Positions 1 through 56,237 of a stretch of DNA of 56,237 nucleotides are shown piece after piece. The stretch is from positions 1-56,237 of the forward strand of contig JAKAZO010000010.1 of NCBI GenBank assembly GCA_021815825.1, read 5' to 3'. The notes under the pieces were generated by a model. It did not search any database. It worked only from the letters and a program-made list of their open reading frames with translations, and was not told where the DNA came from. The translations under genes and the position numbers were made by a program. Within the stretch, counting starts at the first letter, position 1; each line of letters starts with the position of its first letter. Source of the stretch: Pseudomonadota bacterium (GTDB lineage: Bacteria; Pseudomonadota; Alphaproteobacteria; Acetobacterales; Acetobacteraceae).

Positions 1-1352
1 AGCGTGACAAGCCCACTGCCGGCGGCGACGAACGAGAGTGTGGCCGGACGAACCGCGAAGCCGGTCTCGCCCGCATCGAAATACATCACCTTGATGATGC
101 GCACGTAATAGTAGGCGCCAACGACGCTCGTGAGCACGCCGATGATCGCCAGCGTCCACATCCCTGACTGGACGGCGGCGAGGAACACATAGAGCTTGCC
201 GAAGAAGCCGGAGAGCGGCGGAATTCCCGCCATGCTGAACATGAACACGCTCATCAGCATCGCCAGCACTGGATCGCTGCGGCCGAGCCCGGCGAGGTCC
301 GCGATCCCTTCCACCGCCCGTCCACCGCGCCGCATCGCCAGGATGACCGCGAAGGCCCCGGCACTCATGAAGATGTAGACGGCAAGATAGACCAGCACGC
401 CGCGCACGCCGGCGACGGTGCCTGCAGCGAGCCCGATGAGCGCGTAGCCCATGTGCCCGATCGACGAATAGGCCATCAGCCGTTTGATGTTGCGCTGGCC
501 GATGGCGCCGAGCGCGCCGAGCAGCATCGAGGCGATCGAGATCAGCACGACGAGCCCCTGCCACTGCGCCAGGAGATGGCCGAACGGCCCGACCATCAGC
601 CGCAGCAGCAGCCCCATCGCCGCCACCTTCGGCGCGGTGGAGAGGAACGCCGTCACCGGCGTGGGCGCACCCTCGTAGACGTCCGGCGTCCACATATGGA
701 AGGGCACGGCGGAAATCTTGAAGGCGAGGCCGGCAATGATGAAGACGACGCCAACGACCAGCCCGCCCGAGACCTGCGTCGGATCGGCAAGCCCGGCGGC
801 GATGCGGGCAAACTCCATCGTTCCGGTGAAGCCGTACACGAGCGTCATGCCGTAGAGCAGCAGACCGGAGGCGAGCGCGCCGAGCACGAAATACTTCAGT
901 CCCGCTTCCGCCGAGCGCAGATTATCCCGCGCGAACGCAGCAAGCACGTAGATCGAGAGTGACTGCAGCTCGAGACCGAGATAGAGCGTCATCAGGTTCG
1001 CCGCCGAGACCATCACCATCATGCCGACGGTGGCCATCACGATCAGCACCGGGAACTCGAACCGGCCGATGCCCTCGGCGCGGTTATGGTCCACCGACAG
1101 CGCGACGCCCAGTATCGCGCCCGCAAGGATGAGCACCTTCAGCGTCACGCTGAACGGGTCGACGATGAACTGTCCGTCATAGGCATGCCCCGCCCCGGTC
1201 GCGCTCATCAGCACGCCGGCCAGCAGCAGCGCGCCGATCGCCAGCATGCTGCTGAGGAAGCTGCTGTCCTCATTCCGCATCACGCCGAACAGCAGAATTC
1301 CCATCCCGGACAGGGACAGCGCGATCTCCGGCAGTGCCAGTATCCAGTTCAT
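1..1352 (-). CDS. nuoN: NADH-quinone oxidoreductase subunit N (partial, C-terminus off the left edge)
   Basis: Antiporter-like membrane subunit of complex I that takes part in proton pumping across the cytoplasmic membrane. The ATG at 1352-1350 overlaps the nuoM stop by one base (TGATG), which indicates translational coupling. The protein begins [16 protein letters not shown] and continues as alternating hydrophobic segments. The frame stays open to position 1, giving about 450 codons. The family is usually around 480 residues, so only some 30 C-terminal residues are missing. It is the last gene of a nuoA-N operon in the standard order. Identity rests on position after nuoM plus the N-terminal sequence. 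Confidence 0.95.
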
Positions 1353-2956
1353 CAGCGGACGTCTCCCGAGCTTCCGGCCCGCAGGCTAACGGCAAACGAC
1401 ACTACGCCGCTTTGTGGACCAGCCGCCCCCTCGCCCGCCATTATCACGCGCGCATGTGCCGAAGGTGCGGCCATCGCCGCCTGCTGGTTTCGCACCAGCG
1501 CCGCCACGGAGGCATCGAAAAAGCGTGAGAAGCTGGACGGATAGACACCCATCCACAAAGTCACCACCACGAGCGGCGCAAACACCAGCGCTTCGCGCGG
1601 CGAAAGATCGAGAATGCCGCGCAGGTCGGGCTTGGTGAGACGCCCGAAGAGGACGCGGCGATACAGGTAGAGCATGTATGCCGCGCCGAGGATCATGCCG
1701 GTGCTCGACAGCAGAGCCAGCGAGAAATTCACCCGCAGCGCACCGATCGCGACCAATATCTCCCCGACGAATCCCGAGGTGCCGGGAAGTCCGACCGACG
1801 CCATCATGAACAGCATGAAGGTCAGTGCGTACGCCGGCATGCGATCCGCGAGCCCACCATACCGCGCGATCTCACGCGTGTGCATCCGGTCGTAGATCAC
1901 GCCGACGCAAAGGAACAGCGCCCCCGATACGACCCCGTGCGAGAGCATCTGGAACAGAGCCCCAGACACACCTTGGATGTTCAGGCTGAAAATCCCGACG
2001 GTTACGACGCCCATGTGCGCCACCGACGAGTAGGCGATCAGCTTCTTCATGTCGGTCTGCGCCAGCGCGACGAGCGACGTATAGATCACGGCGATGACCG
2101 ACAGCGCGAACATCAACGGCGCGAAATAGGCCGAGGCTTGCGGTAACATCGGTACCGAGAAGCGCAGAAACCCGTATGCGCCCATCTTCAGGAGCACGCC
2201 GGCCAGAATCACCGACCCCGCCGTCGGCGCCTCCACATGCGCGTCCGGAAGCCAGGTATGCACCGGCCACATCGGCACCTTCACCGCGAACGAGGCGAGA
2301 AAGGCGAGGAACAGCCAGTACTGCATCGTCTGCGGAAACGCGGTCCGCAGCAGGACGGTCATGTCGGTGGTGCCGGCGAAGTGCCACATCGCCAGCAATG
2401 CGAGCAGCATCAGCACCGACCCCGCGAGCGTGTAAAGGAAGAATTTGATTGCTGCGTAGACCCGGCGCGGACCACCCCAGACCCCGATGATCAGATACAT
2501 CGGGATCAGTACGCCCTCGAAGAACATGTAGAAAACGACGAAATCGAGCGCGCAGAACATGCCGACCATCATCGTCTCGAGGACGAGAAAGGCGAGCATG
2601 AACTCGCGCACCCGAGTCGTGATCGCTTCCCAACTCGCCAGGATGCAGATCGGCGTCAGCAGCGTCGACAGCAATACGAAGAGCACGCTGATCCCATCGA
2701 CGCCCATGCGATAGCCGACGCCGAACTCCGGCAGCCACGCGAGGCTCTCGACAAACTGAAAGCCCGACTGTGCAGGATCGAACCGCCACCATAGGATGAG
2801 CGAAAGCCCGAGAACGATCAGACTCGTCCACAGCGCCGTCCAGCGCGCATTCTGCGCCACCGTCGCCTCATCGCCGCGCACCGACATGATCACCGCCCCG
2901 CCGAGAAGCGGCAGGAAGGTAATCAAAGACAGCAGGGGGAAGCCGACCTGATTCAT
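1352..2956 (-). CDS. nuoM: NADH-quinone oxidoreductase subunit M
   Basis: 534-residue polytopic antiporter-like subunit of complex I, one of the three large proton-channel subunits. Residues seen that are conserved in the family: Glu147 in the [10 protein letters not shown] segment (TM5 glutamate), Lys226 in the [15 protein letters not shown] signature and Lys257 in the following helix. Length is about right for alphaproteobacterial NuoM, with a short polar C-terminal tail. It starts 4 bases after the nuoL stop and its own stop overlaps the nuoN start, so it is an internal gene of the operon. Confidence 0.98.
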
Positions 2957-2960
2957 TGTC

Positions 2961-4892
2961 TCACCGGAACAGCAGGTAGATCGTGACCAGCAGCACCAGG
3001 CCGATCAGCATGGAAAACGCGTATATCGCGATTGACCCGGTCTGCAGCTTCACGACCTGCGCCGACGAGTCGGTGGCCAGCGAGGCGAGTCCGTTCGGAA
3101 CCCCATCGATCAGGGTCGCATCACCAACCTGCCACAGCGAACGTGCGAGCGCCATCATCGGCCGGACAAGGACCGCATCGTAGAGCTCGTCGAAGTACCA
3201 CTTGTTGAGCAGGAACCGATAGATCGGCCCGAACGCGCGGGCGAGCGTGCCGGGCAGCGAGGGCGCCGTAACATACATCCCATAGGCCAGCGCAATGCCC
3301 AGGACACCCATCACCGTCGGCAGCAGGGCGACCGATTCAGGCACCCGCTCCAGATCCGCGAGGACGTGGTTCGCGGGCCCGTTCACGATCGCCGCGCGCC
3401 AGAATTCGTGCCACCCCTCACCGATGAATTGAGCATGAAAGCCCATCCCGCTGAAGACCGCGCCGATCGCCAGCACGATCAGCGGCACCAGCATCACCGC
3501 CGGGCTCTCGTGTACGTGGGCCATCACGCCGGCCTCGGCGCGCGGCCTACCGTGGAACGTCATGATCAGCAGGCGCCAGGAGTAGAACGCCGTGAGGAAA
3601 GCGGCGGCAACACCACATGCAAAGGCATAGGACCCGACCCCGGTACCGACATCGAAGTCCGCCTCCAGAATCGCATCCTTCGAGTAGTAGCCAGCAAAGA
3701 ACGGGATGCCCGCCAGTGCCAGATTGCCGATCCACATGACCACGTAAGTGATGGGGATCTTTTTCCAGATGCCGCCCATCAGCCGCATGTCCTGCTCCCC
3801 GCTCATGGCGTGGATCACCGACCCCGCGCCTAGGAACAGCAGCGCCTTGAAAAAAGCATGCGTGATGAGATGAAAGATCGCCACCTGGTAGGCGCCGACA
3901 CCGGCGGCCATGAACATATAGCCGAGCTGCGAGCAGGTCGAATAGGCAATCACACGCTTGATGTCATTCTGCACGCAACCGACCGTCGCCGCGAACAGCG
4001 CGGTCGAGCCGCCGACAATGACGATCAACGCCTTTGCCGTCGGCGCGTATTCGAGCAGCGGCGACATGCGCGCGACGAGAAAGACCCCGGCCGTCACCAT
4101 CGTCGCTGCGTGGATGAGCGCCGACACCGGTGTGGGCCCCTCCATCGCGTCCGGCAGCCAGGTGTGCAACCCGATCTGCGCGGACTTGCCCATTGCCCCG
4201 ATGAACAGCAGCACGCCGATCACCTCCAGCACGGGCCACACGCCGCCGAACACGGCATAGGTGTCCCCGGCGTGCTGCCCGACGGCGGCGAAAATCACCG
4301 GGAATTCGACCGAGCCAAAAACGAAGAAAACAAGCGCGATCCCGACCGCGAAGAACAGGTCGGCGATGCGGTTGACCAGGAACGCCTTGATCGCCGCCGC
4401 GCACGCCGACGGCTTGTCGTACCAGTAGCCGATCAGCAGATAGCTCGCCAGGCCCACACCCTCCCAGCCGAAGAACAGCTGCACGAGATTGTCCGCCGTC
4501 ACCAGCATCAGCATCGCGAAGCTGAACAGGGACAGGTACGAGAAGAACCGATACCTCGGATACTCGTCGTGGCCCATGTAGCCGACGCTGTAGATATGAA
4601 TCATGGTCGAGATGAGCGTCACCATCGCGACCATCACTGCGGAGAGCGCATCGTACCGCAGCGCCCAGGCGACATGGAAAGGACCAGCGCTGATCCACGG
4701 GCCGAGGTCCACTGTCCCGGCCTCCGCGCCGCCCCAGGCCAGTTCGGCGAAGGCAATATTCCCGCAGATCGCGGCGATGACCATCCCGAGGATGCTCACC
4801 GCCTGCGCCGCACGATCGCCGATAGCGCGGCCGAGAAGCCCGGCGATGGCCGAACCCAGAATCGGGGCGAAGACAGCTGCGGCGTAGATCAT
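2961..4892 (-). CDS. nuoL: NADH-quinone oxidoreductase subunit L
   Basis: 643-residue membrane subunit, the most distal proton-pumping antiporter-like subunit of complex I. Glu144 in [16 protein letters not shown] and Lys236 in [19 protein letters not shown] are the expected channel residues. The C-terminal part has the extra long helix region typical of NuoL (ends in a hydrophobic segment, residues about 620-643). A 47-base gap separates it from nuoK. It is followed by nuoM after 4 bases. Confidence 0.98.
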
Positions 4893-4939
4893 CGCGAAAC
4901 CCGTGCACGCGTGAGAAACAGGGGGGGCATCACTGCGGC

Positions 4940-5251
4940 TCAGCCCTTCATCAAAGTGACGTCTTCGACTTCAATCGATCCGCGATTGCGGAAATACACG
5001 ACGACGATGGCCAACCCGATCGCGGCCTCCGCCGCCGCCACCGTCAGCACGAACATGGCGAAGATCTGGCCGGCTAGATCACCGAGCGTTGCTGAGAAGG
5101 CAACCAGATTGAGGTTCACCGCCAGAAGGATCAGCTCGATCGACATCAGGATGACGATGACGTTCTTGCGGTTGAGGAAGATGCCGAACACACCGAGCAC
5201 CAACAGAACAGCACTCACGGCGAGATAATGACCGAGGCTCACTGGCAGCAT
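4940..5251 (-). CDS. nuoK: NADH-quinone oxidoreductase subunit K
   Basis: 103-residue three-helix membrane subunit of complex I, related to MrpC. Glu39 in the second helix ([13 protein letters not shown]) and Glu75 in the third helix ([11 protein letters not shown]) match the two buried glutamates important for proton transfer. The start codon directly abuts the nuoJ stop with no intervening base, consistent with coupled translation in the nuo operon. Confidence 0.97.
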
Positions 5252-5962
5252 CTAACGAACCTCCGCAGCATGAGTTCCGCCATGCCCGTGGCCGCCCCCG
5301 TGCGGCTCGGCCGGCGCAACCGCTGGTTCCGGAAGGGGACGCAGGAACTCCGCCTCCGTCACCGCGGCCCCGAGCCCGACCTTGACCAGCACGAGCGTAT
5401 CCTCGACGCGCTGCGAAACCTGACGCGCGATATTCTGGTGTCGCGAGGTCTTTCGCTCCCGCAATGTCAGTACGATCGCCCCGATCATGGCCACGAGCAG
5501 CACCAGACCCGAGATCTGAAACAGCAGGACATTGTGCGTGTAGAGCAGGTCACCGAGCGCAGCCGTGTTGGAGCCCGTGCTTGGCGCGACGGCGCCCCGC
5601 AGCGAGGCGGACTGCGGCAGAAGCTGCCAGCCGCCGAGGACACTGGCCAGTTCGACGAGCAGGATCACGCCCACCGTCGCTCCCACGGGCGCGTAGCGTT
5701 GGACCCCCTCCCGCAAGCGAGTGAAGTCGATATCCAGCATCATCACCACGAAAAGGAACAGCACGGCGACCGCGCCGACATAGACGATGACCAGGATCAT
5801 CGCGAGAAATTCGGCGCCGGCCAGCAGGAACAGTCCAGCAGCGTTGAAGAAGGCAAGGATGAGGAACAGCACCGAATGCACAGGGTTGCGCGCGCTCACC
5901 ACGAGCGCCGCCGAGCCGAGAAGCACCGCCGCAAAGACATAGAATGCCAGCGTCGCAATCAT
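5252..5962 (-). CDS. nuoJ: NADH-quinone oxidoreductase subunit J, with a His/Gly-rich C-terminal tail
   Basis: Membrane subunit J of complex I. I place the start at the ATG at 5962 (MIATLAFYVFA), which aligns with the usual family N-terminus; an ATG seven codons upstream (5983) would add MPAGRAG. Five hydrophobic segments are visible, including the conserved YVGAVAVLFLFVVMM helix (TM3, which contains the pi-bulge in known structures). With the 5962 start the protein is 236 residues, longer than many homologues because of a polar tail. That tail carries repeated His and Gly residues close to its end (EPHGGGHGHGGTHAAEV). The tail's role is unknown. Confidence 0.95.
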   Translation of the reverse strand: MIATLAFYVFAAVLLGSAALVVSARNPVHSVLFLILAFFNAAGLFLLAGAEFLAMILVIVYVGAVAVLFLFVVMMLDIDFTRLREGVQRYAPVGATVGVILLVELASVLGGWQLLPQSASLRGAVAPSTGSNTAALGDLLYTHNVLLFQISGLVLLVAMIGAIVLTLRERKTSRHQNIARQVSQRVEDTLVLVKVGLGAAVTEAEFLRPLPEPAVAPAEPHGGGHGHGGTHAAEVR

Positions 5963-6019
5963 CCCTGCCCGTCCCGCCGGCATCGGCCGGCCTTCATGCG
6001 ACCAACGAAGCTCATGCGC

Positions 6020-6508
6020 TCACCGGTACGGAGCGTCGAGTTCGAGCCGCTTGGCGATCTCCGCTTCCCAGCGGTCTCCATTCGCCAGCAGCCGGTCTTT
6101 GTTGTACATCAGTTCCTCGCGCGTCTCGGTAGCGAACTCGAAATTGGGACCTTCGACGATCGCGTCGACCGGACATGCCTCCTCGCAAAGTCCGCAATAG
6201 ATGCACTTCGTCATGTCGATATCGTAGCGCGTGGTCCGCCGAGAGCCGTCGTCACGGGGCTCAGCCTCGATGGTGATCGCCTGCGCCGGGCAGATGGCCT
6301 CGCACAATTTGCAGGCGATGCAGCGTTCCTCGCCATTGGGGTAGCGTCGCAGCGCGTGCTCACCCTTGAAGCGTGCACTGATCGGGTTCTTCTCGTAAGG
6401 ATAGTTGATGGTTGCCTTGGACTTGAAGGCATAGCGCATCGTCAGCGCCAGGCCGGCCCAAATCTCCCCGAGCAACAGCCCCCGCGCTGAGCGGTCCAAA
6501 AAGCCCAT
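6020..6508 (-). CDS. nuoI: NADH-quinone oxidoreductase subunit I (two [4Fe-4S] clusters)
   Basis: 162-residue peripheral-arm subunit that carries clusters N6a and N6b on the electron path from NADH to the quinone site. Two complete CxxCxxCxxxCP motifs are seen, with cysteines at 63/66/69/73 and 102/105/108/112. The N-terminal amphipathic region that contacts the membrane arm is present. It lies 47 bases after nuoH and precedes nuoJ, as in other proteobacterial nuo operons. Confidence 0.98.
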
Positions 6509-6555
6509 CGGTCAATCTCCTTGCCGCGCGTGCACCGCGGGACAGTGCAGCGCGA

Positions 6556-7569
6556 TCATGTCCGCGGCACCCAACCGGTTGCCATCAGCACGCCCGCCGT
6601 CAGCACGAGCCAGAACAACGACAGCGGCAGGAACACCTTCCAGCCGAGGCGCATCAGCTGGTCGTAGCGATAGCGGGGCAATGTGCCACGGACCCAGATG
6701 AAAACGAACATGCAGGCGAAGACCTTGAGCAGGAACCAGATCGGCCCCGGCAGCCAGGTGAACGGCTCAACCCCGAACGGCGCCAGCCAGCCGCCTAGGA
6801 ACAGGATCGTCGTCATCGCGCTCATGAGGAACATGTTGGCGTATTCGCCGAGGAAGAACAGACCGAAAGCGAGCGAGCTGTATTCGACGAAGAACCCCGC
6901 GACGATCTCGCTCTCGCCCTCCGGCAAGTCGAAGGGCGACCGGTTCGTCTCCGCGAGGCCCGAGATGAAGAACACGAGGAACATCGGGAACAGCGGGAGC
7001 GCAAACCACACGTGGCGCTGCGCCAGCACGATGTCGTTCAGGTTCAGGCTACCAACGCACAGCAGCACGCTTACCATCACGAAGCCGATCGAGACCTCGT
7101 AACTCACCATCTGCGCCGCGCTGCGCATCGCGCCGAGGAAAGCATATTTCGAGTTGCTCGCCCAGCCGGCGATGATGACACCATAGACGCCCAGCGAACT
7201 GATGGCGAACAGGTACAAGACGCCGACGTTGATCTTCGCCACCGCCCAGCCGTCGTTCACTGGCACAACGGCCCAGGCGATCATCGCCAGCACGAAAGTG
7301 ATGACAGGCGCCAGGAGAAACAGAGCCCGATTCGCCCCGGTGGGGATGATCGTCTCTTTCATCAACATCTTGAGTGCGTCGGCGAACGGCTGAAGCAGGC
7401 CGAACAGCCCGACGACGTTCGGACCCTTCCGCAAATGCATCGCCGCCAGCACCTTGCGCTCGGCCCACGTCGCGTAGGCGACGAAGACGAGCAACGGCAC
7501 CAGGATCGCCAGAGTTTCGAGCACCAGCAGGATGAGCGTGCCGATGGGCGTGGCGAGGAATTCGGTCAT
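6556..7569 (-). CDS. nuoH: NADH-quinone oxidoreductase subunit H
   Basis: 337-residue membrane subunit that forms the quinone chamber and links the peripheral and membrane arms of complex I. Signature stretches seen: [19 protein letters not shown] near residue 37 and the loop [19 protein letters not shown] near residue 205, which is diagnostic of the ND1/NuoH family. About eight hydrophobic helices. It begins 6 bases after the nuoG stop. Confidence 0.98.
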
Positions 7570-7575
7570 CGCGGT

Positions 7576-9633
7576 CTATTCCGCCGCCTGCATGAGGGAG
7601 GGTCCGAGAGTCCTCGCGCATTCGGCCATCGTCGGGCTCGCGCGGCTGATCGGGTCGGTACGGTAGTAGTCGGCGACGAAGGGCACGAACGGTGCATCTC
7701 CCAAGCCGCCGCTGTCGCCCGCAGGTCCGGCCATATCGGTGCACGCCAGCCGCGGCAACGTGTCCAACCGGGCGAAGGTCGGATGAGCCTCGCCGAGCCG
7801 GCGGCGCACGGCAACGAGATCGTCGTAAGGCAGGGGCCGCCCGATCACCTCGCTGAAGGCGCGCAGGATTTTCCAGTCCTCGCGGGCCTCGCCTGGTGGG
7901 TGGAGAGCGGCCGCGGTGCGCTGCGTGCGCCCCTCCGTATTGACGTAGGTTCCGCCCTTCTCCGTATAGGCGGCACCGGGGAGGATGACATCGGCGCGCG
8001 CCGCGCCGGCATCGCCATGGTGGCCCTGATAGACGACGAACGTGCTGGCACCGATCGCGCCAGTGTCGATTTCGTCAGCGCCCAGCAGCCACAGCAGATC
8101 CACGCCGCCGCCAACCATCGCCGCGACATCCTTGCCGTGCGGTCCGGGCAGAAAGCCGAGATCAAGCGCACCAACGCGCGACGCAGCGCTGTGGAGCATG
8201 TTGAACCCGTGCCAATCCGCACCGAGCATGCCGAACTGGCCAGCAAGTTGCCACGCCGCCGCCAAAACCGCGGCCCCGTCGGCCCGGGCCACGGCACCTT
8301 GGCCGAGGATCAACATGGGCCGCTTCGCCGCCGACATGACCGACGAGAACGGATGCGCTCCGGCCAGAAGCGCGCGCAGGGCCGCCGGGCCCGTGCCGAT
8401 CCACTCGACACCGTAGGTCAGATCAGCGGTCGAGCCGATCGCGGCGATCGGGAAACTCCCAGCCAGAACGCGCTTGCGAATGCGCGCGTTCAAGATCGGC
8501 GCTTCGTGCCGAGGGTTCGTACCGATGAGCAGCAGCGCGTCGGCCTCGTCGATCCCGGCGATGCTGGTATTGAAGCAATAGAAGTCGCGCCGCGTCGCCT
8601 CCAGCTTCTCACCACGCTGGCGGCAATCGAGATTGGGCGAACCCAGCCCCGTCATGAGGTCCTTCAGCGCGACCATGCTCTCGGCGTCGGCGAGATCGCC
8701 CGCAATCGCGCCAATGCGCGCACCGCTCAGCCCCTGGAGCCGCTCGGCGATGGCCGCGAGGGCCTCCGGCCACGAAACGGCGACCAGCTTTCCCTCCCGC
8801 CGGAGCCATGGCCGATCGAGGCGGCGACGTTTCAGACCGTCGAGCGAGAAACGCGCCTTGTCGCCGAGCCACTCCTCGTTCACGTCCTCATTCAGCCGAG
8901 GCAGGATGCGCAGCACTTCCGAACCGCGGGTGTCGACGCGAATATTCGTCCCCACGGCGTCGAGCACGTCGATGCTGTCCGTCTTGTTCAATTCCCAGGG
9001 CCGCGCGACGAAGGCGTAGGGCTTCGATGTCAGCGCGCCGACCGGGCAGATATCGATGAGGTTGCCGGAGAGCTCCGAACTCAGCGCCTTCTCGACATAG
9101 GTGCCGATCTCCATGTTCTCGCCGCGCGCGGTGGCACCGAGTTCGGGCACGCCGGCGATCTCCTGAGCGAAGCGGATGCAGCGGGTGCACTGGATGCAGC
9201 GCGTCATGACCGTCTTCACCAGCGGGCCGAGATCCTTGTCCTTCACGGCGCGCTTGTTCTCGTGATAGCGCGAATGGTCCATGCCGTAGGCCATCGACTG
9301 GTCTTGCAGGTCGCATTCGCCGCCCTGATCGCATATCGGACAGTCGAGCGGATGATTGATCAGCAGGAATTCCATGACCCCGCGGCGCGACTGGCGCACC
9401 ATGGGGCTATCGGTCTTCACCACCATGCCGTCCGCGACCGGAAAGGCGCAGGAAGCAACGGGCTTCGGATTCTTCTCGATCTCGACGAGGCACATGCGGC
9501 AATTTCCGGCCACGGAGAGGCGCTCGTGATAGCAGAAGCGCGGGATTTCCTTCCCCGCCATCTCGCACGCCTGCAGCACCGACGCTCCGCTCGGGACCTC
9601 GACCTCGATCCCGTCGACTGTGACCTTCGCCAT
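7576..9633 (-). CDS. nuoG: NADH-quinone oxidoreductase subunit G (75-kDa type)
   Basis: 685-residue iron-sulfur subunit of the peripheral arm. Cluster ligands can be assigned: N1b [2Fe-2S] Cys34/45/48/62; N5 His94, Cys98/101/107; N4 Cys146/149/152/196. The C-terminal two thirds is the molybdopterin-oxidoreductase-like fold without cofactor, as in mitochondrial-type 75-kDa subunits. I do not see the extra N7 cysteine motif found in the longer enterobacterial form. Gaps to nuoF and nuoH are 4 and 6 bases. Confidence 0.98.
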   Translation of the reverse strand: MAKVTVDGIEVEVPSGASVLQACEMAGKEIPRFCYHERLSVAGNCRMCLVEIEKNPKPVASCAFPVADGMVVKTDSPMVRQSRRGVMEFLLINHPLDCPICDQGGECDLQDQSMAYGMDHSRYHENKRAVKDKDLGPLVKTVMTRCIQCTRCIRFAQEIAGVPELGATARGENMEIGTYVEKALSSELSGNLIDICPVGALTSKPYAFVARPWELNKTDSIDVLDAVGTNIRVDTRGSEVLRILPRLNEDVNEEWLGDKARFSLDGLKRRRLDRPWLRREGKLVAVSWPEALAAIAERLQGLSGARIGAIAGDLADAESMVALKDLMTGLGSPNLDCRQRGEKLEATRRDFYCFNTSIAGIDEADALLLIGTNPRHEAPILNARIRKRVLAGSFPIAAIGSTADLTYGVEWIGTGPAALRALLAGAHPFSSVMSAAKRPMLILGQGAVARADGAAVLAAAWQLAGQFGMLGADWHGFNMLHSAASRVGALDLGFLPGPHGKDVAAMVGGGVDLLWLLGADEIDTGAIGASTFVVYQGHHGDAGAARADVILPGAAYTEKGGTYVNTEGRTQRTAAALHPPGEAREDWKILRAFSEVIGRPLPYDDLVAVRRRLGEAHPTFARLDTLPRLACTDMAGPAGDSGGLGDAPFVPFVADYYRTDPISRASPTMAECARTLGPSLMQAAE

Positions 9634-9637
9634 CGCC

Positions 9638-10930
<1,293 letters not shown>

Positions 10931-10934
10931 AGCT

Positions 10935-11591
10935 TCACTCCGCAGGCGGGATGGCGGCGGCCGGGGTTAGCCCAACCAAGGTCTGCGGGCCGCCTTCAGG
11001 AGCCGAAGTCTGGCGGCCGATGGTCGAGCCGGGCGGCGGCACCTCGCCACGCTTCAGCGCCGCAATCAGCGCCTCGGTCCGTGGCCCGTCGAGATCCTCG
11101 TAGAAATCATCGTTCACCTGCAGGATCGGCGCATTGACGCAGGCGCCGAGACATTCAACCTCGGTCATGGTGAACAGTCCGTCGGAACTGGTCTCGCCGA
11201 AGCCGCCGACCCCGGCTGTGCGTCGGCACGCCGCCACGATCTCGTCGGAGCCACGCAGCCAGCACGGCGTCGTCGTGCAGACCTGCAGATGGAAGCGCCC
11301 GACCGGCCGGAGCTGGAACATGGTGTAGAAGGTGGCGACTTCGTACACTCGGATCGGCGCCATTCCAAGCCGGCGCGCGATCTCGTCCATGGCCACTCGT
11401 GGAACCCACGCGCTCCCTGTCTGGCGGCCCATCTGGCGCTGTACGAGATAGAGCAGCGGCAGCACGGCGCTCGCCTGCTTGCCAGCGGGGTAGCGGGCCA
11501 GGACGCGGCTGATCTCCACTTCGCTTTCGGAGTCGAAAACGAAGTGTGCCGGCTGGAACGGTTCGGCACCGGCGTCGGTCTGGTCTGTCAT
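10935..11591 (-). CDS. nuoE: NADH-quinone oxidoreductase subunit E (24-kDa type)
   Basis: 218-residue thioredoxin-like subunit that carries the off-path [2Fe-2S] cluster N1a. The ligands are Cys105, Cys110, Cys147 and Cys151 (CTTTPC ... ECLGAC). The family segment [11 protein letters not shown] is at residues 82-92. A Pro-rich C-terminal tail of about 40 residues follows the conserved fold. The gene starts 3 bases after the nuoD stop. Confidence 0.97.
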
Positions 11592-11594
11592 GAT

Positions 11595-12824
11595 CTAGCG
11601 ATCCACTTCACCGAACACGAGATCGAGCGACCCGATGATGGCGACCGCGTCGGCCAGCATGTGCCGCTTCGAAAGCACCTCGATTGCCTGCAGATGCGCG
11701 AAACCGGTGGGCCGGATCTTGCACCGGTAGGGGCGGTTGGAACCATCCGCCACGAGGTAGACCCCAAACTCTCCCTTGGGGCTTTCCACCACCGTGTAGG
11801 TGGCGCCGGCGGGAACGTGATAGCCCTCGGTATAGAGCTTGAAATGATGGATGAGCGACTCCATCGATCGCTTCATCTCAGCGCGTGGCGGCGGCGCGAT
11901 CTTGTTGTCCTGCACCTTCACGGGCCCCGGCTGCATCCGCGCCAGGCACTGCTTCACGATGCGCGCGCTCTGCCGCATCTCCTCCATGCGGACCAGATAG
12001 CGGTCGTAGCAGTCGCCGTTGCGTCCTACGGGAACCTCGAACTCGACCTGATCATACATGTCGTAGGGCTGCGAACGCCGAAGGTCCCAGGGCACGCCCG
12101 AGGCGCGCAGGCATGGACCCGAAAATCCCCAGGCCAGAGCATCCTCCGGGCCGATGGCGCCGATGTCCACGGTGCGCTGCTTCCAGATCCGGTTGCCGGT
12201 CAGCAACGTCTGCAGGTCGTCGACGAGCTTCGGGAATGTCTCGGCCCAATCGGCGATCCGCTCCTCGAGTCCGGCCGGCAGATCCTTGGCGACACCGCCG
12301 GGCCGGAAATAGTTTGCGTGCAGACGCGCACCTGAAGCCGCTTCGTGGAATTCGAGCAGCTTCTCGCGCTCCTCGAAGCCCCACATCACCGGCGTGATGG
12401 CACCGACATCGAGCCCATAGGTGGTGATGTTGAGAAGATGATTGAGTACGCGCGTGATCTCGGCGAAGAGCGTGCGGATCCACTTCGCGCGCGCGGGCAC
12501 TTCGATCCCGAGCAGCTTTTCCGTTGCCAATGCGAAAGCATGCTCCTCGCACATCGGCGAGACGTAATCGAGTCGATCGAAATACGGCAGCGCCTGCATG
12601 TAGGATTTGTACTCGATCAGCTTCTCGGTGCCGCGATGGAGCAGCCCGACATGCGGGTCGGCACGCTCGACAACCTCCCCATCCATCTCCAGCACCAGAC
12701 GCAACACGCCATGCGCGGCCGGGTGCTGTGGGCCGAAATTGATGGCGTGGCTGTCGATCTCGACGACCCGACGCTCCGCCGCCTCGACCGCCCGTTCGCC
12801 CGCGGTCACCTCCGGTTCGGCCAT
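11595..12824 (-). CDS. nuoD: NADH-quinone oxidoreductase subunit D (49-kDa type)
   Basis: 409-residue subunit that lines the quinone-binding pocket together with NuoB. The conserved loop [15 protein letters not shown] is close to the N-terminus, followed by [15 protein letters not shown] place the start at the ATG at 12824 ([13 protein letters not shown]); the open frame runs upstream, but that extension only overlaps nuoC and has no family similarity. The ATG overlaps the nuoC stop by one base (TGATG). NuoC and NuoD are separate here, not fused as in enterobacteria. Confidence 0.97.
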
Positions 12825-13465
12825 CAGCCCTGCTCCGTCCGCCTGATTGCGCGCTGCGCGTGCGCCTTCTCGTCTCCAGGCAGCGTCAGCATGCCTTCCC
12901 ACGGCGAGACGAAATCGAAATTGCGGAAATCCTGCGCCAGCTTGACCGGTTCGTACACCACCGCCTTGCGGTCTTCGTCGTAGCGCACCTCTACATACCC
13001 GGTCAGAGGGAAGTCCTTGCGCAGCGGATGGCCCTCGAACCCGTAATCGGTGAGGATGCGGCGATGGTCGGGCTGGCCGGCGAAAAGGATGCCGAACAGA
13101 TCCCACGCCTCACGCTCCCACCAGGTCGCGCATGGCCAGAGCCCATGCACCGACGGCACCGGCGTCACCTCATCGGTGGTAGTGATGACGCGGATGCGAT
13201 GGTTGCGCGCGATCGACAGGAGATTATAGACGACGTCGAAGCGCTCGGGCCGCTGCGGCCAATCGACACCACACAGATCCATCATCTGGGCGCAGGCGAA
13301 ACGCGGATCGTCGCGCAGCATCGTCATCACCGAGATCAACGCCGCGCGGGGCACGTGGGCGACAACCTCGCCGGCCGCGACCACAGCGCGCTCGACCCCT
13401 TGGATCGTCGCCACCGCCTCGGCCAGCATCGCAACCACGTCGGCCGTATCCTGAACTTCAGCCAC
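12824..13465 (-). CDS. nuoC: NADH-quinone oxidoreductase subunit C (30-kDa type)
   Basis: 213-residue peripheral-arm subunit. The conserved part includes [20 protein letters not shown] and [19 protein letters not shown], diagnostic of the 30-kDa subunit. I choose the GTG at 13465 ([11 protein letters not shown]): it has an AGGGA ribosome-binding motif nine bases upstream and overlaps the nuoB end by 8 bases. No suitable ATG exists before the conserved region, apart from an internal Met at residue 13. Confidence 0.95.
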
Positions 13466-14027
13466 GGAGAATCGTCCCTGTACGGCGGATCTTCTTCTGC
13501 AGCAGCAGGATGCCGTAGACCAGCGCCTCCGCCGTGGGCGGACAGCCGGGAACATAGACATCCACCGGCACGACCCGGTCGCAGCCCCGCACGATGGAAT
13601 AGGAATAATGATAATAGCCGCCGCCATTCGCGCAGCTGCCCATGCTGATCACCCAGCGCGGCTCCGGCATCTGGTCGTAGACCTTGCGCAGCGCCGGGGC
13701 CATCTTGTTGGTCAGCGTGCCGGCGACGATCATCACGTCCGACTGGCGCGGGCTCGCGCGCGGGATGATCCCGAAGCGATCGAGATCGTAACGCGGCATG
13801 TAGGCGTGGATCATCTCCACCGCGCAGCATGCGAGGCCGAACGTCATCGGCCACAGGCTGCCGGTGCGTGCCCAGTTCACCACCTTGTCGAGCGTCGCGA
13901 CCACAAAGCCCTTGTTCTCGATCTCGCCGGTGATGCCCTTGATCACCGCATCCTGCTCGGGGCCGGGTGCCAGTGCCTCGCGGTTCCAGGCCAGCGCCGC
14001 CCCGTCCGACGAAACGTGCGTGCTCAT
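13458..14027 (-). CDS. nuoB: NADH-quinone oxidoreductase subunit B (N2 cluster)
   Basis: 189-residue subunit that holds cluster N2, which reduces quinone. The ligands are the tandem Cys67-Cys68 ([10 protein letters not shown]), Cys132 (GSCANGGG) and Cys162 ([11 protein letters not shown]). The start at 14027 ([10 protein letters not shown]) is preceded by GGAGG eight bases upstream; an in-frame start 23 codons earlier is less likely because it lacks such a site and overlaps the intergenic region after nuoA. The gap to nuoA is 34 bases. Confidence 0.98.
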
Positions 14028-14061
14028 GGCTTCAGCCTCCGCGGCTCGCGAGCTTGTCGCA

Positions 14062-14427
14062 TCATTCCCACTCCAGCGCGCCCTTGCGCCACTCATAGAT
14101 GAAGCCGACCGTCAACACGGCGAGGAAGCCGAGCATCGAGAGAAAGCCGAACCAGCCAATCCGTGACAGGCTGACAGCCCACGGAAAGAGGAAGGCAACC
14201 TCGAGATCAAAAATGATGAAGAGGATGGCAACGAGGTAGTAGCGCACGTCGAAGCGGCGCCGGGCGTCGTCGAAGGGCTCGAAGCCGCATTCGTAGGCGG
14301 AGAGCTTCTCCGCATAGGGCTTCTGCCGTGCCGCCAGGATGGCGCCGAAGAGCATTGCCAGGGCGATCACCATGGCGATGGCAAGGAACACCACGATGGG
14401 CAGGTAGTTGGCGAGCAGCGGTTGCAT
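14062..14427 (-). CDS. nuoA: NADH-quinone oxidoreductase subunit A
   Basis: 121-residue three-helix membrane subunit, first gene of the nuo operon. The loop between helices 1 and 2 contains [21 protein letters not shown], the family signature with the conserved Cys near the quinone channel. An ATG at 14439 would add MEGW, but it lies inside the strong Shine-Dalgarno sequence for the ATG at 14427, so I use 14427 ([10 protein letters not shown]). Confidence 0.97.
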
Positions 14428-14430
14428 CCA

Positions 14431-14437
14431 CCCCTCC
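14431..14437 (-). promoter_or_regulatory. Ribosome-binding site that sets the nuoA start
   Basis: On the minus strand this reads GGAGGGG and ends three bases before the ATG at 14427. It overlaps the alternative in-frame ATG at 14439, so initiation at 14427 is favoured. Confidence 0.7.
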
Positions 14438-14641
14438 ATCCCGCCCGGCTCGCGAGCGGGAAAACGTCGTGCGCTCCGGCCGGTATTGCACCGCAGCGCG
14501 GGCGGACATTAGCCCCATCCGCACCGCTTCGCCATAGGGCCGCCGACCGTGAGCCAGGTCGGCTTGGGCTGGCAGGGCAAGGGGAAAACGCCGCGGAATG
14601 AACACCATCGCGGACCGGAGAACCGGCGCCTCAACGGCGGC

Positions 14642-14718
<77 letters not shown>

Positions 14719-14825
14719 ATCCAACTGGCGGCAGGACTTAGAGCCATGACGAAGCAGCGTCAAGGCGGCCCGAAGACCAATGCGCCGGAGGCCGACCCCA
14801 TCAGCAGCCGCGGCGAGCAACGGCA

Positions 14826-14897
14826 TGGGCGGTGACGGGTTCGAACCGCCGACCCTCTCGGTGTAAACGAGACGCTCTACCGCTGAGCTAACCGCCC
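14826..14897 (-). tRNA. tRNA-Val (TAC)
   Basis: Minus strand. The acceptor GGGCGGT pairs with ACCGCCC. The anticodon stem TCTCG/CGAGA encloses the loop TTTACAC with anticodon TAC, and the T loop is TTCGAAC. Discriminator A is followed by TGC, so CCA is not encoded here, unlike in the neighbouring tRNA-Asp. It may be co-transcribed with tRNA-Asp 107 bases downstream. Confidence 0.95.
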
Positions 14898-14953
14898 CAA
14901 ACCCTGCCCTGGCCGGCCCGGCACGCGCCGCGCCCACCGAGTGGCGCGGGCAC

Positions 14954-15003
14954 AAAAACCGACGCCATCAGCGGCGGGAACCGTCCGTTTACGCCCCCGC
15001 CGC
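14954..15003 (-). terminator. Possible terminator after hupB
   Basis: On the minus strand, 19 bases after the HU stop, an 8-bp perfect stem GCGGCGGG/CCCGCCGC has a 17-nt loop. It is followed 12 bases later by five T residues. The T run is not directly against the stem, so this is only a candidate. Confidence 0.4.
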
Positions 15004-15022
15004 GCCGCATATCCCGATGATA

Positions 15023-15295
15023 TCAGTTCACCGCGTCCTTGAGGCCCTTGCCCGCCTTAAAGCGAATCGAGGTGGAAGCGGCGATCTTGATCGGGGCGCC
15101 GGTACGCGGATTGCGTCCGGTCGAGGCCTCCCGCTTCGCGGTGGCGAAGGTGCCGAAGCCAACCAGCCGCACCTCCTCCTTCGCCTTCAGCGCGCCCTCG
15201 ATGGCGCCGAATACCGCATCCACGACCTCCGCGGCCTTGGCCTTGGGCAACTCGGTCTCCTCGGCCACGGCCGCGATCAGGTCCAACTTGTTCAC
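15023..15295 (-). CDS. hupB: DNA-binding protein HU
   Basis: 90-residue histone-like nucleoid protein that bends DNA. Conserved elements: the N-terminal helices [23 protein letters not shown] at residues 47-51, and the DNA-gripping arm with GRNPRTG at residues 60-66. The start is a GTG at 15295 with GGAGG (complement at 15301-15305) five bases before it. An upstream in-frame extension would have no family similarity. It lies downstream of lon, the arrangement known from many proteobacteria, but the terminator after lon makes it a separate unit. Confidence 0.96.
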
Positions 15296-15443
15296 GGCAA
15301 CCTCCCTCGATGAGCTGAAATCCGGTGTCAACGCGGCCCACCGATTCCCGCTGGGGCCACAAGCCGAGACTATCTGCGGTTTTTCCCGCGCGTCAACGCG
15401 CCGATGCCAACGCTCGCGCGAATCGCCACAGGGTGTTGCACGC

Positions 15444-15475
15444 AAAAGGACCGGGACGCTCTCGCGCCCCGGTCC
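15444..15475 (-). terminator. Rho-independent terminator of lon
   Basis: On the minus strand, 18 bases after the lon stop, an 11-bp stem with one G-U pair (arms at 15465-15475 and 15448-15458, starting GGACCGGG) and a 6-base loop is followed directly by TTTT. Classical intrinsic terminator form. Confidence 0.85.
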
Positions 15476-15493
15476 CTATGCAGGATTCGCGCG

Positions 15494-17932
15494 TCAATGC
15501 GGCAGGGACGCGCTCGGAAGTTCCGCCACCGCCGGAGCAACCGGCTCGGGCGGCTCCTCCCAGGCAATCGGCTCCGGCTTGCGCACGAGCGCCCGCGCGA
15601 TCACCTCATCGACATGCGCGACCGGCACCAGCTGCAGGTGCTTCTTCACGTTGTCCGGGATTTCGGCGAGGTCCTTCTCGTTCTCCTTGGGAATGAAGAC
15701 CGTCGTGATCCCGGCGCGGAGTGCTGCCAGCAGCTTCTCCTTCAGCCCGCCGATCGGCAACACGCGGCCGCGCAGCGTGATCTCACCCGTCATCGCCACG
15801 TCGCGCCGGACCGGAATCCCGGTGAGGACACTGACGATACTCGTCGCCATCGCCGTCCCCGCGGAGGGACCATCCTTCGGCGTCGCCCCCTCCGGCACAT
15901 GGACATGGATGTCGCGCTTCTCGAAAAGCGTTGGCTTGATGCCGAAGCTGACCGACCGGCTGCGCACGTAGCTGAGCGCCGCCTGCACGCTCTCCTGCAT
16001 CACGTCGCCGAGCTTGCCGGTCTGCTTGATGTTGCCCTTGCCGGGCAGCAGCACGCTTTCGATCGTAAGAATCTCGCCCCCGACCTCGGTCCAGGCGAGC
16101 CCCGTGACAACGCCCACCATGTCTTCCGATTCGGTTTCACCGAAATGGTAGCGGCGGACACCGGCGTATTTCTCCACGTTCTTCCGCGTGAAGCTCACCC
16201 TCGCGACCTTGCGAGTGACGATCTCCTTCACCGCCTTGCGCGCCAGGTTGGCGATCTCGCGTTCAAGATTGCGTACGCCGGCCTCGCGCGTGTAGTAGCG
16301 AATCAGGTCGCGCAGCGCCTCCTCCGTGATCGACCATTCCGACATTTTGAGGCTGTGCGCCTCGGCCTGTTTCGGAATCAGATGGCGCTTGGCGATCTCC
16401 ACCTTTTCATCCTCGGTGTAGCCGGGGATGCGGATGATCTCCATGCGATCCATCAGCGGCTGCGGCATGCGCAGGCTGTTGGCCGTGGTGACGAACATCA
16501 CCTCCGACAGATCATAGTCGACCTCGAGGTAATGGTCGTTGAAGGTCGAGTTCTGCTCCGGATCGAGCACTTCGAGCAACGCCGAGGAAGGATCGCCGCG
16601 CCAGTCGGCGCCGAGCTTGTCGATCTCGTCGAGCAGGAAGAACGGATTGGAGGTCTTGGCCTTCTTCATGCCCTGGATGACCTTGCCGGGCAGCGAGCCG
16701 ATATAGGTGCGCCGATGGCCGCGGATCTCCGCCTCGTCGCGCACGCCGCCGAGGGACATGCGCACGAAGTTGCGCCCCGTGGCCCGCGCGATCGACTTGC
16801 CGAGCGAGGTCTTGCCGACGCCGGGCGGCCCGACGAGGCAGAGGATCGGGCCTCGCACCTTGTCGCTGCGCGACTGCACCGCGAGATATTCGAGAATGCG
16901 CTCCTTCACCTTGTCCAGGCCATAATGGTCGTCGTTGAGCACCTTCTCGGCGGCACGGACGTCGTTGCGAATCTTGCTGCGCTTCTTCCACGGAATCCCG
17001 AGCAGCCAGTCGAGGTAGTTGCGCACCACCGTCGCCTCGGCACTCATCGGACTCATCGTGCGCAGCTTCTTCAGCTCGGCCAGGGCCTTCTCGCGCGCCT
17101 CCTTGGACAGGCGGGTCTTTTTGATCCGAGCCTCGAGTTCGGCGGCCTCGTCCTTGCCCTCCTCACCCTCGCCCAGCTCTTTCTGGATCGCCTTGAGCTG
17201 CTCGTTCAGATAATATTCGCGCTGCGTCTTCTCCATCTGCCGCTTCACGCGGCTGCGGATGCGCTTCTCGACCTGCAGCACGCCGATCTCGGCCTCCATG
17301 TGGCCGAACACGCGCTCCAGACGCTCGCCGATACTGGCGGTCTCCAGCACCTCCTGCTTCTCGGCGATCTTGAGGTTGAGATGGCTCGCGACCGTATCCG
17401 CGAGTTTGCTCGGATCCTCGATCTGGTTGATCGAGACCAGCACCTCCGGCGCGATCTTCTTGTTGAGCTTGATGTATTGCTCGAACTGCGAAACCACCGT
17501 CCGCGCCAGCGCTTCCAGCTCGCGCGCCTCGGCGCCCTCGTCCGTCACCGGCTCCACGAACGCTTCGAAATAGGCGTCCGTCTCCTTGAACGTCGCGATG
17601 CGCGCGCGCCGGCTGCCCTCGACCAGCACTTTCACCGTGCCGTCAGGCAATTTCAGCAATTGCAGGATCGTCGAAACCGTGCCGACACGGAAAATGCCGT
17701 CCGCCGAGGGATCATCCTCGGTCGCATTCTTCTGGGCGACGAGCAGAATCTGCTTGTCGTCCTTCATCACCGCCTCGAGCGCGCGCACGGACTTCTCGCG
17801 CCCGACGAAGAGCGGCACGATCATGTGCGGGAAAACCACGATGTCGCGCAGCGGCAGCACCGGCAACAGATCACCCATGCCAGGCCCCGCCTGCTCCGGA
17901 TCGCCCTTCTCGGGCCGATCGGATTCCGTCAT
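15494..17932 (-). CDS. lon: Endopeptidase La (ATP-dependent Lon protease)
   Basis: 812-residue cytoplasmic AAA+ protease that degrades misfolded and regulatory proteins. Order of domains: N-terminal substrate-binding LON domain, a coiled-coil with [18 protein letters not shown], Walker [14 protein letters not shown], Walker B LLDEIDK, and the protease domain with the catalytic Ser690 ([10 protein letters not shown]) and Lys733 dyad. The start ATG at 17932 has AGGAGG six bases upstream; a frame extension of 18 codons lacks support. It stands after clpX in the usual quality-control block. Confidence 0.98.
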
Positions 17933-17938
17933 TGAAGA

Positions 17939-17944
17939 CCTCCT
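17939..17944 (-). promoter_or_regulatory. Consensus ribosome-binding site of lon
   Basis: The minus strand reads AGGAGG, six bases before the ATG at 17932. It is one of the strongest Shine-Dalgarno sequences in the window and fixes the lon start. Confidence 0.8.
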
Positions 17945-18139
17945 TTCAGGACAGTCGCGGCACAGCCCGCCCCGGTGCACCGGCACCGACCATTGGCACG
18001 GACCACGCCGATTCGGACGATCGATTCGCCTTGCATCACGCCAGGGAGCCGCCGCCGCCTCATCATCCCCATATCGGCACCGATGCCTCGCCCGACAAGC
18101 CCCGCCCCGAAGGGCCGGGCGCCAAGGCGGGACGCGGCC

Positions 18140-19393
<1,254 letters not shown>

Positions 19394-19419
19394 GGCTACT
19401 CCTGCCCCACCGTCACCAG

Positions 19420-19478
19420 GGCCAACCGCGAAAGACTATACCCCTGACCTCGGCCCAACAAGGGACCGAGCCAGGTCA
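19420..19478 (-). promoter_or_regulatory. Hairpin and possible promoter between clpP and clpX
   Basis: On the minus strand an imperfect hairpin pairs TGAC/GTCA at the base and CTCGG/CCGAG plus GGG/CCC above. It is followed by TATAGT with TTGTTG 15 bases ahead of it. It could attenuate read-through from clpP or be a separate clpX promoter. The spacing is short and there is no T run, so this is weak. Confidence 0.3.
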
Positions 19479-19503
19479 GCCGCGCCGGGACGCCGCCAGA
19501 ATA

Positions 19504-20154
19504 TCAGACCGACGCCGTCGGCGCCGCACCGGGTGCGGGCGGGCGGCTGGCGACGACCTCATCGACCAGTCCGAAATCCCGCGCCTCCTCGGCCGACATG
19601 TAGGTATCGCGCTCGAGGCGGCGCTCGATCGCTTCCAGTGTCTGCTCGGTGTGACGGACATAGATCTCGTTCAGGCGCTGGCGAAGGGTGAGAATCTCGC
19701 GCGCCTGGATCTCGATGTCGGTAGCCTGACCCTGGGCGCCGCCCGAGGGCTGATGCACCATGATGCGCGCATTCGGCAGCGCAAAGCGCTTGCCCTTGGC
19801 GCCGGCGCACAGCAGCAGGCTGCCCATAGAGGCCGCCTGGCCGATGCACACCGTGCTCACCGGGCTCCGGATATACTGCATCGTATCGTAGATTGCCAGC
19901 CCGGCCGAGACGACGCCGCCCGGACTGTTGATATAGAAGGCGATATCCTTGGTCGGGTTCTCACTCTCCAGGAACAGCAACTGGGCGCAGATCAGCGCGC
20001 TCACCTGGTCGAACACCGTCCCGGTCAGGAAGATGATCCGCTCCTTGAGCAGACGAGAATAGATGTCGAAGGCCCGCTCGCCGCGCGCGGTCTGCTCGAC
20101 CACCATCGGCACCAGCGTGTTGCCGTAGACCTCGACCGGATCGCGGTCCTTCAT
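19504..20154 (-). CDS. clpP: ATP-dependent Clp protease proteolytic subunit
   Basis: 216-residue serine peptidase that forms the tetradecameric chamber used with ClpX. The catalytic triad is visible with family spacing: Ser109 (QAASMGS), His134 (MVHQPSGG) and Asp183 ([11 protein letters not shown]). I use the ATG at 20154 ([12 protein letters not shown]); an in-frame GTG at 20205 would add 17 residues unlike the family. It sits between tig and clpX. Confidence 0.97.
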
Positions 20155-20239
20155 CGCACTCGATTCCCCGCTCTGGGCCTGACCCGACCCATCGGACCCG
20201 ACCACGCCATGGTAGCACCAAAAGGGTAAATAGGATGCT

Positions 20240-20270
20240 GAGCCGCGAATGCCAATCCGGCCCGCGGCTC
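20240..20270 (-). terminator. Hairpin overlapping the tig stop codon
   Basis: The minus strand has a perfect 8-bp stem GAGCCGCG/CGCGGCTC with a 15-base loop. It begins inside the tig stop codon and is followed by an AT-rich stretch with no long T run. It may reduce read-through from tig into clpP. Confidence 0.35.
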
Positions 20271-21624
20271 AGACCTTCTCCGGCGTCTCCGGGTCGGCGA
20301 GCAGCGTCTCCGGCGAAACGGTCTGCTCTTCGAGCTTCACCAGTTCGAGGACGAAATCGACCACCTTGTCCTCATAGATCGGCCCCCGCAGCGACTCGAT
20401 GGCGCTGGGGTTCTTGCGGAAGAACTCCATCAGCTGTGCCTCCTGGCCGGGATAGCGGGACGCCTCCTGGCGCATCGCGCGCGAGAGCTCCTCGTTGCTC
20501 ACGGAGAGCGTGTTGGCCCGACCAATCTCTGCCAGCAGCAGGCCGAGTCGCACCCGGCGCACGGCGATGGCACGGTAATCGGCCTTCAGCGTCGCCTCGT
20601 CCTTGCCGGCGTCCTCGGCGTCGAGCTGGCCCGCGGCGCGGTCCGCCTCGATGCGCTGCCAGATCTGGCCGAACTCCGCCTCGACCAGCGACTCGGGCAC
20701 CGTGAAATCGACGCGCTCGGCCAGCGCGTCCAGCAGCGCCCGCTTCAGGCGCTGGCGCGTGGCGCGGTCGTAGTCGCGCTGGATCTGCCGGCGCACCGTG
20801 TCGCGCAGCTCGGCCAGAGCATCGAACCCCAGCTTCTCCGCCAGCGCCTCGTCCACCGGCGGCACCTCCGCCTCGCGCAGGTCGGTCACGGTGATGGCGA
20901 AGCTCGCCGTCTTGCCGGCGACCTCGCGGGCACCGTAATCCTCGGGGAAGGTCGCCTCGATCGTGCGGCTCTCCCCCACCGAGAGCCCTTCGAGCTGCTC
21001 GGTGAAGCCCGGGATGAAGCCGGGCCCGCCGACCTCGGCGCTGACGCCGCTGCCGGACCCGTTGGGCAGTGGCGCGCCGTCGACGGTGCCGGTGAAATCG
21101 ATGGTCAGCACATCCCCGACGCGCGAGGGCCGCGGCTCGGCCGGGGCAACGAGCTGGCGCTGGCGGCGGGCGATCTCGGCGAGCGCCTTGTCCACCGACT
21201 CGTCGCTCGCCTCCGCCTTCATTTTCGGCAGGGTGATGGCGGCGAAGTCGGGCGGCGTGATCTCGGGAAGAACCTCGAATTCGAGCGTGAAGGCGACATC
21301 CTCGGCCGCCCCGCCGGTGGCGAGCTTCGGCGCCTCACCCTGCAGGTCCAGCTTCGGCTGCATCGCCGGCCGCAGACCGCGCTCGCTGATCACCTGCTGC
21401 GCGGCCTCGTTCAGGCGCTCCTGCAGCACCTCGGAACCGACCGAGGCGCCGAAGCGCTGGCGCACCAGCGTCGACGGCACCTTGCCAGGGCGGAAACCGG
21501 GCAGGCGCAGGGTGCGGCCGAGCTCGGCCAGGCGGGCGCTATGCCGGCCGGCGAGATCGGCGGCGGGAATCACCACGGAAAAGCCGCGACGAAGCCCGTC
21601 GGAAAGCGTCTCGGTGACCTGCAT
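20269..21624 (-). CDS. tig: Trigger factor
   Basis: 451-residue ribosome-associated chaperone with peptidyl-prolyl isomerase activity. The ribosome-binding signature is seen as GFRPGKVPSTLVRQRFG at about residues 40-56. The FKBP-like domain (GDVLTIDFTGTVDG) and the C-terminal helical chaperone domain follow. The start at 21624 (MQVTETLSDG) matches the family; the open frame upstream only runs through tRNA-Leu. First protein gene of the tig-clpP-clpX block. Confidence 0.97.
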   Translation of the reverse strand: MQVTETLSDGLRRGFSVVIPAADLAGRHSARLAELGRTLRLPGFRPGKVPSTLVRQRFGASVGSEVLQERLNEAAQQVISERGLRPAMQPKLDLQGEAPKLATGGAAEDVAFTLEFEVLPEITPPDFAAITLPKMKAEASDESVDKALAEIARRQRQLVAPAEPRPSRVGDVLTIDFTGTVDGAPLPNGSGSGVSAEVGGPGFIPGFTEQLEGLSVGESRTIEATFPEDYGAREVAGKTASFAITVTDLREAEVPPVDEALAEKLGFDALAELRDTVRRQIQRDYDRATRQRLKRALLDALAERVDFTVPESLVEAEFGQIWQRIEADRAAGQLDAEDAGKDEATLKADYRAIAVRRVRLGLLLAEIGRANTLSVSNEELSRAMRQEASRYPGQEAQLMEFFRKNPSAIESLRGPIYEDKVVDFVLELVKLEEQTVSPETLLADPETPEKV

Positions 21625-21659
21625 TGACGTTCGAACTCCTCGCTGACCCGGCGCGGCGC

Positions 21660-21744
21660 TGGTGCGGGCGAAGGGACTTGAACCCCCACGGCTTGCGCCA
21701 CCAGAACCTAAATCTGGCGTGTCTACCACTTCCACCACGCCCGC
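21660..21744 (-). tRNA. tRNA-Leu (TAG)
   Basis: Minus strand. The acceptor GCGGGCG pairs with CGCCCGC. The anticodon stem CCAGA/TCTGG encloses TTTAGGT with anticodon TAG. A variable arm of the class II type and the T loop TTCAAGT follow. Discriminator A and encoded CCA are present. 85 nt, located 35 bases upstream of tig, a widespread arrangement. Confidence 0.95.
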
Positions 21745-21802
21745 AGGCGCGGCCGTGAAGCGGGGCGTGTAGCGCACGGGGGCCAGCGCGGCAAGCCGGG
21801 GC

Positions 21803-23164
21803 TCAGCGTTCCTCGGCGAAGGGGTTGCGCGTGCCGCGCAGGCGCAGCCGGATCGGCGTTCCAGGCAGGCCGAAGGTCTCGCGCAGCCCGTTGACCAGAT
21901 AGCGCTGGTAATCCTCCGGCAGCTGCTCGGCCCGTGTGCCGAACACGACGAAGCTCGGCGGCCGCGCCTTCGCCTGCGTGATATAGCGCAGCTTCAGCCG
22001 CCGCCCCTCCACCATCGGCGGCGCGTGCCGGGCCAACGCGCCCTCGAACCAACGATTGAGCTCCGCCGTCGGCACCCTTCGGTTCCAGATCGCATGCGCC
22101 CGCCGCACCGCCGGCAGCAGCGTCTCGAGCCCGCTGCCGCTCAGGGCCGAGACCGTCACCACCTCGACCCCGCGCAGCTGCGCCAGGCTCGTCATCAGCC
22201 GGTCGTTGATCGCTCGCCGCGCCGCCGTGCGGTCGGTCACGGCGTCCCATTTGTTCAGCGCGATGACGCAGGCGCGGCCCTCGCGCTCGATCAGCCGCGC
22301 GATCTGCAGATCCTGGTCGTGCACCCCCGCGGCGGCATCGACCACCAGCACCACCAACTCCGCCCGCTTCAGCGCCTCGATCGAGGACGAGGTCGACATG
22401 CTCTCCAGCCCCGCCTCGACGCGCGCGCGCCGGCGCAGGCCCGCGGTATCGACCAGTTCGATGATCCCGCCGCCGCCATCGTTTATGCGCACGGCAATGG
22501 CGTCGCGCGTCAGCCCGGGCTCGGGGCCGGTGATCACCCGTTCCTCGCCGAGCAGCCGGTTGAGCAGCGTGGATTTGCCGGCATTGGGCCGGCCGATGAT
22601 CGCCAGGCGCAGCGTCGGCACGGCGTCGTCCGTGCCCTCCTCCCCCTCGGCCGGCGCGTCGTCGGCCGGGAGCGCCGCCGCGACCGCCTCGGCGAGCACG
22701 TCGATCCCTTCCCCATGCTCGGCGGAAACCGCGATCGGCTCGCCGAGGCCGAGCGCGTAGGCCTCCAGCGCCGCCGCGTGCCCGGCCCGACCCTCGGCTT
22801 TGTTGGCGATCAGCAGCACCGGGCGCTTCTGGCGGCGCAGCCACGCCGCGATTTCGGTGTCCGCCGCCGTCACCCCGGCCCGGGCATCGACCACGAACAG
22901 CACCACCGCCGCCCGCCGCATCGCCGCACCGGCGGCGGCGCGCATGCGCGCGGCGAGCGAGCCGGGCGCCGCCTCCTCCAGCCCGCCAGTGTCAATGACG
23001 GTCACGTGCCGGCCGGCCAGTTCGGCCTCGAACTCCTTGGCGTCGCGCGTCACCCCGGGCGTATCGGCGACGATCGCCAGCCGCCGTCCGACCAGGCGGT
23101 TGAACAGGGTCGACTTGCCGACATTCGGCCGACCGACGATGGCGATGGCGGGCGGCGCACCCAT
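21803..23164 (-). CDS. der: Ribosome assembly GTPase Der (EngA)
   Basis: 453-residue GTPase with two tandem G domains, needed for 50S subunit assembly. The first P-loop is GRPNVGKSTLFN at residues 11-22 with DTPGVTRD and NKAEG. The second is GRPNAGKSTLLN with a DTAGL and an NKWD motif. The C-terminal KH-like domain contains RFG/RLRGTRNPF-type ends. The ATG at 23164 is 2 bases after the bamB stop, so it is translated with bamB. The longer open frame upstream merely overlaps bamB. Confidence 0.97.
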   Translation of the reverse strand: MGAPPAIAIVGRPNVGKSTLFNRLVGRRLAIVADTPGVTRDAKEFEAELAGRHVTVIDTGGLEEAAPGSLAARMRAAAGAAMRRAAVVLFVVDARAGVTAADTEIAAWLRRQKRPVLLIANKAEGRAGHAAALEAYALGLGEPIAVSAEHGEGIDVLAEAVAAALPADDAPAEGEEGTDDAVPTLRLAIIGRPNAGKSTLLNRLLGEERVITGPEPGLTRDAIAVRINDGGGGIIELVDTAGLRRRARVEAGLESMSTSSSIEALKRAELVVLVVDAAAGVHDQDLQIARLIEREGRACVIALNKWDAVTDRTAARRAINDRLMTSLAQLRGVEVVTVSALSGSGLETLLPAVRRAHAIWNRRVPTAELNRWFEGALARHAPPMVEGRRLKLRYITQAKARPPSFVVFGTRAEQLPEDYQRYLVNGLRETFGLPGTPIRLRLRGTRNPFAEER

Positions 23165-23166
23165 GG

Positions 23167-24528
23167 TCAGCGCAGCGCGGTAAGCGCGCCGTCGTCCGTC
23201 ACGAGGTAGAGCGCCCCACCGGCGACGATGGGCGGCACCGCGGCCGGCGCGGCGAACTGCTCGGCGCCGAGCAGTTCCCCGGTATAGGGGCTGACCGAGA
23301 GCGCCTGACCGTTGGTCCCGGCGAACACCAGCCGGTCGCCGAGCAGCGCGGGGCCGAACCAGGCGATGGCGCCACTCTCCTTCTTCACATTGGTGTAGAG
23401 CGGCAACTGCCTCACCCAGCCGACCTCGGCGGTGCGGATATTCACCGCCGCGGCACGCTGATCCAGCGTCACGACGAACAGCCACTCGCCGGCAATCCAC
23501 GGCGTCTGCCCGCCGCCGACCTCCTTCTCCCACAGCCGCCGCCCGGTATGCAGATCGTCGGCGATCAGCAATCCGCCCTGGCCGAAGAAGAACACCTGGT
23601 CGCCGCCGATGACCGGCATCGCCGTGATGGCGGCGATGGCGATGTCGCTGTCACGCGAGCCGAGGGCGGGAATGCTGTCGCTCCACACCACGTCGCCGGT
23701 CTCCGCGCGCAGGGCGGCGACGTCACCGGAGCCGAAGCCCGCAAAGACGAAGCCCGCGGCGTAGGCTGGGGCCGGGGCGGCCAGCACCGAGGTGGCGACG
23801 GCGCGCGCCTGGTGCGACCAGAGTTCGCGCCCGTCATCGGCGGCGAGCGCCACCAGGCGCTGGCCGATGGTGACCACGAACACGCGCCCATCGGCGATCA
23901 TCGGGCTGGACCGCACCGGCAGATCGAGCGTGCGGCGCCAGACCACGCCGCCCTTGACGGCGTCGAGCGCGATCACGTCGCCGCGGCCGGTCGTGGCGTG
24001 CAGCCGCCCCTCGGCAACGGCGAGGCCGCCGCCGACATTGCTGCCGCGCTCGTTTTTTCCCTTGGTATCGAATTGCCACAGCGGGCCACCCGAGCGGGCA
24101 TCGAAGGCGTGGATCAGGCCGGCGCTGTCCATGGTGTAGATCCGCCCGCCAAAGACCACGGGGACGGCGGTGATCTTGCGCCGGTAGCCGCCGCCCTGGC
24201 CGAGGCTGACACTGAAGGCCGGCCGCAGCACCGCGGCGCTCTGCAGATTGCCCATGTTGTGGGCCGGATTGCCGCCCGGCTGCGGCCACGCGGCATTGGC
24301 GACCGCCGGCGGCAGAACGACGTCGGGCCGCCGCCCCTTGGGCGGCTCCAGACCGTGCTCGACGCGGCCGACATCCTCGCGCTTGCCCGGCAGTGTCGTC
24401 TTGCTCGACGAGAACATATTGTCGAACAGGCTGCAGCCGGCGAGCGTGCCGGCCGCGAGCGGCAGCAGCGCGCGACGTCCGAGCCCGGCGGCGTGGGCCG
24501 TTCGCATGCGTCTTCCCGGGCCGCGCAT
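23167..24528 (-). CDS. bamB: PQQ-like beta-propeller lipoprotein, BamB-type outer membrane assembly factor
   Basis: 453-residue exported protein. The signal peptide ends in a lipobox LAGC with Cys32, so a lipoprotein is expected. The rest shows repeated beta-propeller blades of the PQQ/BamB kind (patterns such as GRIYTMDSAGLIHAFDARSG and GDVIALDAVKGGVVWR). BamB helps the BAM complex insert outer-membrane proteins. The position between a YfgM-like gene and der is the same as in E. coli. The start overlaps the upstream stop by one base (TGATG). Confidence 0.88.
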   Translation of the reverse strand: MRGPGRRMRTAHAAGLGRRALLPLAAGTLAGCSLFDNMFSSSKTTLPGKREDVGRVEHGLEPPKGRRPDVVLPPAVANAAWPQPGGNPAHNMGNLQSAAVLRPAFSVSLGQGGGYRRKITAVPVVFGGRIYTMDSAGLIHAFDARSGGPLWQFDTKGKNERGSNVGGGLAVAEGRLHATTGRGDVIALDAVKGGVVWRRTLDLPVRSSPMIADGRVFVVTIGQRLVALAADDGRELWSHQARAVATSVLAAPAPAYAAGFVFAGFGSGDVAALRAETGDVVWSDSIPALGSRDSDIAIAAITAMPVIGGDQVFFFGQGGLLIADDLHTGRRLWEKEVGGGQTPWIAGEWLFVVTLDQRAAAVNIRTAEVGWVRQLPLYTNVKKESGAIAWFGPALLGDRLVFAGTNGQALSVSPYTGELLGAEQFAAPAAVPPIVAGGALYLVTDDGALTALR

Positions 24529-25193
24529 CAGCCACCCAACCGGGCCAGCATCGCGCTGGCGCGCTCACGCACCCCGGTGGGGATGGTCACGTCCTGCGCC
24601 AGACCCTGCCACAGGGCCTCGGCCTCCTTCGCCTTGCCCTGGCGCTGGTCCAGCAGGGCCTGTGCCTCCTGGGCAAGCGGCCGCCAGGGACTGTCCGGGC
24701 TCATCAGCGGCGCGAGCCGCGCGGCGAGCAGCGACGGGTCGCCCTGGTCGATCTGATGCTGCACCCAGAGCAGGCTGGCGAGGCTGCGCAGGATGGACGA
24801 CGCCGCCGGGTCGGCCGCGACCGCGTCCCAAAGCGCCAGCGCCCCCGGCAGATCCCCGGTATCGGCCCGCAGGGCGGCTTCCTGCAGCTTCGCCAGCGGC
24901 CGATAGCCGGGCGAAGCAGACGTGGCCACCCTGGCGAAGGCGGCGATTGCCGCCTTCGGATCCGGCGCGGCCACGGGTTCGGACTGCTCGCCAGCGTCGC
25001 GCATGGCGGCGAGATAGACCGACGCGACGGCGCGGTCCTGGCGCAACTGGTACCACTTCCAGGCCTGCCACGCCCCGGCGCCGGCAATCGCCAGCAGCAC
25101 GGCGCCCCCGAGCCAGGCGCCATAGCGAACCAGCAGCTTCTGCAGCCGCTCGGCGCGCAGATCTTCGTCAACTTCGTCGAAGATATCGACCAC
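24528..25193 (-). CDS. Membrane-anchored tetratricopeptide-like protein (YfgM type)
   Basis: 221 residues: an acidic N-terminal cytoplasmic segment (MVDIFDEVDEDLRAERLQ), one membrane helix at about 26-48, then a periplasmic alpha-helical Ala/Leu-rich region with TPR-like helices (DTGDLPGALALWDAVAADP). In E. coli YfgM binds SecYEG and periplasmic chaperones and is encoded next to bamB and der, as here. Function here is inferred from this synteny and the topology. It is the first gene of the three-gene operon. Confidence 0.8.
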   Translation of the reverse strand: MVDIFDEVDEDLRAERLQKLLVRYGAWLGGAVLLAIAGAGAWQAWKWYQLRQDRAVASVYLAAMRDAGEQSEPVAAPDPKAAIAAFARVATSASPGYRPLAKLQEAALRADTGDLPGALALWDAVAADPAASSILRSLASLLWVQHQIDQGDPSLLAARLAPLMSPDSPWRPLAQEAQALLDQRQGKAKEAEALWQGLAQDVTIPTGVRERASAMLARLGG

Positions 25194-25212
25194 GCAGTAT
25201 CACCCTTCGCGC

Positions 25213-25266
25213 ATAGCCCAGCCGGCACGGATAGCCCAGCGGGCGCGGTTTGCCCGGCGGGCGCGG
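25213..25266. repeat. Three tandem 18-bp units in the divergent intergenic region
   Basis: Units start at 25213, 25231 and 25249; all share the core GCCC(A/G)GC(C/G)GGC(A/G)CGG. They lie just upstream of the YfgM-like gene and before the divergent small exported protein, in a 160-base gap. They may be operator-like sites or slippage products. Confidence 0.75.
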
Positions 25267-25353
25267 ACCATAGAGGGTTTTCGCCGCCAGTGAAAACGCC
25301 CATGCCGGCGCGATGGCAACCATATCTTCACCCGGTTCCGCCAGGATGCCGCC

Positions 25354-25731
25354 ATGCGGCCCGTCCACCGATCGATCCTGCTCGTCGCCCTCCTGCTGGA
25401 GTCCGCCTGCACGGTGCCGCCCGAGCCCTTCGCGGTGGCGGCGCCGATCGAGGTGGCGAGCGTGATGATCTTCCAGCGCGACGTGCTCGACCTGATCTGG
25501 TCGAGCCTGACCGGGCGGGACTGCTCCATCGTCCGGCTCGATCAGGGCGAGAGCTACTGCCGCCCGATCGACCCACCCCCGGGGGCGCTACCCTATTGCA
25601 CCCGCTCGATCGGCTGGGTCGATTGCTGGACCAGCGCCGCCGTCCTGCCGGACCCACCCCCTGGCGTGGCCGACGGGCCGAACAAATTGACCGACGTGCA
25701 GGAGTCCCGCCGCACCAAAGGCTGGCCATGA
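25354..25731 (+). CDS. Small exported protein of unknown function
   Basis: 125 residues with an N-terminal hydrophobic signal (RSILLVALLLESACT). Cys19 could be lipidated, but the residue at -3 is Glu, so the lipobox is not canonical. The mature part has five further cysteines within a short central region (GRDCSIVRL, ESYCRPID, PYCTRSIGWVDCW), which suggests disulfide bonds in the periplasm. I recognise no domain. It is divergent from the bamB operon and precedes otsB by 75 bases. Confidence 0.7.
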   Translation: MRPVHRSILLVALLLESACTVPPEPFAVAAPIEVASVMIFQRDVLDLIWSSLTGRDCSIVRLDQGESYCRPIDPPPGALPYCTRSIGWVDCWTSAAVLPDPPPGVADGPNKLTDVQESRRTKGWP

Positions 25732-25806
25732 TCGGCCACCCCTGACCCGCCACCGGGTCCACCGCTGCGCTTGACAGCCGGGGCCGGATCCGGGCCAACC
25801 ACAGGG

Positions 25807-26580
25807 ATGCCACGCCAGCAGGGGAACCGAACCGCGGAGGCCACCGCGACGCTGCCGTCGCTGCCGCCGTTCGGGCGCGCGGCGCTGATGCTCGATCTCG
25901 ACGGCACCCTGCTCGATTTCGCGCCGACGCCGGATGCGGTCGTGGTGCGGCCAGGCTTGCCGGACGCGCTGCTGCGGCTCCGGCGCCGCCTCGGAGGGGC
26001 GCTGGCGATCGTCTCCGGCCGCCCGGTCGAGCAGGTGGATGCGCTGCTGCCGGGGGTCGCCACCGCGGTCGCCGGCGAGCATGGCGCCGCGCTCCGCCTC
26101 GCCCCGGACGGCCCCATCCTGCGCCCGGACCTGCCGGAGCCGCCACTCGCCTGGCTCGACACCGCCGAACGCCTGGCCGAGGCCCATCCGGGCGTGCTGC
26201 TCGAGCGCAAACGGCGCGGTTTCGTGCTTCATTTCCGCCGCGCGCCGGCAGCGGGAACGGCCCTGCACGACGCCCTCGCGGCACTGCTCGCCGGGAACGA
26301 GCGGCGGTTCGAGCTGATGCCGGCCGAGCTCGCCTGGGAAATCCGCCCCATCGGCGTCGACAAAGGCGCCGCGCTGCGCGCCCTGCTCGCCGTGCCGCCC
26401 TTTGCCGGCCGCACCCCGATCTATGTCGGCGACGACGTCACCGACCGCGATGCGATTGCGGCAGCGATCGCGGCGGGCGGCGTCGGTCTGCTCGTCGGCG
26501 ACTGGTTTGCCGGGCCGGCGGGCGTGCGCGCCTGGCTCGCCGCCTTGGCGCAGGCGCCCGACGCGCCGCTTGGCAGCTAG
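25807..26580 (+). CDS. otsB: Trehalose-6-phosphate phosphatase
   Basis: 257-residue HAD-superfamily enzyme that removes phosphate from trehalose 6-phosphate, the second step of trehalose synthesis. The nucleophile motif is DLDGT (Asp30, Asp32). Further HAD motifs are seen as AIVSGRP, a Lys in GVDKGAALRAL and GDDVTDRDA near the C-terminus. The ATG at 25807 is chosen; an in-frame TTG at 25771 would add 12 residues. It is followed by otsA after 22 bases, so both steps are encoded together. Trehalose typically serves osmotic and desiccation protection. Confidence 0.93.
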   Translation: MPRQQGNRTAEATATLPSLPPFGRAALMLDLDGTLLDFAPTPDAVVVRPGLPDALLRLRRRLGGALAIVSGRPVEQVDALLPGVATAVAGEHGAALRLAPDGPILRPDLPEPPLAWLDTAERLAEAHPGVLLERKRRGFVLHFRRAPAAGTALHDALAALLAGNERRFELMPAELAWEIRPIGVDKGAALRALLAVPPFAGRTPIYVGDDVTDRDAIAAAIAAGGVGLLVGDWFAGPAGVRAWLAALAQAPDAPLGS

Positions 26581-26602
26581 GCCGAGCGCTGAGCCGGCCG
26601 AA

Positions 26603-27949
26603 ATGCCCAGGCTCGTCGTCGTCGCCAACCGCATTCCCACGCCCCGCCGCGGCGCATCCCAGGCCGGCGGACTGGCGGTGGCGCTGCGCGAGGCACGCCT
26701 GCGGCGCGAGCTGCTCTGGTTCGGCTGGTCGGGCGAGATCGCCGAAGCCCCGGCCTGCTCGGCGCGCCTCAGCACACGGGCGCGCGCGAGCTTCGCCCAG
26801 GCCGACCTCGCGCCGGCCGAGTATCGCGGCTTCTATCGCGGCTACGCCAACGGCATGCTTTGGCCATTGCTGCATTTCCGCCTCGGCCTGGCCGAGTTCC
26901 GACGCGATGAATTCGTCACCTACCGCGGGGTGAACGAGCGCTTCGCCCGCATGCTCGCGCCCCTGCTGCGCGCTGACGACACGGTCTGGGTGCATGATTA
27001 TCACCTGATCCCGTTCGGTGCCGCGCTGCGCCGGCTGGCGCGTACGGGGGCGACGCCATGGGCTGGCCGGCTCGGCTTCTTCCTCCATGTTCCCCTGCCG
27101 CCGCCAGCGCTGTTCACGGCCCTGCCGCAGGCGGACGGGCTGCTGGCGGACTTCGCCGCCTATGACCTGGTCGGCGTGCAGACGCGCCAGGATGCGGGGT
27201 TCCTGACCGAAATGCTGGACGCGCGGGACATCCGCCCGCGAATCGGCGTGTTCCCCGCCGGCATCGACCCCGAAGGGCAGGCGCGAACGGCGCGCGAGCA
27301 GGTCCAGGGCCCGGAGGCGCGACGGCTCGCCGAAAGCCTGGGCCGGCGCGCGCTGATCCTCGGCATCGACCGGCTCGATTATTCCAAAGGGCTGCCGGAA
27401 CGGCTGCGCGGCTTCGAGCAGGTGCTGCGCCGCTTCCCCGAGCACCGCGACCGCGTGACGATGCTCCAGATCGCTCCGGTCTCGCGCGGCGACGTGTCCC
27501 AGTACCGGGCCCTGCGTCGGGAGCTGGACGAGCTGGCCGGACGCATCAACGCCGAATACGCCGAATTCGACGGGCTTCCGCTGCGCTACCTGACGCGCGG
27601 CCTGGCCCGCTCCACCCTGGCCGGGTTTCAGCGCCTCGCCCGCGTCGGGCTGGTGACGCCCCTGCGCGACGGCATGAACCTGGTCGCCAAGGAATATGTC
27701 GCATCGCAGGACCCGGAGGATCCGGGCGTCCTGGTCCTGTCCCGCTTCGCCGGCGCCGCCGACGATCTGGACGCCGCGCTGCTCGTCAACCCGCACGACC
27801 CCGACGAGATCGCCGAGGCCATCGCGGCCGCGCTCGCCATGGGCGCCGAGGAGCGCCGAACGCGTTGGCAGGCGCTCGCCGCCGCGGTCACGGCGACCAG
27901 CGCCGCACGCTGGGCCCAGGGCTTTCTGGCCGCGCTGGAGCAGGGCTGA
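26603..27949 (+). CDS. otsA: Trehalose-6-phosphate synthase
   Basis: 448-residue GT20 glycosyltransferase that joins UDP-glucose (or another NDP-glucose) and glucose 6-phosphate. Seen: N-terminal VVVANRIP and AGGLAVAL, VWVHDYHLIPFG at about 128-139, GIDRLDYSKGLPERL, and the donor-site segment PLRDGMNLVAKEY. The start at 26603 (MPRLVVVANR) fits the family; the open frame upstream overlaps otsB only. It ends 10 bases before repeat copy 1. Confidence 0.95.
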   Translation: MPRLVVVANRIPTPRRGASQAGGLAVALREARLRRELLWFGWSGEIAEAPACSARLSTRARASFAQADLAPAEYRGFYRGYANGMLWPLLHFRLGLAEFRRDEFVTYRGVNERFARMLAPLLRADDTVWVHDYHLIPFGAALRRLARTGATPWAGRLGFFLHVPLPPPALFTALPQADGLLADFAAYDLVGVQTRQDAGFLTEMLDARDIRPRIGVFPAGIDPEGQARTAREQVQGPEARRLAESLGRRALILGIDRLDYSKGLPERLRGFEQVLRRFPEHRDRVTMLQIAPVSRGDVSQYRALRRELDELAGRINAEYAEFDGLPLRYLTRGLARSTLAGFQRLARVGLVTPLRDGMNLVAKEYVASQDPEDPGVLVLSRFAGAADDLDAALLVNPHDPDEIAEAIAAALAMGAEERRTRWQALAAAVTATSAARWAQGFLAALEQG

Positions 27950-27959
27950 TCGCCCGGTC

Positions 27960-28063
27960 TAGAGCGTGATGACCGTAGGTGGAATCACCGCAGGTCTGAA
28001 TCACGCGCTCAAACAGAGAGATAGAGTGGGATGGCTGAGCGAAAGCGATGTCATCCCGCTCTA
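27960..28063 (+). repeat. 104-bp structured intergenic repeat, copy 1
   Basis: Inverted partner of 33017-33120, with 98 of 104 bases identical and no gaps. It starts with TAGAGCG and ends with CGCTCTA (7-bp terminal inverted repeat, TA at both ends). Two stem-loops are visible. The first has an outer stem of 27962-27970 with 28000-28010 (two-base bulge) and inner stems GACC/GGTC and GGTG/CACC with loop GAAT. The second is 28023-28033 with 28052-28062, 11 bp with one G-U. It lies between the convergent otsA and GST genes and may act as a bidirectional terminator. Form is like a MITE or REP-type element. Confidence 0.9.
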
Positions 28064-28094
28064 GGCCCCCGTCCAGCAGCCGCGGCGCCGACGC

Positions 28095-28715
28095 CTACGT
28101 CGGCGTCGCCGCCAGGTGGCGGGCGTAGGCCGGCCTGGCCAGCAGGCGTTCGTACCAGGCGCGCAGGTGCGGCGCGTCCGGCCGCTCGATCGGGAACCAG
28201 AACCAGCGGTGCAGATGCGGACCGTAGGCCATGTCCGCCAGCGTCAGCGTATCGCCGGCGAGGAACGGATGATGCGCCAGTTCGGCATCGAGAATGGCCC
28301 ACAGCCGGCCCGCTTCGGAGATCGCGGTCTCGATCGCCGCATTGTCGCGCCGCTCGGGCGGCGTGCGCACCAGGCCCCAGAACACGACCGTCTGCGGCCG
28401 GCCGAGGGTGAACAGGAAGTCCATCCAGCGATCGATATTGGCGCGCGCGCGCGGCGCCCGCGGCCAGAACGGGCTCTCCGGCGCGTAGGCGTCGCAGATA
28501 TAGCGCAGGATCGCGTTGCTCTCCCACAGCGTGAAGTCACCATCGACCAGGGTGGGGACGAGACCGGTCGGGTTCATGGCGCGGTATTCGGGCGTCGTCG
28601 TACGGCCGAAATTGCCGCCGGCATCGATGCGCTCATAGGGCAGCCCCAGCTCCTCGAGGAGCCAGATCACCTTCATCACATTGCTGGAATTGGCCCGTCC
28701 CCAGAGCGTCAGCAT
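28095..28715 (-). CDS. Glutathione S-transferase family protein
   Basis: 206 residues, with an N-terminal thioredoxin-fold domain (LWGRANSSNVMKVIWLLEELGLPYE) and a C-terminal all-helical domain. The loop with ANSSNV provides the likely catalytic Ser. Glutathione contacts are expected from GLVPTLVDG and ESNAILRYI, both present. The start at 28715 (MLTLWGRANS) matches the family; GGAG lies about ten bases upstream. It follows queE by 49 bases on the same strand. Substrate unknown. Confidence 0.9.
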   Translation of the reverse strand: MLTLWGRANSSNVMKVIWLLEELGLPYERIDAGGNFGRTTTPEYRAMNPTGLVPTLVDGDFTLWESNAILRYICDAYAPESPFWPRAPRARANIDRWMDFLFTLGRPQTVVFWGLVRTPPERRDNAAIETAISEAGRLWAILDAELAHHPFLAGDTLTLADMAYGPHLHRWFWFPIERPDAPHLRAWYERLLARPAYARHLAATPT

Positions 28716-28764
28716 CGCCGTTTTCTCCCCATCGTTCGCGCGCACCATAGGGCGGGCGGAACAG

Positions 28765-29415
28765 TCAGGGAATGCCAAGCAGCTTGTGCGTCTGCAGGCC
28801 GAGCCGCCAGAGCGGGTGGGCGAGACAATAGGTGATGGCGGCCGCAGTGTTCGCCGCCCGCGCCGGCCCGTCCATCGGCTGCAACAGGAAGTGACGGAAG
28901 CCGAGCCCGGCGAAGCGTTCCGGCTCGGCGCCGGGCTGCGGATAGACCAGCTTGAGCTCGTCACCCCGTTCGACCACCAGCGCCGCCCCCGCCTTGGGGC
29001 TGATGCAAAGCCAGTCGATCCCCGGCGGCGGCGCGATGGTCCCGTTGCTCTCGACGGCGATCTCGAAGCCCGCATCGTGCAGCGCCGCGATCAGCGGCGC
29101 ATCCACCTGCAGCAACGGCTCACCGCCGGTGAGCACGACGAAGCGACCGCCGGTTCCCTCCGGCCAGCGCGCGGCGATTGCGTCGGCGAGCGGCCCCGCA
29201 CCGGCGAAACGCCCGCCGCCGACGCCGTCAGTGCCGCGGAAATCCGTGTCGCAGAAGCCGCACACCGCCCGGGCGCGGTCGCGCTCGCGCCCGGACCAGA
29301 GGTTGCAGCCGGCGAAGCGGCAGAACACCGCCGGCCGGCCGGCATTGCAGCCCTCGCCTTGAAGGGTGAGGAAAATCTCCTTGACGGCGTAGCGCCGCAC
29401 CGCCGGGCGACTCAT
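28765..29415 (-). CDS. queE: 7-carboxy-7-deazaguanine synthase
   Basis: 216-residue radical SAM enzyme that contracts 6-carboxytetrahydropterin to 7-carboxy-7-deazaguanine in the queuosine pathway. The cluster motif is the CX14CX2C variant (Cys37, Cys52, Cys55) described for one clade of QueE, instead of CX3CX2C. N-terminal EIFLTLQGEGCNAGRPAVF and the glycine-rich VLTGGEPLLQ are also diagnostic. No queC, queD or queF is next to it in this window. Confidence 0.93.
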   Translation of the reverse strand: MSRPAVRRYAVKEIFLTLQGEGCNAGRPAVFCRFAGCNLWSGRERDRARAVCGFCDTDFRGTDGVGGGRFAGAGPLADAIAARWPEGTGGRFVVLTGGEPLLQVDAPLIAALHDAGFEIAVESNGTIAPPPGIDWLCISPKAGAALVVERGDELKLVYPQPGAEPERFAGLGFRHFLLQPMDGPARAANTAAAITYCLAHPLWRLGLQTHKLLGIP

Positions 29416-29488
29416 GGCGCGGCGCCGACCCTCGCCCCACCGCCCGTGCGGGCGGCCAGTTTCTCGCCCGTGAGGGCGGCGAAGTCAT

Positions 29489-29518
29489 CGCCGGCGCGAC
29501 GGGGAGCCCGCGCCGGCG
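29489..29518 (-). terminator. GC-rich hairpin after the phasin gene
   Basis: A perfect 10-bp inverted repeat (CGCCGGCGCG and its complement) with a 10-base loop, starting 6 bases beyond the phasin stop. No T run follows, so it may act through Rho or as an mRNA 3' end stabiliser. Confidence 0.45.
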
Positions 29519-29524
29519 TGCCGT

Positions 29525-29956
29525 TCACTTTCCGGCCTTCTCCATCAGCGATTTCACCTCGTCCATCGCTTCCATGAAGCGCCGGTTCAGCAGCCCGAGC
29601 GCCTCGGCATTCGCGTGCTGGATGAGATCGCTCAGCTCCTTGCTGTTGGCGATCGAGCGCTCGTACGAGTGCTTGAGCATTTCGGCCTGCTTCGCCGCCT
29701 TTGCCGCCGGCGCGTCCGCCTCGCTCATCACCTTCACCGTCTCGGCGAGTTCCGAGACCATCTGCTGGAGAATCTCCATGTGCCGCCGGGCGACGGTCTG
29801 CGCGCCCTCCAGGGCGATTCGGTTGGCCTGTGAAAATACTTCGATATTCCGCCGATAAGTGCCGAGCAATGTCTCCACGTCCGGTACGTTCGGCAGCTTC
29901 ATATCGGCGAACATCTTCATTGGATCGATGTCCGGGGTCTTCGGTCGCGTCGCCAT
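29525..29956 (-). CDS. Phasin family protein (polyhydroxyalkanoate granule-associated)
   Basis: 143-residue, largely alpha-helical protein without signal peptide. The segment NVPDVETLLGTYRRNIEVFSQAN, followed by QTVARRHMEILQQMVSELAE, is typical of the alphaproteobacterial phasin family. Phasins coat polyhydroxyalkanoate granules. An AAGGA ribosome-binding site lies seven bases before the ATG. No PHA synthase is nearby, so the granule link rests on family membership only. Confidence 0.88.
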   Translation of the reverse strand: MATRPKTPDIDPMKMFADMKLPNVPDVETLLGTYRRNIEVFSQANRIALEGAQTVARRHMEILQQMVSELAETVKVMSEADAPAAKAAKQAEMLKHSYERSIANSKELSDLIQHANAEALGLLNRRFMEAMDEVKSLMEKAGK

Positions 29957-30074
29957 CTGCGGTCCTTTCGGTTGCAGCCGTGAAGTGCTCCTCCGCGACT
30001 CTCACTATAGCCCCTCCGGCGGCGACGGAAACGCCTGGTATCGCCGGCGCCGCGTTTTATTCACGCCAGCGCGC

Positions 30075-30458
30075 TCAGGCCGAACGCCGCGCCGGACGCA
30101 ACGCCGAAATCGCGAGCACGACCCAGCTCGCGATCAGCACCGTGCCGCCGATCGGCGCGAGCGGACCGAAACGCGGCAGGCCGAGCGCGCCGGCGGTGAC
30201 CGTGGCGCAGAACAGCATGGTGCCGAGGGCGAAGCCGGCGGCCGCGAGATGGGCGATCGGGCCGCCGCGCGGGCTCCACACTGCGGCGGCCAGCAGGGCG
30301 AGCACGTGCCAGAGCTGCATCTCGACCGCGCTGGCGAGCAGCCGCGCCGCATGCCCCTCCAGCCCGCCATGGGCGCCATAGGCCGCCAGCGCCACTCCGC
30401 TCGCCCCGCCGATGCCGGCCAGCCCGACCCAGAGCCGCTGCAAACCACCGCCCGTCAT
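30075..30458 (-). CDS. DUF423 family small membrane protein
   Basis: 127 residues with four predicted membrane helices. The AAYGAHGGL near residue 25, MQLWHVLALLAAAV and LAPIGGTVLIASW are typical of the DUF423 (YgdD-like) family. The biochemical function of the family is unknown. It is divergent from the downstream iminopeptidase gene with a 77-base gap. Confidence 0.85.
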   Translation of the reverse strand: MTGGGLQRLWVGLAGIGGASGVALAAYGAHGGLEGHAARLLASAVEMQLWHVLALLAAAVWSPRGGPIAHLAAAGFALGTMLFCATVTAGALGLPRFGPLAPIGGTVLIASWVVLAISALRPARRSA

Positions 30459-30535
30459 GCCTCACTCTCCCGCCCCATCGGCCGCTTCCCTGGCCCGGTT
30501 CCGCAAATCGACGCGGCGTGCCAGACTTCGCCACC

Positions 30536-31492
30536 ATGCCACGCGGTGACCTCTTTCCCGAGATCGGACCCTACGAGACCGGCTTCCTCCCGCTCTCGGA
30601 TGGTCATGTGATGTATTGGGAGCAGGTCGGCAATCCGCGTGCCGCCGCGGCGCTGTTCCTGCACGGCGGCCCCGGCGCCGGCGCCGGGGCGGTGCACCGG
30701 CGCTTCTTCGACCCCGACTCCTGGCGCGTGGTGATTTTCGACCAGCGCGGCGCCGGCCGCTCCAGCCCGCTCGGCAGCCTCGTCGCCAACACCACGCCGC
30801 ACCTGGTCGCCGACATCGAGGCGCTGCGGCACCATCTCGGCATCGAACGCTGGCTGCTCTTCGGCGGCTCCTGGGGCTCGACGCTGGCGCTGGCCTACGC
30901 CCAGCAACACCCCGAGCGCGTCGCCGGCTGCGTGCTGCGCGGCATTTTTCTCGGCCGCGACGAGGAGGTGGAGTGGTTTCTGCACGGGCTGGGCCGCGTG
31001 TTCCCCGAGGCCCATGCCGCCTTCCTCGGCTTCCTGCCGGAGGCCGAGCGCGCCGACCCGCTCGGGGCCTATCTGCGCCGTCTGACCGACCCCTCCCCGT
31101 CGGTGCATCTGCCCGCGGCCCGGGCCTGGTCGATCTATGAGGGCGCCTGCAGTACCTTGCTGCCCAGCCCGGAGACGGTGACGGCCTTCGCCCAGGAGCG
31201 CAGCGCGCTCGGGCTGGCACGGATCGAGGCGCATTATTTCGCCCATCGCCTCTTCCTCCCGCGCCAGGGCCTGCTCGGGCAGATGCATCGCCTGGCCGGG
31301 ATCCGGGCCGAAATCGTGCAAGGCCGCTACGACATGATCTGTCCGCCGCGCACCGCCTTCGAGCTCGCCGCCGCCTGGCCCGGCGCAAGGCTGTCGCTGA
31401 TCCCCGACGCCGGACACTCGGCCCTCGAACCTGGCACGCGCCGCGCGCTCATCGCCGCCGTGGACCGTTTCCGCCAGGCTGCTCCCTTCTGA
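30536..31492 (+). CDS. pip: Proline iminopeptidase (alpha/beta hydrolase)
   Basis: 318-residue serine hydrolase that releases N-terminal proline from peptides. Oxyanion motif HGGPGAG at residues 43-49, nucleophile Ser112 in GGSWGS, Asp266 (GRYDMICP) and His294 (DAGHSA) form the expected catalytic set. Conserved FDQRGAGRSSP follows the family. The ATG at 30536 is preferred; an in-frame GTG at 30518 would add six residues. It is followed by the DUF4142 gene after 24 bases. Confidence 0.93.
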   Translation: MPRGDLFPEIGPYETGFLPLSDGHVMYWEQVGNPRAAAALFLHGGPGAGAGAVHRRFFDPDSWRVVIFDQRGAGRSSPLGSLVANTTPHLVADIEALRHHLGIERWLLFGGSWGSTLALAYAQQHPERVAGCVLRGIFLGRDEEVEWFLHGLGRVFPEAHAAFLGFLPEAERADPLGAYLRRLTDPSPSVHLPAARAWSIYEGACSTLLPSPETVTAFAQERSALGLARIEAHYFAHRLFLPRQGLLGQMHRLAGIRAEIVQGRYDMICPPRTAFELAAAWPGARLSLIPDAGHSALEPGTRRALIAAVDRFRQAAPF

Positions 31493-31516
31493 GCTTCACA
31501 CCGCCGCGAGAGTGAC

Positions 31517-32077
31517 ATGCCCCATCCCGCCGTGCCGCCGTTCTCCGCCGCTGCCGTCACGCTGTTCCTGGCACTCGCCGCTTGCGGGCCGATGCAGCCG
31601 TTCGGCCCCGCCGCCCCGCCGCCGCCACCCATGCCCGTCGCCCCGCCGCAGACCGTCGGGCCGCGCGATACCGCCTTCATCACCGATGCGAGCAGCGAGT
31701 TGATCGCCACCGCGGAGCTGAGCCGGGTCGCCAGCACCCACGCCCGCACGGCGCGGCTGCGCGAACTCGCCCAGCGCATCACGAGCGCGAGCGACGCCAC
31801 CAACGCCAAGCTGCGCGCCCTGGCTGCGGTCAAGGATGTCGCCCCCCCCACCGAACTCGGCCAGGACGATCTCCTGGCTCAGCAGATGGTGGCCTCGGCC
31901 AAGCCCGGCGAGTTCGATCGCGCGTTCCTCGATGCGGTCGGCCCGCACCAGGAGCGGCTGGTCTCGCTGTTCTCCGCCGCCAGCCAGAGCGCCGATCCAG
32001 ACATCAAGGCGCTGGCCGCCGGCGCCCTGCCGGGGCTGAAAACCGATCTGGACGCCCTGGCGCGCGCCGCGAAATGA
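31517..32077 (+). CDS. DUF4142 domain lipoprotein
   Basis: 186 residues. The signal peptide ends with a lipobox LAAC (Cys23), then a Pro-rich linker (residues 30-46), then a helical domain that fits DUF4142 (DTAFITDASSELIATAELSRVAS ... RLRELAQRITS). Family members are ferritin-like helical bundles of unclear function. Probably co-transcribed with pip; the next gene starts 40 bases later. Confidence 0.8.
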   Translation: MPHPAVPPFSAAAVTLFLALAACGPMQPFGPAAPPPPPMPVAPPQTVGPRDTAFITDASSELIATAELSRVASTHARTARLRELAQRITSASDATNAKLRALAAVKDVAPPTELGQDDLLAQQMVASAKPGEFDRAFLDAVGPHQERLVSLFSAASQSADPDIKALAAGALPGLKTDLDALARAAK

Positions 32078-32117
32078 TCGATCAGCCGCAACCAGGCCGC
32101 TTCACGAGGAGAGTAGC

Positions 32118-33029
32118 ATGAGCGCAGAACAAACGCGGGTCGGGGTGATCGGGCTCGGCTCGATGGGCATGGGCGTGGCCCTGAACCTCGCGCGCCAGGG
32201 CTTCGCCGTCTTCGGCTGCGACATCAATGAACAGGCCAGGGCGGACCTCGCCGCCGCCGGCGGCACCGCGCTCGCCAGCCCCGCGCAGCTCCCCGCCGAC
32301 CTCGACGCGGTCATCGTGCTGGTGGTCAACGACGCCCAGGTGCAGACGGTGCTGTTCGGCGCCGAGGGCTGCGCCGGGCGCCTCGCGGCCGGGACCGTGG
32401 TGATCTGCTCCGCCACCGTCGCCCCCGCGGCGGCGCGGGCGACCGGCGAGAAGCTCGCCGCAGCCGGGCTCGCCATGCTCGATGCCCCCGTCTCCGGCGG
32501 CGCCGCCGGCGCGCGCGCGGGAACGATGACGGTGATGGCCTCCGGCAGCGAGGCCGCCTTCGCCGCCGCCGAGCCGGTGCTGGCGGCGATCGCGGCCAAG
32601 GTCTGGCGGCTCGGCGCGGAGATCGGCGTCGGCTCGACGGTGAAGATGGTCAACCAGCTCCTCGCCGGGGTGCATATCGCCGCCGCCGCCGAGGCAATGG
32701 CGCTGGGCATCCGCGCCGGCGCGGACCCGCAGACACTCTACGATGTCATCTCCACCTCCGCCGGCAGTTCCTGGATGTGGCAGAACCGCGTGCCGCACAT
32801 CCTCGCCGGCGACGACACGCCGCTCTCGGCGGTGAATATCTTCGTCAAGGACCTCGGCATCGTGCTCGACCAGGCCCGCGCCCTCACTTTCCCCCTGCCG
32901 CTGGCCGCCAGCGCGCATCAGCTATTCCTCGCCGCCGCCGCCAACGGCCAGGGCAGCAAGGACGACGCCTTCGTCATCCGCGTCTGGCAGGCGCTCGCCG
33001 GGATTCCCCTGCCGGATAGAGTGGGATGA
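32118..33029 (+). CDS. ltnD: L-threonate dehydrogenase-like beta-hydroxyacid dehydrogenase
   Basis: 303 residues of the 3-hydroxyisobutyrate dehydrogenase family, NAD-dependent. The Rossmann motif GLGSMGMG is at 12-19, the substrate loop DAPVSGGAAGA at 122-132, and the catalytic Lys176 in GSTVKMVNQ. The segment with NRVPHIL and NIFVKDLGIV points to LtnD, which oxidises L-threonate to 2-oxotetronate. GAGGAG lies seven bases before the ATG. The last codons and the stop are provided by repeat copy 2 (from 33017), so the C-terminus has been re-formed. Substrate is inferred. Confidence 0.85.
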   Translation: MSAEQTRVGVIGLGSMGMGVALNLARQGFAVFGCDINEQARADLAAAGGTALASPAQLPADLDAVIVLVVNDAQVQTVLFGAEGCAGRLAAGTVVICSATVAPAAARATGEKLAAAGLAMLDAPVSGGAAGARAGTMTVMASGSEAAFAAAEPVLAAIAAKVWRLGAEIGVGSTVKMVNQLLAGVHIAAAAEAMALGIRAGADPQTLYDVISTSAGSSWMWQNRVPHILAGDDTPLSAVNIFVKDLGIVLDQARALTFPLPLAASAHQLFLAAAANGQGSKDDAFVIRVWQALAGIPLPDRVG

Positions 33030-33120
33030 CATCGCTTCCGCTCAGCCACCCCACTCTAGCTCTCTGTTTGAGCGCGTGATTCAGACCTGCGGCGATTCCA
33101 CCTGCGGTCATCACGCTCTA
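33017..33120 (-). repeat. 104-bp structured intergenic repeat, copy 2
   Basis: Reverse-complement partner of 27960-28063. In the element sense (minus strand here) six bases differ. Three are in loops or linkers and three are in stems, where each keeps pairing by switching between Watson-Crick and G-U. It overlaps the last 13 bases of the ltnD-like gene, including its TGA, and its outermost TAG (33120-33118) is the stop codon of the convergent amidase gene. Confidence 0.9.
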
Positions 33121-34458
33121 AATCCTGACCGCCGCCTCGATAGCGGCGGCGAGGCGGAACAGGCGCGAATCGCCCATGGTCTCGCCGACGAGCATGAACC
33201 CTACCGGCGGCTCGTCCGGCGCCTGGCAGGGCAGGCTGATGGCGCAGCGGTCGAGCAGGTTGGCGATCGAGGTGTTGCGCAGGGACTGCATGTTGATCCG
33301 GTAGTAGGCCTCGTCATCGGCCAGCTCATCGAGCCGCGGCGGCACGATGGGCACGGTCGGCATCGCCACGGCATCGAGATCGGCGGTCTCCGCATCCATG
33401 CGCGCGATCATGCGGGCACGCGCGGCGACGAGGCCGAGATAGTCCGCCGCGCTCTGCTCGCGCCCGCGCTCGATGCGCCCGCGCACGCGCGGGTCGTAGC
33501 CGGCGCCGGCCCGCGCCAGCAGTTCGCGGTGCCAGGCGAAGGATTCGGCGGCGGAGAAGCCGCCCAGCGCGGTGACCTCGCCGATCAGATCGAAGGCGGT
33601 GAAACGGCGGCGGACGATGCGCACCCCGGCCGCTTCCAGCCGCCCCAGCGCGCGCTCGAAGGCGCGCGCCACGTCGGCATCCAGCGCCTCGCACGCCACC
33701 GTCTCCGGCAGCCCGAGCCGCAGCCCCGCCAGTGGCGGCGCGACCGGCGGGGCCGGCGCCTCGCCCGCCATCACCGCGTCGAGAATGGCGCAGCAGGCGA
33801 CCGAGTTGGCCAGGGGCCCGATCGAGTCGAGCGTCGTCGAGAGCGGCACCGCGCCCTCGCGCGGGATTCGCCGCGCCGTCGGCTTGTAGCCGGTGACGCC
33901 GCAGAACGCCGCCGGAATGCGGCAGGAGCCGCCGGTATCGGTGCCGATCGCGCCGATCGCCATGCCGTCGGCGACCGAGACCGCGGCCCCCGAGGAACTG
34001 CCGCCGGGAACCCGCTGCCCGGCGCGATCCCACGGGCTCAGGGGCGTGCCGAAATGCGGATTGGGCCCGAGCCCGGAATAGGCGAACTCGGCCATGTTGG
34101 TGCGCCCGATCGGGATCAGCCCAGCCGCGAGCAGACGGGCCACGACGGGGGCGTGCCCGGTCGCGGGCGCGGCATCGGCGAGCACGCGCGAGCCCGCCGG
34201 CGTCGGCTCGCCGCCGATGTCGAACAGATCCTTCAGACTCACCGGAATGCCGGCGAAGGGCGAAGGCGCCCGCCCGGCGCGGCGCAAGGCGTCGATCGCC
34301 GTCGCCATGGCGCGGGCCGATTCGGCGTGAACCCGCACGAAGGCGCGCGCGCCCTGCCCGCCCGGGTCGGCGATCCGTTCGAGGCACGTCTCGACCAGCG
34401 CCCGCGCGCTGGTCTCGCCCGCGGCCAGCGCCGCCGCCGCCATCTGGATCGTGCGCAT
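33118..34458 (-). CDS. Amidase signature family hydrolase
   Basis: 446-residue amidase with the Ser-cisSer-Lys triad: Lys76 (VSLKDLFD), Ser154 (PGGSSSGAAV) and Ser178 (GTDTGGSCRIPAAFCG). The substrate is not known from sequence; relatives include indoleacetamide, allophanate and aryl-amide hydrolases. The start at 34458 (MRTIQMAAAAL) has no Shine-Dalgarno of its own, but a 14-codon leader ORF with a perfect site ends 4 bases before it. The stop codon lies in repeat copy 2. Confidence 0.88.
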   Translation of the reverse strand: MRTIQMAAAALAAGETSARALVETCLERIADPGGQGARAFVRVHAESARAMATAIDALRRAGRAPSPFAGIPVSLKDLFDIGGEPTPAGSRVLADAAPATGHAPVVARLLAAGLIPIGRTNMAEFAYSGLGPNPHFGTPLSPWDRAGQRVPGGSSSGAAVSVADGMAIGAIGTDTGGSCRIPAAFCGVTGYKPTARRIPREGAVPLSTTLDSIGPLANSVACCAILDAVMAGEAPAPPVAPPLAGLRLGLPETVACEALDADVARAFERALGRLEAAGVRIVRRRFTAFDLIGEVTALGGFSAAESFAWHRELLARAGAGYDPRVRGRIERGREQSAADYLGLVAARARMIARMDAETADLDAVAMPTVPIVPPRLDELADDEAYYRINMQSLRNTSIANLLDRCAISLPCQAPDEPPVGFMLVGETMGDSRLFRLAAAIEAAVRI

Positions 34459-34462
34459 CGCT

Positions 34463-34507
34463 TTACTGGTCCAAAGCTGGATAACCCACACGGAGACTTG
34501 CGTTCAT
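34463..34507 (-). CDS. Possible 14-residue leader peptide ahead of the amidase
   Basis: Short ORF encoding MNASLRVGYPALDQ. AGGAGG lies seven bases before its ATG (complement at 34515-34520), the best ribosome-binding site in this region, and its TAA is 4 bases before the amidase ATG, which has none. It could couple translation to the amidase or be the remnant of a larger gene. No protein evidence. Confidence 0.4.
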   Translation of the reverse strand: MNASLRVGYPALDQ

Positions 34508-34647
34508 CTTGGTTCCTCCTCTGCTTTCCATTCGGCAGACTGCAGCGCCGACCCCAGGAAGATCAAGCACGCTTTGTCGTGGCGGCGCGACTTGACGAAG
34601 ACGCGCGCGCATGCCTCCCCTGCGTCCAAAGCAGCGGAGGACCCATC

Positions 34648-35451
34648 ATGACCAGCCCAGCCCGCCCCGTGCTCCTGACCGGCGCCTCCGGCGCCCTGGG
34701 GCGGCAGATCGCACGCGGCCTCGGTGCCAAGGGCTGGAGCCTGCGTCTGACCGATATCGCGCCCTTCCCGGACGCGCTGCCGGCCGGCGCCCACTTCGAG
34801 GCGGCGGACCTCAACGACGGCGTCGCCCTGCTGCGGCTTGCCGAGGGGTGCGGCACGATCCTGCATTTCGGCGGCATCTCGATCGACCGGCCGTTCGAGG
34901 AGGTGTTCGGCCCCAACCTGCGCGGCCTGTATCACATCTATGAAGCGGCACGGCGCGAGCGCGCCCGCGTGGTCTTCGCGTCGTCGAACCACAGTATCGG
35001 CTTCCACGAACGCAGCGAGCGGCTCGACGACGACTGTGGTTTCGAGCCGGATTGCTATTACGGCCTGTCCAAGGCCTATGGCGAGCTGATGGGCCGGCTC
35101 TACTGGCACAAGCACGGCGTCGAGAGCGTGCTGGTGCGCATCGGCTCCTGCTTCCCCGAGCCGGTCGATGCCCGCATGCTCGCGACCTGGCTCTCCTACG
35201 CCGACCTGGTGCGGCTGATGGAACGGGCGGTCCTGGCGGAACGCACGGAGCTCGCGGTGATCTGGGGAGCATCGAACAATTCGCGCAGCTTCTGGGGGCG
35301 GGACGCGCGCGCGCGGCTCGGCTGGCAGCCCGAGGACAGCGCCGACGTCTTCGCCGCGCAGCTCGCCGGGAAACTCAGCGGCGACCCCGTCTGCGAGCGC
35401 TACCAGGGCGGGGCCTATGCGGCGAACGGCTATACGCCTCGCGAGGGCTGA
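34648..35451 (+). CDS. udh: Uronate dehydrogenase
   Basis: 267-residue SDR-type enzyme that oxidises D-galacturonate or D-glucuronate to the aldarolactone with NAD. The N-terminal TGASGALGRQIA is the nucleotide-binding loop, SSNHSIGF at 112-119 is the family signature, and the catalytic Tyr138/Lys142 pair is in YYGLSK. LVRIGSCFPEP and VIWGASNNSRSFW agree with characterised Udh proteins. GGAGG lies seven bases before the ATG. Its 3' end overlaps the next gene by 35 bases. Confidence 0.9.
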   Translation: MTSPARPVLLTGASGALGRQIARGLGAKGWSLRLTDIAPFPDALPAGAHFEAADLNDGVALLRLAEGCGTILHFGGISIDRPFEEVFGPNLRGLYHIYEAARRERARVVFASSNHSIGFHERSERLDDDCGFEPDCYYGLSKAYGELMGRLYWHKHGVESVLVRIGSCFPEPVDARMLATWLSYADLVRLMERAVLAERTELAVIWGASNNSRSFWGRDARARLGWQPEDSADVFAAQLAGKLSGDPVCERYQGGAYAANGYTPREG

Positions 35452-36847
35452 GCTGGCCGCTCGCCGTTCACCGCTCGCCGCCGTGCTGGCCTGCGCCATC
35501 CTCGCCGCCTGCGCGACCCCGCCCGGGCCGCCGGCCTCACCGGACGCGAGCCTGGCCACGCTCGAACAGCGCCGGCTCGATGATCCGCGACTGAGCCAGT
35601 TCCTCACCGCCGCGCGACGGCTCGACAACACGCCGGCGCCGCCGCCATGGACGCTCGCCAGCCTCAGCCTCGCCGCGCTCTATTTCCACCCCGATCTCGA
35701 CCTCGCCCGCAGCCAGCTCGCCCTGGCGCGCGCCGGGACCGTCACCGCGGCCGAGCGGCCGAACCCGAGCGTTTCGTTCGTGCCGCCGCCATGGCTGTTC
35801 GGCGGCGTGGTCAGTGCCGTGATCGAGTCGTTCGGCAAGCGCGGCGGGCGCATCGCCGCGGCGGACCGGCTCGCGCAGGCGGCACGCGCCGATCTGGACA
35901 CGGCGAGCTGGCAGGTCCGCGCCGGGGTCCGTGCCGCCCTGCTCGATGTCTGGGCCGCCCGCCGCCGCGGCGCCCTGCTGGCCGAGCGCGCCGGACAGCA
36001 AGCGGCGCTGGTCGCCGAGATGCAACGCCGGCTGAGCGCCGGCGACGCGGCGGCGCCGGAGGTGACGCGCGAGCGCATGGCGCTGGATCAGCTCCGGCTG
36101 GCCCAGAACGACGCCGCCCGCGCCGAGGCGGAGGCGGTGGCGCGCCTGGCGCGCGCCATCGGCGTGCCGGCGCGGGCGCTGGACGGGCAGGCGCTGGCGC
36201 TCGATCCGTTCGACCGTCCCGTCACCCTCGACCTCGCCCGGGCCGAGGGCACCGACCGGCGCGCGGCGCTGACCGGGCGGGCGGACCTGCGCGCGCGCCT
36301 GGCCGAGCTCGACGCGGCGCAGGCCGCGCTCGGGATCGAGCTGGCCAGCCGCTTTCCCAATGTCACGCTCGGCCCCGGCTACAACTGGTACCAGGGCATC
36401 GGCGCCTTCGCCGTGGCGCCGACCTTCGAGCTGCCGATCCTCAATCAGAACCAGGGCCGCATCGGCGAGGCGCTGGCCCGGCGCGACGCCGCCGCCGCCA
36501 GGCTGGTGGCGTTGCAGGCGCGGATCCTGGGCGAGATCGAGCAGGCCACGGCCGGCATGCGCGCGGCCGAGCGGGGACTGGCAGCGGCGAGCGCGCTGCT
36601 GCGCGAGCAGGATGGGCGCGTCGAGGCGATCGCCCGCGCCGTGGCCGCCGGCGCCGCCGATCGGCCGGCGCTGCTCGCCGCCGAGGTCGAGCGCGGCCTG
36701 GTCCGCCAGGGCTGGCTCGACGCGCTCGCCGCCGAGCACCAGGCGGCCGGCGCGCTCGAGGACGCGCTGCAAGTGCCGCTGGTCGGCCCGGCCTCCGCCG
36801 CGCCCGACCCGGAAACGAACCCGCGCGCGGCGATGGCCGGGCCATGA
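35417..36847 (+). CDS. TolC/CusC-like outer membrane efflux lipoprotein
   Basis: 476 residues. The signal peptide ends with the lipobox LAAC (Cys32), as in outer-membrane factors of the CusC/OprM kind. Two long Ala/Arg-rich helical repeats follow (for example AARADLDTASWQVRAGVRAALLDVWAA and ELDAAQAALGIELASRFP), and the segment LGPGYNWYQGIGAF fits the family's barrel strands. The ATG lies inside the udh end. First gene of a three-gene tripartite efflux operon. Confidence 0.85.
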   Translation: MRRTAIRLARAELAARRSPLAAVLACAILAACATPPGPPASPDASLATLEQRRLDDPRLSQFLTAARRLDNTPAPPPWTLASLSLAALYFHPDLDLARSQLALARAGTVTAAERPNPSVSFVPPPWLFGGVVSAVIESFGKRGGRIAAADRLAQAARADLDTASWQVRAGVRAALLDVWAARRRGALLAERAGQQAALVAEMQRRLSAGDAAAPEVTRERMALDQLRLAQNDAARAEAEAVARLARAIGVPARALDGQALALDPFDRPVTLDLARAEGTDRRAALTGRADLRARLAELDAAQAALGIELASRFPNVTLGPGYNWYQGIGAFAVAPTFELPILNQNQGRIGEALARRDAAAARLVALQARILGEIEQATAGMRAAERGLAAASALLREQDGRVEAIARAVAAGAADRPALLAAEVERGLVRQGWLDALAAEHQAAGALEDALQVPLVGPASAAPDPETNPRAAMAGP

Positions 36848-36860
36848 GGGAGCCGCACCA

Positions 36861-37946
36861 GTGAGCGGACGCCGTCGCAGCCGCCGCGCGCGCCTCGCCG
36901 CGCTGGTGCTCCTCGCCGCGCTCGCCCTGCTTGGCGGCCTGCTGGGCTTGGGCCTGCTCGCCACCGGCGGGGGCGGCAAGGACGATGACGACGCGGCGGT
37001 ACGGGCCCCGTCCCATGCCGAGGCGGCGAGCGGGGAGCCGCGGCCGCTGACGCTCGACGCCGAGGCGCGGCGGCGCAACGGCATCGTCATTCTTCGCCTC
37101 ACTCCCGCCACTGCGCCGCGCTGGCTCAGCGCCTATGGCAGCGTGCTCGATTCCGCCCCGCTGGCCGCGCTGGCAGCCAGCCACGCCAGCGCGGCGGCGC
37201 AGCGCAGCGCCGCCGCGGCGCGGCTGGCCATGGCGCGGGCCGCCTTCCAGCGCGCGCGCAAGCTCTATGGCGAGCAGCGCAATGTCTCCGAGGCGGCGAT
37301 GGAGGCGGCGGAGGCCGAGTTCCACGCCGCCGAGGCGGCGCTCGCCCAGGCCGAGGCGGCTCTGCGCGGGCTCGAGGACGCCGCGGTCCAGGACTGGGGC
37401 GAGACGCTGGCGCGCGCGGTCTTCGCCGAGGAGGCGCGCGCCCGGCGGCTGATCGCCGGCGAGGACCGGCTGGTGCTGGCGACCGTGCCGGAGGGCGTCG
37501 CCCTGCCGCGCTCCGGCCCACCGCCGCGCGCCTGGATCACCACCGCGCCCGGACGCGAGCTGCGCCTGCTCGCGCCCGCCACGCGCGCGGATCCGCGTCT
37601 GCAGGGCACCGCCCTGCTCTATGTCGCGGCCGAGGCGCGCGACCTGCTGCCGGGCACCAGCCTGCTCCTGCGCCTGCCCGGCGAACCGCTCGCCGACGCC
37701 GTGCTGGTGCCTTCGGACGCCGTCGTCTGGTGGCGGGGCCAGGCCTGGATCTATCTGCGCACCGGCCCGGACCGCTTCGCCCGCCGCGCGGTTGCCACCG
37801 ACACGCCGGAAGCCGGCGGCTACGTCATCGCCAACCCCGCTCCCGGCCAGAGCAGCGTGGAACTGGCCGGGACCGGCGCGCAGGCGCTGCTTTCGGAGGA
37901 ATTCCGCACCCAGATCCAGCTCGGCGACGAAGGGGAGCAGCCGTGA
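36861..37946 (+). CDS. RND efflux periplasmic adaptor subunit
   Basis: 361 residues. An N-terminal membrane anchor (about 9-32) is followed by an acidic patch GKDDDD, a lipoyl half-motif (WLSAYGSVLDSAPLAAL), a helical hairpin of coiled-coil type (about 105-180, Ala/Glu/Arg-rich) and beta-barrel-like segments. The start is the GTG at 36861, eight bases after GGGAG. It is shorter and less conserved than CusB, and I see no His/Met-rich metal-binding N-terminal segment. The gap to the preceding gene is 13 bases. Confidence 0.82.
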   Translation: MSGRRRSRRARLAALVLLAALALLGGLLGLGLLATGGGGKDDDDAAVRAPSHAEAASGEPRPLTLDAEARRRNGIVILRLTPATAPRWLSAYGSVLDSAPLAALAASHASAAAQRSAAAARLAMARAAFQRARKLYGEQRNVSEAAMEAAEAEFHAAEAALAQAEAALRGLEDAAVQDWGETLARAVFAEEARARRLIAGEDRLVLATVPEGVALPRSGPPPRAWITTAPGRELRLLAPATRADPRLQGTALLYVAAEARDLLPGTSLLLRLPGEPLADAVLVPSDAVVWWRGQAWIYLRTGPDRFARRAVATDTPEAGGYVIANPAPGQSSVELAGTGAQALLSEEFRTQIQLGDEGEQP

Positions 37947-37956
37947 GGTGGATGGC

Positions 37957-40900
37957 GTGAGCGCGGCCACGCCGGCGCCGCGCGGGCCGCAAGCGGCACT
38001 GATCGCGCTCGCCATCCGCCTGCGCGGCATCGTCGCGGCACTCGCCCTGCTGCTGCTCGCCTACGGCACCGACGTGCTGCTCGGGGCGCGCTACGACGTG
38101 TTCCCGGAATTTGCCCCGGCCCAGGTCGGCATCCAGACCGAGGCGCCCGGGCTGGCGCCGGAGCAGGTCGAAACCCTGGTGACGCAGCCGATCGAGGACG
38201 CGCTGAACGGCGCCCCGGGCGTGCAGGGGCTGCGCTCGACCTCGATCCAGGGGCTCTCCGTCGTCAGCGTCGTGTTCGATCCGGCGAGCGATCTCTATCG
38301 CGACCGCCAGCTCGTCGCCGAGCGGCTCACCGCCGCCACCCGCCAGCTCCCGCCGGGCATCCCGCCGCCGAGCCTTTCCCCGCTCGCCTCCTCGACCAGC
38401 ACGGTGCTGATCCTCGGCCTGACCGGCCCGGTCTCGCCGATGGAGCTGCGCCGCGCGGCGGACTGGACGCTGCGTCCGCGCCTGCTCGCCGTGCCCGGCG
38501 TGGCCAACGCGGCGGTGTTCGGCGGCGAGCGCGAATCGCTGCAGATCCAGCTCAGCCCCGCTTCGCTGATGGACCACGGCATCGGGCTCAACGAGGCGCT
38601 GGCGGCGGCGCGGCTCGCGACCGCGATGCGGGGCGCCGGCTTCATCGACACGCCGAACCAGCGCCTGGTGCTCGAAACCCAGGGCCAGGCGGTGAGCGCG
38701 GAGGCGCTCTCCGGACGCGTCCTCGCGGCCACCGCCGCAGGCAGCGTCACGCTCGGCGATGTCGCCACCGTCGCCCGCGCGCCGGAGCCGGCCTTCGGCG
38801 GCGCCAGCATCATGGGCCGGCCGGGCGTCGTCGTCGTCGTCTCCGCCCAGTACGGCGCCAACACGATCGAGGTCACCGCGCGGGTGGTGCGCGCGCTGGC
38901 CGGTCTGCGCGCGGATCTCGCCCGGCGCGGCATCACCCTGCACGACGACCTGTTCCGCCCGGCGGACTTCATCCACGCCGCGCTGAGCAATGTCAGCGCC
39001 TCGCTGATCCTGGGCGGGGCGCTGGTGATCGTGGTGCTGTTCCTGTTCCTCTTCGACCTGCGCACCGCGGCGATCTCCTGCCTCGCCATTCCGATCTCGC
39101 TGCTCGCCGCGGTGATGGTGCTGACCTGGCTCGGGGTGACACTGAACACCATGACGCTGGGCGGATTGGCCATCGCCATCGGCGAGGTGGTGGACGATGC
39201 GGTCATCGATGTCGAGAACATCGTCCGCCGCCTGCGCGAGAACCGCCAGGCCGGCACGCCGCGGCCGCCGGCGCGGGTGGTGCTGGACGCGTCGCTGGAG
39301 GTGCGCGGGGCGGTGGTCTACGCCACCTTCATCGTCATCCTCGTGTTCCTGCCGATCCTGACCCTGCCCGGCCTGGCCGGGCGCTTCTTCGCCCCGCTGG
39401 GCCTGGCCTACATCCTCGCCATCCTGGCCTCCCTGGTGGTCGCGGTCGTGGTCACGCCGGCGCTGGCGATGCTGCTGCTGGTGCAGCGCGAGACGCGGAC
39501 GGGCGAGCCGCCGGTGATCCGCGTGCTGCGGCGGCTCTATCGGCGGCTTCTGCTCGGCGCCATGCGCCACGCAAAGCTCGTGCTCGCCGGCTCGGCCGTC
39601 TTCACCGCCGCCGGCCTCGCCGTACTGCCGCTGTTCGGCGCCGCCTTCCTGCCGGAGCTGAACGAGGGCCATCTGGTCGTGCACATGGCGGCGCTGCCCG
39701 GCACGTCGATCGCCGAATCGCTGCGTCTCGGCGAACGTGTCAGCGGCGCGCTGGCGGCGCTGCCGGTGGTGCGCACGGTGGCCCAGCGGATCGGGCGGGC
39801 GGAGCTGTCCGAAGATACGTGGGGCCCGGAATACAGCGAATTCGACGTCGATCTCCGCCCGGGACTCTCCGGCGAGGAGGCGGAGGCGGCCCGGCGCGCG
39901 ATCCGCGCCGCGCTGGGTGGCTTCATCGGCGTCAATTCCGCCATCACGCCGTTCCTCACCGAGCGCATCGAGGAGACGCTGTCCGGCTACACCGCCGCCG
40001 TGGTGGTCAATGTGTTCGGCCGCGACCTCGATGCGATGGACCGCGCCGCCGGCGCCGTCGCGCACGTGCTCGCGGGGCTGCCGAACGCGGCCGACGTCCA
40101 GCTCCTCGCTCCGCCCGGCGCCCCGCGGCTGGCGGTCCGGCTCGACGACGCGGCACTGCGCCGCTTCGGGCTCGACGCGGTGGAGGTGCTCGATCTGGTG
40201 CGCGCCGCCTATCAGGGCGAGGTCGTCGGCCAGGTCTACGAGGGCAACCGCGTGCTCGACGTGGTGGCGGTGCTCGAGCCGGGGCTGCGCGCCGACCCGG
40301 CGCGGCTCGGTGAGCTGCCCCTGCGCTCCCCGCGCGGCACGACGGTGATGCTGCGCCAGGTGGCGGCGATCAGCACCGCCGAGGGCCGCTACACGCTGCG
40401 TCATGAGGGCGCGCGCCGGGTGCAGAGCGTGACCGCGAACGTCACCGGCGGCGATGTCGCCGGCTTCGTCGCCGCGGCCAGGCGCCACATCGCCGCCGAG
40501 GTGACGCTGCCGCCCGGCACCTATGTCGAATTCGCCGGCACCGCCGAGGCGGAGGCGCGCTCGCAGCGCGACCTCATTATCCACGCCACGCTCGCCGGCA
40601 TCCTCGCGGTGATGCTGCTCTGGGTGGTGACGCGGGAGGCCCGCAATGTCGCGCTGATCCTCACCAACCTGCCCTTCGCGCTGGTGGGCGGCGTGCTCGC
40701 CGTGTTCGTCTCCGGCGGCGTGCTCACCCTCGGCGCGCTCGTGGGCTTCGTGACCCTGTTCGGCATCACCATCCGCAACGCGATCATGATGATCTCGCAC
40801 TACGAGCACCTGGTCGGCGCGGACGGGCTGCGCTGGGGCGCGGCGACGGCGGTGCGCGGCGCCGCGGACCGGCTGGCGCCGATCCTCATGACCTCGATCG

Positions 40901-41079
40901 TCACCGCGCTCGGGCTCTCGCCGCTGGTGATCGGCATGGGCGATCCGGGGCGGGAGATCGAGGGGCCGATGGCGCTGGTGATCCTCGGCGGCCTGTTCAG
41001 CTCGATGGCGCTGAACCTGCTGGTGCTGCCGATCCTCGCCTGGCGGTTCGGCCGCTTCACCCCCGCTGGCGGCGACTGA
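37957..41079 (+). CDS. CusA/CzcA-family RND efflux permease
   Basis: 1040-residue inner-membrane proton-driven pump. VFPEFAPAQVGIQTEAPG after TM1 and GVQGLRSTSIQGLS are typical of heavy-metal RND proteins. In TM4 the sequence GEVVDDAVIDVEN places Asp413 and Glu420 at the CzcA Asp408/Glu415 positions, but the first acidic position (CzcA Asp402) is Ala407. Twelve hydrophobic helices in two repeats with large periplasmic loops. The GTG at 37957 has GAGG eight bases upstream; a GTG at 37948 is the alternative. Substrate could be a metal or an organic compound. Confidence 0.9.
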   Translation: MSAATPAPRGPQAALIALAIRLRGIVAALALLLLAYGTDVLLGARYDVFPEFAPAQVGIQTEAPGLAPEQVETLVTQPIEDALNGAPGVQGLRSTSIQGLSVVSVVFDPASDLYRDRQLVAERLTAATRQLPPGIPPPSLSPLASSTSTVLILGLTGPVSPMELRRAADWTLRPRLLAVPGVANAAVFGGERESLQIQLSPASLMDHGIGLNEALAAARLATAMRGAGFIDTPNQRLVLETQGQAVSAEALSGRVLAATAAGSVTLGDVATVARAPEPAFGGASIMGRPGVVVVVSAQYGANTIEVTARVVRALAGLRADLARRGITLHDDLFRPADFIHAALSNVSASLILGGALVIVVLFLFLFDLRTAAISCLAIPISLLAAVMVLTWLGVTLNTMTLGGLAIAIGEVVDDAVIDVENIVRRLRENRQAGTPRPPARVVLDASLEVRGAVVYATFIVILVFLPILTLPGLAGRFFAPLGLAYILAILASLVVAVVVTPALAMLLLVQRETRTGEPPVIRVLRRLYRRLLLGAMRHAKLVLAGSAVFTAAGLAVLPLFGAAFLPELNEGHLVVHMAALPGTSIAESLRLGERVSGALAALPVVRTVAQRIGRAELSEDTWGPEYSEFDVDLRPGLSGEEAEAARRAIRAALGGFIGVNSAITPFLTERIEETLSGYTAAVVVNVFGRDLDAMDRAAGAVAHVLAGLPNAADVQLLAPPGAPRLAVRLDDAALRRFGLDAVEVLDLVRAAYQGEVVGQVYEGNRVLDVVAVLEPGLRADPARLGELPLRSPRGTTVMLRQVAAISTAEGRYTLRHEGARRVQSVTANVTGGDVAGFVAAARRHIAAEVTLPPGTYVEFAGTAEAEARSQRDLIIHATLAGILAVMLLWVVTREARNVALILTNLPFALVGGVLAVFVSGGVLTLGALVGFVTLFGITIRNAIMMISHYEHLVGADGLRWGAATAVRGAADRLAPILMTSIVTALGLSPLVIGMGDPGREIEGPMALVILGGLFSSMALNLLVLPILAWRFGRFTPAGGD

Positions 41080-41133
41080 GCCGGGCGGGCATGCTGGCCG
41101 CGATCAGCCACCGACAGGGAGGACAGCCGAGCC

Positions 41134-41928
41134 ATGACGACGCCGCACTACGAGATTTTCGCCCTGCGCTACGCCACCAACGGGGAGCGCAAGCGGCGCG
41201 AGAACTTCATCTTCACCGACGCGCACGACGCGCCGATGCCGATCGACTATTACGTCTGGGCGATCCGCGGCGAGGGGCGCGTGATCGTGCTCGACACCGG
41301 CTTCGACCCGGCCACCGCGGCGCGGCGCGCCCGCCCCCTGACGCGCTCGCCGGCCGCGGCCCTGGCCGAGATCGGCATCGCCGCCGATCAGGTCGAGACC
41401 GTCGTGCTCAGCCACATGCACTACGACCATGCCGGCAATTTCGGCCTGTTTCCCAAGGCGCGCTTCCACATCCAGGATGCCGAGATGGCCTACTGCACCG
41501 GCCGCTGCATGTGCCACCAGGTGCTGCGCATGCCGATGGAGTTCGACCACGTCGTCGACGCGCTGCGCCATGTCTATAGCGGACGCATGGAGTTCCACGA
41601 CGGCAACGGCACGATCGCGCCCGGCGTCACGGTGCACCTGGTCGGCGGCCATTCCGGCGGGCTGCAGGTGGTGCGCGTGCCGACCCAGCGCGGCATGGTC
41701 GTGCTCGCCGCCGACGCGACGCATTTCTGGGAGAACATCCGCGGCCGCAGCCCGTTCCCCATCCTCGCCGATCTGACCCGGATGATGGAGGGCTATCGCA
41801 CCGTCGAGGCGCTCGCCGACGGGCCGGACCATATCATCCCCGGCCACGATCCGCTGGTGCTCCGCCGCTTCCCCGCCGTTCCCGGCACCACCGACACGGT
41901 CCGGCTCGACCTGCCGCCGATTGCCTGA
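41134..41928 (+). CDS. Metallo-beta-lactamase-fold hydrolase, N-acyl homoserine lactonase-like
   Basis: 264 residues. Metal ligands in HMHYDHAG (His94, His96, Asp98, His99), GGHSGG, an Asp in ADATHFWEN and a C-terminal His in IPGHDP, matching two-metal lactonases of the AiiA/AhlD type. A Cys-rich loop CTGRCMCH (121-128) is present between motifs. GGAGG lies 11 bases before the ATG. The lactone substrate is not determined by sequence; AHL degradation is one possibility. A 14-bp tandem repeat begins at the stop codon. Confidence 0.85.
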   Translation: MTTPHYEIFALRYATNGERKRRENFIFTDAHDAPMPIDYYVWAIRGEGRVIVLDTGFDPATAARRARPLTRSPAAALAEIGIAADQVETVVLSHMHYDHAGNFGLFPKARFHIQDAEMAYCTGRCMCHQVLRMPMEFDHVVDALRHVYSGRMEFHDGNGTIAPGVTVHLVGGHSGGLQVVRVPTQRGMVVLAADATHFWENIRGRSPFPILADLTRMMEGYRTVEALADGPDHIIPGHDPLVLRRFPAVPGTTDTVRLDLPPIA

Positions 41929-41976
41929 GGTCGGGCGCCCGAGATCGGGCGCTTGAGATCGGGCGCCTGAGATCAG
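41927..41976. repeat. 14-bp tandem repeat, 3 full copies plus a partial
   Basis: Units start at 41927, 41941, 41955 and 41969 with the consensus GAGATCGGGCGCYY. The first unit begins one base into the MBL-fold gene's stop codon. The period is not a multiple of three and the repeat is noncoding. Likely a slippage-prone microrepeat. Confidence 0.85.
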
Positions 41977-42013
41977 GACTTTTCAAGCGCTACCCGGCGG
42001 GCGATGGTGAACC

Positions 42014-44341
42014 ATGCGCCGTTTCGCCCGCCTGCTCCGCCGGCTGCTCGCCGTGGCCGCCCTGCTCGTGCTGCTCGCCGCCTCGGGGGCGGCGGGGCTG
42101 CTCTGGCTGACCCTGCCGCCGGACAGCGCGCGCGTGCGCATTCCCGGCCTCGCCGCGCCGGTGGACGTCACCTTCGACCAGGACGGGGTCGCCCGCATCC
42201 GCGCCGGGTCCGAGACCGACGCCGCCGCCGCGCTCGGCTATGTCCATGCCCGCGCGCGCATGGCGCAGATGGAGCTGATGCGCCGCGCCGTCTCCGGACG
42301 GCTCGCCGAGATCGCAGGGCCCCGCGCGGTCCGGCTCGACCGGACCATGCGCACGCTCGGCCTGCGCCAGGCCGCGCTGGCCGACTACGCCACCCTGCCG
42401 GCCGATGCGCGTGCGGTGCTGGAAGCCTATGCGCGCGGCGTGAATGCCTGGATCGCCGCGCGCGGCCGCTTCGCCGCCCCGGAATTCCTGCTGATCGGCG
42501 CGCCGGAGCCGTGGGAGCCCACCGATTCCATGCTGTGGGCGAAATACATGGGCCTGTGGCTGTCGATGGACTACGACGCCGAGCTGGCGCGGATGGAAGT
42601 GGCGCCGCACCTGACGGCCAAGGCGCTCGCCGAGCTCTGGCCCGCGGCGCAGGGAGTTCTGCCGCCGGACGCGACGCTCGATGTCCGCCACGCCGACGCC
42701 GCCGGGGCGCTGCTGCGCGCTCTGCCCGCCTTCCCGGACCCGTTCACGCTGCCCTCGACCGCGTCGAACGAATGGGCCGTCGATGCGCGCCACTCCAGCT
42801 CGGGCGCGCCGCTGCTCGCCGGGGATCCGCATCTCAGCTTCGGCCAGCCCGGGCTCTGGTATCTGGCGCGGATCGAGACCCCGGCCGGGGTGCTCGCCGG
42901 CGCCACCGCTCCGGGCGCGCCCTTCCTGGTCATCGGCCACAACGCCCGCATCGCCTGGACCTTCACCAATACCGGCGCCGACGTGCAGGACATTTTCGTC
43001 GAGACGCCGGTCGATGCCGGCCACTATCTCGGCCCCGACGGGCCGCTTCCCTACGGCGTGCGCGAGGAGCGCATCCGCGTCCGCGGCGCGCCGGACGTGG
43101 TCTTCACCGCCCGCGCGACGCGCCACGGGCCGGTGATCAGCGACCTGACCGCGGGGGACGGCACCGCGCGCGACGCCACGGTGCTGGCGGTCGCGATGGC
43201 CAACCTGGCGCCGAACGATACCTCCGCGGCCGGGCTGCTCGCGCTCGACCGGGCGCGCGACGTCACCGAGGCCGGGCGTGCGGCGGCGCTGATCTCCTCA
43301 CCGGTGCAGAACCTGCTGGTCGCCGACCGCGCGCATATCGGGCTGTTCATGACCGGGCGCATCCCCATCCGCCGCGCCCCCGAGGGCCTGCTGCCCGCCG
43401 CCGGCGCCGACGGCGCGCATGACTGGACCGGCTTCGCCTCCGGCGACGCGCTGCCGCACATCGTCGATCCGCCGAGCGGCCGACTGGTCAACGCCAACGA
43501 GCGGCCGGCCCCGGCGGGGACGCAGGTGTTCCTCGGCACCAACTGGTTCGGCGACTGGCGCGCGCAGCGCATCCGCGCCCTGCTGACGGCGCGCGACGGC
43601 TTCACTGTCGAGGCGTTCGCGGCGATGCAGACCGACGAGATCAGCGTCTACGCCGCCGCGCTGCTGCCGCGGCTGCGCAGCGTTCCCGCCGCGGCCGGCC
43701 TGCCGGCCATCGGACTGGGGTTGCTGCAGGCCTGGGACGGGCGCATCGCGCGCGAGCGGCCCGAGCCGCTCATCTTCAATGCCTGGCTCGGCGCCTTCCA
43801 CGACTCGGTGATGCACCGCGCCGGCCTGCCCGTCTCCAGCCCGGCCTCGCCGCACCTGGAATTCACCGCCTTCCTCCTCTCGCCCGAGGGCGCCGGCTGG
43901 TGCGGCGGCGACTGCACGCCGATCCTCGCGGAGACGCTGGCCACGACGATGGCTGAGCTGGCCGGCCGCTATGGCGACAATCCCCACGCCTGGCAGTGGG
44001 GCGCCGCGCACCAGGCGGTGTTCGCCAATTCCCTGCTGCGATCGCTGCCGCTGATCGGCAGCCTGACCACGGCCCGGATCGAGGATGGCGGCGACGACAG
44101 CACGGTGCAGCGCGCCAGCTTCGCCGCGGGGAGCTTCGACGCCATCCATGGCGCCGCCTATCGCGGGGCCTACGATCTCGCGGATCTCGACCGCTCGCGC
44201 TTCATCGTCACGCCCGGGCAGTCCGGCAACCCGCTCAGCCGCCACGCCACCGATCTCATGGCGCGCTGGCGCGACGGCGCCACACTGACCCTCGGCCCGA
44301 CCCCGAAACGGGTCGAGGCGACCCTCAGCCTGCTGCCCTGA
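42014..44341 (+). CDS. Penicillin acylase family protein (Ntn hydrolase)
   Basis: 775 residues, exported by an N-terminal hydrophobic segment (about 9-33). The autocatalytic nucleophile is Ser251 in STASNEWAVD, so the precursor should be cleaved into an alpha chain (to about 250) and a beta chain beginning SNEW. The family motif GYVHARARMAQMELMRR is at 75-91. Members cleave penicillin G, AHL signals or other N-acyl amides. It follows the lactonase-like gene by 85 bases on the same strand. Substrate unknown. Confidence 0.9.
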   Translation: MRRFARLLRRLLAVAALLVLLAASGAAGLLWLTLPPDSARVRIPGLAAPVDVTFDQDGVARIRAGSETDAAAALGYVHARARMAQMELMRRAVSGRLAEIAGPRAVRLDRTMRTLGLRQAALADYATLPADARAVLEAYARGVNAWIAARGRFAAPEFLLIGAPEPWEPTDSMLWAKYMGLWLSMDYDAELARMEVAPHLTAKALAELWPAAQGVLPPDATLDVRHADAAGALLRALPAFPDPFTLPSTASNEWAVDARHSSSGAPLLAGDPHLSFGQPGLWYLARIETPAGVLAGATAPGAPFLVIGHNARIAWTFTNTGADVQDIFVETPVDAGHYLGPDGPLPYGVREERIRVRGAPDVVFTARATRHGPVISDLTAGDGTARDATVLAVAMANLAPNDTSAAGLLALDRARDVTEAGRAAALISSPVQNLLVADRAHIGLFMTGRIPIRRAPEGLLPAAGADGAHDWTGFASGDALPHIVDPPSGRLVNANERPAPAGTQVFLGTNWFGDWRAQRIRALLTARDGFTVEAFAAMQTDEISVYAAALLPRLRSVPAAAGLPAIGLGLLQAWDGRIARERPEPLIFNAWLGAFHDSVMHRAGLPVSSPASPHLEFTAFLLSPEGAGWCGGDCTPILAETLATTMAELAGRYGDNPHAWQWGAAHQAVFANSLLRSLPLIGSLTTARIEDGGDDSTVQRASFAAGSFDAIHGAAYRGAYDLADLDRSRFIVTPGQSGNPLSRHATDLMARWRDGATLTLGPTPKRVEATLSLLP

Positions 44342-44356
44342 CGCGCTGCCACGGCC

Positions 44357-44393
44357 AGCGCGGAGCGCATCGCGCGACGAGCGCGGAGCGCAT
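44357..44393. repeat. Two 14-bp direct repeats between the acylase and bpt genes
   Basis: AGCGCGGAGCGCAT at 44357-44370 and 44380-44393 in a 98-base gap. No further structure is seen. Confidence 0.6.
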
Positions 44394-44439
44394 TGACCGG
44401 ACACCGAAGCGGGATGAACATGCGCGCGGATCCACACAC

Positions 44440-45204
44440 ATGACATACAAGGCCCCGCGTCGCCCGCAATTCTTCTACACCACCGCCCCGCTGCCCTGCC
44501 CCTATGTCGAGGGCCGGACAGAGCGGAAGGTGGTCACCGAGATCACCGGTCCCGACGCCGAGAAACTGCATGATCGCCTGTCGCGCGCCGGCTTCCGGCG
44601 CAGCCACAACATTGCCTACGCGCCGGTCTGCCCGGGCTGCCAGGCGTGCGTTCCGATCCGCATCCCGGTCGCACGGTTCCAGCCGGACCGGACGCAGCGC
44701 CGGATCATGCGCGCCAACACGCTGATCGACGGATTCGAGGTACCGCCGCGTGCCACCGCCGAGCAGTTTCAGCTCTTCCAGCGCTACCAGCAGGCCCGCC
44801 ACGGCGAAGGCGACATGGCGACGATGAGCTTCTACGACTATCGCGCCATGGTCGAGGACACGCCGATCGAGACCTTCGTCGTCGAGTTCCGCGACCCCGA
44901 CGACCGTCTGGTCGGCGCCTGCCTCACCGACCGGCTCGGCGACGGGCTCTCGGCCGTGTACAGCTTCTTCGCCCCCGAGTTCTCCGCCCGCTCGCTCGGC
45001 ACCTACATGGTGCTGTGGCTGGTGGAGCGCGCGCGCCAGCTCGGGCTGGACTACGCCTATCTCGGCTACTGGGTCGCCGAGAGCCCGAAAATGAGCTACA
45101 AGGCCCGCTTCCGCCCGAGCGAGGTGCTCGTCTGCGGCACGTGGCGCATGCTCACGGGGACCGAGACGACACCGCTGCAGCGGGTCCACGAGACCGCCGG
45201 CTGA
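44440..45204 (+). CDS. bpt: Aspartate/glutamate leucyltransferase
   Basis: 254-residue tRNA-dependent transferase that adds Leu to proteins with N-terminal Asp or Glu, marking them for the ClpS/ClpAP N-degron pathway. Typical features: FFYTTAPLPCPYVEGRTERK at the N-terminus, RRSHNIAYAPVCPGCQAC with its Cys pair, and YLGYWVAESPKMSYKARF near the C-terminus. The start at 44440 (MTYKAPRRP) matches homologues. It converges on ftsH, with a 37-base gap containing a short GCCGCC/GGCGGC hairpin. Confidence 0.93.
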   Translation: MTYKAPRRPQFFYTTAPLPCPYVEGRTERKVVTEITGPDAEKLHDRLSRAGFRRSHNIAYAPVCPGCQACVPIRIPVARFQPDRTQRRIMRANTLIDGFEVPPRATAEQFQLFQRYQQARHGEGDMATMSFYDYRAMVEDTPIETFVVEFRDPDDRLVGACLTDRLGDGLSAVYSFFAPEFSARSLGTYMVLWLVERARQLGLDYAYLGYWVAESPKMSYKARFRPSEVLVCGTWRMLTGTETTPLQRVHETAG

Positions 45205-45241
45205 GCCCCCGCCGCCATGGGCGGCTGCGCCCGGCTCGCTG

Positions 45242-47101
45242 TCACTGCGCCGCGGCGGGGGGCGCGCGCAGATCGGCAAATGCGCGCACCCGTCCGCTCA
45301 GCGCCTCCAGGTCAGCGCCGGCGAGCGTCTCCTTCTGCAGCAGCGCGATCGCGGTCTCCTTCAGCAGCGCCAGATTCTCGCCCAGAATCGCGCGCGCGCG
45401 GCCGAAGGCTTCCTCGATGAGGGAGCGGATGGCGCCGTCGATGGCCGAGGCGGTGCTCTCGCCGAAATGGCGCGGCTCCCAATCCATTCCCGGCGGCGCG
45501 CCGAGCATGCGCTGGTGCTCCGGCTCGTAGGCGACCTGCCCGAGCGTCTTGTCCATGCCGAACCGCGCCACCATGCTGCGCGCGATATCGGTGGCGCGCG
45601 CCAGATCGTCCGCCGCGCCGGTGGAGACCTCGGGGAAGATCAGGCTCTCCGCGGCCCGGCCGCCGAGCAGCACGGTCATGCGGTCGATGAGTTCCGAGCG
45701 GTCCATCAGGAACCGGTCCTCGGTCGGGCGCTGCAGCGTGTAGCCGAGCGCGCCGATGCCGCGCGGGATGATGGAGATTTTCTGCACCTTGTCGGTGCCC
45801 GGCAGCGCCATGGAGACGATGGCGTGGCCGAGCTCGTGGTGCGCCACCACGTCGCGCTCGTGCGGGTTGAGCAGTCGGTTGCGCTTTTCCAGCCCGGCGA
45901 CGATGCGCTCGATCGCCTGCACGAAATCCGGCTCGGTGACGAGGTCGCCGCCCCGCCGCGTCGCCACGATGGCCGCCTCATTGACCAGATTGGCGAGGTC
46001 GGCGCCGGTGAATCCCGGCGTCAGCGCCGCCACCCGCTCCACCGATACCTCCGGCGCCAGCTTGATCTTGCGGATGTAGATTTTGAGGATATCGATGCGG
46101 CCCTTCTTGTCCGGCCGGTCGACGAGCACCTGGCGGTCGAAGCGGCCGGGGCGGAGCAGCGCCGGGTCCAGGGTCTCGGGCCGGTTGGTGGCGCCGAGCA
46201 GGACGATGCCGCTGGTGGGGTCGAAACCATCGAGTTCGGCGAGCAGCTGGTTGAGCGTCTGCTCCTTCTCGTCGTGCCCGCCGCCGGGCATGAAGCCGGT
46301 GCGGGCGCGGCCGAGACTGTCGATCTCGTCGATGAAGATGATCGCCGGCGCCTTGGCGCGCGCCTGCTCGAACAGGTCGCGCACACGCGCCGCGCCGACA
46401 CCGACAAACATCTCGACGAATTCGGAGCCGGAAATGGAAAAGAACGGCACCTTGGCCTCGCCGGCGACGGCGCGGGCGAGCAGCGTCTTGCCGGTGCCTG
46501 GCGGGCCAACGAGCAGGACCCCCTTGGGGATGTGCGCGCCGAGCCGGCCGTATTTCTCCGGCGCCTGGAGGAACTCGACGACCTCCTTCAGCTCCTCCTT
46601 GGCCTCGTCGACGCCGGCGACGTCATCGAACTTCACGCCGACATCGCTCTCGACATAGATCTTGGCGCGCGAGCGCCCGACCGACATCAGCCCCGAGCCC
46701 ATGCCACCGGCCCCCATCGGGCGGATCAGCCAGAACCACAGCAGCAGGAACACGAGCGTGGGAGCGAACCAGCCGAGCACGCTGGCCAGGAGGCCGGGCC
46801 CCGGTTCGCCGGAGAAGGAGACCTTCGCCGCGGCCAGGCTGTCGGCGATCGCGGGATCGACGCGCACGGTGCTGAAATGGGCGGGCTTGCCGGCCGGCGC
46901 GTTCTTCAGCCGGCCGGTGATGTGGTCGGTACCGACGACCAGATCGTCGAGCTGGCCCTGGTGCAGCAGGTCCTGGAAGCGGCTGTAGGGCAGTATCTCG
47001 ACGTCGGCGCGCAGCCCCAGCCAGTCATGGATCGACAGCACGGCCAGAACCGCGAGCACGATGTACCAGATGTTGATATGGTGTTCGCGCTTGAGCTCCA
47101 T
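45242..47101 (-). CDS. ftsH: FtsH-type membrane AAA+ metalloprotease with an HELGH metal site
   Basis: 619 residues: membrane helices at about 8-26 and 107-128 around a periplasmic domain, AAA+ module with Walker [14 protein letters not shown], Walker [12 protein letters not shown] and the arginine-finger region, then an M41 zinc protease domain with HELGH at 422-426 (most FtsH proteins have HEAGH) and an Asp near residue 498 as third ligand ([11 protein letters not shown]). The C-terminal tail is Pro/Ala-rich. The family degrades membrane and short-lived proteins. A second, canonical FtsH probably exists elsewhere; that is inference. Confidence 0.93.
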
Positions 47102-47364
47102 ACGCCGTCGACCCTCTCCGGAAGGTGCAGGCTCGCTTGTTCCGCGCCTTGGATCAAGCCCGCAGCCATGCGCCGCGCCGCGGCCGCCGAATGGCCGTCA
47201 TGCCCGGGGCTCTGGCCCCGGTCCCTCTGCTTGCATTCCAGGGCCGGGCGGGCCACTGAAACCGATGCGCCGGCGTCCCGGACGGGCGGGCACGCCGGCC
47301 GCATCCCGAGACGGGGATTCGCCATCCAGCGCCCCCGGCCGGGCATCGAGATGGAGCGCAGGCC

Positions 47365-48357
47365 ATGCTGGCGATGCGGCTGCACCAGACGGGCGGGACA
47401 TTGCGCCAGGAGAGGCTGCCGGTGCCGAGGCCGGGCCCGGGCCAGGTGCTCATCCGCGTGCTCGCCTGCGCCGTCTGCCGGACGGACCTGCATATCGTCG
47501 ATGGCGACCTGCCGGAAGCCAAGCTGCCGCTGATCCTGGGCCACGAGATCGTCGGCCATGTCGCCGAATGCGGCGCCGGGGTGAGCGGCTTCGCGCCAGG
47601 CCAGCGCGTCGGCGTGCCCTGGCTGGGCTGGACGTGCGGCCGCTGCGCCTATTGCCGCCGGGGAGCCGAGAATCTCTGCCCCGAGGCGCGCTTCACCGGC
47701 TATCAGATCGACGGCGGCTATGCCGAGTACACGGTGGCGGACGCGCGCTATTGCTTCCCGCTCGACCCGCGCTACGGCGACGCCGAAGCCGCCCCGCTGC
47801 TCTGCGCCGGATTGATCGGCTACCGCACGCTGCGCATGGCCGGCCCGGCCGCGCGGCTCGGTTTCTACGGCTTCGGCGCCGCGGCCCATATCGCCGCGCA
47901 GGTGGCGCGCTTCGAGGGCAGCGAGCTCTTCGCCTTCACCCGCCCCGGCGATCACGCGGCGCAGGAATTCGCCCGCCGCATCACCGGCGGCTGGGCGGGA
48001 GGGGCCGATCAGCCGCCGCCCGAGGCGCTGGACGCGGCGCTGATCTTCGCCCCCGTCGGCGCCCTGGTGCCCGCCGCGCTGGCGGCGGTCCGCCCGGGCG
48101 GGGTGGTGGTGTGCGGCGGCATCCACATGAGCGACATCCCCGCCTTTCCCTACCGGCTGTTGTGGCAGGAGCGGATGGTGCGCTCGGTCGCCAACCTGAC
48201 CCGGCGCGACGGTGACGAATTCCTCGCCCTCGCCCCGCGCGTCCCGGTGCGCGTCGAGACCGTGCCCTTCGCGCTGGCCGAGGCGAACGAGGCGCTCGCG
48301 GCCCTGCGCGAGGGGCGGCTCAGCGGCGCGGCGGTGTTGCGGATGGGCGGGGCATGA
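47365..48357 (+). CDS. Zinc-dependent alcohol dehydrogenase family protein
   Basis: 330-residue medium-chain dehydrogenase. Catalytic zinc ligands are expected at Cys38 (ACAVCRTDLH) and His60/Glu61 (GHEIVG). The structural zinc site is Cys91/94/97/105. The Rossmann region is around GFYGFGAAAHIAAQVA. It resembles the short zinc-binding alcohol dehydrogenase subfamily. Substrate not determined. The gap to the divergent ftsH is 263 bases, with nothing further recognised. Its stop codon directly abuts that of the convergent response regulator. Confidence 0.88.
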   Translation: MLAMRLHQTGGTLRQERLPVPRPGPGQVLIRVLACAVCRTDLHIVDGDLPEAKLPLILGHEIVGHVAECGAGVSGFAPGQRVGVPWLGWTCGRCAYCRRGAENLCPEARFTGYQIDGGYAEYTVADARYCFPLDPRYGDAEAAPLLCAGLIGYRTLRMAGPAARLGFYGFGAAAHIAAQVARFEGSELFAFTRPGDHAAQEFARRITGGWAGGADQPPPEALDAALIFAPVGALVPAALAAVRPGGVVVCGGIHMSDIPAFPYRLLWQERMVRSVANLTRRDGDEFLALAPRVPVRVETVPFALAEANEALAALREGRLSGAAVLRMGGA

Positions 48358-49071
48358 TCACCCCCGCCCGGCGCAGCCCTCGGGGTCGAGGCGATAGCCG
48401 CCATCCTCGGTGAGCAGCAGGCGCGACTGGGTCGGATCCGGTTCGATCTTCTGGCGCAGCCGGTAGATGTGCGTCTCCAGCGTATGCGTCGTCACCGCGG
48501 CGTTGTAGCCCCAGACCTCGTTCAGCAGCACCTGCCGCGGCACCGGCCGGGTGCCGGCGCGGATGAGGAATTTGAGGATCGCCGCCTCCTTCTCGGTGAG
48601 ACGGATGCGCTTGCTGCCGCTGCTGTCCTGCAGCAGCTTGGCGCCGGGCTGGAAACTGTACGGCCCGATGCGGAAGACCGCGTCCTCGCTGCTGGCGAAG
48701 CTGCGCATGTGCGCGCGCAGGCGGGCGAGCAGCTCGGCGAGGCGGAACGGCTTGGCGACATAGTCGTTGGCGCCGAGATCGAAGCCGCGGACGATGTCGG
48801 ATTCGGCATCGAGGCCGGTGAGCATGATCACCGGCGCGCGCAGGCCGGCCCGGCGCAGGCGCAGGCAGAACTCCCGCCCGTCGCCGTCGGGCAGGCTGAC
48901 ATCGAGCAGGATGGCATCGAAGCCGGGTTCCCGCTCCAGCAGCCGCTCCGCCTCGGCGATGCTCGCCGCCTCGAAGACCCGGAACTCGCCATCGAGCGCC
49001 AATTGCTCGGCCAGGACCGTGCGCAGGGCGCGGTCGTCATCGACCAGGAGGATGGCTTGTTCCCCAGGCAT
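48358..49071 (-). CDS. OmpR-family response regulator, orphan
   Basis: 237 residues. Receiver domain with acidic Asp11-13, phosphoacceptor Asp57 (AILLDVSLPDGDG), and the KPF switch; then a winged-helix DNA-binding domain (LTEKEAAILKFLIRAGTRPVPRQVLLNEVWGY ... THTLETHIYRLRQK). No histidine kinase lies next to it. Its TGA and the TGA of the convergent dehydrogenase gene form one TGATCA, with no intergenic base. Target genes unknown. Confidence 0.93.
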   Translation of the reverse strand: MPGEQAILLVDDDRALRTVLAEQLALDGEFRVFEAASIAEAERLLEREPGFDAILLDVSLPDGDGREFCLRLRRAGLRAPVIMLTGLDAESDIVRGFDLGANDYVAKPFRLAELLARLRAHMRSFASSEDAVFRIGPYSFQPGAKLLQDSSGSKRIRLTEKEAAILKFLIRAGTRPVPRQVLLNEVWGYNAAVTTHTLETHIYRLRQKIEPDPTQSRLLLTEDGGYRLDPEGCAGRG

Positions 49072-49316
49072 GCGTCAGGCCCGGCGCGCGGAGTGCCGCA
49101 CGCCCCGTCGCTGCCCGCAATCGTCACGTTGTGCCATGCTGCTCCTTGCCTGCCGTTGGATCGAATGCACCGCAACCAAAGAATCTGCCTCCCGGCCGCG
49201 ACAAGCCGGCCTCGGACTCCATATATATCCACTTTGCTCAGCGACGGGGAGCCGCTGATCTCGCGCCTCGCTCCCTGATGAGAGCCGCCCGAACCGGAGC
49301 CGCCAGATCAGCCGTG

Positions 49317-50504
49317 ATGACCAGTCCAACCGTGATGACCGAACCGCAAGCGCTGGACCCGATACCCGAGCCGGGGCCCGAGCCGATGCCCGAGCCGGGG
49401 GCCGGGGCCGGCCTGCGGCGGGTCCAGCGCGCCGCGGCGGCGCTGCGGCGGGGCGGCACCGCGCTGCTCGATCCCGACCCGGCCGAGGGCGTCGGGCCGC
49501 TGATCCTGCTGGCCGCCGAAACCGCCAGCGCGGCGGGGCTCGGCGAGTTCACCGCCCTCGCCGCCGGGCCGGCGCTGCTGTTGCTGGCGCCGAGTCGGGC
49601 GGCGTCGCTGCTCGGGCCGCAGCCGCCCGAGGGCGCCGCGCCGGTGGCGGCGCTGCATCTGCCGGTGCTGACCGCCGCCAATCTGCAGCTCCTCGCCAAC
49701 CCGCTGGCCCCGCAGGGCATCCCGCCCGGGCTGACGCGCGAGCCGCCGCCCGCGGGCGCTGCGGCCGTGCTTGCGCTCGCCAAGTTCGCGCGCCTGCTGC
49801 CGGCAGTGCTCGCCGCGCCCGCCGCACCCGCGACCGCGGCGAGCCAGCGCGTGCCGGGGGTGCATGAAAGCGACGTCGCGGCCTACCCGGACGCGCTCGC
49901 CGCGGCGATGCAGCCGGTGGCGGAGGCGGCGATCCCGCTCGAGGATGCGCCCGATGCCCGGATCGTCGCCTTCCGCGCGGCCGAAAGCGGCGCCGAGCAT
50001 CTCGCCATCATCATCGGCACGCCGACGGCGCGGCCCGCCTCCCTGCCCGCGCCGCTGGTGCGTCTGCACTCGGCCTGCTTCACCGGCGACCTGCTGGGCA
50101 GCCTGCGCTGCGACTGCGGACCGCAATTGCGGGGCGCGATCCGCCGCATGGCGGCCGAGGGTGCCGGCGTCCTGCTCTATCTCGCCCAGGAGGGCCGCGG
50201 CATCGGCCTGGTCAACAAGCTGCGCGCCTACGCGCTGCAGGATCGCGGCCTGGACACGCTCGATGCCAACCGCGCGCTCGGCTGGGAGCCGGACGAGCGG
50301 CGCTTCCGCATCGCCGCCACCCTGCTCGAACGGCTCGGCATCAAGCGGGTGCGGCTGCTCACGAACAACCCCGCCAAGGTGGCCGGCCTCGCCGCCTGCG
50401 GCATCGAGGTCGCCGGCCGCGAGAGCCATGTCGTGCCGCCGAACGGGGTCAATGACCGCTATCTCGCCACCAAGGCGGCGCGCTTCGGGCATCTCCTGGG
50501 GTAG
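49317..50504 (+). CDS. ribA: GTP cyclohydrolase II with a degenerate RibB-like N-terminal domain
   Basis: 395 residues from the ATG used here; ATGs at 49278 and 49335 are alternatives and none has a clear ribosome-binding site. The C-terminal half has the RibA zinc site CFTGDLLGSLRCDCG, YLAQEGRGIGLVNKLRAYALQD and TNNPAKV, so it should open GTP to the riboflavin precursor. The N-terminal ~180 residues resemble the RibB fold, but the acidic DDEDRENEGD-type loop is replaced by DPDPAEGVG, so DHBP synthase activity is unlikely. A Pro-Glu-rich linker lies at the start. Confidence 0.9.
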   Translation: MTSPTVMTEPQALDPIPEPGPEPMPEPGAGAGLRRVQRAAAALRRGGTALLDPDPAEGVGPLILLAAETASAAGLGEFTALAAGPALLLLAPSRAASLLGPQPPEGAAPVAALHLPVLTAANLQLLANPLAPQGIPPGLTREPPPAGAAAVLALAKFARLLPAVLAAPAAPATAASQRVPGVHESDVAAYPDALAAAMQPVAEAAIPLEDAPDARIVAFRAAESGAEHLAIIIGTPTARPASLPAPLVRLHSACFTGDLLGSLRCDCGPQLRGAIRRMAAEGAGVLLYLAQEGRGIGLVNKLRAYALQDRGLDTLDANRALGWEPDERRFRIAATLLERLGIKRVRLLTNNPAKVAGLAACGIEVAGRESHVVPPNGVNDRYLATKAARFGHLLG

Positions 50505-50663
50505 GCGCGGTCGGTGGTCCGGGTTGCGGCGGAGGCGGGCACGGGAGCGCCCTGGAGATCGGCCGGTCTCGCGCATCGGCCCCGACCCCTGGCGTTCCCA
50601 ATTCCCCGGCGTTCCGGTCTTATATTTCCGTGGTTGGATGGCAGCCTGCAGGGGGGGCATTCC

Positions 50664-51167
50664 GTGAGCTATGTGGATACGCATTTGCTGCCGCACGAGA
50701 AGGTGGTTTACAAAACGCGCATTACGGCCTGGATTTATGCTCAGTCTTTCATATACATAGCCGCCGCGTTCGTTGTTGAATTTTTCTATAATCAAAACGC
50801 CGTCGAGTCGCGCAAGGGATTCGTCATTGCGTTTCTTATATTATTATTCATTCTTTCGATCCTTGGTTGCTACATTAAACGGTCGACCTCAGAATTCGCG
50901 GTGACAGATAAAAGAATCATCATCAAGACAGGCCTGATCCGCAGGAATTCTCTCGAAATATTTCTCAGACAGGTGGAGGGCCTCTATGTCGACCAAGGCA
51001 TTCTCGGGCGCATTCTGCGCTATGGGACGTTGAGTATAATCGGAACCGGGGGAACCAAAGAGCCGTTCCAGTTCATCGATGATCCGATGGGGTTCCGCTA
51101 CGCGGCACAGACTCAGGTCGCCATGACGCAGGACGCGTCGACGGAGCCTTCCGCCCGCGTCCCGTGA
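50664..51167 (+). CDS. PH-domain (bPH2/DUF304) membrane protein
   Basis: 167 residues with a GTG start (VSYVDTHLLPHEKVVYKTR). Two membrane helices at about 25-43 and 53-72 are followed by a bacterial PH-like domain (SEFAVTDKRIIIKTGLIRRNSLEIFLRQVEG). Unusually AT-rich: I count 41% GC in 50701-50880, against roughly 65-70% in the surroundings, with many AT-ending codons such as TTA and ATA. This suggests recent acquisition. A G-run just upstream may serve as ribosome-binding site. Function unknown. Confidence 0.85.
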   Translation: MSYVDTHLLPHEKVVYKTRITAWIYAQSFIYIAAAFVVEFFYNQNAVESRKGFVIAFLILLFILSILGCYIKRSTSEFAVTDKRIIIKTGLIRRNSLEIFLRQVEGLYVDQGILGRILRYGTLSIIGTGGTKEPFQFIDDPMGFRYAAQTQVAMTQDASTEPSARVP

Positions 51168-51480
51168 CCGATCCGGAATCGCTGCGCCTGGAGCGTGGTC
51201 CGATGTGATCGACCGATCCGATCGGGCATTGCTCTCCTCCGCTCGGCCCCGCCACCGCCCCGCCACCGGCCCGGCCCGGCCGCAGCGGTCGCGGGAAAAT
51301 TGCATTTGCCGCCGCCGTGACGCAACAATCCCGCACCCGTCCGGCGCCGGCCTCCCGCATCCTTCGGAGCCGATGGTTGACGGCGCGGGGCGGATCGGTC
51401 CAGTGGGGTTGGCGATTGGGGGTTGGCGATCGCGGCCGCCCGGGGCGGCGTTCATCGGCAGCGAGGGAGAGAACCGGGCA
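51168..51480. other. 313-base intergenic region upstream of the FAH-family gene
   Basis: No gene seen. It contains a 12-bp direct repeat GGGGTTGGCGAT at 51405-51416 and 51419-51430, 50 bases before the next start, and a GATC-rich stretch near 51209-51227 (alternating GATCG and CCGATC). It probably holds the promoter of the FAH-family gene, but I cannot place -35/-10 elements. Confidence 0.5.
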
Positions 51481-52656
51481 ATGACGCAGACCTTGATCAG
51501 CCGCTATGCGCCGCCGACGGATGGCTATGCCGGCACCCTGATCGGTCGGGCCTGGATCCCCGGCGCGGAGGGCGGACCGGCGGTGGTGGTGGTGCGCCGC
51601 GATGGCGTGTTCGACATCAGCCACCACAGCGCCACGGTTTCGGCGCTGTTCGACCGGGAAGATCCCGCTGGCTTCGTGCACGGGCTGGCGCTCGGCGACC
51701 GGCTCGGCGATGCCGCCACCCTGCTCGCCAACAGCGATCCACGCCAGCGCGACCCCGCGGCGCCCTGGCTGCTGGCGCCGGTGGATCTGCAGGCGATCAA
51801 GGCCGCAGGGGTCACTTTTGCCGAAAGTCTGCTCGAACGCGTGGTCGAGGAGCAGGCGAAGGGTGATCCGGCCGCGGCCGGGCAGGCGCGTGCGGCCCTC
51901 GCGGGCGAGATCGGCACCGATCTCGCCCAGGTCCGTCCCGGCTCGGCGGAGGCCGAGCGGCTGCGCGCCGCGCTCACCGCGCGCGGCCTCTGGTCGCAAT
52001 ATCTCGAAGTGGGGCTGGGGCCGGACGCCGAGGTCTTCACCAAGGCGCAGCCGCTCTCGGCGGTGGGCTTCGGCGCCGATATCGGCATCCATCCCCGTTC
52101 GGCCTGGAACAACCCCGAGCCCGAGATCGTGCTCGCCGTCTCCTCGGTCGGCCGCATCGTCGGCGCCACCCTCGGCAACGACGTCAATCTGCGCGATTTC
52201 GAGGGTCGCAGCGCCCTGCTGCTCGGCAAGGCGAAGGACAACAACGCCTCGACGGCGATCGGCCCCTTCGTGCGCCTGTTCGACGCCACCTTCACCCTCG
52301 ACGACGTGCGCGCGGCGGAGGTGGCGCTGCGGGTGGAGGGCGAGGACGGATTCGTGCTGAACGGCACCAGCTCGATGCGCCGCATCAGCCGCGACCCGGA
52401 GGACCTGGTGCGCCAGACCATCGGCGCGACGCACCAGTATCCGGACGGGTTCGTGCTGTTCCTCGGCACCATGTTCGCCCCGACCGCGCTGCGCGGCGGC
52501 GCCGGCTTCACCCACAAGCCGGGCGACGTGGTGACGATCAGCGCCGGCGCGCTCGGCGCCCTGGTCAACCGCGTCACCCACAGCGACGCCGCGCCGCCCT
52601 GGACCTTCGGCGTGCGGGCGCTGATGGACAACCTCGCCCGGCGCGGCCTGCTCTGA
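51481..52656 (+). CDS. Fumarylacetoacetate hydrolase family protein
   Basis: 391 residues; the FAH catalytic fold occupies the C-terminal two thirds. Metal-binding residues are likely Glu213, Glu215 (NNPEPEIVLAV) and Asp234 (GNDVNLRDFEGR). The N-terminal part (GTLIGRAWIPGAEGGPAVVVVR) matches the longer family branch found with sugar-acid catabolism. The exact substrate is unknown; hydrolysis or decarboxylation of a 2,4-dioxo or 2-keto-3-deoxy acid is expected. It converges on rsfS with a 28-base gap. Confidence 0.87.
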   Translation: MTQTLISRYAPPTDGYAGTLIGRAWIPGAEGGPAVVVVRRDGVFDISHHSATVSALFDREDPAGFVHGLALGDRLGDAATLLANSDPRQRDPAAPWLLAPVDLQAIKAAGVTFAESLLERVVEEQAKGDPAAAGQARAALAGEIGTDLAQVRPGSAEAERLRAALTARGLWSQYLEVGLGPDAEVFTKAQPLSAVGFGADIGIHPRSAWNNPEPEIVLAVSSVGRIVGATLGNDVNLRDFEGRSALLLGKAKDNNASTAIGPFVRLFDATFTLDDVRAAEVALRVEGEDGFVLNGTSSMRRISRDPEDLVRQTIGATHQYPDGFVLFLGTMFAPTALRGGAGFTHKPGDVVTISAGALGALVNRVTHSDAAPPWTFGVRALMDNLARRGLL

Positions 52657-52684
52657 AGCCCCCAAGGGTGCTCGGCGAGGGCGC

Positions 52685-53056
52685 TCAGCCGGCTTCCGAG
52701 GCGTCCGGCGCGGCCTCGTCGAGTTCCGCGCCCCACATCGATTCGAGCCGGTAGAGCGCGCGCGCGGCGGGCTTGAACAGATGCACGACGATGTCGCCGG
52801 CATCGATCAGCACCCAGTCCGAACCGCCGGCGCCCTCGATCTGCACCCGCCGGACGCCGGCCTGGTGCAGCTTCTCCTGCAGATGCGAGGCCATGGCGGT
52901 GATCTGCCGGTCGGCCAGGCCGGTGGCGATGATCATGCGGTCGGCGAAGGCGGCGCGTCCGGCGAGGTCGATGGTGACGATGGTCTCGGCCTTGTCGGCG
53001 TCCAGGCTGTCGGTGATGAGCGTCTGCAGCCGGTCGAGCTCCGCGGCCTCGGGCAC
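52685..53056 (-). CDS. rsfS: Ribosomal silencing factor RsfS
   Basis: 123-residue protein (from the GTG at 53056) that binds ribosomal protein uL14 and blocks subunit joining during starvation. The conserved part is DKAETIVTIDLAGRAAFADRMIIATG, then GSDWVLIDAGDIVVHLF. The start is uncertain: the same frame is open upstream to nadD, encoding a basic Pro/Ala/Arg-rich tail, with a further GTG at 53101. No ATG exists in between. nadD precedes it, a standard neighbour. Confidence 0.88.
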   Translation of the reverse strand: MPEAAELDRLQTLITDSLDADKAETIVTIDLAGRAAFADRMIIATGLADRQITAMASHLQEKLHQAGVRRVQIEGAGGSDWVLIDAGDIVVHLFKPAARALYRLESMWGAELDEAAPDASEAG

Positions 53057-53228
53057 GGTGCCGGTCCGGCCGCGGCGCGGAGCGCGCGGGCCGGCGGCCA
53101 CCGCCTTCTTGCGCGGCGTGCCCGGCGTGGTCGGGAGGGTGGCGGCGGCGGCGGTGCGGCGGCGCGGCTTGGGCGGTCCGTCCGGCGTCGCGATCGGGGG
53201 CTTGCGGGCGATGGCGCGTTCTCCGTGT

Positions 53229-53795
53229 TCAGGCCAGGCCGGCGGCGCGCAGCGCCGTCGCCGAGGCAGGGTGGTGGCGCGCGGGCAGGAATACCCAGCA
53301 CGGCGGCCGCGCCAGCGCGAGAAAGGGCGCCGCGCGCCGCGGGCGTAACCCCCGCCGCAACAGCCGCGCCGCCTGCCCGGCCAGGGCGGGGTGATTGTAG
53401 GTTGCGCGCGGATGCACCGCAAAGGGAACCAGCCGCGCCAGCCTCCGCCAGCCGCGCCAGCGTGGCAGCTGCACGAGATTGTCCGCCCCCATCAGCCAGA
53501 CGAAGCGCACCCGCGGAAAGCGCCGGCGCAGAGCGCGCAGCGTATCGAGCGTGAAGCGGGTCCCGAGCGTGGCCTCGATCGCCGTGGCGATGATCCGCCG
53601 GCCATCGGCGATGGCGCGCGCCGAGGCCAGGCGTTCCTCGAGCCGCCGCATGCCGCGCTCCGGCTTCAGCGGATTGCCCGGAGAGACCAGCAGCCACACC
53701 TGGCCGAGGCGGAGGCGGCGCCGCATCATCGTCGCCACGTGGCGATGCCCGCCATGCGCCGGGTTGAACGAGCCGCCGAGCACGCCGACGCGCAT
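53229..53795 (-). CDS. nadD: Nicotinate-nucleotide adenylyltransferase
   Basis: 188-residue nucleotidyltransferase of NAD synthesis. The N-terminal signature GVLGGSFNPAHGGHRHVA holds the (H/T)xGH motif, then LVSPGNPLKP and the ADNLVQLPRWRGW segment. The ATG at 53795 is used. The frame is open for 23 more codons to the proA stop and encodes a plausible N-terminal stretch (RLHARDDRGL), but I see no standard start there, so the true N-terminus may be different. Confidence 0.9.
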   Translation of the reverse strand: MRVGVLGGSFNPAHGGHRHVATMMRRRLRLGQVWLLVSPGNPLKPERGMRRLEERLASARAIADGRRIIATAIEATLGTRFTLDTLRALRRRFPRVRFVWLMGADNLVQLPRWRGWRRLARLVPFAVHPRATYNHPALAGQAARLLRRGLRPRRAAPFLALARPPCWVFLPARHHPASATALRAAGLA

Positions 53796-53863
53796 GCGCC
53801 GCTGGTCGCCGAAGCGCGGCAGCGGCGCCGCCAGGCCGCGATCGTCGCGCGCGTGGAGCCGGC

Positions 53864-55126
53864 TCAGGGCCGGATCTGCCCGCTGCCGCGGACGACGTAG
53901 CGGAAGGTGGTCAACTGCTCCGGACCCACCGGGCCGCGGGCATGCACGCGCCCGGTGGCGATCCCGATCTCCGCGCCGAAGCCGAACTCGCCGCCGTCGC
54001 AGAACTGGGTCGAGGCGTTCCAGATCCCAACCGCGCTGTCGAGGTCGGCCAGGAACCGCTCCGCCACCGCCGCGTCCTCGGTGATGATCGCGTCGGTATG
54101 CTCGCTGCCGTGACGCGCGATGTGGGCGAGCGCGGCGTCCGGCCCGTCCACCACTTTCACCGACAGGATCGCGTCCAGCCACTCGGTATCGAAATCCGCC
54201 GCGTCGGCCGGCGGCAGCGACGGCACGATGGCGCGCGCGCGGGCATCGGCGCGGAAGGTGCAGCCGAGGGCGGCGAGATCAGCGACGAGCAGCGGCAGCA
54301 GCGAGGGCGCGATGGCGGCATCGATCAGCAGCGTCTCGGTGGCGCCGCAGATGCCGGTGCGGCGCATCTTGGCGTTGGCGAGCACGCGCCGGGCCATCGC
54401 CGGCTCGGCGGCTGCGTGGACATAGGTATGGCAGAGCCCCTCGGCATGGGCCAGCACCGGCACGCGCGCCTCGGCCTGAACGCGCTCGACCAGGCCGCGG
54501 CCGCCGCGCGGAATGATGAGGTCGATCGCGCCCGCCCCGGCGAGCATGGCGGCGACATAGGCGCGGTCGGTCCCCGGCGCGACCTGCACCGAGGACGCCG
54601 GCAGCCCGGCCTCCGCGAGGCCGGCGGCGATGGCGGCCTGGATCGCCCCGGCGCTGGCGAAGCTCTCGGAACCGCCGCGCAGGATCACCGCGTTGCCGGA
54701 TTTCAGGCAGATGCCGGCGGCATCGGCGCCGACATTGGGGCGGCTCTCGTAGATCATGCCGATGACGCCGATGGGCTGGGGAATCCGCTGGATGCGCAGC
54801 CCGTTCGGCCGGGTCCATTCGGCGAGCACGCGCGCCAGCGGGTCCGGCAGCGCGGCGATCTCCTCCAGCCCGCGCGCCATCGCCTCGATGCGCTCCGGCG
54901 TCAGGGCGAGCCGGTCGCGGAACGCGTCGGTCCCGGAGAACCCGGCCAGATCGGCCTCGTTGGCGGCGAGAATTCCCGCCCGGTTGGCCCTGAGCGCGGC
55001 GGCGGCGGCACGCAGCGCCGCGTCGCGCGCCGCCGCCCCGGCGCGGGCGAGCGCGGCGGCGGCGGCGCGGGCCGCCGCGCCGGCCTCGCGCAGCCACGTT
55101 CCGGCCTGGTCGTGGACGATGGTCAT
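53864..55126 (-). CDS. proA: Glutamate-5-semialdehyde dehydrogenase (gamma-glutamyl phosphate reductase)
   Basis: 420 residues; reduces gamma-glutamyl phosphate with NADPH in proline biosynthesis. Catalytic Cys260 is in MRRTGICGATETLL. Further family blocks: IGVIGMIYESRPNV, LKSGNAVILRGG and IIPRGGRGLV. The N-terminal 60 residues are very Ala-rich. Two unrelated small genes separate it from proB on the right. Confidence 0.97.
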   Translation of the reverse strand: MTIVHDQAGTWLREAGAAARAAAAALARAGAAARDAALRAAAAALRANRAGILAANEADLAGFSGTDAFRDRLALTPERIEAMARGLEEIAALPDPLARVLAEWTRPNGLRIQRIPQPIGVIGMIYESRPNVGADAAGICLKSGNAVILRGGSESFASAGAIQAAIAAGLAEAGLPASSVQVAPGTDRAYVAAMLAGAGAIDLIIPRGGRGLVERVQAEARVPVLAHAEGLCHTYVHAAAEPAMARRVLANAKMRRTGICGATETLLIDAAIAPSLLPLLVADLAALGCTFRADARARAIVPSLPPADAADFDTEWLDAILSVKVVDGPDAALAHIARHGSEHTDAIITEDAAVAERFLADLDSAVGIWNASTQFCDGGEFGFGAEIGIATGRVHARGPVGPEQLTTFRYVVRGSGQIRP

Positions 55127-55136
55127 GGCATCCGCC

Positions 55137-55583
55137 TCAGCGCGTGAACCCGTCGAAACTCGTCAGATAGGTCGGATGCAGCCCGGCGAGAAGCGTCTTC
55201 ACCGCCTCGTTCGGCGCGCCATAGACGTAGAAAGCGGTGGTCCGGCTCAGCGCCCTCAGGCTCGGCCCGAAAGTCTTGGCCACGTCGGCGAAGTGCGCGA
55301 CCACGGCGTCCGAGTCGCGGTAGCGCTCGAGCACCTGCACGGTACGGCCGTCATCGGCGACGTGCCATTCGAACGCCAGCGCGCCGGGCTCGTTGGCCCG
55401 CACGGTGGCGACGAGCCGGCTGATCAACGCCTTGAACTCGTCCATCTTCTCCGGCTGCACCTCGGCGAAGCGGACCCAGTAGACCTCGCGGCTGCCGACC
55501 GCCGCCTCCTCCGCGCCCGCGGCGGCGATGCCGGCGCCGAGCGAGACGATCACGGCGATCAGGCGGAGAACGTATCGGTACAT
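55137..55583 (-). CDS. Exported ABM-domain-like protein, paralogue 1
   Basis: 148 residues with an N-terminal signal peptide (about 1-24) and a ferredoxin-like alpha/beta domain of the antibiotic-biosynthesis-monooxygenase (ABM) type: EVYWVRFAEVQPEKMDEFKAL, ALAFEWHVADDG, VLERYRDSDAV. The mature domain aligns without gaps with paralogue 2 (64 identities in 118 positions, counted by hand). The C-terminus ends YLTSFDGFTR. Activity unknown; the family includes cofactor-free oxygenases and quorum-signal-binding proteins. Confidence 0.8.
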   Translation of the reverse strand: MYRYVLRLIAVIVSLGAGIAAAGAEEAAVGSREVYWVRFAEVQPEKMDEFKALISRLVATVRANEPGALAFEWHVADDGRTVQVLERYRDSDAVVAHFADVAKTFGPSLRALSRTTAFYVYGAPNEAVKTLLAGLHPTYLTSFDGFTR

Positions 55584-55656
55584 CGCGCCCTCGCAGACGA
55601 GCCGCCGCAGCCAGGCCCCGGCGCCGCCACGAACGGCGGCGCCGGCAGCAGCGGCT

Positions 55657-56100
55657 TCAGCGGGTGAAACCGTCGAACGTCGTCAGGTAGACCGGGTTGA
55701 AGCCGGCGAGCGCCTTCTTCGCCGCCTCGTCGGCCGGGCCGTAGACCACGAACGCGGTCGGCTTCACCAGGTCCAGGAAGTCCTTGGCGAAGGCCTTGCC
55801 AAAATTATTGATGTGCGTGACCACGGCGGCCGAGTTCCGGTAGCGCTCGACGATCTGGACGCTCTTGCCGTCGGCGCTGACATTCCACTCGTATTCCAGC
55901 GCGCCGGCCTCGTTCTTGCTGACCGTGGCGACGATCTTGCGCACGAGCGCCTTGAAGGCATCCAGCTTGCCGTCCGCGACCTCGACGGTCAGCACCCAGT
56001 AGACTTCCTTGCTCGCCGGCGCCGAATGGACGGCCGCCCGCGCCATCGGCGCTCCGGCCAGCATCGCGGCCGCCGCCACCCCTAGAAACAGTTTCCTCAT
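55657..56100 (-). CDS. Exported ABM-domain-like protein, paralogue 2
   Basis: 147 residues. Signal peptide about 1-22 (MRKLFLGVAAAAMLAG), then an ABM-like domain (EVYWVLTVEVADGKLDAFKAL, ALEYEWNVSADGK, IVERYRNSAAV), ending YLTTFDGFTR. The ATG at 56100 has GGAGG nine bases upstream; the open frame upstream lacks such a site. It lies 84 bases downstream of proB and precedes paralogue 1 by 73 bases, so both may be read from the proline operon. Confidence 0.82.
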   Translation of the reverse strand: MRKLFLGVAAAAMLAGAPMARAAVHSAPASKEVYWVLTVEVADGKLDAFKALVRKIVATVSKNEAGALEYEWNVSADGKSVQIVERYRNSAAVVTHINNFGKAFAKDFLDLVKPTAFVVYGPADEAAKKALAGFNPVYLTTFDGFTR

Positions 56101-56184
56101 TCCGTACTTCCTCCCTCGATGATCGGATGCTCGCCACACCCGCCGCGAGTATCAGGGCCGCGTCCCGGCCTGTAAACCCGCCCC

Positions 56185-56237
56185 TCACACGAGCGCCAGA
56201 TCGTCGCGATGGATCAGCTCGTCGCGCCCGCGCCAGC
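56185..56237 (-). CDS. proB: Glutamate 5-kinase (partial, 3' end only)
   Basis: Only the last 16 codons and the stop are in the window. They encode WRGRDELIHRDDLALV, which matches the C-terminal end of the ProB PUA domain (usually close to ELIHRDDLVL). The gene continues beyond the right edge. Glutamate 5-kinase makes gamma-glutamyl phosphate for ProA. Confidence 0.7.
   Translation of the reverse strand, partial: WRGRDELIHRDDLALV

Follow-up and report, generated by a model that had tools for sequence, protein, structure and literature searches.

RIME1 of Rhizobium and Bru-RS of Brucella are roughly 100-bp, two-palindrome repeats of Alphaproteobacteria. RIME repeats are mentioned in PMC2573895 and PMC2873474. 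CIR repeats (Caulobacter CcrM-associated intergenic repeats; Chen and Shapiro 2003), also of Alphaproteobacteria, are ~110 bp long and are described as two arms joined by a linker, with TA termini and a GANTC site in the loop of one arm (PMC2229807, PMC10969869). They are intergenic according to a 2024 review of miniature inverted-repeat transposable elements (MITEs) (PMC10969869), and, according to another review, it has not been established what target duplication they make, how they move, or what GANTC does (PMC2229807). Two other groups, Correia/NEMIS and RUP, are small TA-flanked MITEs like the element described here; RUP is ascribed to IS630-Spn1 (PMC2229807). Both have one 5'-3' stem, however, whereas the present element has two arms, and the passages of PMC2229807 on these repeats describe no CcrM site.

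The window, that is, the whole 56,237-nucleotide stretch of DNA analyzed here, contains two copies of this element, c1 and c2. Alignment confirms the inverted 104-nt pair reported in the initial annotation, with the two copies 94% alike, and places their features as follows.

27960 to 28063, plus strand: entire copy c1, with a TA at each terminus; the 5' neighbor is a GT20-domain gene and the other neighbor a GST-domain gene
27964 to 28006, plus strand: hairpin 1 of c1, element nt 5-47 (fold and alignment)
27982 to 27986, plus strand: GAATC of c1 (GANTC, CcrM-type site), element nt 23-27, in the apical loop of hairpin 1
28007 to 28021, plus strand: linker of c1 (fold and alignment)
28022 to 28063, plus strand: hairpin 2 of c1, element nt 63-104 (fold and alignment)
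33017 to 33120, minus strand: copy c2, whole element; the orthologous site is occupied in relative G001 and empty in relative G002
33074 to 33116, minus strand: hairpin 1 of c2 (fold and alignment)
33094 to 33098, minus strand: GAATC of c2, element nt 23-27 (sequence and alignment)
33059 to 33073, minus strand: linker of c2 (fold and alignment)
33017 to 33058, minus strand: hairpin 2 of c2 (fold and alignment)
33118 to 33120, minus strand: TAG stop of an amidase gene (33118-34491, minus strand), made from the TA and first G of c2
33027 to 33029, plus strand: TGA stop of a 3-hydroxyisobutyrate-dehydrogenase-like gene (32118-33029, plus strand), within c2

The window copies have two arms and a linker, TA termini, a GANTC in the loop of one arm, and an intergenic position; the stop codon of the GT20-domain gene lies 11 nt upstream of c1. 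The element fits every tested point of the published account of CIR repeats, the comparison being with that description rather than with the CIR1-CIR4 sequences, and by the same description it is best filed as a CIR-type MITE. Our analysis adds a TA duplication, a link to IS630, and a fixed position of GANTC at nt 23-27; some copies found elsewhere in the class differ from CIR repeats in where GANTC lies, which is in the opposite arm or, judged by eye, within a stem.

Copies, subfamilies, and distribution

The initial annotation had proposed a covariance-model search as a check on the pair. A model built from 12 copies (R1) and run against the 3.2-Mb draft genome of the window gave 32 matches at E<=1, so the likeness of c1 and c2 is not due to chance. 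A second match at one place on contig C7, the un-copy-like match C90:49517, and a match on C73 (E=0.55) were dropped, leaving 29 credible copies, 16 of the window's type (type A) and 13 of type B. The stems of type A (GCGTGATGACC) and type B (GCGTCTGTCCGGC) are unrelated, but the layout is common to both: a core near GTAGGTGGAATCACCGNAG, the linker CAAACARAGAG, and the two-hairpin plan. R1 has matches in 16 of the 24 genomes searched within the taxonomic family and in 0 of 16 genomes from other families, with at least 99 in G020 and at least 30 in each of the draft assemblies G000, G001, and G009. A broader model (R2) with stricter filters matched 19 of 190 class genomes, a count that includes the genome of the window. 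Overlap of at least 60 nt with a called gene was seen for 9 of 119 copies and for 0 of 30 in the window's own genome (simple gene caller). Removing 11 of the 119 (10 that are not full length and one duplicate, L060) left the 108 distinct full copies tabulated below, of which 57 carry a terminal TA at both ends, 80 at the 5' end, and 71 at the 3' end.

Several variants were observed alongside these copies. L035 (G000:C7:6226-6329) has a hairpin 2 whose interior runs opposite to that of the other copies, as a flip of the palindrome would produce. A possible third subfamily with the loop AGAAATTCCTATACGAATTTCT lies on G000:C89 just before the type B copy at 45948-46052, and a similar stretch lies beside L034. 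Four successive half-element matches spaced ~63 nt apart at G002:C20:102508-102755 may be a tandem array of hairpin 1.

Insertion at TA and the termini of IS630

Comparison with relatives shows how the elements are inserted. The c2 site is empty in G002 and has the sequence C-TA-A there; in the window, c2 is bounded by a TA on each side. The copy at G002:C28:19820-19923 is likewise inserted at a TA, with the empty form present in G000 and breakpoints in G001 that are consistent with the empty form in an unaligned comparison. Where copies are in tandem (G020:C163, G002:C18), they overlap by exactly the terminal TA. The empty sites and the TA-sharing tandems thus display the TA target-site duplication of an IS630-family MITE. 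The empty-site alignment for G000:C89:48099 is not clean, and among the relatives compared there is no clean empty site for c1; where the window has c1 and spacer only (27950-28095), G001 and G002 carry a gene of ~1.2 kb. The target of one insertion (G002:C28 near 19924; G000:C90, L204) is itself a single-hairpin palindrome, TAGAGCACGGTCCGRCC...CTCT, more copies of which lie beside L069 and L083.

The target conforms to YTAR: among the 108 copies, C or T precedes the 5' TA in 86% and G or A follows the 3' TA in 96%. Many of these targets are stop codons. In G002, the empty c2 site has a TAG at the same amidase codon (minus strand); insertion of c2 into the TA of that TAG restored the codon, with the TA now followed by the G that starts c2. 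In 109 full copies, the terminal TAG serves as the stop codon of a called gene 32 times at the 5' end and 10 times at the 3' end (p=0.0009); two of the rows counted are dependent (L060 repeats L140, and L070 is the c2 ortholog), and without them the counts are 30 and 10. Hairpin 1 thus adjoins the gene in 32 such insertions versus 10, and the element strand is then read as the 3' end of the mRNA.

The TA duplication argues against a second class of mobile palindromes, REP-type elements moved on single-stranded DNA by a Y1 transposase (RAYT or IS200-like). Hairpins and a strand preference would suit such elements, but Y1_Tnp (PF01797, E<=1e-5) is absent from all 15 family genomes searched, a set that includes G000, G001, G002, G006, and G009, with G020 outside it. 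The REP/RAYT explanation is disfavored by this absence, and we regard it as highly improbable.

The termini of the element point instead to IS630. IS630-type transposases (DDE_3) are present in 14 of the 24 family relatives, and several of these insertion sequences start and end with TAGAGC plus TA. A profile built from four transposases with TAGAGC-type ends detects this group in 61 of 150 genomes of the family and 27 of 240 of the class. The closest likeness is in G020, whose resident IS630, L281, begins TAGAGCGTGATGAC, identical at 14 of 14 nt to the terminus of the G020 elements; nt 7-20 of L281 match the other terminus of the elements at 12 of 14 positions, and its 3' end is TAGAGTCTGATGAC. 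The TAGAGC terminus is common to the elements and to alphaproteobacterial IS630s in general, and homology between the two is not evident past nt 27. Fifty-three distinct IS630 5' ends, on the transposase-start side, were collected by a rule that demands nt 1-6 and is blind to GANTC; identical ends were removed, and 45 further loci gave no end (28 with none found, 11 off the contig, and 6 without a transposase match). C or T flanks 48 of these 53 insertion sequences, and G or A flanks 49. The element therefore shares with alphaproteobacterial IS630s of the ISRm2011-2 kind the TAGAGC terminus, the TA target and duplication, the YTAR flanks, and, as described below, GANTC at nt 23-27, but these IS630s are ~1050 nt long and carry a gene, whereas the element is a gene-free 104 nt with two hairpins. 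We conclude that the element is very probably an IS630-type MITE.

A partner IS630 in the same genome was found in G020 (L281), whereas the window's draft genome gave no match. No IS630 of the TAGAGC group was found in the draft assemblies G000, G001, and G009, despite their R1 matches, and G003, G004, G010, and G011 have IS630s (DDE_3) and no R1 match. The idea that element copy number tracks the presence of IS630 was accordingly rejected when R1 counts were set against DDE_3 across the family genomes. Among the IS630 ends compared, no clear partner was found for subfamily B or for hairpin 2 of the G006 elements; L344 (TAGGGTCTGTCC) and L270 (TAGAGCGTGTCTGTC) resemble the type B stems by eye only. 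A separate two-hairpin element with different stems, L283 (G020:C170), abuts the 3' end of an IS630 and has, by eye, a GAATC at nt 23.

Stem changes and RNA structure

The initial annotation had taken the stem substitutions between the two window copies as a sign that the RNA made from one strand is under selection, with possible roles as an mRNA 3'-end protector, a bidirectional terminator, or a small RNA. The underlying observations are correct. The copies differ at element positions 17, 28, 62, 72, 83, and 99; alignment and folding place 17, 62, and 83 in unpaired stretches and 28, 72, and 99 in stems, and each of the three stem changes leaves the element strand with a G-U or A-U pair. That strand folds more stably than shuffled sequences (z -7.2 and -6.3 for the two copies) and more stably than its complement (-51.8 versus -39.4 and -54.8 versus -42.0 kcal/mol). 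Among 28 diverse copies, changes on both sides occur in 25 of 31 pairs, and the covariation score is 0.563 versus at most 0.078 for slid partners; the alignment was fitted to the model structure and leans toward it.

Counting events across six groups of copies gives a divided answer. One-sided transitions on the element strand yield G-T more often than A-C pair types (58 versus 33, p=0.011, with L035 and L098 left out of group A; 46 versus 26, p=0.024, in a smaller set with L098 out and L035 out for hairpin 2 only). Stem divergence in hairpin 1 (0.000-0.038) is below that of unpaired columns (0.038-0.115) in all six groups. These two results, together with the stop-codon orientation, lend the one-strand proposal partial support. 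Pairing, however, is broken about as often as it is kept: breaking events number 108 (33 A-C and 75 other) and keeping events 84 (58 G-T and 26 double changes), or 134 versus 141 when counted by cells. In four of the six groups, hairpin 2 (0.059-0.143) is more divergent than the unpaired columns. Stem changes that break pairing as often as loop changes occur were one outcome that the initial annotation had itself named as telling against its proposal, and the 108 versus 84 events and the divergence of hairpin 2 go far in that direction.

Genomic placement is similarly mixed. With genes called by a simple codon model, 56 of 95 copies lie between convergent genes, versus 28% expected from intergenic length, 33 between tandem genes, and 6 between divergent genes. 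Position relative to gene 3' ends, a check proposed in the initial annotation, shows this convergent excess and the more frequent proximity of hairpin 1 to the stop codon; between tandem genes, antisense copies outnumber sense copies (21 versus 12). Neither window copy has a terminator-like T-run after a GC hairpin, which argues against the terminator role, and Rfam covariance models gave 0 matches at E<=1 in 27500-33600.

An RNA whose structure is selected on one strand and whose dispersal is incidental would thus account for the stable folds, the G-T excess, the constrained hairpin 1, the orientation at stop codons, and the convergent placement. It would not account for the surplus of broken pairs, the rapid change of hairpin 2, or the antisense excess, and it lacks a T-run and an Rfam match; mobility would be required in any case. 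We consider this explanation improbable. The TA duplication, the empty sites, and the common IS630 end make the element a transposable element first, to which any RNA effects would be secondary. Selection on RNA structure was therefore rejected as the main explanation, the one-strand bias and the conserved hairpin 1 being too little to carry it. A transposase site could account for the constrained hairpin 1 too, and the G-T excess may stem from shared descent or strand-biased mutation. The IS630-MITE interpretation leaves the G-T excess and the orientation bias unexplained, and these leave room for what may be a secondary RNA effect at mRNA 3' ends.

Among otherwise near-identical copies in G006 and G020, the stems of hairpin 2 vary far more than those of hairpin 1, and the two arms often change in step. 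Template switching from one arm to the other (quasi-palindrome correction), rather than selection for pairing, could be the main origin of paired stem changes. The 26 double Watson-Crick change events, the many double changes in hairpin 2 of near-identical G006 and G020 copies, and the inverted hairpin-2 interior of L035 are what such a process would leave. The G-T excess is not explained by it, nor is the 2.4- to 7.5-fold greater variation of hairpin 2 over hairpin 1 in the five groups with a ratio, and as the main source of the paired changes we view it as a tentative possibility on the doubtful side.

A GANTC site at a fixed position in one end

The interpretation of the element as an IS630-derived MITE draws attention to nt 23-27, which form the CcrM-type site in both window copies. 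Counting from TA, GANTC occupies exactly these nucleotides in 45 of the 53 IS630 5' ends (27 of the 34 family ends and 18 of the 19 class ends), with several of the eight exceptions, all still counted, looking like wrong picks. The central N is A in 30, G in 6, C in 5, and T in 4 of the 45. Beyond nt 1-6, positions 23, 24, 26, and 27 are the most conserved (89-92%), followed by nt 28 at 75%. The site is confined to one end, as 0 of 46 IS630 3' ends have it at nt 23-27. Named plasmid IS630 copies, hand-picked from two listings (24 fetched and 23 used, with the end of the Acetobacter copy placed by hand), have the site in 15 of 17 alphaproteobacterial cases, the exceptions being Methylobacterium radiotolerans and ISMno11, and in 0 of 6 others (Pseudomonas K-62, Azotobacter, and four cyanobacteria). 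In the Azotobacter salinestris plasmid copy (L363), the 5' end reads AATTC at nt 23-27 and the 3' end carries GANTC at nt 23. Two Methylobacterium copies (L364, L365) belong to an IS630 group without GANTC that is close to pMR68 of Pseudomonas K-62 and whose hosts are mostly Alphaproteobacteria.

Among the elements, GANTC is at nt 23-27 in 69 of the 108 family copies and absent there from 39. It is also present in 14 of 17 elements found across the class (L318, at 55 nt, being left out) and absent from three, versus 0.12 expected by shuffling; seven of the 14 have the site at this distance from one end and seven at this distance from the opposite end, and in L310 a long stem, not a loop, appears by eye to hold it. 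Loci collected with a pattern that demands GANTC were excluded from these counts. A 438-aa frame in the genome of the window contains a RAMA domain of the CcrM type. Within subfamilies, GANTC in inserted copies decays at about the mean rate; GANTC thus seems to matter for moving rather than for staying.

The site could instead serve only the promoter of the transposase, for example via GcrA, and be a relic without a cis role in the MITEs. Its location on the transposase-start side of IS630 and its decay at about the mean rate in inserted copies are in keeping with such a role; counting against it are transposase-free elements of quite different stems that keep the site at nt 23-27, at either end, in 14 of the 17 class-wide cases. 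We consider a promoter-only role rather unlikely.

The transposase of ISY100, an IS630-family insertion sequence that also has the TA target, protects a 24-bp end together with a few adjacent bases (PMC2170065). By analogy, the GANTC of the element would sit close to the inner margin of the stretch that the transposase binds. End methylation controls transposition of IS10 (Dam) and, at one end only, of maize Ac (PMC5371812). Both have a methylation motif at an end, as the element does, but their methylase and transposase families differ from those considered here, and gating of the element is proposed by analogy.

Judged from sequence, it is likely that the element is a CIR-type MITE moved by IS630 with a CcrM-marked end. 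In the mechanism that we propose, the non-autonomous element would be moved in trans by IS630-family (Tc1/mariner-type, DDE) transposases with TAGAGC termini; its insertions are at YTAR targets, in many cases at the TA of a stop codon, which is rebuilt as TAG. The variable stem would be the binding site of a particular transposase, such that subfamilies with exchanged stems would have followed different IS630s. Methylation by CcrM of the GANTC at one end may couple transposition, or expression of the transposase, to replication as in IS10 and Ac, a step for which we see the case as about evenly balanced. Once inserted, a copy decays with no visible constraint on GANTC.

A broader proposal, to which we give even credence, is that the nt 23-27 GANTC at one end of an alphaproteobacterial IS630 subgroup and its MITEs (CIR-type and perhaps RIME-type) acts as a sensor of the replication fork. 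Hemimethylation after passage of the fork would license one sister copy to move, as in Ac and IS10, and would tie transposition to the CcrM/GcrA cell cycle. No link between GANTC or CcrM and IS630 ends was found in the mainly open-access literature searched. The CIR-type repeat itself is already known; as far as searched, the IS630 origin and the fixed position of the CcrM site are new.

An IS630 origin is the likely source of the abundant CIR-type repeats and accounts for the many that sit exactly in stop codons. A methylation motif that keeps the same position, exact to the base, at one end of a group of transposons throughout the class, and that is absent from that position in the six relatives sampled outside it, makes control by the cell cycle directly testable. 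If true, sensing of the replication fork would account for the CcrM sites in CIR repeats.
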